A DNA stretch of 38,086 nt from Desulfobulbaceae bacterium. GTDB taxonomy: Bacteria; Desulfobacterota; Desulfobulbia; Desulfobulbales; Desulfobulbaceae. Below the pieces are notes generated by a model, which was not told the origin of the DNA, ran no database searches, and was given only the letters and a program-made list of their open reading frames with translations. Each line of letters begins with the position of its first letter. Position 1 is the first letter of the stretch. Of this stretch, positions 1 to 38,086 are shown piece after piece. The stretch spans positions 1 to 38,086 of the forward strand of contig JAFLKR010000106.1 in NCBI GenBank assembly GCA_019163135.1, given 5' to 3'. The position numbers were made by a program, and so were the translations under genes.

Positions 1-868
1 CGAGGATAACGGACTGGGGACCGTCGGCAACATCCGGGTTCAATTCCACCCCTCGGTTGACCGGGCCGGGATGCATGACCAGCGCGTTGGGGCGGGCGAG
101 GGTCAGCACCGAGCGGGAAATACCGAATTGTTGGGAGTATTCGCGCAGAGAAGGGAGGAGCGGATCGTTCTGCCGTTCTTTCTGGATACGCAGGGTCATC
201 ACCACATCCGCATCCCGAACCGCCTGCTCCAGCGAGGTGCAGACGATGGCGCCGAGTTGATCGATGCCCTTGGGGATCAGGGTAGAGGGGCCGTAGACAA
301 AGACTTCCGACCCCATCTTGGTGAACCCGACGATATCGGAGTGCGCCACCCGGCTGTGAGAAATGTCGCCGATGATGGCGATCTTCAGTCCGTTTAAGGT
401 GCCCCGGTGTTCCTTGACCGTTAAAAGATCGAGCAAGCCCTGGGAAGGGTGCTCATGGGCGCCGTCTCCGGCGTTGATCACCGCTGCGTTGACATGGCGG
501 CTCAACAAATGCGGCGCTCCGGAACTGGAATGGCGGATGATGATGATATCCGGATGCATCGCTGAAATGTTCCTGGCGGTGTCGATGAGGGTTTCCCCTT
601 TGGTGGCGCTGCTGGTGGAGGCGGTGATATTGAACGTATCAGCGCTCATCCGTTTAGCGGCGATCTCAAAGGACAACCGGGTCCGGGTCGAGGGCTCGAA
701 AAAGAGGTTGATGATGGTGTGGCCGCGCAGGGTCGGTACTTTCTTGATAGGCCGGGCGGAAATTTCCTTGAATGAATCGGCGGTGCTGAGGATATAGGAG
801 ATATCCTCGCTGGAGAGTTGTTCAATACCCAGGATATGGCGATGCGAAAAATAATAGCCGGTTGCCAT
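1..868 (-). CDS. pyrB: Aspartate carbamoyltransferase catalytic subunit (3' end outside window)
   Basis: Catalyses carbamoyl phosphate + L-aspartate to N-carbamoyl-L-aspartate, the committed step of pyrimidine synthesis, in the cytoplasm. I translated the reverse strand from the ATG at 868; the frame is open to the window edge (289 codons of the usual 300-320), so only the C-terminal end is missing. Visible family motifs are STRTR (residues 60-64, carbamoyl-phosphate loop), the KGET loop with the catalytic lysine near residue 90, [11 protein letters not shown] (140-150), [11 protein letters not shown], and the late [10 protein letters not shown] segment. The start is supported by GGAGG just upstream. 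It lies 14 nt downstream of lepB and is probably co-transcribed with it. No PyrR-like attenuator is visible in front of it, as expected for an internal operon gene. Confidence 0.95.
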
Positions 869-882
869 GGCTCCTCCGGTGG

Positions 883-1533
883 TTAATGAACGAGATCTCC
901 CAGCCGACTCCAGCGGATGGAACGAAGTCGGGCTGGCGAGAACAGGGGTTGCTGCACATCCCACGACCAGTAGATAATCCAGGCTTTGCCCCGAACCGCC
1001 TTGAGATCGACAAAACCCCAAAAACGGCCGTCAAAGGAATTGTCCCGGTTATCCCCCATGACAAAGAGTTTGCCCGCCGGTACCGTTATCGGTCCTAAAT
1101 TGTCGCGTGGCGCGGTGGCGGCTGGAAGGATAAGCGTGTCTTTAAAGACTCCGTGGGGATCTGTGAACGGCTTGTTGTTGATGAAGATTTTTTTATCCCG
1201 GATTTCGACGCTATCGCCGGCCGTGGCGATTACCCTCTTAATGTAATCCAGGTCCGGGTTTTTGGGAAACTGAAACACCACGACATCGTTGGGTTTAGGG
1301 TCAGAAATGGGGATCAGCGTCGAGCCGGTGAAGGGCATCTTGACGCCATAGATGAATTTGCTGACCAGGATATGATCACCGATTTCCAAGGTTGGCAGCA
1401 TCGAACCCGAGGGAATTTTGAAGGCCTGAATGATAAAAGTGCGGATGAATAAGGCGAGCAGGACCGCAATGAAAATTGCCTCTATGTTCTCTCGAAGTAC
1501 CGATTTTGTTGTCTTTTGGGTTGAATCAGTCAC
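883..1533 (-). CDS. lepB: Signal peptidase I
   Basis: Inner-membrane leader peptidase that removes signal peptides from Sec/Tat-exported proteins on the periplasmic side. The 216-residue protein has one N-terminal membrane segment (about residues 19-36) followed directly by the S26 signature PSGSMLPTL, with nucleophile Ser44, the general-base lysine in YIKRV (Lys98) and the box-E motif GDNRDNS (159-165). It is shorter than E. coli LepB, which has two membrane segments, and matches the compact form common in Desulfobacterota and Firmicutes. The start is a GTG at 1533 preceded by an AGGGA-type site. The stop is 14 nt from pyrB, so the two probably form an operon. Several exported proteins in this window would be substrates. 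Confidence 0.95.
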
Positions 1534-1934
1534 AAAATTCCCTGTAAGTAGAGGGCAAGGTTAAAAAAATTTTGACAAGGCTACCCGAAAGACCGGTAAA
1601 ATTCAAGCAGGTTTTACCGGCGGCGTTCACCCATAAACCGCTTAGTCCGGCAGTTTTTTCTAATATGAGGACGCTATGTCGAACAAGACCAGCACGTTGC
1701 CGGTTAACCCGGTCATGTATTTGCAAATGGTATCTTTCGGGAAACAATATGGTTGTGGTTTTAATTGACTAACATCTGGTAATCAGACACCTTATTTTAA
1801 ATAATAATATCGTTTAGGTATGTTGGTTATACGATTTCGACAGTCGAAACCCGTGCCTGTCCAGGTAACCGCCAAGCCGGCTTTCAGGCCGGGTAACCGT
1901 GCATCCAATTTTTTTGCACAAAAATGGAGTGACC
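1534..1934. other. Divergent intergenic region lepB / 5'-nucleotidase
   Basis: 401 nt between divergent genes. No convincing ORF or RNA gene is visible. It contains several inverted repeats: CCGGTAAAA/TTTTACCGG (1593-1601 / 1612-1620, 10-nt loop), ATTTGCAAAT (1719-1728), TTTCGAC-A-GTCGAAA (1835-1849) and the palindrome GGTAACC occurring twice (about 1864-1870 and 1892-1898) around a GC-rich segment. The middle (about 1740-1830) is AT-rich, as expected for promoters. I could not fit a well-spaced sigma-70 pair with confidence on either strand. Confidence 0.6.
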
Positions 1935-3821
1935 ATGAACCGTACAACCCAAGTGCTCATTTTTTTCCTGGCCGCCATGAGTTTTGGTTGCGGCCGCCGT
2001 GATTCGGGGCAGCAGTCGGTCGAACCATTTGCAGCGTCCCGCCCGATGGAACTGACCCTGCTGCACATCAACGATCATCATTCGCATCTTGATGCAGAAA
2101 AAACGACCCTGCAGCTTGCCACCGGCCCCGGAAAACGCGAACCCATCGAGGTTGAGCGCGGCGGTTTCCCGCGGGTAACGGCGGCCATCAAGGATCTGGG
2201 AAAAAAGAATGCCCATGTCATCAAAATTCATAGCGGCGACGCCAGCACCGGCGATTTGTACTACACCTTGACTGAAGGCAAGGCTGATGCCGAGTTGATG
2301 AACACGGTCTGCTTTGATACTTTCAATCTCGGCAACCATGAGTTCGACAATACCGATGCCGGGGTGAAAAAATTCTTGGAGTTTCTGCATGCCGGTGACT
2401 GTCAGACGCCCCTGTTAAGCGCCAATGTAAGGTTTGGGCCCAGTTCGCCCATGACCGGCACCGTGGTCCCCGAAACCGTGGTGCCTTCGGTGGTGATTGA
2501 GCGAGACGGCCAGAAGATCGGCGTGATCGGTTTGATTGTGGCCGGCAAGACCAAAAATTCTTCCCGGCCCAATAGCGACACCACCTTTCTGGATGAGGCT
2601 GCGACCGCCCAGGCGGAAATAGATCGGTTCAGAGCCCTGGGCATCAACAAAATCATCCTTTCAACCCATATTGGGTACCAGGCGGACCAGGCCCTGGTGA
2701 AAAAAATCAGCGGCGTTGATGTGGTGGTGGGGGCGGACTCCCATAGCCTGCTCGGCCCGGAGGCGTTGCAGCAATACGGCCTCTCGCCGGAAGGCCCCTA
2801 TCCCACCAGGAGCACGGATAAAGATGGCAAGCCGGTCTGTATCGTCCAGGCCTGGCAATACGGGTATGTGGTGGGCGAGACCAAGGTCAATTTTGACCGG
2901 GAAGGGACGGTGATCCATTGCGGGGGGACGCCATGGGTTGTCATCGGCGACACCTTCAGCCGCCCCGAGGCCCCGGAACTGACCTCCGAAGAGACTGCCG
3001 CCATCCGGGCCGACATTGCCGCTGGCCAGCTGTTGCGGAGCACCGTTCCGGACCAAGAGGCCGTCGCCCTCTTGGCACCCTATAAAAAGGAAAAAGATGC
3101 GCTGGGCGCCAAAGTTGTAGCCACGACCCGCGACAATCTCTGCCTCCGTCGGGTGCCGGGATCACAACGTGACGCCTCGCGGTCGACCCAGGGGGATGTC
3201 TGCAATAAAAATGAAGCGGTCAACCGCCATGGCGGTGATATCCAGCAGGTCATTGCCGAAGCCTTCCTGCAGCAGGGGAAAACCTATTTTCAAGCGGATC
3301 TGTCGATTCAAAACGGCGGCGGGGTACGGATCGACATTCCGGCCGGGAAAATTACCGTGGGGGATATATATAAGGTGCTGCCTTTTAAAAATACCCTGGT
3401 GCAATTGAACGCCACCGGCACTGAAATCAAAGCAGCGCTGGAAGATGCGGTTGAGGGGGTGGTCGGGCCGGCCCTCAATACCGGCTGTTATCCGTATACC
3501 GGAGGCCTGCGCTGGAACCTGGACCTGAATAAGCCCAAAGGGTCGCGTTTGTCAAAGCTGGAACTCAGGGCTGCGGACGGCTCGTATCAACCCTTTGCGC
3601 TCAACCAGACCTATAAGGTGGCCACCATCAGTTTTCTCGCCGACGGCAACGATTCCTATACTGCGTTAAAAAATATCACGGGTGAGCGCCGGGTGGACGT
3701 CGGCCTCGATTATGCGGAGGCCTTTTTGCAATATGTCGAAAACCTGCCGGGGGCGAGCAAAGTGTTGACCAAGTTGCCGGTCAAAGATTACAGCACCCAG
3801 GTGTTTGTCGATACCCCGTGA
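1935..3821 (+). CDS. Secreted bifunctional UshA-type 5'-nucleotidase / metallophosphatase (probable lipoprotein)
   Basis: Two-domain calcineurin-like phosphoesterase expected to hydrolyse extracellular nucleotides, and possibly UDP-sugars, in the periplasm or at the outer membrane. From the ATG at 1935 (GGAG upstream) the product is 628 residues. Residues 1-19 form a hydrophobic signal ending in a loose lipobox, SFGC. Metal-site motifs follow in order: HINDHHS (Asp47, His49), SGDAST (Asp102), GNHEFD (Asn134-His135), STHIGYQ and GADSHS. The C-terminal 5'-nucleotidase domain carries SIQNGGGVR and a late FLADGND substrate segment. Length and architecture match UshA/NutA-family enzymes. An upstream in-frame GTG at 1899 is less likely because it would spoil the signal peptide. 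Substrate cannot be fixed from sequence. Confidence 0.9.
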   Translation: MNRTTQVLIFFLAAMSFGCGRRDSGQQSVEPFAASRPMELTLLHINDHHSHLDAEKTTLQLATGPGKREPIEVERGGFPRVTAAIKDLGKKNAHVIKIHSGDASTGDLYYTLTEGKADAELMNTVCFDTFNLGNHEFDNTDAGVKKFLEFLHAGDCQTPLLSANVRFGPSSPMTGTVVPETVVPSVVIERDGQKIGVIGLIVAGKTKNSSRPNSDTTFLDEAATAQAEIDRFRALGINKIILSTHIGYQADQALVKKISGVDVVVGADSHSLLGPEALQQYGLSPEGPYPTRSTDKDGKPVCIVQAWQYGYVVGETKVNFDREGTVIHCGGTPWVVIGDTFSRPEAPELTSEETAAIRADIAAGQLLRSTVPDQEAVALLAPYKKEKDALGAKVVATTRDNLCLRRVPGSQRDASRSTQGDVCNKNEAVNRHGGDIQQVIAEAFLQQGKTYFQADLSIQNGGGVRIDIPAGKITVGDIYKVLPFKNTLVQLNATGTEIKAALEDAVEGVVGPALNTGCYPYTGGLRWNLDLNKPKGSRLSKLELRAADGSYQPFALNQTYKVATISFLADGNDSYTALKNITGERRVDVGLDYAEAFLQYVENLPGASKVLTKLPVKDYSTQVFVDTP

Positions 3822-4178
3822 TCCCTGTGCCACTGGGCGCGCCTCCTTGCCCGCCAGCCGCGGAGAGGGGCGCCAGTTTGGGGGGAACGAGTATCTTAAC
3901 ATACTGTTTTCTTTGATTTTATTGGTTGATCGCGGTCGGTTTTTGGGAGACGGCAAACCCCTGATTTGCAGGGCAGCAAGAGGCGTTCAGCCAGGAAAGG
4001 GTTGTTGGGGGCGTCGTGCGGTTCAGTGTTTTGTGGCCACGCTGTAGGAGAAGAACGCGCTGGGCGAGTTGCCAAAATCGTTTAATCATCCGGCCTCTCA
4101 ATGACGTGATCCCGCCAAGATGCGGGAACGATTCGGGATAAAACCCAATATTCGAGGTGAATGTGATGGTTTTGGCCA

Positions 4179-4207
4179 TTGACAGTGCTTTCCTTCTCAT
4201 TTATAGT
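4179..4207 (+). promoter_or_regulatory. Sigma-70 promoter of the MFS transporter gene
   Basis: TTGACA at 4179-4184, a 17-nt spacer and TATAGT at 4202-4207: a perfect -35 box and 5/6 of the -10 box at ideal spacing. The predicted start near 4214 gives a leader of about 138 nt before the ATG at 4352. Confidence 0.75.
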
Positions 4208-4276
4208 CACCGCTACATTGGGATTGGTAGAATTATAGATAGACAACATCAAGGATATTCAGCACAAAAGGAGGAG

Positions 4277-4321
4277 GTGAATTTATCTAGAGTTGCGAAG
4301 TACTATGCTGCATGCAGTTAA
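4277..4321 (+). other. Possible 14-codon leader ORF with an internal perfect SD sequence
   Basis: In the MFS leader a near-perfect anti-16S match (AAGGAGGAGGTGA, about 4268-4280) lies 70 nt upstream of the transporter ATG. A GTG inside it opens a 14-codon frame ending TAA at 4319-4321. The SD-to-start spacing is too short for efficient initiation there, so this may equally be a standby ribosome site or a chance frame. Confidence 0.25.
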
Positions 4322-4351
4322 ACAAAACTAAAAAAAAGGGGGAGTGCATAA

Positions 4352-5713
4352 ATGTCTCAAACACAAACAACGTTTCCAAGATGGATACCATTACTTGGGG
4401 GTCTTTTAGGCAGCACCACTTGCGGTTTACTGTTGTACGCTTTTAGTGTTTTCATCAAACCTCTCATGAAGCAATTTGGCTGGACTGTTCCCGAGGTTGC
4501 TATGGCATATGCGCTCATCTGTCTGATTTTCGGACTGGTGACCTTCCCTGCCGGGCGTCTCAGCGATAAGGTTGGTCCGAGAAACGTCGTTCTCATCGGC
4601 GGACTCGTCATGGCCTTCGGGTTCTTCATGGTTTCCACCATCACCCCACCTGATGCTGCTATCGTTGCCGCTGGTGGCGAGGCTCTCAAGGCCGCCAACA
4701 GAACACCTCTTTATCTCCTTTATCTCTATTATGGTGTCATCTGCGGTTTAGGCGGTGGTTGCGTGTATCTGCCACCGATAGCCACTGCACCCAAATGGTG
4801 GCCGGATCGTCGGGCCCTGGCTACCGGTTTCACCGTTGTTGGTCTGGGACTTGGTTCTTTCATCATGGCTCCGATGGCAACCGGAATGATCAATCATTTC
4901 GGCAGTGCACTTCCTGTTTTTAAATATGTCGGTATCGCCATGGGCATCATGGTTGTCTGTGCTGCTATGTGCTTGAAGGTACCGCCGGTCGGCTACAAAC
5001 CGGCAGGTTGGAATCCGCCTGCTGCTGCCACTGGACCAGGCGCTCCCAAGGCCTATCGCGACTTCACTTATGAAGAGACCAAGAAATCTCCTCAATTCTG
5101 GCTGCTGTGGTGTGCCTATTTCTGTGGCTCCTTTGCTGGACTTATGGTTATCGGCTTGATTGCAAGCCATGGTATTGATGCCATGACTCTTGCCTACAAG
5201 GCAAAAATGGGCCTCGATGCAGCTACGAAAATCCCTGTTGACGAAGCCAAGAAAATTGCTATGGCGGCATCGGGTGCACCCGCTATGCTGGCTATTTTTA
5301 ATGCCGCGGTTCGTATTTTGATCGGTCCTCTGGCTGACAAGATCGGCACCAAGAAAATCTTCATTACCCTGTTCATTCTTCAGGCAGGCGCCATGTTGAT
5401 GCTCTTCCCGGCTGGCAACACCGCAGCTCTGCTGGCGGCTTGCGCCGGTCTGATCGGTTGGAACTACGGGGCGATGTTTACCCTGTTCCCGGCTACTCTG
5501 CTCAGCTACTACGGCCCGACCGCACAAGGTTCGAACTATGGTCTGCTGTTCACCGCCTGGGGTGTTGCCGGTTTCTGTGGCCCCTTCCTCGGTGGTAAGA
5601 TCCAGGCTATGACCGGATCCTTCTTCATTCCGTTTGTGATTTCCGCAGTCGTCTTGGCCATTGCGGTTATCATTCTCTTCACGCTGAAGGCACCGGAGAA
5701 AATCCACGCTTAA
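4352..5713 (+). CDS. OFA-family MFS transporter (oxalate/formate antiporter-like)
   Basis: Inner-membrane carrier of the major facilitator superfamily, 453 residues with about 12 hydrophobic helices and a central cytoplasmic loop near residues 225-250. The N-terminal [14 protein letters not shown] segment, the loop-2 motif [10 protein letters not shown] (RLsDrxGpR type) and the repeat-like [10 protein letters not shown] in the second half are typical of the oxalate:formate antiporter family, which moves small organic anions such as oxalate, formate, lactate or pyruvate. The substrate is not determinable here. GGGGGAG about 8 nt upstream supports the start. It is a monocistronic unit: own promoter (4179-4207) and own terminator (5748-5781). 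I do not see the small accessory subunit found next to some OFA carriers. Codon use is more AT-tolerant at the 5' end, as in highly expressed genes. Confidence 0.88.
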
Positions 5714-5747
5714 CGCCTGAACATCGGCAGCAAGCACACGATGTCTC

Positions 5748-5781
5748 AAGGGGCGTTCCGGGAAACCGGGACGCCCCTTTT
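5748..5781 (+). terminator. Rho-independent terminator with GAAA tetraloop
   Basis: AAGGGGCGTTCCGG (5748-5761), loop GAAA (5762-5765) and CCGGGACGCCCCTT (5766-5779): a 14-bp stem with one G-T wobble followed by T residues. The A-run on the 5' side means it can also serve the convergent PP2C gene from the other strand. Confidence 0.9.
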
Positions 5782-5886
5782 GTGTGCAGTGCCTCCGGTC
5801 ACCCTCTGGCCAGGCTGGCTCATCGGCACGGCGGCTGACGCCATGCCTCCCGCCGGCAGTCTTTCCCCTTCCCACCCAATATGCCC

Positions 5887-6636
5887 CTACCCCTTGATAG
5901 CCACCAGAATCACCGTGATATTGTCGCGGCCACCCGCTTGATTGGCGGCTTGGACCAGGTCTTCGACCGTTTCATCCACGTAACCGGGTCGGTCCCCGAT
6001 GATCTCCGCAATCCTGGCATCCGACAGCATACTAGTCAGGCCGTCGGTACAAAGCAGCAGCATATCCCCCGCAACCACCGGCCGATACAAGATCGTAGGG
6101 GTGACCGTCGGCTCGGCACCGATTGCCCGTGTGATGATATGGCGTTGCAGCGAATGTTCGGCTTGGCTGACCGTCAGCGCCCCTTTTTGGATCAACTCAT
6201 TGACCAGGGAGTGATCGCCGGTCTCCCTGCTGAGCACGGTGTTGCGCCAATGGTAGACCCGACTGTCGCCCACATGGGCAATCCCGACCGTCGTGCCGCA
6301 GAGTTGCACCATTGCCAAGGTAGTGGCCATGTTCCTGGCCAAGGCGATTTTATGCTGATGGGTGCGGAGATTGACTGTGGCGATTATTTCCTGAAGTGGC
6401 GGGATGCCCATCCTCGATCGTCTGATATACAGGTCCTGCAGATGAGAGAGAGCCGTCTTGCTGGCAATGTCGCCCGCATCCAGACCACCCAGACCGTCGG
6501 CCACAGCAAAGACGCCGACCTCGCCCAGCATAAGCAGGTCATCTTCATTGCACCGACGCACACGTCCGGTATTGGTCATGCCGGCATAGATAATCTGGCA
6601 GCCCAAGAGCCGACAGCTTCCTTGCATGAGGCCCAT
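5887..6636 (-). CDS. PP2C-family Ser/Thr protein phosphatase (Stp1/PrpC-like)
   Basis: Metal-dependent phosphatase expected to reverse phosphorylation by the kinase encoded two genes upstream. Soluble, 249 residues, cytoplasmic. PPM motifs in order: NEDD (30-33), VADGLGG (45-51, metal Asp47), MATTL (103-107), HVGDSR (121-126), ITRAIG (168-173), TDGLT (197-201, Asp198) and GGRDNITV (235-242, Asp238). All metal-binding acids are present, so it should be active. AAGGAGG 9 nt before the ATG fixes the start. It is the last gene of the ten-gene minus-strand cluster, 50 nt after the lipoprotein gene, and ends against the MFS terminator. Kinase and phosphatase in one cluster with three FHA readers imply a reversible phospho-threonine switch. 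Confidence 0.93.
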   Translation of the reverse strand: MGLMQGSCRLLGCQIIYAGMTNTGRVRRCNEDDLLMLGEVGVFAVADGLGGLDAGDIASKTALSHLQDLYIRRSRMGIPPLQEIIATVNLRTHQHKIALARNMATTLAMVQLCGTTVGIAHVGDSRVYHWRNTVLSRETGDHSLVNELIQKGALTVSQAEHSLQRHIITRAIGAEPTVTPTILYRPVVAGDMLLLCTDGLTSMLSDARIAEIIGDRPGYVDETVEDLVQAANQAGGRDNITVILVAIKG

Positions 6637-6686
6637 CTGTCAGTCCCTCCTTTTGGATAAACCGTCAACCATAGAACGCAAACTCT

Positions 6687-7244
6687 TCACTGTACGGTAA
6701 ACGAACGTCGCGAACTGCGGGTTTTTCCTTGAGCGCTAATCTGCTGGGCCACGGTGTATTTACCGGGTTTAGCTGAGCCCGGAATGGCAAAAGTAAGGGT
6801 GTTTTCCCAGGTGCCGTTTTCTTTGACGACGGTTTCATCCTTGAGGACCGTCAACTCTTGGCCGCTGCTGGTAAGTGAGGTTTTTTCCCTGACCTTTAAA
6901 CCCTTTTCAGGTGCGCCCGAAACGACATACTGCAAGGTCAGTTTCACCTGATCGCCGATTGTAACTTTGGTCGGTGCGACCGTGGCATTATTGATGGTAA
7001 GGGTCAACCCGCCAGAGTTGACAGCTGCCGATTGTTTTCGAGTGGGTTTCGCACCGGTTAATTTTCGGGTGGTTTGTTTGATGGACCTGCCCAATTCATC
7101 GAAAAAAGCCCCCACCTTGCTTCGTGGCTCCTCCTGCGTCGCCACATAACCGGCGCCGGCCCCGGCGGTGAAGATCAAAGGGGCGCAACCGGCCAGCAGG
7201 AGCATGAGGGGCATTACCAAGGCAAAGAAAAGTTTTATCGGCAT
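6687..7244 (-). CDS. Small lipoprotein with C-terminal beta-sandwich-like domain
   Basis: No family recognised with certainty. The 185-residue protein starts with a signal peptide ending in the lipobox LLAGC (Cys at about residue 20), so it should be anchored to a membrane by lipidation. A short glycine/alanine stretch and a basic segment (about 50-70) precede a C-terminal region (about 78-185) made of alternating strands, as in immunoglobulin-like or BsuPI-like folds. The segments TLTINNATV, TIGDQVKLTLQY, WENTLTFAIP and GKYTVAQQIS resemble periplasmic ligand or adhesion domains. It begins 18 nt after the kinase stop; the SD is weak, so coupling to kinase translation is likely. A periplasmic partner for the kinase or the exporter is possible but unproven. 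Confidence 0.75.
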   Translation of the reverse strand: MPIKLFFALVMPLMLLLAGCAPLIFTAGAGAGYVATQEEPRSKVGAFFDELGRSIKQTTRKLTGAKPTRKQSAAVNSGGLTLTINNATVAPTKVTIGDQVKLTLQYVVSGAPEKGLKVREKTSLTSSGQELTVLKDETVVKENGTWENTLTFAIPGSAKPGKYTVAQQISAQGKTRSSRRSFTVQ

Positions 7245-7262
7245 CGAATCAGGCAGGCCTTG

Positions 7263-8690
7263 TCAGCGAATTTTACGGGAGTGGGTTTCTATGACCTGCC
7301 ATTCCTGTGGCTCGGATGCGCCCGTTTCGGACCCGGTTGTCTTGGAGTCGGCCTTGTTTTCCTGCCGGAGGGTTTCGACGGTTTGCAAGGCAGAGGGCTT
7401 TTTTTCTGGTTCCCTGCCAACCGGAGATAGGTCTGACATGGGAGCTGCCTTGGCCGGAACTGTGGCCGTTGGGGCATATTCGGAGGGCGACTGGGGAGTG
7501 CCAAGCACTTTCAGCCAATGGGCTCGCAGGAGGTAACCGGCAAACACCAACACCATCACCATCACCAGTACCGCCAAAATATACAGCCATTTCCGTTTGG
7601 ATGGTGGAAGAGATCGGTCCCGGCCAACGGCCGGATTAAGCATGGTGGATTCAAAACTGGCGCTCGCCGCAGCTTCCTCATGCGTGGTCGCCAGCAGGGT
7701 CGCCTGGATAACGGTGGAAGGGCTGGGTAAAGAGGTCAGGCCTGCTTCAAGGGTTTTGAGATCATCGAGGAAGGCTTGGGCATCCTGATAGCGATCCCCT
7801 GGTTTTTTGGCCAGGGCTCTGTGCAGCACCGTGTGGATTCCGGCCGGAAGAGCGGGAGACAGCTTCTGCAGGGCAGGCGGCTGCATGAGGTGTCCGGTGA
7901 AAACCTCGGTCATCGACCCCTTAAAAGGCGGCTCGCCGGTCAGGAGTTCATAAAGGATGATGCCGACCGCATAAAGATCGGTGGCCGGGCAGATGGCGCC
8001 GAAGGTCTGGGGATCGATCCGTTCCGGCGCCATATATATCGGGGTGCCGGGTCCTTGGGTACCCAGTGAGGTCAAACGATGCATGGCCTCCGACTCCGTG
8101 TCAATCAGGGCAATGCCGAAATCGGTGAGTTTGACCAGGTATCGGCCGTCTGCCCTTGGTTGGAGGAGAATATTCGCTGTTTTAATATCGCGATGTACCA
8201 TATCTCGTCCATGGATACAGGACAGCGCTCCCAGGATCTGGCTGATGATGTCCAGGGTCAGCTGCAGCGGATAGCCGGGTGATCGGTAGGTGGCGGCCAG
8301 CCCTCCGGCCAGGGTCTCGCCGACAAAATATTCCATCACCAGATAGAGACGCCCGTTTTCCTCCACCGTGTCGTGGAGGGTGACGATATTGGGATGGACT
8401 CCGATAGCGGCATGCAGCCGGCATTCCAGTTCAATTCGGGCCCGAACCTCTGCATTGCTGCTTAATGCAGGGCGAATCGTTTTGACTGCCACCTGCCGGG
8501 CCAGGCGCTGATCTTCCGCGAGGTAGACGTTGCCCATGCCCCCTTCTCCCAGGGGTTGAATGAGGCGATAACGTCCGGCGATAAGGTCGTTGCAGCCGGT
8601 GAAAATACTGGGTGCCGGACGAAGAATGGTGGTGGTGTCGATGAGTGTTTTCAGTCCGTTCAACGGGTGTCCCGACGTTTCAGGAACCAT
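7263..8690 (-). CDS. Transmembrane Hanks-type Ser/Thr protein kinase
   Basis: Bacterial eukaryotic-like kinase of 475 residues. The kinase domain spans about 40-315: glycine loop GEGGMGNV (49-56), VAVK (Lys70), HRDIKTANIL (catalytic Asp168), DFG (190-192), GTPIYMAPE (216-223) and the RY motif near 300. All catalytic residues are present. A Ser/Thr/Ala-rich juxtamembrane stretch (320-360) leads to one membrane helix (about 368-389) and a 90-residue Pro/Lys-rich tail expected in the periplasm; there are no PASTA repeats. The ATG at 8690 overlaps the end of the FHA-ABC gene by 31 nt, suggesting coupled translation. Likely phosphorylation targets are proteins read by the FHA domains of its neighbours; this is inference from clustering. 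Confidence 0.92.
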   Translation of the reverse strand: MVPETSGHPLNGLKTLIDTTTILRPAPSIFTGCNDLIAGRYRLIQPLGEGGMGNVYLAEDQRLARQVAVKTIRPALSSNAEVRARIELECRLHAAIGVHPNIVTLHDTVEENGRLYLVMEYFVGETLAGGLAATYRSPGYPLQLTLDIISQILGALSCIHGRDMVHRDIKTANILLQPRADGRYLVKLTDFGIALIDTESEAMHRLTSLGTQGPGTPIYMAPERIDPQTFGAICPATDLYAVGIILYELLTGEPPFKGSMTEVFTGHLMQPPALQKLSPALPAGIHTVLHRALAKKPGDRYQDAQAFLDDLKTLEAGLTSLPSPSTVIQATLLATTHEEAAASASFESTMLNPAVGRDRSLPPSKRKWLYILAVLVMVMVLVFAGYLLRAHWLKVLGTPQSPSEYAPTATVPAKAAPMSDLSPVGREPEKKPSALQTVETLRQENKADSKTTGSETGASEPQEWQVIETHSRKIR

Positions 8691-11401
8691 GCAGAGAAAG
8701 AAAGCCAGAGGAAGAATTGGGTGATCAGGAGACAGCCGCCAGTATAATAGACCGATCGGCCGAAGTCAAAACCAATCACCTCCCGGATGAGCCCGGGAAT
8801 CCATCCCACCCCTTCGCCTGTAAACGAATGAAACATCGCGGTACACACCATCGCCAGCCCCGATCGTGCCGGCAGGAGGTCGGCAGCCCACCGGAGGCCG
8901 CTGCTCATCCGGGCATAAAAATCCGGCCCCAGGCCGCCGGAGAGAATTAATTGCGGCAGCACCACAGCTATGGCCAGCAGCACCGAAAACCGGCCCGCGG
9001 TCGGGTCGATGGTGCTCAGGAAAAGGCCTATGGCCACCGAACTCCAGGCAATGGCGACCATGGCCAGCCAGACCGGCATAAAGGCGGTCGGGCGCAGGGC
9101 AGGGTTGCACCAGCAGAGTGCGAGAAAGAGAAGACATTGCAGGGCGGTGATCGCCAGGCAGAAGGGCAGCTTCGAGCCCAAATAGGGGAGGATCGACAAA
9201 TGCGACATCCGTTCGCGCCGATAGATGGATCGCTCCGGCGAAATTTCCAGGCAGGCGATAAAGGTCCCCGAGAACACTGCGGTCATGACGATCATCAGCA
9301 GGACGCTCATCGGCACCGGCAGGTTTGCCACACCCTCAAAGCGCAGGGCGTAGAGCAGGTCGGGGGCAGAACGCGGGTCCAAGATTCCGGCCGGGGAGAG
9401 GAGCACCTTGAGTTGGCTGTCCATGGCGGTCCCCCCCATGACTGCAACTTCCAGGAAAGGCCGTTTTTGGACACGAACCTCCTCGTCGGTGCGCACACCG
9501 TTGATGTGCTGCGACAGACTCACCAGAGCCAGGACGACGGGGATGCAGAGAAAGAGCAATAAGCGTTTGGGTGCTGCACAGCGAATATGTAGATGTCGTT
9601 GCGACAGGATGCGCCAGATGCGGAGCGATCCGATGTCAGGCCAGTCGGCGGAAACCCGTCTGCGACCCTCGGGTTTTGGTTTGACGGGTGGTTCGGTCAG
9701 GGTCTGGTCGGAGCCGTTTTTTTGGTGGATCTCCATCACCCGGGCTAAGGGGGAAAGGCGTGCTTCGATGTTTTTTTGATAGAGTTGGCAATGGCGGTAA
9801 CGGTGGGCATAACGGGCGGCGATCCTTTCCTGTTCGCCAGCGGTACGGTCGGTGGTACCGGCTGCGGGCTTTCCCTCGGCGCCGGTCAGCAGGTCGAAGA
9901 TGCCGGTCGGCCGAATGTGCGGCATGGTATCCTCGCTGAAGAATTTAGTCGCTTCGTTCGGAGTACCAAAAAAAACCAGCTTCCCTTGGGAAAGGATGAC
10001 CACCTTGTCGAGCAGGGACAGGTTATAGAGCACATGGGTGGTGATCACCACGGTGGTGCCGTTGTGGGCCATGCTGCGGAAATGACGCATCAGCCGATCC
10101 TCGGTGCTGGGATCAAGGCCGGAGGTCGGCTCGTCGAGAAAGAGGATGCTGGGGCGGACGATAAGTTCGGCCCCGATGGAAACCCGTTTGCGCTGGCCGC
10201 CGCTCAATTGGTGGATTGGCAGGTGGCGGACTTGCGATAATCCCAGGGTTTCGATGGTGCCGTCGACGATGTTGGTCCGTTGGGCGGGGTCTATATCCGG
10301 GGACAGACGGAGGCTGGCGATGTAGCCGAGGCTCTCCTCGACGCTCAACTCCGGGTGAAGGATGTCATCCTGCGGCACATAGCCGATAGTGTTGCGAAAC
10401 ATCGCATAGGCCGTGTCCAGAGGGATCTCATTATATAAAACTTGCCCCTGGCTCGGCCGGGTAAAGCCGTTAAGGGCGGTGAGCAGGCTGGTCTTGCCGG
10501 CGCCGCTCGGACCGAGGATGCCGATAAATTCGCCGGGTTCAAAAGAAAGGGTGATACCATCCAGGAGCGTTTTAGTCGCGGCCCGGCCGTTGACCGCGGT
10601 CCGGGTCAGGCCGACGCACTCCAGTTTGACCGCCTGGCCGCATTCCCGTTGCTGCACAGTGAGCGCACCATCGTGCTCTAACTGGAATCGGAAATGGGTG
10701 GAGCCGATAACCACGGTGTCGGCGGCCGTCAGGCTGACTTCGCGCACCCTGCGTCCGTTTACCCAAGTACCGTTGAGGCTGTGCTGGTCGACAAGGCGGA
10801 GGGTGTCCTCGTACTGCCGGAGGATAGCGTGCCTCGAACTTACCATCGGCTCAAAGCTCAGGGAAATATCGCTGCCCGGGGCTCGGCCGATCACCCATTG
10901 TTGCTGCGGAGGCAGGGTGATTTGTCGGGGCTCGAGGCTGCTGCGGGTTTGAAAGCGGAGGTGGTTGGCGCTGTCGGAACCGAGGCTGATCAGATCGCCA
11001 TCCTGAAGCGCGATTCGGCCGATTGCCCTCTGGCCATTATGAAAGACGCCGTTAGTGGAGTCGAGGTCTTCGAGCTGGAAGTGCCCCAGGAGATCGATGG
11101 TTATGTGCGCGTGACGACGGGAGACGCAGGCCCCGGTGACGACGATATCGCATTGGCCCCCATCGCGGCCGATGGTGACGCCTTGAGCAGTGATGCGGTA
11201 TTCCCGGTAAGAAAAACCGGCATCCAGGGCAACCAGAAAAGCCGGTGCATCGGGGCAGGGCGGCTGGGTCTCAGAGGCTTTCATGGCGGTTTTTCGGGAG
11301 TCGGGAATGCCTGCCGCCTCCGACCGCATGGGGGACGGTCGGAGACTGCTCAGGAGAGGGTCAAGGTGCCGGTCTTCCCGATCTTGCCGGGAAGATGGCA
11401 T
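8660..11401 (-). CDS. Tandem-FHA ABCG-type ABC transporter (FHA-FHA-ATPase-ABC2 membrane)
   Basis: Single-chain half-transporter of up to 913 residues. FHA1 spans about 55-150 (GRD, SRRH 94-97, STNG near 115), FHA2 about 160-240 (IGR 171-173, SSRH 188-191, SLNGTWVNG near 208-216). The ATPase has Walker A GPSGAGKT (297-304), Q-loop VPQDD, signature LSGGQRKR (399-406), Walker B ILFLDEP (419-425) and H-loop TTH. The C-terminal 300 residues hold about six membrane helices of the ABC-2/White type. FHA domains bind phosphothreonine, so activity or location is probably set by the neighbouring kinase. The ATG at 11401 lies 3 nt after the preceding stop but has a weak SD; ATG codons at residues 25 and 40 are alternatives, and FHA1 begins after both. 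The cargo is unknown. Confidence 0.9.
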   Translation of the reverse strand: MPSSRQDREDRHLDPLLSSLRPSPMRSEAAGIPDSRKTAMKASETQPPCPDAPAFLVALDAGFSYREYRITAQGVTIGRDGGQCDIVVTGACVSRRHAHITIDLLGHFQLEDLDSTNGVFHNGQRAIGRIALQDGDLISLGSDSANHLRFQTRSSLEPRQITLPPQQQWVIGRAPGSDISLSFEPMVSSRHAILRQYEDTLRLVDQHSLNGTWVNGRRVREVSLTAADTVVIGSTHFRFQLEHDGALTVQQRECGQAVKLECVGLTRTAVNGRAATKTLLDGITLSFEPGEFIGILGPSGAGKTSLLTALNGFTRPSQGQVLYNEIPLDTAYAMFRNTIGYVPQDDILHPELSVEESLGYIASLRLSPDIDPAQRTNIVDGTIETLGLSQVRHLPIHQLSGGQRKRVSIGAELIVRPSILFLDEPTSGLDPSTEDRLMRHFRSMAHNGTTVVITTHVLYNLSLLDKVVILSQGKLVFFGTPNEATKFFSEDTMPHIRPTGIFDLLTGAEGKPAAGTTDRTAGEQERIAARYAHRYRHCQLYQKNIEARLSPLARVMEIHQKNGSDQTLTEPPVKPKPEGRRRVSADWPDIGSLRIWRILSQRHLHIRCAAPKRLLLFLCIPVVLALVSLSQHINGVRTDEEVRVQKRPFLEVAVMGGTAMDSQLKVLLSPAGILDPRSAPDLLYALRFEGVANLPVPMSVLLMIVMTAVFSGTFIACLEISPERSIYRRERMSHLSILPYLGSKLPFCLAITALQCLLFLALCWCNPALRPTAFMPVWLAMVAIAWSSVAIGLFLSTIDPTAGRFSVLLAIAVVLPQLILSGGLGPDFYARMSSGLRWAADLLPARSGLAMVCTAMFHSFTGEGVGWIPGLIREVIGFDFGRSVYYTGGCLLITQFFLWLSFSAWFLKRRDTR
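11318..11344 (-). repeat. Hairpin at the FHA-ABC translation start region
   Basis: Perfect 9-bp inverted repeat CTCCGACCG / CGGTCGGAG with a 9-nt loop. On the minus strand the loop contains the second candidate ATG (11327-11329) of the FHA-ABC gene. It lies between the first ATG (11401) and the third (11284). Confidence 0.5.
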
Positions 11402-11404
11402 GGG

Positions 11405-12577
11405 TCAGTTCTTCCGCGCTGCTGAGGCACCGGCCACCGGGGTAAAGGGGTTGCGCAGATACAACTCCTCATCTTTCAAGGCGGGAATGGCCTTGTCGAG
11501 TTTCTGCTGGGCTTCAAGGATGCGAGGAAAGGTCGGTGGTTCGATGGTCTCGAACATCGAGGTGTCATAATACATGATACCGCTGCCCGTGGGATATTCC
11601 ACCCCGATTTTGACATTATGCATAGCCCCGTCCACCGGAATCGGTGACCGGAAGGTCAGCACATAATCGCTTTGCATGGTGTTCTGGATATCCTCGACAC
11701 TGCGGGTGATGGTGTCATAGGCGGTGCCGATGGCATAGTATTTACCAAAGGAGTTTTTGGAAAGTGCCTGGAGATCGCGCTGATCCTTGCCGTCCTTGCC
11801 GGTGAAGCAGAGAGAATAAATCGGTATCGGAATTTTCAGGCTGGAGATCCGGGTCATCAGGTCGGACCTGTTGACGGCACTGTCTTCGTCTTTGCCGCTG
11901 CCCAGAACGACAATCGAGGTGGAGACGATGTAGTCGACTTCGCTGGACGAACTGCCCCCGGCCCCGACTCCGCCGGCCAGTTGCATGGCCCCGGCTAACC
12001 CGTCATAGATTCGGGTCCGTTCGCCCCGCGGCTGCAGATCGGCCAGCCGTCGGCCCAGGATGCCCGGTTCACGGTCAAAATTGGAAAGCACGGTGTAGCC
12101 CTCGCTGCTGTTATCCAACGCGATCAGGGCCACCTGATCCTGCGGTCGTTTGGCATCGATGAAGCGGGCCGCTGCCCGGATCATGGCTTCAAAATCGGGG
12201 CCCTTCATGTTCTTGTTGGTATCCAGGACCAGAATGGAGCGGATCGCTTCTTCCCGGTTTTGGATGGATTGGATGAGGTACTGTCTCTTTTTGGGATCGT
12301 ACGCCCGCCCCTCGACCATCACCCCGATGTTGAGCACATTAAGGTTGACCAGCGGATTCATATCCTGATCAAAGGTGCGCATATAGACATGCACGAAAGG
12401 GTAGAGGGCCGATTCCACTTTGAATATCTTCAGGCCGTAGCCCTGCTGGCCGGTGGCGCCGGTCCCGGCATGGGAAATTTTAGCCGCCAGTCCGATTGCC
12501 AGTACCAGTCCCAGGATGATCAATTCGGCAGCCAGGGGCTGCAGGGCCGTCAGGCACCGTTTCAACAACCATTTCAT
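11405..12577 (-). CDS. Membrane-anchored von Willebrand A-like protein with degenerate metal site
   Basis: 390 residues from the ATG at 12577, chosen because AAGGAG lies 7 nt upstream; an in-frame start at 12613 would overlap the previous gene. One N-terminal membrane segment or signal (about 14-36). From about 113 to 280 the fold is vWA-like: IRSILVLDTNKN at the position of the MIDAS strand, QVALIALDN, TRIYDGLAGAM and a later IVVLGSGKDED. The classical DxSxS is replaced by DTNKN (119-123), so metal binding may be lost or altered. The C-terminal part (about 300-360) looks like a beta domain. vWA proteins commonly act as assembly or adhesion partners; here it sits between the exporter-like genes and the FHA-ABC gene. 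Confidence 0.8.
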   Translation of the reverse strand: MKWLLKRCLTALQPLAAELIILGLVLAIGLAAKISHAGTGATGQQGYGLKIFKVESALYPFVHVYMRTFDQDMNPLVNLNVLNIGVMVEGRAYDPKKRQYLIQSIQNREEAIRSILVLDTNKNMKGPDFEAMIRAAARFIDAKRPQDQVALIALDNSSEGYTVLSNFDREPGILGRRLADLQPRGERTRIYDGLAGAMQLAGGVGAGGSSSSEVDYIVSTSIVVLGSGKDEDSAVNRSDLMTRISSLKIPIPIYSLCFTGKDGKDQRDLQALSKNSFGKYYAIGTAYDTITRSVEDIQNTMQSDYVLTFRSPIPVDGAMHNVKIGVEYPTGSGIMYYDTSMFETIEPPTFPRILEAQQKLDKAIPALKDEELYLRNPFTPVAGASAARKN

Positions 12578-12609
12578 ACCTATCTCCTTCAAAAGAACCC
12601 TGTCGGGTT

Positions 12610-12933
12610 TCATGGCATCTGGGCAAAGGGTTTGCCCAGGTTATTGATCGTCTTGCCGCCCGGCCCTTTGACCGAACTGTAGGCGATCTTGGTTACTCCG
12701 GTGGAGGTGTCAAGGACAAAGGCCCCGTAGCCGCCGCCCGATTCCCAGGCGCTGATCTGAAATCGGCCGGTATTGGAGAGCGGGATCGCTCTGCTTTCGT
12801 TCGGGTCCAGCACCGCCACCGGCAAGGAGGGGCCATCGTTGATAACCGCGCCCATCAGCAAACCGATGAGCAGGGGCGCCAAGCCGCCCAGCAGTAACCC
12901 GGCCCAAAAATTATTCGCCCCTATTTCTCTCAT
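12610..12933 (-). CDS. Small membrane-anchored protein of unknown function
   Basis: 107 residues, no family recognised. One strongly hydrophobic N-terminal helix (about residues 9-31, NFWAGLLLGGLAPLLIGLLMG) is followed by a short polar domain with a WESGGGYGAFVLDTSTG segment that looks like a small beta structure. The start is well supported: GGAGG 9 nt before the ATG, and the ATG lies 23 nt inside the 3' end of the CsgG-like gene, implying translational coupling. The tight link suggests a subunit or chaperone of the exporter. Nothing in it resembles CsgE or CsgF closely enough to claim homology. Confidence 0.7.
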   Translation of the reverse strand: MREIGANNFWAGLLLGGLAPLLIGLLMGAVINDGPSLPVAVLDPNESRAIPLSNTGRFQISAWESGGGYGAFVLDTSTGVTKIAYSSVKGPGGKTINNLGKPFAQMP

Positions 12934-14392
12934 TGATCAAAGCCTCCGCTGAAATCTTATTGCCGAAAGCCGCTTGACTGCGCAACAGTTGGGCCACGCC
13001 CTCCTGGGCATCCTGCTGTTTGGCCGGTGCGGCCGTCTCTTTGCCGGTCGGAGGTTTGTCCGCATTGGTCCAGGCCACGGCTACAGGGCTGGCGCTGACC
13101 TTTTCCGCCGGTGCGGTTTTCTGTACCGGTTTGCTCGCCTTTTGCTGATTAACCACTTGGGTCGGGGCGGACTTCTCTGCTGTTTTAGCAATGGCCTTGG
13201 CCGGCGCCTTTTTCACCGGGGCTGCCGCTACGGCTTCCACCGGGCTGGAACTTTCCAGGGCCTTGGCCAGCATCTCCCGCCGACGGGACACCTGCTCCAT
13301 CTGGTCGCCCAGCGAACTCCACAGCGCCACATATAACTCCGGATCGTTGACGCCCTGGGCCGGTTTGTAATCAGGTTTAAAGCTCGACAGCGCTGCCTGG
13401 GTTTTGCTGTCGAGACGTCCGGTGATGGGCACGTCGTACCCCTTGAGGTAGAGACAGGTCTGGATCTCACCGATTCGGTCGCTCGGGCTCAGGTTTCTGA
13501 AATCCTGTCGGATCCGTTCAAGCACCAACGGATCGGGTTTCATCTCCGGAATCAGCTTCCAGTAGGGCAGGTAGAGGTATTTGCCGACAATCTGGAGCAC
13601 ACTGGTCTGGACCAGCAGACGGATAGCTGCATGTCGTCCCTGGACCTTCTTGACCGTGCCTTTGAGGCCGAAACTCGGGCCAAAGATGGTGAAGCCGAGT
13701 TCTTTTTCCGCCACGGCCTTATAAACATTGATCGAATTGACCGTCTGCATCCGGGCCACGCCGGACATGGTCTTGAAATCGAGCAGGTTGAAATCCAGGG
13801 TGATCCGGGCGAGGCTGTCCTTGTTTTCCTGGTTATAATCGACCGAAATGGTGTCGCCCGGAACCCAGGATTGATTGACGTTGAAGGGTTTGGTCGTGAC
13901 CCCGAAATCGGTGCTGCTGCCATGGGTTTCGAGGCCGCGATCAAATTCGGTGATCCCGCCGGAGAGCACGATGTCCGGGATGTATTTCCCCTGAAAATTA
14001 GAATAACCGGTGACCATCTGGTTGTTGATGAACACCGGGCTGTAGGGGATATAGACGACATTGCCGCCGATAGCGTTGAGCGAACTCTTGGTCATCTCGG
14101 TTATATCCCGTGGGATCTCGCCGAAGCCGAATTGGGAAAGCCCGGTGAAATCGGTGATGTCTTTGCCCATGATCATTGCCCGCTTGCCGTAAATCTGGGT
14201 CATTCGACCCAGATCGGCGAGGGGTTGGTCAAAGCTCGTTTCCTTGATCTCCGGCATATCCGAAGGCATATCGACGTCCACCTGGCGGGGGTCGATCTTG
14301 GCGCAGGCGCCCAGGCTGAAGACCACCAGCGGGATCAGCAGCCAAGAGGCTGGGTTTATTCGGATTCGGAGTTTTGGTATGGCAAAAAGCAT
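12911..14392 (-). CDS. CsgG/HfaB-like outer-membrane lipoprotein with peptidoglycan-binding-like module
   Basis: 493 residues. The signal peptide ends in lipobox LGAC (Cys30). Residues about 55-275 resemble CsgG-type secretion pores: a start helix region, IPYSPVF strand, then VLSGGITEFDRG, followed by ARITLDFNLLDFKT, where CsgG has its own paired strands, and a late helix ending ...LVQTSVLQIVGKYL. CsgG and the Caulobacter holdfast-anchor protein HfaB form ring-shaped outer-membrane channels exporting curlin-type subunits. Unlike CsgG (about 277 residues) it continues with a PG_binding_1-like repeat (306-343: IGEIQTCLYLKGYDV...GRLDSKTQAAL) and an Ala/Lys/Pro-rich tail (382-470), which could reach the cell wall. 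AGGA 6 nt before the ATG supports the start. CsgG assignment is by eye, moderate confidence. Confidence 0.78.
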   Translation of the reverse strand: MLFAIPKLRIRINPASWLLIPLVVFSLGACAKIDPRQVDVDMPSDMPEIKETSFDQPLADLGRMTQIYGKRAMIMGKDITDFTGLSQFGFGEIPRDITEMTKSSLNAIGGNVVYIPYSPVFINNQMVTGYSNFQGKYIPDIVLSGGITEFDRGLETHGSSTDFGVTTKPFNVNQSWVPGDTISVDYNQENKDSLARITLDFNLLDFKTMSGVARMQTVNSINVYKAVAEKELGFTIFGPSFGLKGTVKKVQGRHAAIRLLVQTSVLQIVGKYLYLPYWKLIPEMKPDPLVLERIRQDFRNLSPSDRIGEIQTCLYLKGYDVPITGRLDSKTQAALSSFKPDYKPAQGVNDPELYVALWSSLGDQMEQVSRRREMLAKALESSSPVEAVAAAPVKKAPAKAIAKTAEKSAPTQVVNQQKASKPVQKTAPAEKVSASPVAVAWTNADKPPTGKETAAPAKQQDAQEGVAQLLRSQAAFGNKISAEALINERNRGE

Positions 14393-14413
14393 GCTCGTTC
14401 CTTGACGTCAGTT

Positions 14414-14737
14414 TTATTTGGAAATGACCGTTTTATCGCCCTTGGAATCATCGATGATGATGATATCTCCATTGATTTCCGCACCCGAGTCTAGGATGAC
14501 GCTGTTGAGGGCCCCGCCGTCGGCCAGAATGACGCCACCGGAACCCGAGGCGGCTTTGCCCCTGGCGCGTTGGGCGAGGTACGAGAAATTTTTGTTCGAA
14601 CCGCTGATCTCGCTGTACGTCCCGATGGCGTCGTCGGCCTCGATCCCGTCATTGAGATCGTCGGCCCGGCATGGGGAAGCCAGGCAAACCTGCCCCAGGA
14701 GCAGCAAAAACATCAAGGTTGCGGTGAGCGCTCGCAT
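14414..14737 (-). CDS. Small secreted protein of the curlin-like cluster
   Basis: 107 residues with a clear Sec signal peptide (cleavage near residue 25, after SPCRA). The mature part is acidic at first (DDLNDGIEADDAIG) and ends with a short-period strand pattern rich in G, S, I and D (GGALNSVILDSGAEINGDIIIID), compatible with a small beta-solenoid or fibre minor subunit. No family recognised. GGGAG 9 nt upstream supports the start. It lies 21 nt from each neighbour, between the five-repeat secreted protein and the CsgG-like exporter, the position held by small accessory subunits in curli and holdfast-anchor loci. A nucleator or secretion-accessory role is a guess. Confidence 0.75.
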   Translation of the reverse strand: MRALTATLMFLLLLGQVCLASPCRADDLNDGIEADDAIGTYSEISGSNKNFSYLAQRARGKAASGSGGVILADGGALNSVILDSGAEINGDIIIIDDSKGDKTVISK

Positions 14738-14758
14738 CGTGCTTTTCTCCCTTATGGA

Positions 14759-15352
14759 TTAGTTCGCCACCACGGAATCGACGGCAACGTTGGAGTTGTT
14801 GCCCGACATCGAAACCGACACATTACCCAGATCGGACTTGGTCATCACCTCGCCGCGCTGGGCTTCGTTCAGTTGAACCGAACCGATATTAAGGCGGTTG
14901 TTGTTGCCGTCAATCACCCCGTTGAGTTGCCCGCCGGTCACGGAAGAGACCACTTTTCCGGCCGAAGCGTTCTGCAGCATCACCGAGCCGATGTTAGAAG
15001 TGTTGTTGTTCCCCTGAACCGTATTGCCGATGGAATCGACCTTGACGGTATTGGACACTGACCCGGCTTTGGAATCCTGGAGGTGGACCGAGGCGCTGTT
15101 CACCGTGTTGTTGTTGCCGGTGGCCGAGGCGGAAACCGTGCCGGTGGCCCGGACCCGATTGGTGACCTCACGGGCGTTGCTGCCGTTCATGTTAATGGAG
15201 GCGGCATTGGCGACGTTGTTGTTCCCCTTGGCCCGGGCGCTGTATTCACCGCCCTGTACCCGGTTTTCCGCCTTGAGGCCGAGCAGATCGGCCTGGCTGA
15301 TCGCCGGGGTGGCCAGGAGGGCGCCGATGGTAATTAATTGTAATATTTTCAT
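14759..15352 (-). CDS. Secreted five-repeat curlin-like protein
   Basis: 197 residues from the ATG at 15352 (GGAG 7 nt upstream; earlier in-frame starts would precede the signal peptide). Signal peptide residues 1-21 (cleavage after SQA). The whole mature protein is a tandem array: GNN cores at residues 43, 79, 114, 149 and 184, i.e. spacing 36, 35, 35, 35. Each unit reads about V-x(10)-GNNNxxNxxSVxLxxxxAGxV, with Asn, Gly, Ser and Val dominating and no Cys. Curlin repeats (CsgA, about 23 residues, S-x5-QxGxGNxA) share the Gly-Asn core, but the period and spacing differ, so this is curlin-like rather than a curlin. It probably forms a beta-solenoid or amyloid fibre exported by the CsgG-like protein next to it. 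Confidence 0.85.
   Translation of the reverse strand: MKILQLITIGALLATPAISQADLLGLKAENRVQGGEYSARAKGNNNVANAASINMNGSNAREVTNRVRATGTVSASATGNNNTVNSASVHLQDSKAGSVSNTVKVDSIGNTVQGNNNTSNIGSVMLQNASAGKVVSSVTGGQLNGVIDGNNNRLNIGSVQLNEAQRGEVMTKSDLGNVSVSMSGNNSNVAVDSVVAN
14762..15265 (-). repeat. Five tandem ~35-residue GNNN repeats (coding)
   Basis: Five coding repeats of about 105 nt inside the secreted protein gene. Period is constant at 35 codons (first interval 36). Repeats are conserved at the protein core but diverged at DNA level, so they are old and under protein-level selection rather than recent expansions. Confidence 0.8.
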
Positions 15353-15395
15353 TTTGTTGCTCCGTAGGCAGGTTGACGCATGCAGTTCTGGAGAC

Positions 15396-15429
15396 CCCGT
15401 GTTGCGACCCATTCCGGCAGCAACACGGG
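15396..15429 (-). repeat. Intercistronic hairpin between the two repeat-protein genes
   Basis: Perfect 10-bp inverted repeat CCCGTGTTGC (15396-15405) / GCAACACGGG (15420-15429) with a 14-nt loop, 10 nt after the stop of the first gene. There is no T-run on the minus-strand exit side, so it is more likely an mRNA-stability or processing element, or a partial terminator, than a full terminator. Confidence 0.6.
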
Positions 15430-15439
15430 AAAAGGGGCT

Positions 15440-16225
15440 TTAGTTAACGGCGATGGAGGCGGCGTTGGCCTGGTTGTTGTTGCCGCCCTCAACCGAGGAG
15501 CTGATGTTGCCGGTGTTTTCCACCTCGTTGATCACGCGTCCCTTGACCGCTATGCCGCCGCCCATCGAGATGGAGGCTGCATTGGCACTGTTATTGTTGC
15601 CGTTCTTGATCATGCTGCTGATATTACCGCTGGTGTTAACCTTGTTGACGACCGAGTCAGCGGTCTGCGCGTTGCCGCCGCCGGAGATCGAGGCGGCGTT
15701 GGCCAGGTTGTTGTTGCCGCCGGTGATGGTGCTGGAGATGTTGCCGGCCCGCTTGATCTCGTTGCGAATTTCAGCCTTGGAGCTGGTCGGGCTGGTGCTC
15801 GGCTCCTGGGTGGCGGCTGCGGTTGTCCCGGTGGTGCTTTCGGCAGCGGTGTCGGTGGCTGCCGTGGTGTCAGTGGCATCGGCTCCGGTATCGGTGGCTG
15901 CCGTGGTGGTATCGGTGGTGGTGGCGGGCGTGGTGGTGGCGGGCGTAGTGCTGCTGCCGACTCCGGCGGTCGCGTTGGTCGTTTGGGTGGTTGGGGCGGT
16001 CGCGGTTGCCGTCGAAGATGCGGTCTGGGTCGCGGTGGTATTGACGGTGATCGTGTTGGTATTGGTGATCGGTTGCGCGACAAAGGTGTTGTGGTGAATG
16101 GCTGGGCCTTTGCGTTTATTGTGATTGAACGATCCGCTCAGGGTGGAATCGCCGGAATCGGCGTGCGCTATGCCGGCGGACAGGCCAAAGATAAGGGCAG
16201 TTGCCAGAAATGTCTTTTTGAGCAT
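15440..16225 (-). CDS. Secreted three-repeat curlin-like protein with Thr/Ala linker
   Basis: 261 residues. Sec signal peptide (1-22, cleavage after AHA), a short basic segment (36-40), a low-complexity Thr/Ala/Ser/Asp linker (about 56-150) and a C-terminal module of three units with GNNN cores at 170, 209 and 248, spacing exactly 39. The consensus is NxV-x4-GNISSxIxxGNNNxANAASISxGG, closer to curlin-type fibre repeats than the sister protein. The chain ends inside the third repeat (ANAASIAVN). The Thr-rich linker could be a spacer or a glycosylation or phosphorylation target. GGAGG 6 nt before the ATG fixes the start. It is first in the cluster, directly downstream of the -24/-12 promoter, so probably the most highly expressed product. 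Confidence 0.85.
   Translation of the reverse strand: MLKKTFLATALIFGLSAGIAHADSGDSTLSGSFNHNKRKGPAIHHNTFVAQPITNTNTITVNTTATQTASSTATATAPTTQTTNATAGVGSSTTPATTTPATTTDTTTAATDTGADATDTTAATDTAAESTTGTTAAATQEPSTSPTSSKAEIRNEIKRAGNISSTITGGNNNLANAASISGGGNAQTADSVVNKVNTSGNISSMIKNGNNNSANAASISMGGGIAVKGRVINEVENTGNISSSVEGGNNNQANAASIAVN
15443..15769 (-). repeat. Three tandem 39-residue GNNN repeats (coding)
   Basis: Three coding repeats of 117 nt (last one truncated) with identical spacing of the GNNN...ANAASI core. This core is nearly invariant in all three and is also present in the first repeat of the sister gene, pointing to common ancestry of the two proteins. Confidence 0.8.
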
Positions 16226-16290
16226 GGGAAACCTCCATATGGGTGTTTGTTATTGGTTGCGGTGAAATACTGCTTGCTGGCTACCTTAAA

Positions 16291-16305
16291 GCAAAGGCAA
16301 TGCCA
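16291..16305 (-). promoter_or_regulatory. Sigma-54 (-24/-12) promoter of the curlin-like cluster
   Basis: On the minus strand the sequence reads CTGGCATTGCCTTTGCT. TGGCA and TTGC are at the exact spacing of the RpoN consensus (TGGCAC-N5-TTGC), with GG and GC 10 bp apart. The predicted start near 16279 gives a 54-nt leader to the ATG at 16225. A sigma-54-type activator is encoded immediately upstream. Confidence 0.8.
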
Positions 16306-16433
16306 GAAATTATTTTCAGGGTTAGTGCCTGGAAATTAGCCGTTAAAATAAAGGGTTGCCAGGATGGGTGGAAAAACGGGGCGCCACAAGCCGGGCAAGT
16401 CCGCTCGGGATACCGGTGCGGGCAATAGCGGAA

Positions 16434-16450
16434 TGTCCGAAAATCGAACA
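16434..16450. promoter_or_regulatory. Candidate activator-binding inverted repeat (UAS)
   Basis: TGTCCG-AAAAT-CGAACA, 5/6 symmetric half-sites. Its centre is about 160 bp upstream of the predicted sigma-54 start, the usual distance for an enhancer-binding protein. The half-site TGTCCG recurs twice, in inverted orientation, in the long hairpin at 16512-16562. Confidence 0.4.
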
Positions 16451-16511
16451 GCGAGAAAAGCGCTAAAGATATAACGCCTCGAAATCATGTATTTTAGACG
16501 AAAAGAGCGGA

Positions 16512-16562
16512 TTGTAGGATAAGCGGACAGCTGCTTAAATTGGCTGTCCGTTTATCCTACAA
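16512..16562 (-). terminator. 19-bp stem hairpin, probable terminator of the activator gene
   Basis: TTGTAGGATAAGCGGACAG (16512-16530) pairs with CTGTCCGTTTATCCTACAA (16544-16562) with a single G-T wobble and a 13-nt loop. It lies 21 nt after the stop of the activator gene; on the exit side a CTCTTTT follows. It could also contribute activator half-sites to the cluster promoter. Confidence 0.6.
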
Positions 16563-16583
16563 AAAAACGGAAGATGTGCGTAA

Positions 16584-18464
16584 TTAGGCTGAAATGTTGT
16601 ATTTTTTCATTTTCTGATACAAGGTGGAACGGGCGATTCCCACCAGGCCGGCGGCGTCGGAGATATTGCCGTCGGCGCGATCCAGGGCCGCCTTGATATG
16701 GTTTTTCTCCATCTCTTCCAGGCTGGGGAAAACCTCGATCCCAGCCGGTTTCATGACGCCGAATTCCTCGGAAAGGGCGAGGATCTCGCGCTCGGTGATC
16801 AATCGCCCCTGGGATTGGACCGCGAGCCGCAAGAGCACATTGCGCAACTGGCGGATATTGCCCGGCCACTGGTACTGGAGCAGCAACTGCATGCCGTTAT
16901 CCGCGATTCGAGGCTCCTTCCAGTGATATTCGGCGGAGAATTTCCCTAGGAAATAGCGGGCCAATGGCTCGATATCCTCCACCCGCTCCCGTAGCGGCGG
17001 CACTTTGAGGGTGAAGCAGGAGAGGCGTTGGAAGAGGTCGTCGCGGAAGGTCTGCGCGCGGATCATGTCCGCCACGTCCCGGTTGGTGGCGGTCACTACA
17101 CGCACATCGAGTTTCTTAACCCTGGTGTCGCCCAGACGGCTGATTTCGCCGTTTTCCAAAAAGCGGAGCAACTTGGGCTGCAGGGTCAGCGACATATCGG
17201 CCACCTCATCCAGAAACAGGGTGCCGCCTTCAGCCAGTTCCAACTTGCCTGATTTGTCGATGGCCTCATGAAAGGCGCCTTTGCGCGAGCCGAAGAGTTC
17301 ACTTTCAAAAAGACCTTCGGGAATGGCGGCACAGTTCAGGGGAATATAGGCGCCTTTGCGTTGGGAAAAATTATGGAGGGCGGCGGCGACATGTTCCTTG
17401 CCGCTGCCGGCCTCGCCGGAAATAAACACCGGAACGTTGATCGGGGCGATGGTGCGGATATCTTCATAGAGTTTGACCATTTTTTCGCTGCGGATGATGG
17501 TTTCGTCCTTGCTGGCCAAGCGTGTTTTTAGCGCTTCCCGCTCCTGGTGCATTCGTTTGCGGCCGATCAGGTTGTCGAGAAGCACGGCTCCGTGCAGCGC
17601 CAGGATTATCAAAGCGGCTTGGGCGCTCGCCTTGAAAAAATGCTGATCGCGATGGTCGAGGTAGAGACAGCCCATCGCCTTACCTTCCCGCAACAGGGGG
17701 GCACAGAGCACCGAGCGTTCGCGGCCGTCCTTGTCCCTGCGGCTCTTTTCCCCTGCGGCTTCGCCTCCGGCAGTGCCGGTGCAGCCCTGATCCATCACCC
17801 GTTGCACGATATCCTGGCGGACTTCCCGGCTCTCTTTCTGCGGGTCAAAGTGATGGGTGGCCGCGTAGATGAGTTCATTCTTGGGGTTCAGCAGGGCCAG
17901 GAAGCCCCGTTCTGCCTGCAGCAGCGCCGTCGCATCGGTCAGCAGCCGTTCGCCCAGCACCTGCTCTTCATCGATTTGATGCAGTTCGCGGAGAAAATCG
18001 GCGAGCGAGGCCATCTTCGTGCCCTCATCGGAGCTGGAAAGGGCCACCGGGAGGAACGGTGGTTCCATGGGGGTCGGTTCGAGGCTGAAAAGGATGGTCG
18101 CCGAGTCGATCGGCGAGGGCAGTGGGGTGGTTGGGGCGTTTGGGTGGGCAAAGACCCGTGAAGGTCGGCGGTCGTCGACTTCATTAATGAAGGTGAAGAA
18201 ATAATCAACGATGCGAAAGGTCATGCCGTGGGCAAGGGGGACAGCGTTGATCTGCTTGTGCTCCATCCACACCGCATTGGTGCTTTCGTGATCAAAGAGT
18301 ACGAAACTGCCGTTTTCCTGTCGGTTGATGGAGGCATGTCGTCGGGAGACTTGCGGCGAGGCCAGGACGATATCGTTATCATCATCCCGCCCGATAGTGA
18401 CCGTGGTGGTGAATTCGATCACCCGATAATCCTGGGCGTCCTGGCATATAATGAGTCTGGGCAT
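16584..18464 (-). CDS. FHA-GAF-AAA+ sigma-54-type transcription activator with GAFHEA loop
   Basis: 626 residues from the ATG at 18464; a TTG three codons earlier is also possible, and neither has a good SD. Domains: FHA (about 5-95; GRDDDN, SRRHAS), linker, GAF (about 155-300), AAA+ (about 325-560) and a Fis-type HTH (about 585-625, NISDAAGLVGIARSTLYQ). Walker A is GEAGSGKE (350-357), Walker B GGTLFLDE (413-420) and the arginine-finger segment RDDLFQRL is present. The loop that contacts sigma-54 reads GAFHEA (396-401; DNA 17262-17279) instead of GAFTGA. The FHA input ties it to threonine phosphorylation, the GAF domain to a small ligand. It is transcribed toward the curlin-like cluster and is its probable activator. 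Confidence 0.93.
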   Translation of the reverse strand: MPRLIICQDAQDYRVIEFTTTVTIGRDDDNDIVLASPQVSRRHASINRQENGSFVLFDHESTNAVWMEHKQINAVPLAHGMTFRIVDYFFTFINEVDDRRPSRVFAHPNAPTTPLPSPIDSATILFSLEPTPMEPPFLPVALSSSDEGTKMASLADFLRELHQIDEEQVLGERLLTDATALLQAERGFLALLNPKNELIYAATHHFDPQKESREVRQDIVQRVMDQGCTGTAGGEAAGEKSRRDKDGRERSVLCAPLLREGKAMGCLYLDHRDQHFFKASAQAALIILALHGAVLLDNLIGRKRMHQEREALKTRLASKDETIIRSEKMVKLYEDIRTIAPINVPVFISGEAGSGKEHVAAALHNFSQRKGAYIPLNCAAIPEGLFESELFGSRKGAFHEAIDKSGKLELAEGGTLFLDEVADMSLTLQPKLLRFLENGEISRLGDTRVKKLDVRVVTATNRDVADMIRAQTFRDDLFQRLSCFTLKVPPLRERVEDIEPLARYFLGKFSAEYHWKEPRIADNGMQLLLQYQWPGNIRQLRNVLLRLAVQSQGRLITEREILALSEEFGVMKPAGIEVFPSLEEMEKNHIKAALDRADGNISDAAGLVGIARSTLYQKMKKYNISA

Positions 18465-18861
18465 GGCAATCAATAGGGTTGGTAGTTTTTGCGCTCAGCA
18501 TGGTGCCCTTGCCGAAAAGGCAGACCGTAACGTAAGGTCTGGATGCCAACACAAAGTGACATCGGCAAGGTCAACATAGCATCCTCCCTGATTTTAGGCG
18601 ATGGTTTCCGGGGAGCAACCGGGAACGGGATGGCTTCCATGGGGTTCAATAGATGCCCTTGCTACGGATAAAAAACAAAGAGGTGCCTTGACTGTGAACC
18701 AGGTTTTGTAATATAATTAAAAACAGTTATACGATGCTTTTTCGGTCTGTTCGACAAGGGGTCGCGGCAGTGGATGAACGGGGAGCGGTTGAGCCACCGG
18801 CTCGCTTTTGCTCCTGCATCACGGAAAAGTCTTTCCCTATCCTTTTTCAAGGAGGCCTGTT
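18465..18861. other. Divergent intergenic region activator / Cache-like gene
   Basis: 397 nt. Near the activator: nested inverted repeats CCTTGCCGA (18507-18515) / TCGGCAAGG (18562-18570) enclosing CAGACC / GGTCTG (about 18521-18541), able to form a long cruciform and a plausible operator. Further right: a sigma-70 promoter (18688-18717) and a structured leader with nested stems GGAGC/GCTCC and GAGCC/GGCTC (18782-18814). No RNA family recognised. Confidence 0.6.
18688..18717 (+). promoter_or_regulatory. Sigma-70 promoter of the Cache-like gene
   Basis: TTGACT (18688-18693), 18-nt spacer, TATAAT (18712-18717): 5/6 and 6/6 matches. Predicted start near 18724, leaving a leader of about 138 nt before the GTG at 18862. 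Confidence 0.7.
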
Positions 18862-19428
18862 GTGAAAAAAATCGTCAACACACTGGTAGTTGCTCTTCTC
18901 TTTTCTCTGCTGGCAGTCCCGGCCTTTGCCCAGACGCCTGAGGAACTCGCGGTTGAATCCGAGGCCTATGTGAAAACCACCGAGAAAACCACTCCTACCA
19001 TGCCTGAGACCATTGTGGCCAAAGTCGACGAGGCCTGTGTTCTCCTGACCAAGGAAGGACCGGCGGCCTTTCCCAAGTTCAAGGGCAAAGGAAGCGCTTT
19101 TTTGTTTGACGGGACCTATATCTGGATTCACAGCCTCAAAGAGACCAAAATGCTCATGCACCCGATCAAATTCAAAATGGAGGGTAATGAACTCATCGGC
19201 CTGAAAGACGAAAAGGGCAAACGGTTTTTCGTGGCCATGAACAATGTCGCCAACGAGAAAGGAGCAGGCTGGGTTGAGTATTTCTGGCCGGTGCCCGGTT
19301 CCAAGGACATCGTTCGCAAGGTCTCCTATGTTAAAAAATGTACAATGTCCGACGGCGTCGATGTGGTCATCGGCGCAGGTATTTATAACGGCGATCCGGC
19401 CGCCATGGCCAAGCTGGATATCAAATAA
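18862..19428 (+). CDS. Periplasmic single-Cache-type sensor protein
   Basis: 188 residues from a GTG at 18862, chosen because AAGGAGG lies 6 nt upstream and the signal peptide (cleavage after AFA, about residue 23) follows at once. The mature protein is one alpha/beta domain resembling stand-alone sCache_2 domains found next to chemoreceptors: an N-terminal helix with EAYVKTTEK, the strand AFLFDGTYIWIHS, a basic MLMHPIKF strand, then KGKRFFVAMNNVA and GAGWVEYFWPVPGS near the end, closing with VVIGAGIYNGDP. Cache domains bind small organic acids or amino acids. It lies 180 nt before a chemoreceptor gene and may present ligand to it; this is inference. Confidence 0.8.
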   Translation: MKKIVNTLVVALLFSLLAVPAFAQTPEELAVESEAYVKTTEKTTPTMPETIVAKVDEACVLLTKEGPAAFPKFKGKGSAFLFDGTYIWIHSLKETKMLMHPIKFKMEGNELIGLKDEKGKRFFVAMNNVANEKGAGWVEYFWPVPGSKDIVRKVSYVKKCTMSDGVDVVIGAGIYNGDPAAMAKLDIK

Positions 19429-19451
19429 CCCCTTAGTGCTGTAAGGGTAAT

Positions 19452-19490
19452 GTCCCCGGTTTTCGACGGCGCCATGTCGATTCCGGGGAC
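19452..19490 (+). repeat. Inverted repeat after the Cache-like gene
   Basis: GTCCCCGG (19452-19459) / CCGGGGAC (19483-19490) with an inner CGAC/GTCG pairing. No T-run follows; possibly a Rho-linked or stabilising hairpin. A second perfect repeat CCATGGG/CCCATGG (19548-19568) lies just before the chemoreceptor gene. Confidence 0.45.
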
Positions 19491-19608
19491 CCCGCCGCGT
19501 CTCTTGCACACTGCCGCCAGTCCATAAAACCGCTTTTTCTTCCTCTGCCATGGGTGCATTTCCCATGGTCTTCTTACCTTCATTGATTGATTGGGACAGG
19601 ACCTCGCT

Positions 19609-21615
19609 ATGACACTTTCTTTTTTCGCTCAAAGTCTGAAAACCAAATTGTACGGGTTAGTGCTTTTTGGAGTAGTGATCATTGCAGTGCTTGTGGGGAC
19701 CGGTATCCATTATTATGGCAATATCAATAAAGCTAACACCACCAAGGCCGATTTCAACCGACTGATAACCATTTTGCAGGATACCCGAATTGCCGAGAAG
19801 ACCTATCTGCAATTTTTTTCCGAGGAAATGAAAGGGAAATTCGAGCAATTGGGAGTGGACACCGGCCAGGCCTTTGAAACCGTTTCCAAGAAAAATAGCG
19901 ATCCCGAGATCGCCAAGCATTTGTCTTCGGCCAAGGATCTGTTCGGTCAGTATCAGCAGATATTTAGAGAGGTGGTCAAAACCCACGGGCAACAGGAACA
20001 ACTGAAAAAAGATATGATGCAGCCCCTGCTGCGGGCCTTGGAATTGTTGGGGGTGATTCAAAGCGACTTGGAAGCTCACCAGGCAAGCCTGCAAATGGAA
20101 GGTCGTGACCTCAGTGCTACTGAAAACGAGATGCTCAATATCATTCGGGATTGCAAGATAGGGTTCTTGCAATTGCAAAATCTGCAGTTTCAATTTCTCC
20201 TCTCCGGGGACGCCGCTCTGACTTCCACCTTCAAGAAACTCGCCGATGCTATCGCCAATAACAATATTCCGGCCTTGCACGAAACTGCTGTCGCCCTGCA
20301 GAATGCCAAATCAATCGAACCAGTCAAGGAGATCAAGGGAACGGTTAAAATTTTTCTCCAACTCATCGAGCAGTCCCAGGCAATGGGAGTTAAGGAGCGG
20401 GACGCAATCAAGCAGCTGGACTACGCCGGTAAAAAGGCGATCGAACCGGTGGATGCGGTGGTCAGCTTGACCAACACGATTATTGCCAAGCAGACCAAGG
20501 CGGCCGTGGTCGCCATTTATATTATTGTGGGCATCGGCATTATGGCCTTTCTTGTGCTTTCCTTTTTCTTGATAACAGCAATCACCAGACCGCTGCAACA
20601 GGTGGTGGCGGGGTTGAAGGATATTGCGGAGGGGGAAGGCGACCTGACCAATCGGCTGGATGTGCAATCCCAGGATGAGATGGGCGAGTTGGCCAAGTGG
20701 TTCAATGTCTTTATCGAGAAAATTCAGGCTGTCATCCGTGACGTGGCCCAGAATGCCGGGCATCTCCAGGGTTCCTCGCAGCAGTTGCTGGGGATTGCCA
20801 ATCAGATGTCGTCGGGTGCCGATCAGACCTCGGGAAAAGCCAACACCGTGGCCGCTGCCGGCGAAGAAATGAGTGCCAACATGGGCTCGATGGCCGAAGC
20901 CATGTCCGAGGCCTCCGGTAATGTCAGCATGGTGGCCGCCGCCATTGAGGAGATGACGTCCACCATCACCCAGATCGCCGACAATGCAGAGAAAGCGAGC
21001 AAGATTACCGCCGGGGCGGTCAAGCAGACCGAAAATGCCTCACTGCAGATCAGCGAACTGGGAGAATCGGCCAAAGATATAGGTAAGGTCATTGAGACCA
21101 TCACCGATATTTCCGAACAGGTGAATCTGCTGGCACTCAACGCCACCATCGAGGCCGCTAGGGCGGGCGAATCAGGTAAGGGTTTTGCAGTGGTCGCCAA
21201 TGAGATTAAAGAACTGGCGCGGCAGACGGCACACGCCACCAGTGAAATCAAACAGCGGGTTGAGGGTATTCAGAATTCGACCCGGGGAACCGTGGCGGAG
21301 ATCACCACCATTACCAAGGTGGTGAACGAGGTCAATCAGATTGTCGGCGTCATTGCCGGGGCGGTTGAGGAGCAATCCGCCGCCACCAGGGAAATTGCCA
21401 GCAATATCAGCCAGGCCTCCATGGGCATCAGCGAGGTTAATCAGAATGTCTCCCAGGGATCGGAGGTTTCCGCGCAGATTGCCCAGGATATCAGCGAGGT
21501 CAAAGATGCTGCCCAGAAAATGTCCGGAAACAGCACCCAGGTGAATGAGAGTGCCACTAATCTCTCCAGGCTGGCGGGAGAGCTGAACGCCATGGTCAAC
21601 CGTTTCAAGGTTTGA
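19609..21615 (+). CDS. Methyl-accepting chemotaxis protein
   Basis: Transmembrane chemoreceptor of 668 residues that would control a CheA kinase. The ATG at 19609 has AGGA 7 nt upstream; the in-frame start at 19591 is less likely. Membrane helix 1 is about residues 14-36, helix 2 about 298-324, enclosing a 260-residue, mostly helical periplasmic domain that suggests a helical-bundle (HBM/4HB-type) sensor rather than Cache. A HAMP domain (about 325-378, with ITRPLQQVV and EGEGDLT) leads to the signalling domain, whose conserved hairpin tip reads [19 protein letters not shown] followed by GKGFAVVA. The Glu/Gln/Ala methylation helices are typical. No CheR/CheB pentapeptide is seen at the C-terminus. 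Ligand unknown; the upstream Cache-like protein may be a partner. Confidence 0.95.
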
Positions 21616-21634
21616 GGTGGGGTGAGAAAGCGGT

Positions 21635-21671
21635 CGATGCCGCGCATTTTTTTGTAAAATGAGCGGCATCG
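21635..21671. terminator. Bidirectional hairpin between convergent genes
   Basis: CGATGCCGC (21635-21643) / GCGGCATCG (21663-21671), extended after one mismatch by CATTTT/AAAATG, giving a stem of about 16 positions with a 5-nt loop. It lies 20 nt after the chemoreceptor stop and before the convergent acidic-protein gene. T-tracts are inside the stem rather than after it. Confidence 0.55.
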
Positions 21672-21752
21672 GTTTATGGGGACAAGGGAGGCGCAACGCT
21701 TTCCTGCCTGGACTGGAGCCGCAAGCCGGTTTGGGACTTTTAGTCTACCGCC

Positions 21753-22139
21753 TTATTCGTCTTCATCCGTCTGTTGCATATCCTTGAGCAGGGCCTGGAG
21801 TCCGATGGCCTGGAGCACGGTGAGGCATTCGTCGTGGTGAAAAAAACCGGCCATGATAGCCGCGAATTGCGTGGCAAGGAAGATCGTGTCGTTATCGGTT
21901 TCCTGCTCCAGGAGTCGGCGGCAGGCGGCAATATCATCGGTTTCCACCGCCCCGAGGATCTCGTTGAGCCAATCCAGCTGATTTTCCTCGAAATGAAACT
22001 CAACCATGGCCTGGGCGTACATCGAGACGATGGCGGCCCGGTGGTCGAAGATGGCATCCAGGTCATTGCTTTCAGCCGCTGCCAGGACCTTGCCGATTTC
22101 CTCAAGTAATTCTTCCATTTCCCTGTTCTCTTCCGTCAT
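21753..22139 (-). CDS. Small acidic helical protein of unknown function
   Basis: 128 residues, strongly acidic (many Glu/Asp at both ends), predicted all-helical, no signal peptide or membrane segment, no family recognised. Two His-containing segments (VEFHFEENQ and GFFHHDE) are the only unusual local features and could suggest metal or haem contact, but nothing proves it. GGAG 8 nt before the ATG supports the start. It lies about 130 nt downstream of pta on the same strand and may be co-transcribed with it, ending against the chemoreceptor gene. Confidence 0.6.
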   Translation of the reverse strand: MTEENREMEELLEEIGKVLAAAESNDLDAIFDHRAAIVSMYAQAMVEFHFEENQLDWLNEILGAVETDDIAACRRLLEQETDNDTIFLATQFAAIMAGFFHHDECLTVLQAIGLQALLKDMQQTDEDE

Positions 22140-22269
22140 AATTCTGTCTCCCGATTGTTAAAAAAGAGGAAAAGTTTCCCTCGATTCTCCTGATAATCCA
22201 TTTGGTTCGCCCTTATTTTGACGCCTGGTGAAGAAGGGCCGTGCGGCTAATTCAGGGCATTTTGTCGTT

Positions 22270-24369
22270 TTAGGGTTGCTGCACCGCCTGGGCTTGAATA
22301 GCGGTAATGGCCACGGTGTTGACGATATCCGGCACCAGGCAACCGCGGCTGAGATCGTTGACCGGTTTATTGAGCCCTTGCAGAACTGGACCAATGGCCA
22401 CCGCGCCTGAACTGCGCTGTACTGCCTTGTAGGTATTATTGCCGGTATTGAGGTCAGGGAAGATGAAGACGCTGGCCCGGCCCGCCACCTCGCTCTCCGG
22501 CATTTTTTCGTGGGCCACGGCAACATCGATGGCGGCGTCGTACTGAATCGGCCCGTCGATTTTCAGATCCGGGCGGCGTTGGCGGGCCAGGAGCACTGCC
22601 TGGCGGACCCGTTCGACATCCTCGCCCTGGCCGGAACTGCCGCTGGAATAAGAAAGCATGGCCACTATCGGTTCGATATGGAACATGGCTGCGGTTTCCG
22701 CCGAGCGGATGGCGATCTCGGCCAGTTCCTCGCTGTTCGGGTTAGGATTGACGGCGCAGTCGCCATAGACCAGGACGCGCGTGTCCATGCACATGAAAAA
22801 AACGCTGGAAACCACCAGGACCTCAGGACGGGTGCGGATGATCTGAAAGGCCGGGCGGATGGTATGCTGGGTGGTATGGACCGCGCCGGAAACCATGCCG
22901 TCCGCCCGGTTGGTATGCACCATCATCGTCCCGAAATAACTGACGTCGTTGATGGCATCGCGGGCATAGTCCAAGGTGAAACCCTTGTGTTGACGCAGCT
23001 GATGGAGGGTTTCGATGAACTCGTCGCGCAGCGGTGAGGTTTTGGGGTCGATGATGGCCACATCCTGCAGTTTCAGGCCCAGGGCCGCCGCCCGGTTGCG
23101 GATGACCTTCTCCTCGCCGAGCAGCGTCAGGTCGACCACCTCCCGGGCGCGGAGGATTTCCGCAGCCTGGAGAATACGCTCTTCGCATCCTTCGGGCAGG
23201 ACGATGTGCTTGCGGTCGCCCCTGGCCCGCTGGAAGAGCGAATATTCGAACATCAGCGGCGACATGGTGGTGGACACGGTCTCAATCACCTGTTGTTCCA
23301 GACCGTTGGTATCGACATGGCTCTCGAAGACACCCAGGGCCCTGGCGGTTTTCTGCTGGTTGTTGGGTCGCAGGGTACCTTTGACCTCCCCGGCGCGCAT
23401 GGCCGTGAGGTAGGTGTCGTTGGGCACGATGTAGATCGGCAGGGCAAGGTCGTCAATCCCGTCCAGCAGCCTGACCATCGAAGGGCTGGGTTCCATGCCG
23501 CCGGAGAGCAGCATGCCGACCGGCGAAGGATAATTGCGGGAGGCAATCGACCCCAGGGTGGCGAAGATGATATCAGGCCGGTCGCCGGGGGTGATGACCA
23601 GGTCGTCCTTTTCCAGGAAATCGATATAGTTGGCCGGGCTCATCGCCGCCACCTTGATGGCATGGACATCGCGTTGCAACCCTTTACGCGGTCCGGTGAA
23701 ATGACGAGCCCCCAAGGCTTCGGTGATCTCCTCCATGGTGGGCATGCTGAATCCCGCCATCTCCGGCAAAAAATCAAGGCGATAGCTCTTGTTCTGATGG
23801 CTCCGGCGGATTTCGGCTTCGGCTGCGGCCAGCAGGGCGGGATCGATCCGATTGATAAAGATGGCGAGCAGCGGACACTGGTGCTGTTCGTAAATTTTTT
23901 CGGCGACCTGGATGTTTTCTAGTATTTCCAGTGCGGTACGGTTCTGACCGTTGGCGACATGCAGGGTCGGAACCCCTAGTTCCCGGGCGATGCGGATGCT
24001 GATATCGTAGTCAAAGGCCTCGGACATGCTGACGATATTGGGGCCTTCGCAGAGCAGGAAATCACATTTTTTCCTCACTTCGCTGAATTTGCGGACAATC
24101 TCGCGAAACAGTTGGCGTTCCTCACCGCCCGCGATCAGAGCCCGCGCCTCATCATGGCTGATGCCCGCCATCTCATCGTATGAGATATTGATGTTGTAGC
24201 GCTGCTTGATCAGATTGATATCGTTGTCGTCTTTGCCGTTGCCGGGAGTAATTGGCCTGAAAAACCCGATGTGGTCGATCCGCCGGGACAATAACTCCAT
24301 GACGCCGAGGGTGACGACCAGTTTCCCGCAATCTTTTTCCAGGTTGGCAATGTAGAGGCTGTCGGCCAT
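22270..24369 (-). CDS. pta: Phosphate acetyltransferase, long three-domain form
   Basis: Interconverts acetyl-CoA + phosphate and acetyl phosphate + CoA in the cytoplasm, feeding acetate formation or assimilation with acetate kinase. The 699-residue chain has the long architecture of E. coli Pta: an N-terminal BioD-like P-loop domain (about 1-200; here the loop is LEKDCGKLVVTLG, without a full Walker A), a DRTGG domain (about 215-325) and the catalytic PTA_PTB domain (about 375-695) with VLPEGCEERIL, the MVSGAVHTT segment, SYSSGSSGQGEDVERV and DGPIQYDAA. AGGAG 6 nt upstream of the ATG fixes the start. No ackA is seen within the window. The N-terminal domains are usually regulatory (NADH, pyruvate). 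Confidence 0.95.
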   Translation of the reverse strand: MADSLYIANLEKDCGKLVVTLGVMELLSRRIDHIGFFRPITPGNGKDDNDINLIKQRYNINISYDEMAGISHDEARALIAGGEERQLFREIVRKFSEVRKKCDFLLCEGPNIVSMSEAFDYDISIRIARELGVPTLHVANGQNRTALEILENIQVAEKIYEQHQCPLLAIFINRIDPALLAAAEAEIRRSHQNKSYRLDFLPEMAGFSMPTMEEITEALGARHFTGPRKGLQRDVHAIKVAAMSPANYIDFLEKDDLVITPGDRPDIIFATLGSIASRNYPSPVGMLLSGGMEPSPSMVRLLDGIDDLALPIYIVPNDTYLTAMRAGEVKGTLRPNNQQKTARALGVFESHVDTNGLEQQVIETVSTTMSPLMFEYSLFQRARGDRKHIVLPEGCEERILQAAEILRAREVVDLTLLGEEKVIRNRAAALGLKLQDVAIIDPKTSPLRDEFIETLHQLRQHKGFTLDYARDAINDVSYFGTMMVHTNRADGMVSGAVHTTQHTIRPAFQIIRTRPEVLVVSSVFFMCMDTRVLVYGDCAVNPNPNSEELAEIAIRSAETAAMFHIEPIVAMLSYSSGSSGQGEDVERVRQAVLLARQRRPDLKIDGPIQYDAAIDVAVAHEKMPESEVAGRASVFIFPDLNTGNNTYKAVQRSSGAVAIGPVLQGLNKPVNDLSRGCLVPDIVNTVAITAIQAQAVQQP

Positions 24370-24408
24370 GGGAGACTCCTGTGTCAGTAAGGCGAAACAA
24401 GGTGGATT

Positions 24409-24436
24409 TGTATAAGATTATATTAGTTGAGTGCAA
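24409..24436 (-). promoter_or_regulatory. Possible sigma-70 promoter of pta
   Basis: On the minus strand TTGCAC (24431-24436), 16-nt spacer, TATACA (24409-24414); an overlapping TATAAT occurs at 24417-24422. It lies about 40 nt upstream of the ATG. The rest of the divergent spacer up to 24606 shows no further recognisable element. Confidence 0.4.
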
Positions 24437-24606
24437 AGGACAACGCAAGCAGAGAGCATGTTGCACAACCACCTTTGGCATCTGTTGGAGATCTGCGGCG
24501 CGTTAGTCGCTCATTGATGTGTTATTTATCATTGTGCAGACGGTTTCCCTGATTATCTTGTCGCCTGACCACCAAACATTCAAGCATCTTTCAGGAGGCG
24601 TACTAC

Positions 24607-24999
24607 ATGGAACTCAAACAATATTTCAGCAAGACTCAAGGCACGGGAGTGTTGGCGACGGCCGCGGCATCCGGAGAAGTGACCACCGCCATCTATGCCA
24701 AACCGCATAGTACCGCCGACGACAGTATCGCTTTTTTGATGCGGGAACGGCTGAGCTATGCCAATCTTCAGACCAACGGCCATGCCAGTTATTTGTTTCT
24801 CGAACAGGGGGACGGCCACAAGGGCCTTCGGCTTTATCTGGAAAAGATCGACGAATCCGACGATGCTGAATTGATTGCCGCCATGACTCGGCGACATCTC
24901 AGCCCGGAAGAGGATCGGGCCAAAGGACCCAAGCATCTGGTGCGTTTTCGGGTGACCAAAGTGCTGCCCTTGGTCGGGGACGGCCAGGTTCCAGAATGA
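24607..24999 (+). CDS. Pyridoxamine-5'-phosphate-oxidase-like FMN split-barrel protein
   Basis: 130 residues with the general pattern of flavin split-barrel proteins: an N-terminal helix, GVLATAAASGEVTTAIYAKP (first strand pair), the IAFLMRERLSYANLQTNGHASYLFLE stretch seen in PPOx-family proteins, and a final beta strand pair ending in VRFRVTKVLPL. It would bind FMN or haem or a related cofactor in the cytoplasm; it lacks enough residues for a true PdxH. AGGAGG 8 nt upstream supports the start. Its stop overlaps the uvsE start (ATGA), so the two are translationally coupled. The link between a flavin protein and UV-damage repair is of unknown meaning. Confidence 0.8.
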   Translation: MELKQYFSKTQGTGVLATAAASGEVTTAIYAKPHSTADDSIAFLMRERLSYANLQTNGHASYLFLEQGDGHKGLRLYLEKIDESDDAELIAAMTRRHLSPEEDRAKGPKHLVRFRVTKVLPLVGDGQVPE

Positions 25000-25910
25000 G
25001 CAACCAGCGCCTTGGCATCAGGTGGGGGCTCTGCTGTCTTTTCAAGGAAGAGCCGATAACGTTTGCCATCCGGCAGGCGACCCACCTCGGGAAACTCGAT
25101 CGTCCCCGCCAGTTGGCGCAACTCTCGGCCACCGTTCTCCATAACGGCAATTCCCTGATCCGGGCGATCGAATTCTGCCACCGGCAGGGGATTGGAGGGT
25201 TTCGGGTCAACAGTCGTATTTTTCCGCTCAAGACCCATCCCCAGTTGGGCTATCTTCTTGAGGAATTGCCGGAGTATGACCTGCTCGACCAAACCTATCA
25301 ACAGGCGGCGGTGCTTGCTGCCCGGCTGGATATCCGCTTAACCTTTCATCCCGACCAATTCACCCTGCTCTCTTCGGCGGACGCCGGGGTCACCGCCCGT
25401 TCGCTGGCAGAGCTCGCGTATCACGGGGAGGCGGCGGAACGTATCGGGGCCGATGTCATTACCCTCCACGGCGGCGGTGGCTATGGCGATAAACCCGCCG
25501 CCCTGGGTCGGGTGGTCGCCCTGATCGAGCGCTTGCCGGACTCGATCCGCTCCCGCCTGGCCCTGGAAAATGATGACCGGGTCTATACCCCGGCAGACCT
25601 GTTGCCGGTCTGCGCCGCGACCGGTATTCCCTTTATTTATGATGTCCATCATCACCGCTGCCATCCGGACGGGCTGGCCATCGAAGAGGTGAGCGAGCGC
25701 GCGTGCTCGACCTGGGCCCGAGAGCCGTTGTTTCATCTCTCCAGCCCGAAAGAAGGGTGGCAGGCCGCCAATCCTCGGCCCCACCATGATTTTATCGACA
25801 TCGATGACCTGCCGCAATGCTGGCGGCACCTGCGGATCACCATCGAAGTGGAGGCCAAGGCCAAGGAGATCGCTCTGAAAAAATTGGCTGACGAGCTTTC
25901 GGCGGCATGA
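24996..25910 (+). CDS. uvsE: UV DNA damage endonuclease
   Basis: TIM-barrel metallo-endonuclease that nicks DNA 5' to UV photoproducts and some other lesions, starting an alternative excision-repair path. The 304-residue chain is full-length for the family. Motifs include the N-terminal LGIRWGLCC (variant of the usual GY...NLT), FRVNSRIFPL, the metal-ligand segments TFHPDQF, TLHGGGGYGDK and LALENDD, YDVHHHRC, and the late ITIEVEAKAKE. All likely metal His/Asp/Glu ligands are present. The ATG overlaps the previous stop by 4 nt (ATGA). No LexA-type operator is evident upstream of the pair. Confidence 0.93.
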   Translation: MSNQRLGIRWGLCCLFKEEPITFAIRQATHLGKLDRPRQLAQLSATVLHNGNSLIRAIEFCHRQGIGGFRVNSRIFPLKTHPQLGYLLEELPEYDLLDQTYQQAAVLAARLDIRLTFHPDQFTLLSSADAGVTARSLAELAYHGEAAERIGADVITLHGGGGYGDKPAALGRVVALIERLPDSIRSRLALENDDRVYTPADLLPVCAATGIPFIYDVHHHRCHPDGLAIEEVSERACSTWAREPLFHLSSPKEGWQAANPRPHHDFIDIDDLPQCWRHLRITIEVEAKAKEIALKKLADELSAA

Positions 25911-25952
25911 GGCGATTTTGCATTGCAGTGGCCGTGCCCCCTTTCCCTTTTC

Positions 25953-25981
25953 TTGACATAATTCGTATCTTTCACTATCGA
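25953..25981 (+). promoter_or_regulatory. Possible sigma-70 promoter of the SDR-fusion gene
   Basis: TTGACA (25953-25958), 17-nt spacer, TATCGA (25976-25981): perfect -35, weak -10. The leader of about 115 nt contains the inverted repeat TGGCCGGA (26003-26010) / TCCGGCCA (26039-26046) and the palindrome CCCCGTACGGGG just downstream. Confidence 0.45.
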
Positions 25982-26102
25982 TGAGACAAGCAGAAAAATC
26001 GTTGGCCGGACATCCGGAACGGTGGGCGAAAGGGTCGATCCGGCCAGAGGAAAAGGGATGAGTACCCCGTACGGGGGGAGTAGGTAAAAGAGGAGGACTG
26101 CA

Positions 26103-27767
26103 ATGGAATATACGCTGCCTGGACTGATCCTGACCGGTGCCTCCGGTTTTGTGGGAAGGAATTTTATCAAGGCGGCTACCGGCAAGTTCAGGCTCTTTTG
26201 CATCGGTCGGCGGTCCATGGAGGAAGCCGGGGTGCATCCGGATGACAATCTTCGCTGGATTCAGGTGGATATTGCCGACCGGGAAAAAATGCAGGATCTG
26301 GTGAAACGGGTTCGGGACCGCGGCGGTGTCGATTATGTCGTCAATCTGGCGGGGTATTACGATTTCACCAATCAGGATCATCCCGAATACACCCGGACCA
26401 ACATCCAGGGCACCAGAAACATGTTGGAAGTGGCCAAGGCGCTTGGGGTCAAACGCTTTCTTTTTGCCAGCTCGCAGGCCGCTTGTCCGTTCGGACCCGT
26501 GGTGACCGAGGAAACCCTGCCCGATGCCGATATCCCCTACGCGCGCAGCAAACGGGCTGGGGAACAACTGGTCCGGGAGTATGCTCAGTGGGTTCCCGGA
26601 GCCATTATCCGGATAGCCGCAGTATTTAGCGACTGGTGCGAGTATCCGCCTCTGTACACCCTTCTCAATAACTGGCTCTCCGGCAAGCTGCTGGAGTCGC
26701 ATATTATCGCCGGGCACGGGCTATCCGCCATCCCCTATATTCACGTCCAGGATCTGGCGCAGTGCTTGCTGCGGGTGATCGAGAAAAGTGACGAACTGGA
26801 ACGGCTTTGCATCTTTAATGCCGGTCCGGATGGCACGGTTTCTCACCTGGAACTCTTTCGGATCGCCACCCAGTATTATTACAACAAGAATATTCAACCT
26901 TTTTTTGTCAGTAAATGGCTGCTCGGGCCTATGATTGTAGCCCGGCAACTCCTCGCCCGCCTGCAGGGCAGGCAACCTTTTGAACAGCTGTGGATGTTGC
27001 AATACGTCGATCAGCAGCTGGTCGCCGATAGTTCCCGGACCCGAAGTACACTGTCATGGCGGCCGACCCTTCGCAAATCCATTACTCGGCGGTTGGTCTT
27101 TCTCATCGAGAATATGAAAAAGAATCCGAAACTCTGGCAGGAATGGAATGAGGCTATGCTCCGCAAGGAAACGGACCGTCCGCATCTGGTGCTCCATGAA
27201 CTGTTGTGTGATGCCTTGGACGCGGCCCGTGACAGTACCCTCGAATCGATTACCAGGCAGCTGCTCGATACGGATCAGCCCGGCCTCCACGCGATTGACA
27301 GTCAAAAGATTGGATCAGTAGATAAAATACTGCTGCATTCCTACGTGCGGTTGCTCTATCAGTTGATCGTGACAGTTATTCGGACCAAAAACCGGCCGAT
27401 GATGCAGCAGTACGCCCACACCATTGCCTTCCTGCCCATGATGGTCGGGTTCGGCAGCGGGCTGGCCAGTTACTGCCTGTACGATATCGGCGAGTTTATG
27501 ATTAAACGGTTCAGGGATCGACCCCAATTCAAGCAACTGACGCCCCGTGCGGATGAATACGTCACTATTACCATCCGTATGGCGGTCGACCAGATTGAAG
27601 ATCAGGCGGAACTCTCCAGGCTGCAATCGCCGGTCATGCTGGAAGGATTTAAGCAAATGCCGTTGCCGGAGCCCGGTGAGCTGGAGCAGGTCATGGGGCA
27701 GTTGGAAGACCTGTGCAGTGAGGCCATTTGCGGAAAATCGTGGAGCAACCCCCTTGTCCAAGGGTGA
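26103..27767 (+). CDS. NAD-dependent epimerase/dehydratase fused to an unknown helical domain
   Basis: 554 residues. Residues 1 to about 330 are an extended short-chain dehydrogenase: nucleotide loop TGASGFVG (11-18), acidic D56 after the second strand (VDIAD), SSQ (123-125), catalytic Tyr146 and Lys150 (YARSK), and IHVQDLAQ. These act on nucleotide sugars, sterols or similar. The remaining 220 residues are unlike SDR tails: a helical region with charged segments, a hydrophobic stretch (about 435-465, IAFLPMMVGFGSGLASYCLY) and a polar end. I recognise no family for it. GAGGAGG before the ATG fixes the start. It stands alone between its own promoter and terminator. Substrate cannot be stated. 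Confidence 0.82.
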   Translation: MEYTLPGLILTGASGFVGRNFIKAATGKFRLFCIGRRSMEEAGVHPDDNLRWIQVDIADREKMQDLVKRVRDRGGVDYVVNLAGYYDFTNQDHPEYTRTNIQGTRNMLEVAKALGVKRFLFASSQAACPFGPVVTEETLPDADIPYARSKRAGEQLVREYAQWVPGAIIRIAAVFSDWCEYPPLYTLLNNWLSGKLLESHIIAGHGLSAIPYIHVQDLAQCLLRVIEKSDELERLCIFNAGPDGTVSHLELFRIATQYYYNKNIQPFFVSKWLLGPMIVARQLLARLQGRQPFEQLWMLQYVDQQLVADSSRTRSTLSWRPTLRKSITRRLVFLIENMKKNPKLWQEWNEAMLRKETDRPHLVLHELLCDALDAARDSTLESITRQLLDTDQPGLHAIDSQKIGSVDKILLHSYVRLLYQLIVTVIRTKNRPMMQQYAHTIAFLPMMVGFGSGLASYCLYDIGEFMIKRFRDRPQFKQLTPRADEYVTITIRMAVDQIEDQAELSRLQSPVMLEGFKQMPLPEPGELEQVMGQLEDLCSEAICGKSWSNPLVQG

Positions 27768-27793
27768 TGGCGGGAGCGGGTGATTCGCTGCAG

Positions 27794-27815
27794 GCCGCAC
27801 CGGGCGGCATTTTTT
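27794..27815 (+). terminator. Terminator after the SDR-fusion gene
   Basis: GCCGC (27794-27798) / GCGGC (27804-27808) followed by ATTTTTT. A second hairpin GCCC/GGGC (27852-27865) followed by T7 (27873-27879) lies just upstream of the GrpE-like gene and may be an attenuator or a second terminator. Confidence 0.6.
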
Positions 27816-27895
27816 AATGAGCAGGTAACGAGCAAGAGTAAGATTTTTCCTGCCCCTCAAAGGGCGGGGAGCTTTTTTTGAGGATTATTATTTTG

Positions 27896-28468
27896 ATGTT
27901 GCATACTTTTTGGAATCGTATAACGAGATGTAATCTCTTTGCTGCCGGGAAAGTATTAAAGGGCGATGAAGATCCGGGGCCGACGTTGGCAGAGGTGCAG
28001 GCCCTGCTATCCGAAGAATTTCGCGGACTGCGAAAGATTCTGCGCAAGCAAGCCCTGGTTGTTGAAGAACTGCGGGCCAGGTCGGGGGAAGCTGCCAAAC
28101 CCCAACGGCAGGACCGCGCAGGGGAGGGGTTGATGCAGATGGCCTCGACTTTTTTCCATCTCGACCAATCCTTGCGCGACCAGGCGCTCAGTTCCCCGCA
28201 GCGCCGGGAGGCGGTCTTTCTTTTTTGGCTCCAACTCGAGCAGCTGCTGGATCGGGAGGATATCCAGATGATTCGGGAGCAGGGCGTGCCCTTTGATCCG
28301 CGACTCCACCGGGCCGTGTTGGCCCATGAATCCGGAGCGCGCCAGCTTGTAGTGACAGAGGTGTTGGAGGCCGGATTTATCGAAGGCGGCAAGGTGCGCA
28401 AACCTGCCAAGGTTATTCTGGGGCCTGCAACCAACGAACAGGAAATAAGAGAAGAGAAAATGCTATGA
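27896..28468 (+). CDS. GrpE-like nucleotide-exchange factor
   Basis: 190 residues from the ATG at 27896; a TTG at 27878 gives six extra residues. A helical, charged N-terminal half with LSEEFRGLRKILRKQALVVEELRAR looks like the long coiled coil of GrpE; the C-terminal part contains the GrpE beta-domain pattern: EQGVPFDPRLHRAV and then EVLEAGFIEGGKVRKPAKVIL. GrpE releases ADP from Hsp70. It lacks the usual acidic N-terminal tail and is diverged, so it probably serves the Hsp70 encoded next to it rather than the housekeeping DnaK. It overlaps the Hsp70 gene by 4 nt (ATGA). The SD, GAGG 12 nt away, is poor. Confidence 0.82.
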   Translation: MLHTFWNRITRCNLFAAGKVLKGDEDPGPTLAEVQALLSEEFRGLRKILRKQALVVEELRARSGEAAKPQRQDRAGEGLMQMASTFFHLDQSLRDQALSSPQRREAVFLFWLQLEQLLDREDIQMIREQGVPFDPRLHRAVLAHESGARQLVVTEVLEAGFIEGGKVRKPAKVILGPATNEQEIREEKML

Positions 28469-30201
28469 AAGATATCTGTTGCGGTATTGATCTCGGAACC
28501 ACCAATTCGGTTATTGCCCGCCTGCAAGGGGGCATCCCACACGCCATCGACATTGAGGAGGGACAGGCCATTGTCCCCTCGGTGGTCAGTTTCGATCCTG
28601 AAAACGGACAGGTCTATTTCGGCGCTCAGGCGCTCAACCGCTTTGTGGCTTTTCCCTCCCACACGGTGAAATCGGTGAAGCGCCTCATCGGCAAAGAACA
28701 ACCCATCACGGTAGGCGACGCCACCTATCTCCCCGAAGAGATCTCGGCAATGCTGCTCAAGCATCTCGCGGCCGAGGCCTCGCGTGTTTTAGGACAGCCC
28801 GTCCGTCGAGTGGTGATCACGGTTCCCGCCTATTTCGACGATGCCCAGCGCCGGGCAACCATCCGGGCGGGTGAACTGGCCGGGCTTGAGGTCATGCGCA
28901 TCATCAACGAGCCGACGGCGGCGGCTTTTGTCTACGAAAGTCCGGCAGTCAGCGGCGAGGGTACAGAAGAGCTCATCCTGGTCTACGACCTGGGCGGCGG
29001 CACCTTCGACGTCTCGGTGGTTCAACTCCGGGGCGACATCAAAGAGGTGCTGGCCTCCTGCGGCGATACCGCTCTAGGGGGAGATGATTTCGACGAGCGG
29101 CTTAAAGAGCATTTTTTGGAGCTTCTCCAGCAACGGTGCGATCGCGACCTGAGCGAAGATTTTCCCTTGCAGGTGCGGCTCAAAGACATCGCCGAGCGGA
29201 CCAAAATTGCCCTTTCCGTTCAACCCTTCGTGGCGATCAACGAGGTGGCGGTAACGGTTATTGATGGCGAGCCGGTCAATCTGGCGGTTGAGGTGGGGCG
29301 CGGCGAGTTTGAGGAGATGACCGAGGATCTGGTCGAGCAGACCCGGCGCAAGGTCATGGAGGCCATGGATGAGGCCAAGGTCGTTGCCGAGGATATTGAC
29401 CGGATCGTGCTGGTGGGCGGTTCGACGCGCCTGCCTGCAGTCCAGGACATGCTTGCCGAACTCTTCGAGCAGCCCATGGAGCATTCGGTTGATCCGGACC
29501 TGTGCGTTGCCCTGGGAGCTGCGGTCCAGGCCGGGATCATCACCGGCGAGCCCCTCCGCCAGATCCTGATCGATGTGTCCGCCCACAGTCTGGGTACTCG
29601 CACCATCGACGAGGTGGATCCGGAGACCGGAGATGCCGACTATTTTTCCACCATCATCCGGCGCAACACCCGCATCCCCGTGACCCGTTCCGAGGTGTAT
29701 TACACCATGCAGCCCGATCAAAAGCGGGTCGAGGTGGAAGTTTTTCAGGGCGAGAGCCCCTCCTGCCGGGACAACACCCTGGTCGATTCCTTTCGTTTTG
29801 ACCTTAGACCGGCACCGATCCACTCACCCATTACCATGGAATTTTCCTATGACCTGCAAGGGATTGTCCATGTCACCGTTTCCCAGAAGGGGTATGGCAA
29901 CACCAAGACGGTGGCGGTGGATTTGAAAAAGGCCAAGGCTGCGGCCAAGCAGGCGGAGGCAGGGGCAAGCGGGGAGCCGGAGCTCGCTGATAAACCGGTT
30001 AATTATCTTTCCCAGAAAGCTCGGCAACTGCTTCAGGAAAGCCGTCTTGCAGCCACCTCACTGCACGAGCTTAAAGCCTTGGCCTGTGCGTATGAGGCGG
30101 CCGTGGTCAACGGCGAGGACGAGGATCGGGTGGACGAGTTGGAAGATCAGTTGGTGGCGCTGATGGATGCTCTGGAAGAGGAGCGGGACAACCTTGGCTA
30201 A
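28465..30201 (+). CDS. Hsp70-family chaperone (DnaK paralogue)
   Basis: 578 residues. The ATPase domain has all Hsp70 signatures: IDLGTTNSV (8-16), VITVPAYF, NEPTAAA, DLGGGTFDVS and IVLVGGSTRLPAVQ. The substrate-binding domain follows (about 385-520) but the helical lid is short and the C-terminus ends in an acidic run instead of the flexible DnaK tail, making it about 60 residues shorter than DnaK. It is therefore a specialised paralogue. Genes on both sides encode a GrpE-like factor and, after a large unknown protein, a J-domain-like protein, so the operon contains its own cochaperone set. It overlaps both neighbouring genes, implying balanced coupled translation. Confidence 0.95.
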   Translation: MKDICCGIDLGTTNSVIARLQGGIPHAIDIEEGQAIVPSVVSFDPENGQVYFGAQALNRFVAFPSHTVKSVKRLIGKEQPITVGDATYLPEEISAMLLKHLAAEASRVLGQPVRRVVITVPAYFDDAQRRATIRAGELAGLEVMRIINEPTAAAFVYESPAVSGEGTEELILVYDLGGGTFDVSVVQLRGDIKEVLASCGDTALGGDDFDERLKEHFLELLQQRCDRDLSEDFPLQVRLKDIAERTKIALSVQPFVAINEVAVTVIDGEPVNLAVEVGRGEFEEMTEDLVEQTRRKVMEAMDEAKVVAEDIDRIVLVGGSTRLPAVQDMLAELFEQPMEHSVDPDLCVALGAAVQAGIITGEPLRQILIDVSAHSLGTRTIDEVDPETGDADYFSTIIRRNTRIPVTRSEVYYTMQPDQKRVEVEVFQGESPSCRDNTLVDSFRFDLRPAPIHSPITMEFSYDLQGIVHVTVSQKGYGNTKTVAVDLKKAKAAAKQAEAGASGEPELADKPVNYLSQKARQLLQESRLAATSLHELKALACAYEAAVVNGEDEDRVDELEDQLVALMDALEEERDNLG

Positions 30202-32266
30202 GGCAAAACAAAAAAGGGTCAAGAGGGAACTGGAGAAACTGCAGCGTGCCGGCCGCCACCTGGAGTGGCTGGCGGAGGTGCAGGGGCAGCCCCTCACCCC
30301 TGAACTCAAGCGTGAACTGGACCAGGCGTGGCAGGAGGTCCAGCGGCGGACCCTGCGGACTCCCCAGACATTTTTGGAGTTTCACACCCAGATCGATCAC
30401 CTCCAGGGGGTGCCAGACACCCCGGAGATAACCTTTATAATGGCGCTCAGGAGGTTGATAGCCGGCGACAGGGAGGCGGAGGCGGAGGCGACCGTCCTGG
30501 CCGTCACCGGGCTGACCGGAGCCCATCTGGCGGCGCAAAAGAATATGCGCGCTACCTTGGGTGTTTCCCGGGACTGGCCAGGGATTACCGGCCTCCTGAC
30601 CCTGATGGCCCGCGAGCCGGGAAAAACCACCCGCAGGCACTACCAGGATCTGGCGGAGCGCTTTAGCGGCACGGTTCTGGCGCAACCCTTTGCGGTCCTG
30701 GCTGAGGGCATGGTCGTTTTCCGCAAGCTCAACCACAAGGCCAACCTCCACAAGCCCCTTGCCGCCAGGCTGGTGGACGAGCTCGATCTGGCAGATCATC
30801 ACCTGGGGCTGGTGACCGAATCGTTTTCCCTGGTGCTGCAACGGCTGGTTTTGCTGCCCTTTGCCTACCAGGTCCTGCTCTACCTGCGCCAGTGCGATCC
30901 CCTGCCGGCGGCCAATCAGGTCAAGGCGTTGGTCCAGGCCGTAGAGCTGACCTTTCTGCGGGGGACCGGGAATATGGTCCCGCCGGAACTTTGCGCCCAG
31001 CTCTTTGACGACGACCAGGACCTCTTGACGGGCGCAAATCTCAAAAAGATGGCCGAGGATTTCGCCACCGCCCCCTTTGAGGGGAAATTGACCCTGCTCC
31101 GCGACCTCCGTCAGGCCTTTCAGACGACCCTCGCCCGGGGACCGGGCAGCCCCTTTTTCGTCGACTTCTTCGATGATGACGACAGCGAAGCAATGGCCAA
31201 GCAGCTCCTTCGTTTCCATGTCCAGGTGCTCAAGGAGATCGGTCGCCGGTTGCCGGACCTCGCACCCCGTGAGGGGCGGGCCCTGATTGCGGTCATCGAC
31301 CCGATCCTGGCCGATGACGTGGGCGATTTGTTCATGGAATTGGGCGACCAGCAGCCCCTTCTCGATTTTCTGCTCCAGGTCGCCGAGGCCGGCTGCCTGG
31401 GAACCCGGCTTTCGCAGGTGGCCTACCTGATGGCGATCCGGGATCGAAACAAGCGGCTCGGAGCCCTGGCCCTCAAGGCCGTGGAGGAGGCGCCGGTCCC
31501 GGGACTGGAGGATCTCCACTGGCTGATGAGGGGACACGGACGGCTGGTTATCCGTTTTCCTGCCCTCCTCAAGGCCCTTTTCGACCGGATCCGGGGCAAC
31601 GAACTCCTGGTGCGGAGTCTGGTCAAGGCCGTCTGGGCGGAGGTCGAGACTTTTGCCCCGCCCGGCAGCGAGGCTCGGGGACGGGCGGGCCACCGGGCAG
31701 CCGCGACGGAACAGTTGTCTCCGGAGGTGCGCAAGGGACTGGTCGAGTTGGCCGGGCAGGTGGCGGAGTTAGAACCCCTGCGCCACTACCTGACCATCTT
31801 TCCAGCGGGCCGGATCGATGCGAAGAGCCTGCGGCAATGGTTTGAAGAGACCTGGAAAGGAGGAGATTACGCCCTCTTCATTGCCACCGCCCAAGCGTCT
31901 ATTATCGGTGACTCAGAGTCAGCAAAGGTTTTAGATCTGGTCCCCGGCCCTGGTAAAGTGGGGAAGTTATCCGCTGTGGCCAACCGCTTGCTTTTTACCG
32001 GGGCGTTGATCGATTTTCTCCGCGAGCATGCCGATGATTTTCGCAGCATCCCCCTGGCAAGCGCCCGTCTCCTGGTGGAAACCTTGTATCCCCATCTCAA
32101 AGAGCTGACCGATTTTGGCTCCTTGCTCATCCGAACCTACAATGCCCTCTGCACCCGGGTGTCCGCCGGCGAGACCGAATTTGCCCCCCTGCGCGATGCC
32201 CTGGACCATGGTCTACGGCAAATGGCCGGTGGCCAACGCGGACCGGGGCGTCCCTTCAAACGCTGA
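30167..32266 (+). CDS. Large helical protein of unknown function in the Hsp70 operon
   Basis: 699 residues, no family recognised. No signal peptide or clear membrane helix. The N-terminus is basic (KAKQKRVKRELEKLQRAGRH, about 11-30); the rest is Leu/Ala/Arg-rich and predicted almost entirely helical, with short acidic patches (QLFDDDQDLL, VDFFDDDDSEA) and a repeat-like succession of helices suggesting an alpha-solenoid. The ATG at 30167 overlaps the Hsp70 gene by 35 nt; a TTG at 30194 with AGGAG 10 nt upstream would overlap by 8 nt and is a credible alternative start. Tight coupling between Hsp70 and J-domain genes suggests a client, adaptor or scaffold of the chaperone. Function unknown. Confidence 0.8.
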   Translation: MLWKRSGTTLAKAKQKRVKRELEKLQRAGRHLEWLAEVQGQPLTPELKRELDQAWQEVQRRTLRTPQTFLEFHTQIDHLQGVPDTPEITFIMALRRLIAGDREAEAEATVLAVTGLTGAHLAAQKNMRATLGVSRDWPGITGLLTLMAREPGKTTRRHYQDLAERFSGTVLAQPFAVLAEGMVVFRKLNHKANLHKPLAARLVDELDLADHHLGLVTESFSLVLQRLVLLPFAYQVLLYLRQCDPLPAANQVKALVQAVELTFLRGTGNMVPPELCAQLFDDDQDLLTGANLKKMAEDFATAPFEGKLTLLRDLRQAFQTTLARGPGSPFFVDFFDDDDSEAMAKQLLRFHVQVLKEIGRRLPDLAPREGRALIAVIDPILADDVGDLFMELGDQQPLLDFLLQVAEAGCLGTRLSQVAYLMAIRDRNKRLGALALKAVEEAPVPGLEDLHWLMRGHGRLVIRFPALLKALFDRIRGNELLVRSLVKAVWAEVETFAPPGSEARGRAGHRAAATEQLSPEVRKGLVELAGQVAELEPLRHYLTIFPAGRIDAKSLRQWFEETWKGGDYALFIATAQASIIGDSESAKVLDLVPGPGKVGKLSAVANRLLFTGALIDFLREHADDFRSIPLASARLLVETLYPHLKELTDFGSLLIRTYNALCTRVSAGETEFAPLRDALDHGLRQMAGGQRGPGRPFKR

Positions 32267-32283
32267 ACCGGAGGTCCCCTCCC

Positions 32284-32646
32284 ATGCTGACACAAGCAGA
32301 AGCCCTGAAAATTCTCAATCTGTCTCCCGAAGCCTCGGCAGAGGCGATCGAAAAGGCTTACCAGCGCCTGGTCCAGCGTTATCCGCCCGAATTCCATCCG
32401 GACCGCTTTCGCCAGATCGACCAAAGCTACCGTATCTTGACCTCGACCGCTTTCCTGGTGGAAAGCATCCTCACCGCCAGGAAGACGGAGCCGGAAACCG
32501 ATCTGGCCCAACGGCTGGCCGACCTGCCGCTTGTCGCCGAAGAAGATGCCGTGGCCAAGAGTCTCGAGGAAATCCGTACCCTTCTACTCGTCGAATCGTT
32601 GTGGCCTGGTTCCTGGAACTGCTCCTGGAAAAAAAGCGGCGGGTAA
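32284..32646 (+). CDS. J-domain-like protein with displaced HPD and a probable frameshifted end
   Basis: 120 residues as read. Residues 1-55 follow the J-domain pattern (ALKILNLSPEASAEAIEKAYQRLVQRY...FRQIDQSYRIL), the Hsp70-stimulating module. Where HPD normally follows the Tyr there is PPE (34-36), and HPD occurs four residues later (38-40). The last 20 residues (ESLWPGSWNCSWKKSGG) look unnatural, while the -1 frame over the same DNA (about 32589-32732) encodes a plausible amphipathic basic tail (VAWFLELLLEKKRR, LAILLARLFG). A one-base shift would give about 149 residues. There is an A7 run at 32629-32635. GGAGG 9 nt upstream of the ATG supports the start. It closes the Hsp70 operon. Confidence 0.7.
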   Translation: MLTQAEALKILNLSPEASAEAIEKAYQRLVQRYPPEFHPDRFRQIDQSYRILTSTAFLVESILTARKTEPETDLAQRLADLPLVAEEDAVAKSLEEIRTLLLVESLWPGSWNCSWKKSGG

Positions 32647-32766
32647 GGCTGGCCATCTTGCTGGCGAGGCTCTTTGGTTGTGGCCGCCGGTTTGATGATC
32701 GGTTGAGGTTCTGGCCGCTGCAACGCAAGTAAAACAGCGAGGCGTTCAGAAAAATACCGGCAGGGA

Positions 32767-33933
32767 TCAGGCCCCTGATAATGGATGAGGACGGACCGTT
32801 GCTGCTGTAGAAGCCTTGCTGCAGCCGTCGCCGAAAAAACGGCCCGGGGGGAAGGGCAGGGGCAATTGACAACCCCGAAAAATTAACCGTTCATCCGTCT
32901 GGAAGAGGTTGGAGACGGTGACTCCGAGCAGGCGGATTTTTCTTCTTCCAGCCTCGGTGGCCGCCAGCAGGCGGGGTAACTGGGTCAGCATCTCGGCGGC
33001 TTCGAAAAAACCGGCGGGCGAGCTGCAGGAGCGGGTGATGGTGGTGAAATCGTTGTAGCGGAGTTTGAGGGACAGGGTCCGGCCGCCGGTCTTTTTGCGC
33101 TCCAGGAGCTGGGCCAACTGGTGGGCCAGGTCGGAAAGGATGGTCAGCACCTGATCAAACTCGGCGATATCTTCGGCAAAAGTGGTTTCTGTGCCGATGG
33201 ATTTGCGAACCCGGCTCGGCTCCACCGGACGGTGGTCCTGCCCGCGGGCGATATCGAAAAAGAACAGGCCGGATTTGCCGAAGAGCCTGACCAATTCCTG
33301 CCGGGAAAAGCGGAGGAGGTCGCCGCCGGTGCAAATCCCCAGGTTTTGCATCTTTTTTTCAGTGACCGCGCCGACCCCGTAAAACTTGCCGACTGGTAAC
33401 GTGTTGATGAAGGCCAGTGCCCGTTCCGGCGGGATAACGGTGAGGCCATCGGGTTTGTTATGGCCGGAGGCGATCTTGGCCAGGAATTTGTTGCAGGAGA
33501 CGCCGGCGGAAGCAGTGAGCCCGGTGGCCGCGTGGATGGCTTGCCGCAGGCCCTGGGCAATCCGGGTGGCGGACGGCTCCCCCTGGAGGTTGGTGGTGAC
33601 ATCGAGAAAGGCTTCGTCCACGGAAAGCGGTTCCACCAGCGGGGTGACCTGGTAGAAAAGGGCCATGATTTCCCGGGAGGCCTGTTGGTACTCTTCCATC
33701 CGGGGCTTGAGGAACACGGCGCGGGGGCAGAGCCGTTGGGCACGGGCGCAGGCCATGGCCGAATGGACGCCAAAAGCGCGGGCCTCGTAGGAGCAGGCGG
33801 CCACCACGCCCCGTCCCTGGGGATCGCCGCCGACAATCACGGGTTTGCCGCGCAGTTCGGGGCAGTCCCGCTGCTCGACTGAGGCGAAAAAGGCATCCAT
33901 ATCGATGTGAATGATTTTCCGGGGCAGAGGCAT
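32767..33933 (-). CDS. dinB: DNA polymerase IV (Y family)
   Basis: Error-prone translesion polymerase. 388 residues from the ATG at 33933, chosen because the family start (PRKIIHIDMDAFFASVEQ) follows at once; the longer frame would add 35 unconserved residues and cover the divergent promoter. Catalytic acids are in IDMDAFF (Asp11, Asp13) and LSVDEAFLDV; the steric-gate region and the SYEARAFGV and NKFLAKIAS motifs are present. The little-finger domain (about 240-350) is complete. The last 35 residues contain a QLPLPF motif, which looks like a beta-clamp binding peptide (QLxLPF). No classical LexA box was found upstream; the palindrome GCCGATCGGC (33968-33977) lies in the promoter region. Confidence 0.95.
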   Translation of the reverse strand: MPLPRKIIHIDMDAFFASVEQRDCPELRGKPVIVGGDPQGRGVVAACSYEARAFGVHSAMACARAQRLCPRAVFLKPRMEEYQQASREIMALFYQVTPLVEPLSVDEAFLDVTTNLQGEPSATRIAQGLRQAIHAATGLTASAGVSCNKFLAKIASGHNKPDGLTVIPPERALAFINTLPVGKFYGVGAVTEKKMQNLGICTGGDLLRFSRQELVRLFGKSGLFFFDIARGQDHRPVEPSRVRKSIGTETTFAEDIAEFDQVLTILSDLAHQLAQLLERKKTGGRTLSLKLRYNDFTTITRSCSSPAGFFEAAEMLTQLPRLLAATEAGRRKIRLLGVTVSNLFQTDERLIFRGCQLPLPFPPGRFFGDGCSKASTAATVRPHPLSGA

Positions 33934-34075
33934 GGCAACGGCGCTGATTTCGGGGGCGGTTTGAATTGCCGATCGGCATTGACGCTGACGGCTATCAGCG
34001 CTATTATCCGGCCAGGCAGACCGTGAAAAATTTCGCATAATGTACTACAAACCGACTCCCAAAGGAACAAGCAAA

Positions 34076-35101
34076 ATGCAAGTCTATCAGGCCCGGCAGG
34101 AACAGCTCCGCCAACAACCCGCCACCTGGCTGGTAACCGGCGTCGCCGGCTTTATTGGCTCCAACCTTCTCGAAACCTTGTTGGAAATGGGGCAGAAAGT
34201 GGTAGGGCTGGATAATTTTTCCACCGGGTTTCAACACAATTTGGATGAGGTCGAAGGGCGAGTGACCCCATTGGCCTGGCAGCGGTTCCAATGCATCCGT
34301 GGCGATATCCGCGACTTGGAAGCCTGCCGCAAGGCCTGCGCCGGAGTTGATTATGTCCTCCATCAGGCCGCCTTGGGCTCGGTGCCGCGCTCGATCGAGG
34401 ACCCGCTCAATACCAACGAAAACAATATCACCGGGTTTCTCAATATGCTGGTGGCCGCTAGGGATGCCCAGGTCAAGCGGATGGTCTATGCCGCCTCCAG
34501 CTCGACCTACGGCGATCATCCCGGTCTGCCCAAGGTCGAGGAGATCATTGGCAACCCCCTTTCGCCCTATGCGGTGACTAAATTGGTCAACGAGCTTTAC
34601 GCGGCGGTTTTTGCCCGCACTTATAACTTTGCGACCATCGGTCTGCGCTATTTCAACATCTTCGGGCAGCGCCAGGATCCGGACGGGGCCTATGCCGCGG
34701 TGATCCCCAAATGGTTTGCCGGTCTCCTCCAGGGGGAAACGGTTTTTATCAACGGTGACGGCGAGACCAGCCGCGATTTTTGTTTTATCGACAACTGTGT
34801 CCAGGCCAACATCCTGGCAGCGACCGCAGACGAGGCCGCCGCCGATCAGGTGTATAACGTCGCCTTCGGTGAGCGCACCAGTCTCAACGAGTTGTATGGG
34901 CTCATCCGGGAGCGGGTCGCCGGGAGCGTGCCGGCAGCCGGAGCGGCGGAACCGGTCCATCGAGATTTTCGAGCCGGCGATGTCCGTCATTCGCTGGCCG
35001 ATATCTCCAAGGCCGGGAAACAGCTGGGCTATCATCCTGAATTTTCAGTGCGGGCCGGGCTTGATAAGGCCACCGCTTGGTATATTAAAAGATTTGTGTA
35101 A
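34076..35101 (+). CDS. UDP-N-acetylglucosamine 4-epimerase (WbpP/TviC type)
   Basis: Extended SDR expected to interconvert UDP-GlcNAc and UDP-GalNAc (or the uronic acids) for surface polysaccharide. 341 residues from the ATG at 34076 (AAGGA upstream; the ATG at 34040 is less likely). Motifs: TGVAGFIG (21-28), [22 protein letters not shown] (96-106, typical of the WbpP/VipB group), SSSTYGD (141-147) and YAVTK (Tyr165, Lys169), followed by RYFNIFG and [12 protein letters not shown]. These place it with the GlcNAc/GalNAc C4-epimerases rather than GalE. It is divergent from dinB and 36 nt ahead of aroC, with which it could be co-transcribed although the pathways are unrelated. Confidence 0.88.
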
Positions 35102-35137
35102 TCCGCAGACTACGTCAACAGAGCAAGGAGTGGCTTC

Positions 35138-36232
35138 ATGTCCAGTACGCTGGGAACCCTGTATAGAGTAACAACTTTTGGTGAATCGCATTGCAAGGGG
35201 GTCGGGGCGATTGTCGACGGCTGTCCGCCGGGCATGGAACTGACCGAGGCTGATATCCAGCCGCAGTTGTCGCGAAGGCGGCCTGGCCAGAGCGATCTCA
35301 CCACCCCCCGACAGGAGGACGACCAAGTCACCATCTATTCGGGAACCGAATTCGGTCGGACCTTGGGCACTCCCATCATGCTCCTGATCAACAACAAGGA
35401 TCAGCGGCCCCAGGATTATGGCGAGATGAGCCGGATCCCGCGTCCTTCTCATGCCGATTTTACCTACCAGATGAAGTACGGCGTCCGGGCTTCAAGCGGC
35501 GGCGGACGTTCCAGCGCCCGCGAAACCATCGGCCGGGTGGCCGCCGGTGCCATTGCCGAAAAATGGCTGCGGCTGACCTACGGCATTGAGATTGTTGCCT
35601 GGGTAAGCGCGGTCGGTGACATCGAGGCACCGGCTGTCGATCTGGAGCGGATCAGCCGACCGGAGGTTGACGCTACTTTGGTGCGCTGTCCCGATGGCGC
35701 CGCCGCCGCGCGCATGGAGGAGCGGATCAAAGAGATCCTCGCTGCCAAGGACTCCACCGGCGGCATCCTCACCTGCGTCTGCCGTAATGTCCCGGTCGGT
35801 CTGGGCGAACCGGTCTTCGACAAACTCGAGGCCCGCTTGGCTCAGGCGATGCTCTCGTTACCCGCCACCAAAGGGTTTGATATCGGTTCCGGTTTTGCCG
35901 GCACCCGGATGCGCGGCAGCATGCATAACGATCTTTTTGTCACCAAGGGAGGGCAGCTCGGTACCCGGACCAACCATAGCGGCGGCGTTCAGGGCGGGAT
36001 CAGCAATGGCGAGCCCCTTGTTTTTCGGGTGGGATTCAAGCCGGTGGCCACTATCGGCCTGGCCCAGGAGACTGTCGATTTCGACGGCCGGGAGGTAATA
36101 TTGGAAGCCAAGGGACGCCATGATCCCTGCGTGGTGCCGCGGGCGGTACCGATTGTCGAATCCATGGCCGCCCTGGTGCTTTTGGATTTGGCGTTGCAGC
36201 AACGGGCCCGCCGGGGCAGCTGTCCGGTTTAA
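35138..36232 (+). CDS. aroC: Chorismate synthase
   Basis: Seventh and last step of the shikimate pathway: removes phosphate from EPSP to make chorismate, using reduced FMN. 364 residues, full length. Family signatures are [18 protein letters not shown] near the N-terminus, [15 protein letters not shown], the [13 protein letters not shown](I)GRVAAGA block (FMN and substrate contacts), [27 protein letters not shown] and the late [15 protein letters not shown] block. AAGGAG 7 nt before the ATG fixes the start. The reading frame stops 25 nt before the cyclase gene. Confidence 0.97.
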
Positions 36233-36257
36233 TTGACCGGCGCGCACCGACTTCTCG

Positions 36258-37319
36258 ATGAATAACGGCACCGCCTCCATCTTGATTGTTGAAGATTCCC
36301 CGATCAACCGGAAAATTCTCAAGCATTTGCTGGAAAAGGAGGGCTATCACATCCGGACCGCCGATCACGGCCAGGAGGCCTTGGCCTTGCTGCACGAAGC
36401 GATTCCGGACCTGATCGTTTTGGACATCATCATGCCGGGGATGGACGGGCTGGAATTGTGTCGGCTGTTGAAGCAGCAGGAGGCAACCCGCGATACCCCG
36501 GTTATTTTTATCTCTTCCCTTGATGATACCGTTGACAAACTCAACGGTTTTGCAGCCGGGGGCGTGGACTATATTACCAAACCTTTTCATCCCAGTGAGG
36601 TGCTAGCCAGGATCGACACCCATCTTAAACTTTGTCGGTTGCAACGGCAACTGGAAGAGAAAAATCGGCTGCTGGAAGTGGAAAAACAGAAATCAGAAGC
36701 CCTGTTGCTCAATGTCCTGCCGGCGCGGGTGGCACGGGAACTCATGGAAAAGGGCAGTTGCGCCCCCCAATGCTTCCCCGAGGTCACCGTCTGTTTTGTC
36801 GATCTCGTCCAGTTCACCGCTGCCGCTGCAACCCTTGATCCGGAAATCCTGATCGGGGAGCTCAATATCCTGTTCACCGCTTTTGACCGGATCGCCGAAG
36901 CCAACCAGTGCGAACGGATGAAGACCATCGGCGATGCCTATCTCTGCGTCTGCGGCATCCCTGAGGGTAATCCAAATCATACTCAGGCGATGGCGGATAC
37001 TGCTTTGGCGATGCGAGATTATCTGGCGGAGCGCAACCGGACGGCTGCTTTGCAATGGCAGGTGCGCATCGGTATGCATTCGGGTCCGGTGGTGGGCGGA
37101 ATCGTCGGCACCAAAAAATATCTGTATGACATCTTCGGTGATACGGTCAATTTTGCCGCCCGACTGGAAGAACTCTCCGTGCCCATGTGCATCAATGTTT
37201 CGGACGAAGTCCATCGACGCTTGCGCAAGACGTTTGTGTTTTCCGCCCCTCGGCATGTGGACATGAAGGGCAAGGGGTTGCAGTCCACCTATTTCCTTGT
37301 AGGCAGGCAGCAAAATTGA
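36258..37319 (+). CDS. Response-regulator adenylate cyclase (REC + class III cyclase)
   Basis: 353 residues. REC domain (about 7-125): acidic pair ED (12-13), phospho-acceptor Asp56 (VLDIIMP), TKPF with Lys108. A coiled coil (about 128-155) connects to a class III cyclase domain (about 172-345): metal Asp182 (CFVDLVQFT) and Asp226 (TIGDAY), base-selecting Lys222 and Asp291 (YDIFGD), Asn298 and Arg302. The Lys/Asp pair predicts ATP rather than GTP, so the product should be cAMP, controlled by phosphorylation from an unknown histidine kinase. No kinase gene is nearby. It has no clear SD. Confidence 0.92.
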   Translation: MNNGTASILIVEDSPINRKILKHLLEKEGYHIRTADHGQEALALLHEAIPDLIVLDIIMPGMDGLELCRLLKQQEATRDTPVIFISSLDDTVDKLNGFAAGGVDYITKPFHPSEVLARIDTHLKLCRLQRQLEEKNRLLEVEKQKSEALLLNVLPARVARELMEKGSCAPQCFPEVTVCFVDLVQFTAAAATLDPEILIGELNILFTAFDRIAEANQCERMKTIGDAYLCVCGIPEGNPNHTQAMADTALAMRDYLAERNRTAALQWQVRIGMHSGPVVGGIVGTKKYLYDIFGDTVNFAARLEELSVPMCINVSDEVHRRLRKTFVFSAPRHVDMKGKGLQSTYFLVGRQQN

Positions 37320-37451
37320 GCTGGCCGGCATTTCTTTCCCGGTACGCTGCTCAAGTTGTATGCCGACCATGATTGTGCCGCCAGTTGTCGCGGACTTCAG
37401 AGCGAGCAGTCGAGGCCTCCAAGCCCTGAACCGATCCCTGGAGTTTTGGTG

Positions 37452-38086
37452 GTGAAACGTCTCTGGAATATCGCCGATCTTATCGATCTGCACTATTTTT
37501 TTCAGACCGATGAAGCCCTGCGGCTGCGCCTGGGGGAGGGGGCCCTGGCCAAACGTGACCGGATCATTTTTCTCGCCAAGATCGAACCGCAGTTGGGCAA
37601 GGCCGACGATATTCCGCCCCGGCTGCTGGTCCGGAAATGGCTGGCCATTCGGCGATTGCAGTATCTGCAGGAAAGGGGCCACGAGGGGATGGTCCTGCCG
37701 GGAACCGTGTGGCGGGAATTAATGGTAATCTGTCGGGGTTTGTTTTTTTTCGCCGGATTATTGACCGGGATGGGCATGGCGGGAACATTTCTCATGTATA
37801 CGGGGACCGCGCCCCTCAACGTCTCTGCCTATTTTGCTTTGTTCGTGCTGATGCAGCTGGGGTTCCTCGGTCTGCAAACTGTTTTTCTGCTCTATCGCCG
37901 GATGCGGCGCATCCCTATGGAATCCACGATGCTTTATGTCCTGCTCGGTCGACTGCTGATCAAGGGCGTGGATGGAGTGCGACGTCGGCTGCAGCGAAAA
38001 ATGACCGGTCGACAACGGCTCGATCTTGCGGTCCTTGCCGGTGGTGTCCAACAACGCAAGGAGTTGGCGGCCCTGCTGATCTGGCC
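37452..38086 (+). CDS. DUF2868-like membrane protein (3' end outside window)
   Basis: Open reading frame from a GTG at 37452 to the window edge (about 211 codons, incomplete); GGAG lies 8 nt upstream, and another GTG is directly before. N-terminal part: basic and helical (IADLIDLHYFFQTDEALRLR, KRDRIIFL). Then two hydrophobic segments (about residues 97-118 and 124-146) are followed by RRMRRIPMES. The layout resembles DUF2868 proteins, which are usually encoded beside a DUF3482 GTPase; the next gene beyond the window would be the test. Function unknown. Confidence 0.6.
   Translation, partial: MKRLWNIADLIDLHYFFQTDEALRLRLGEGALAKRDRIIFLAKIEPQLGKADDIPPRLLVRKWLAIRRLQYLQERGHEGMVLPGTVWRELMVICRGLFFFAGLLTGMGMAGTFLMYTGTAPLNVSAYFALFVLMQLGFLGLQTVFLLYRRMRRIPMESTMLYVLLGRLLIKGVDGVRRRLQRKMTGRQRLDLAVLAGGVQQRKELAALLIW

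Follow-up and report, generated by a model that had tools for sequence, protein, structure and literature searches.

A conserved locus in a Desulfobulbus-type genome and its relatives, most likely for a surface amyloid of the curli/holdfast-like type controlled at two tiers by Ser/Thr phosphorylation

Does a single bacterial locus join the export of surface fibres to Ser/Thr phosphorylation and sigma-54-dependent transcription? The question is raised by a Desulfobulbus-type genome, in which ten co-oriented minus-strand genes (g1–g10, 5887–16225) are joined as one locus by an activator gene on the same strand (g11, 16584–18464); the window, that is, the whole stretch of DNA analyzed, comprises 38,086 nt. 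Neighboring genes within g1–g10 either overlap by 4–31 nt or are separated by gaps of 3–87 nt, and 358 nt lie between g10 and g11; the start of g9 was set at the ATG preceding the signal peptide (the longest ORF begins at 15412), and that of g11 at an ATG, with a TTG alternative at 18473. Gene calls and Pfam matches confirm the initial annotation in its description of ten contiguous, tightly packed genes with an FHA-GAF activator gene upstream, the families above the Pfam cut-offs in g1–g10 being PP2C, protein kinase, FHA (two stretches) together with ABC_tran and ABC2_membrane, and vWA. Among the matches listed from open-access PMC, in the portions of text available, no description of a locus joining CsgG-like export with FHA, PP2C and kinase genes was found. 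As to function, we infer that the locus most likely serves a surface amyloid system resembling curli or holdfast, with Ser/Thr phosphorylation acting as control at two tiers.

The complete set g1–g11 was found in identical order in six of the 15 family loci laid out (the window, G011, G022, G009, G007 and G065); of the other nine, seven are cut by contig ends and two are devoid of g1, and in the genus labelled g5, genome G061 lacks gene g1 and G026 both g1 and g2. Gene order is kept across four genera, the FHA, kinase and PP2C genes adjoin the CsgG-like gene in most family loci, and the vWA gene g5 is present in 16 of 242 class genomes, from four genera, all 16 being g7 carriers. In G029, of the same family, the 8.9-kb contig carries a distant g7 and none of the other cluster genes. 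Since the cluster genes are conserved together in relatives, their association is not due to chance, and the initial annotation, which had staked its reading on such joint conservation, holds on this point.

The candidate export protein is the lipoprotein g7 (12911–14392). No match to CsgG was obtained by Pfam, NCBIfam, phmmer or hmmsearch against PDB, and the CsgG pore model PF03783 did not match g7. Profile-profile comparison with the CsgG profile gave a probability of 82 (E 1e-5), and hhalign with 31 sequences gave 91 (E 1.1e-6), with 79.8 (E 1.4e-5) in the reverse direction and 0.1 and 0.2 for the reversed controls. Of five distant relatives of g7, three do not match PF03783, and two match it short of its cut-off (E 0.0016 and 0.037). 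The CsgG alignment itself recovers CsgG in PDB at 6.7e-47, a positive control by which the search method is sound and the kinship of g7 remote. Judged by the profile-profile comparison and the two intermediates, g7 is thus a remote CsgG relative. The proposal of a CsgG/HfaB-like lipoprotein stands as remote kinship and fails as membership of the CsgG family (no PF03783 or NCBIfam match); the absence of CsgG homology in profile searches, named beforehand as evidence against it, holds for single-model searches and not for profile-profile comparison. In the g7 lipobox, Cys30 is nearly invariant, and the C-terminal tail is peptidoglycan-binding-like (PF01471, E 0.0017, below the Pfam cut-off). The pore fold was not seen, because the AlphaFold model of g7 (7 alignment rows) was unusable at pLDDT 37.9; the g7-CsgG alignment spans two regions that we take to be the hairpins forming the CsgG barrel.

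The candidate fibre subunits g9 (14759–15352) and g10 (15440–16225) are secreted GNNN-repeat proteins, with repeats of about 35 residues in g9 and a Thr/Ala-rich stretch followed by three 39-residue repeats in g10. The GNNN units are spaced by 36, 35 and 35 residues in g9, and by 39 and 39 in g10, and in both proteins the autocorrelation exceeds the maximum of 500 shuffles, with 0.277 at lag 35 in g9 (shuffled maximum, 0.271) and 0.276 at lag 39 in g10 (shuffled maximum, 0.218). Together with the confident prediction of a beta-solenoid for g9 (pLDDT 85.4, pTM 0.79), this supports the periodic secreted subunits proposed initially. Both proteins carry Sec-type signal sequences, and therefore the ABC exporter g4 is not needed for them. 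Foldseek returned no hit for the g9 model at E 0.001 or better, its first row being the cryo-EM structure of FapC (9u4u, E 9.4e-3, probability only 0.07, TM 0.10), whereas no Fap-like family match was found in the cluster. In VIA-align, the g9 model trimmed of low-confidence residues was placed nearest to the CsgA fibril 8enq (Z 10.2 over 111 residues, with a high rmsd of 8.8; next row, Z 7.4), although the untrimmed model gave no row as high as Z 8 and a second curlin, 8c50, ranked only 30th (Z 5.8). The first structural neighbors of the predicted g9 fold are, weakly, the functional amyloids FapC and CsgA.

The designation of these subunits as curlin-type was not sustained: the curlin Pfam models matched none of the seven members in the g9 alignment and none of the seven in that of g10, PDB profile searches with g9 and g10 gave nothing meaningful, and the motif QxGxxN, the minimal curlin repeat being QxGx2N (PMC3521004), is absent from both. 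The small neighbors g6 (12610–12933, with an N-terminal hydrophobic anchor) and g8 (14414–14737, secreted, of no known family), whose relatives adjoin g7 in further families of the same order, showed no match to CsgE or CsgF at E 1 using Pfam models, which very diverged forms could escape. The locus thus resembles curli (CsgG/CsgA, type VIII secretion) in its Asn-rich periodic secreted subunits, its remote-CsgG lipoprotein and a small secreted extra protein, besides the weak VIA-align result, and differs in the missing PF03783, QxGxxN and CsgE/CsgF matches, the 35–39-residue repeats, the peptidoglycan-binding-like tail, and the presence of a kinase, a phosphatase, an FHA exporter and sigma-54 control.

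The regulatory part comprises a PP2C-type Ser/Thr phosphatase, g1 (5887–6636; PF13672, 2.8e-10; NF033484, Stp1-like, 4.1e-62, under its cut-off); a lipoprotein, g2 (6687–7244), with a LAGC lipobox and a C-terminal half that is possibly Ig-like (BatD and Ig-like models sub-threshold); a Hanks-type Ser/Thr kinase, g3 (7263–8690; PF00069, 4.8e-45), with HRD, DFG and APE motifs and one C-terminal hydrophobic (TM) segment; and an ABCG-type exporter, g4 (8660–11401), with an FHA-FHA-NBD-TMD architecture (PF00498, 1e-33 in two stretches, PF00005 and PF01061; Walker A and LSGGQ aligned). The FHA, kinase and ABC motifs are retained in the aligned relatives. The exported vWA-domain protein g5 (11405–12613; PF13519, 3.2e-8) has an altered metal site in Desulfobulbus, DTNKx or DTDKK, and DTSKT in the genera labelled g8 and g32. 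Two FHA domains fused to the NBD and the ABC2 membrane domain, with the kinase gene adjacent, make g4 and g3 an Rv1747-type arrangement; Rv1747-PknF of Mycobacterium tuberculosis likewise has FHA domains on an ABC exporter adjoining a Ser/Thr kinase, while the present locus, from a Gram-negative, combines these with a PP2C, a vWA protein and a secretion core. Kinase, PP2C, FHA and vWA parts are also those of the threonine-phosphorylation control of type VI secretion (PpkA/PppA/Fha), from which the locus differs in that a scan of 20 window proteins found no T6SS family. The kinase N-terminus was examined as a possible carrier of a conserved FHA-docking Thr, and the idea was dropped: six aligned Desulfobulbus kinases share a TL[IVA] start, which none of the five from the genera labelled g5, g8 and g32 has.

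The sigma-54 promoter proposed initially was substantiated, with conserved putative enhancer palindromes. A −24/−12 element lies before g10 (16290–16306, minus strand), followed upstream by TGT-N11-ACA palindromes at 144 nt (16434–16450), −223 (16513–16529) and −255 (16545–16561); the inverted repeat at 16513–16561, considered as a terminator, is formed by the two outer palindromes and is read as probable enhancers. All 15 loci have the conserved −24/−12 element, with a score of at least 19, and a TGT-N11-ACA site at −132 to −148 before g10 (background of scores of at least 20: 0.045 per kb per strand). Palindrome 2 recurs at −222 to −227 in 10 of 15 loci (8/10 plus 2/5; L107 has one at −210) and palindrome 3 at −253 to −256 in 5 of 10, L030 being cut by a contig end in both cases. 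Whole-locus scans gave exactly one composite in each of the seven re-scanned loci with the activator and none in the 14 g7 loci without it. A strict composite pattern, designed from these sites, had a single match in each of 12 genomes out of 242, and all 12 carry the cluster, with 0 in the reversed control; it missed at least G009, G003 and G017, because their sites deviate, and the order-level G194. When a wider regulon was sought in the genome of the window, the loose palindrome (1 mismatch) gave 101 forward and 99 reverse matches vs 77 and 93 for the reversed control, so that single sites mean little.

RpoN is present, and g11 has the domains of a sigma-54 enhancer-binding protein: FHA, Sigma54_activat (PF00158, AAA+) and Fis HTH above the Pfam cut-offs, and GAF below it (E 8.7e-6). 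The FHA-AAA+-Fis architecture is common to the FHA-domain sigma-54 activators of Myxococcus, which differ from g11 in that the latter has a GAF domain and His at the position of the GAFTGA Thr. In g11 this motif reads GAFHEA, and all 12 orthologues fit GA[FY]H[END]A, whereas 29 of 30 other activator loci examined have the Thr (one unparsed). Thr126, in the g11 linker, is kept in all nine sequences covering it.

A dedicated surface-fibre export operon with two-tier Ser/Thr-phosphorylation control has, in our judgment, about even chances of being correct. The Sec route would take g8, g9 and g10 out of the cytoplasm, and g7, its C-terminal domain holding it to peptidoglycan, would oligomerize as an outer-membrane pore for the unfolded repeat proteins, which outside would fold to Asn-rich beta-solenoids, stacking into a coat or anchor of amyloid-like character. 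Thr motifs phosphorylated by g3, a membrane kinase, would dock on the two FHA domains and so may gate g4, as proposed for Rv1747-PknF; the exporter would carry another component of the envelope, glycan or lipid, that the fibre is to hold, and g1 would reset this gating. Through its FHA domain, perhaps by way of the linker residue Thr126, the activator g11 may sense the same kinase state, with GAF taking up another signal; it would bind the TGT-N11-ACA sites and fire the sigma-54 promoter, this operon being its one target. What the sequences establish is the gene set, its synteny, the remote CsgG kinship and the conservation of promoter and enhancers; the g9 beta-solenoid is a structure prediction. 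The phospho-regulated amyloid or fibre system envisaged initially is supported in part, by periodic subunits, remote CsgG kinship, kinase-module genes, promoter and synteny, and not as regards curlin or CsgG family membership. Added to the initial annotation here are the enhancer palindromes, the altered GAFTGA loop of g11 and its conserved linker Thr, the peptidoglycan-binding-like tail of g7, and the occurrence of a core lacking the kinase module elsewhere in the order. More tentative still is a fuller formulation, a phosphorylation-gated amyloid secretion system, in which one Hanks kinase/PP2C pair would act through FHA domains on two levels, the activity of the co-encoded exporter and the transcription of the complete operon. 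The activator would then belong to a single-target lineage that has His for the Thr of GAFTGA yet works at a canonical sigma-54 promoter whose enhancers lie at fixed distances, and a conserved linker Thr would switch its own FHA domain, as in GarA/OdhI.

LpoB/FlgT-type envelope proteins have CsgG-like folds too, and g7 might be a periplasmic scaffold linking outer membrane and peptidoglycan, the repeat proteins exiting otherwise; the peptidoglycan-binding-like tail and one L105 protein matching the PF03783, LpoB and FlgT models together point that way, although coverage of both presumed hairpin regions of the CsgG barrel and the absence of another outer-membrane pore family among g1–g10 make this improbable. 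It also appears unlikely that the secretion core g6–g10 and a Rv1747-PknF-like phospho-controlled envelope exporter (g1–g4) are uncoupled modules sharing a promoter: the g3–g4 pair has the corresponding architecture, and parts of the core (repeat proteins, g8, g7 and g6) are found in other families of the order, where the stretches fetched lack the kinase module, but the same gene order is kept in four genera, g5 is found only in g7 carriers, and the two modules seem to share a single promoter and an activator with an FHA domain.

Somewhat unlikely, too, is that g7–g10 form an HfaABD-like outer-membrane anchor complex, with the FHA-ABCG exporter supplying the glycan or glycolipid held and the repeat proteins as anchors instead of long fibres. 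The Caulobacter holdfast anchor has a CsgG-like protein with surface partners, HfaB resembling CsgG and HfaA and HfaD needing HfaB for reaching the surface (PMC6707917); the exporter gene in the same operon and the few repeats (four GNNN units in g9, three in g10) would suit an anchor, whereas HfaABD differs from this locus in the regulatory and transport genes of the latter, Pfam finds no glycosyltransferase among the eleven genes, and the order-level repeat proteins, as long as 1508 aa, are better suited to fibres. Because its loop motif is altered, g11 could be a repressor, or the partner of a canonical activator, to which we assign a low probability; changes of the GAFTGA Thr are reported mostly to abolish sigma-54 activation, and homologues with changed motifs mostly lose activity, some being repressors (PMC3162934). 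Against this, all 15 loci keep the enhancer-promoter composite, which the 14 g7 loci without g11 lack; as binding of g11 to the palindromes is itself conjectural, that conservation is also compatible with repression.

Named strains from culture collections, Desulfobulbus elongatus DSM 2908 and D. alkaliphilus DSM 24258, are among the carriers, and the system is therefore testable. With His in the activator and a strictly conserved promoter next to it, the locus raises the question of whether the GAFTGA Thr is truly required for sigma-54 activation. To our knowledge, bacterial surface amyloids have so far been known under other kinds of control; a curli/holdfast-like system with two-tier regulation, if true, would link them, in sediment bacteria of the sulfur cycle, to Ser/Thr phosphorylation of the eukaryotic type.

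Gene calling and Pfam searches confirmed the co-oriented locus of the initial annotation as eleven minus-strand genes (5887-18464) with the domains claimed: a PP2C phosphatase (g1), a lipoprotein (g2), a Ser/Thr kinase (g3), an FHA-FHA-ABCG exporter (g4), a vWA protein (g5), a small anchored protein (g6), a CsgG-like lipoprotein (g7), a small secreted protein (g8), two GNNN-repeat proteins (g9 and g10) and an FHA-GAF-AAA+-Fis activator (g11). The PP2C, kinase, FHA, ABC, vWA, sigma-54-activator and Fis-HTH domains match above the Pfam cut-off, with GAF (E 8.7e-6) and PG-binding (E 0.0017) below it, and the FHA, kinase and ABC motifs are intact in alignment. The metal site of g5 (11405-12613) reads DTNKx or DTDKK in Desulfobulbus, taken as the genus of the window, and DTSKT in two other genera (genus handles g8 and g32); the Desulfobulbus residues suggest a loss of metal binding.

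The genes are also conserved together in relatives. Among 15 cluster-carrying family loci laid out (genomes G062 and G063 were left out), six contain all eleven genes in unchanged order (the window, G011, G022, G009, G007 and G065); seven break off at contig ends and show nothing contradictory (G003, G019, G015, G017, G066, G068 and G070); and two, from one genus (loci L030 and L098), are reduced, G061 lacking g1 and G026 lacking g1 and g2, with opposite-strand frames in the place of the missing genes. In G066, the FHA and ABC parts of g4 (L099:3668-6381) lie in two overlapping frames, either a true split or an assembly error. A sixteenth family locus, in G029 (L037, contig of 8.9 kb), holds only a distant g7 (28-29% identity); this protein bears PG-binding-like and DUF4384 domains, and the other cluster genes are absent from its contig. 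Close named relatives of the locus are Desulfobulbus in five of six loci, the sixth being 90% identical. The distribution of g7 is patchy within that genus (9/23 genomes), and the gene is present in 17 of 55 relatives, own genome counted, and, among 197 class genomes at least 85% complete, in 39; g5 occurs in 16 of 242 class genomes from four genera, all of them g7 carriers.

The proposed sigma-54 promoter before g10 (16290-16306, minus strand) was found as an element scoring at least 19 in 15/15 loci, starting 72-83 nt upstream of g10 in the seven loci measured. Relative to this element, every one of the 15 loci has a TGT-N11-ACA palindrome, a putative enhancer, between -132 and -148; ten carry another between -222 and -227, L107 has it at -210, and the L030 contig stops short of this region. 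L107 belongs to another family and shares the promoter-palindrome layout, with an adjoining activator that has 65% identity with g11 across 332 residues. When whole loci were scanned on both strands for the element paired with a palindrome between -125 and -150, exactly one composite was detected in each of seven activator-bearing loci and none in 14 g7 loci without g11, 13 of which contain one to five single elements scoring at least 19. The composite pattern built from these sites matches once in each of 12 genomes among 242; every one of the 12 carries the cluster, and the reversed control gave 0 matches. This restriction suggests that the activator is dedicated to one operon. The RpoN gene is present in the own genome, and adjacency and co-occurrence point to g11 as the protein likely to bind the palindromes.

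The activator itself (16584-18464) displays GAFHEA where GAFTGA is expected, near residues 396-405 if numbering starts at the TTG at 18473, and GA[FY]H[END]A, with His at the Thr position, is found in 12/12 orthologues. Of 39 other matches in the own genome to PF00158, the sigma-54 activator AAA+ model, 30 were fetched, and the 29 that could be parsed all keep Thr (14 GAFTGA and 15 other variants). According to PMC3162934, activity is mostly lost when the central Phe or Thr is altered, and none of the Desulfovibrio loop variants listed in PMC4641369 has His at this position. Next to so conserved a promoter, the His-bearing loop may be a functional variant or may indicate that g11 acts as a repressor or as a partner protein. 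The FHA-GAF linker of g11 is variable, yet Thr126 (ATILFSLE in the window) is kept in all nine sequences covering it, of 12 aligned, and might act as a phospho-switch. The own genome holds four kinase-family matches, so g3 need not be the sole kinase.

The CsgG homology attributed to g7 is borne out by profile-profile comparison and not by sequence searches, in which neither PF03783, the Pfam CsgG model, nor any CsgG in the PDB was matched. With hhalign, g7 aligned to 15 CsgG-family proteins of the class with probability 82 (E 1e-5), and a profile of 31 g7 relatives with probability 91 (E 1.1e-6, 175 columns); the opposite direction gave 79.8 (E 1.4e-5), reversed-profile controls 0.1 and 0.2, and the CsgG set, as a positive control, recovered CsgG structures at 6.7e-47. 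Two of five more distant g7 relatives match PF03783 below cut-off (E 0.0016 and 0.037) and three do not match. We take g7 as a remote CsgG relative, outside the family as modelled. Genome-wide, PF03783 has two matches in G065 and none in the other eleven-gene carriers (own genome G000, G007, G009, G011 and G022); among carriers of truncated or reduced clusters, some occur in G017, G061 and G066 and none in G003, G015, G019 and G026. Roughly 6 kb away from one distant g7 relative, a 921-aa protein is encoded (L105:3091-5856) that matches PF03783 in three stretches and also has LpoB/FlgT-like matches.

The repeat proteins g9 and g10 were correctly described as secreted and periodic, with signal sequences and GNNN spacings of 36, 35, 35 and 39, 39 residues; their designation as curlin-type subunits is not supported, curlin models being unmatched and the QxGxxN motif missing. 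A regular beta-solenoid of about 35 residues per repeat is predicted for g9 (pLDDT 85.4, pTM 0.79; 129/197 residues at pLDDT of at least 90). Foldseek returned no match at E <= 0.001, its first row being FapC (E 9.4e-3, probability 0.07, TM 0.10). VIA-align 2, a re-scoring of Foldseek's own candidates, ranked the E. coli CsgA fibril first for the trimmed model (Z 10.2, rmsd 8.8, 111 residues), with unrelated solenoids trailing at Z <= 7.4; no row appeared at Z 8 for the untrimmed model, and a second curlin, 8c50, ranked 30 (Z 5.8). The predicted fold allows the term 'amyloid-like' and no more.

In other families of the order, g7 neighbourhoods (5-19 kb fetched) retain differing combinations of repeat proteins, g8 and g6, with no match near g7 to the kinase, PP2C or vWA genes and one ABC fragment resembling g4 (L104, 30% over 208 residues). 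Very large repeat proteins, of about 900-1508 aa, are encoded near the g7/g8 homologues (L104:3218-7744, L036:11183-14701 and L108:3482-6244). The core of G109 is adjoined (at L104:10932-19001) by a 245-aa exported protein, recurring by eye in L107, L035, L036 and L034, by a DUF2807 head-GIN protein and a trypsin-PDZ protease, and by OEP, HlyD and ABC genes. Since these neighbourhoods lack kinase, PP2C and vWA matches, the kinase module was probably gained later, or else lost in the other families. In the part of the open-access literature searched, no description was found of CsgG joined with FHA, PP2C or kinase control. In summary, the locus is real and conserved, and the function we infer for it is that of a variant of the curli/holdfast kind with putative phospho-regulation.
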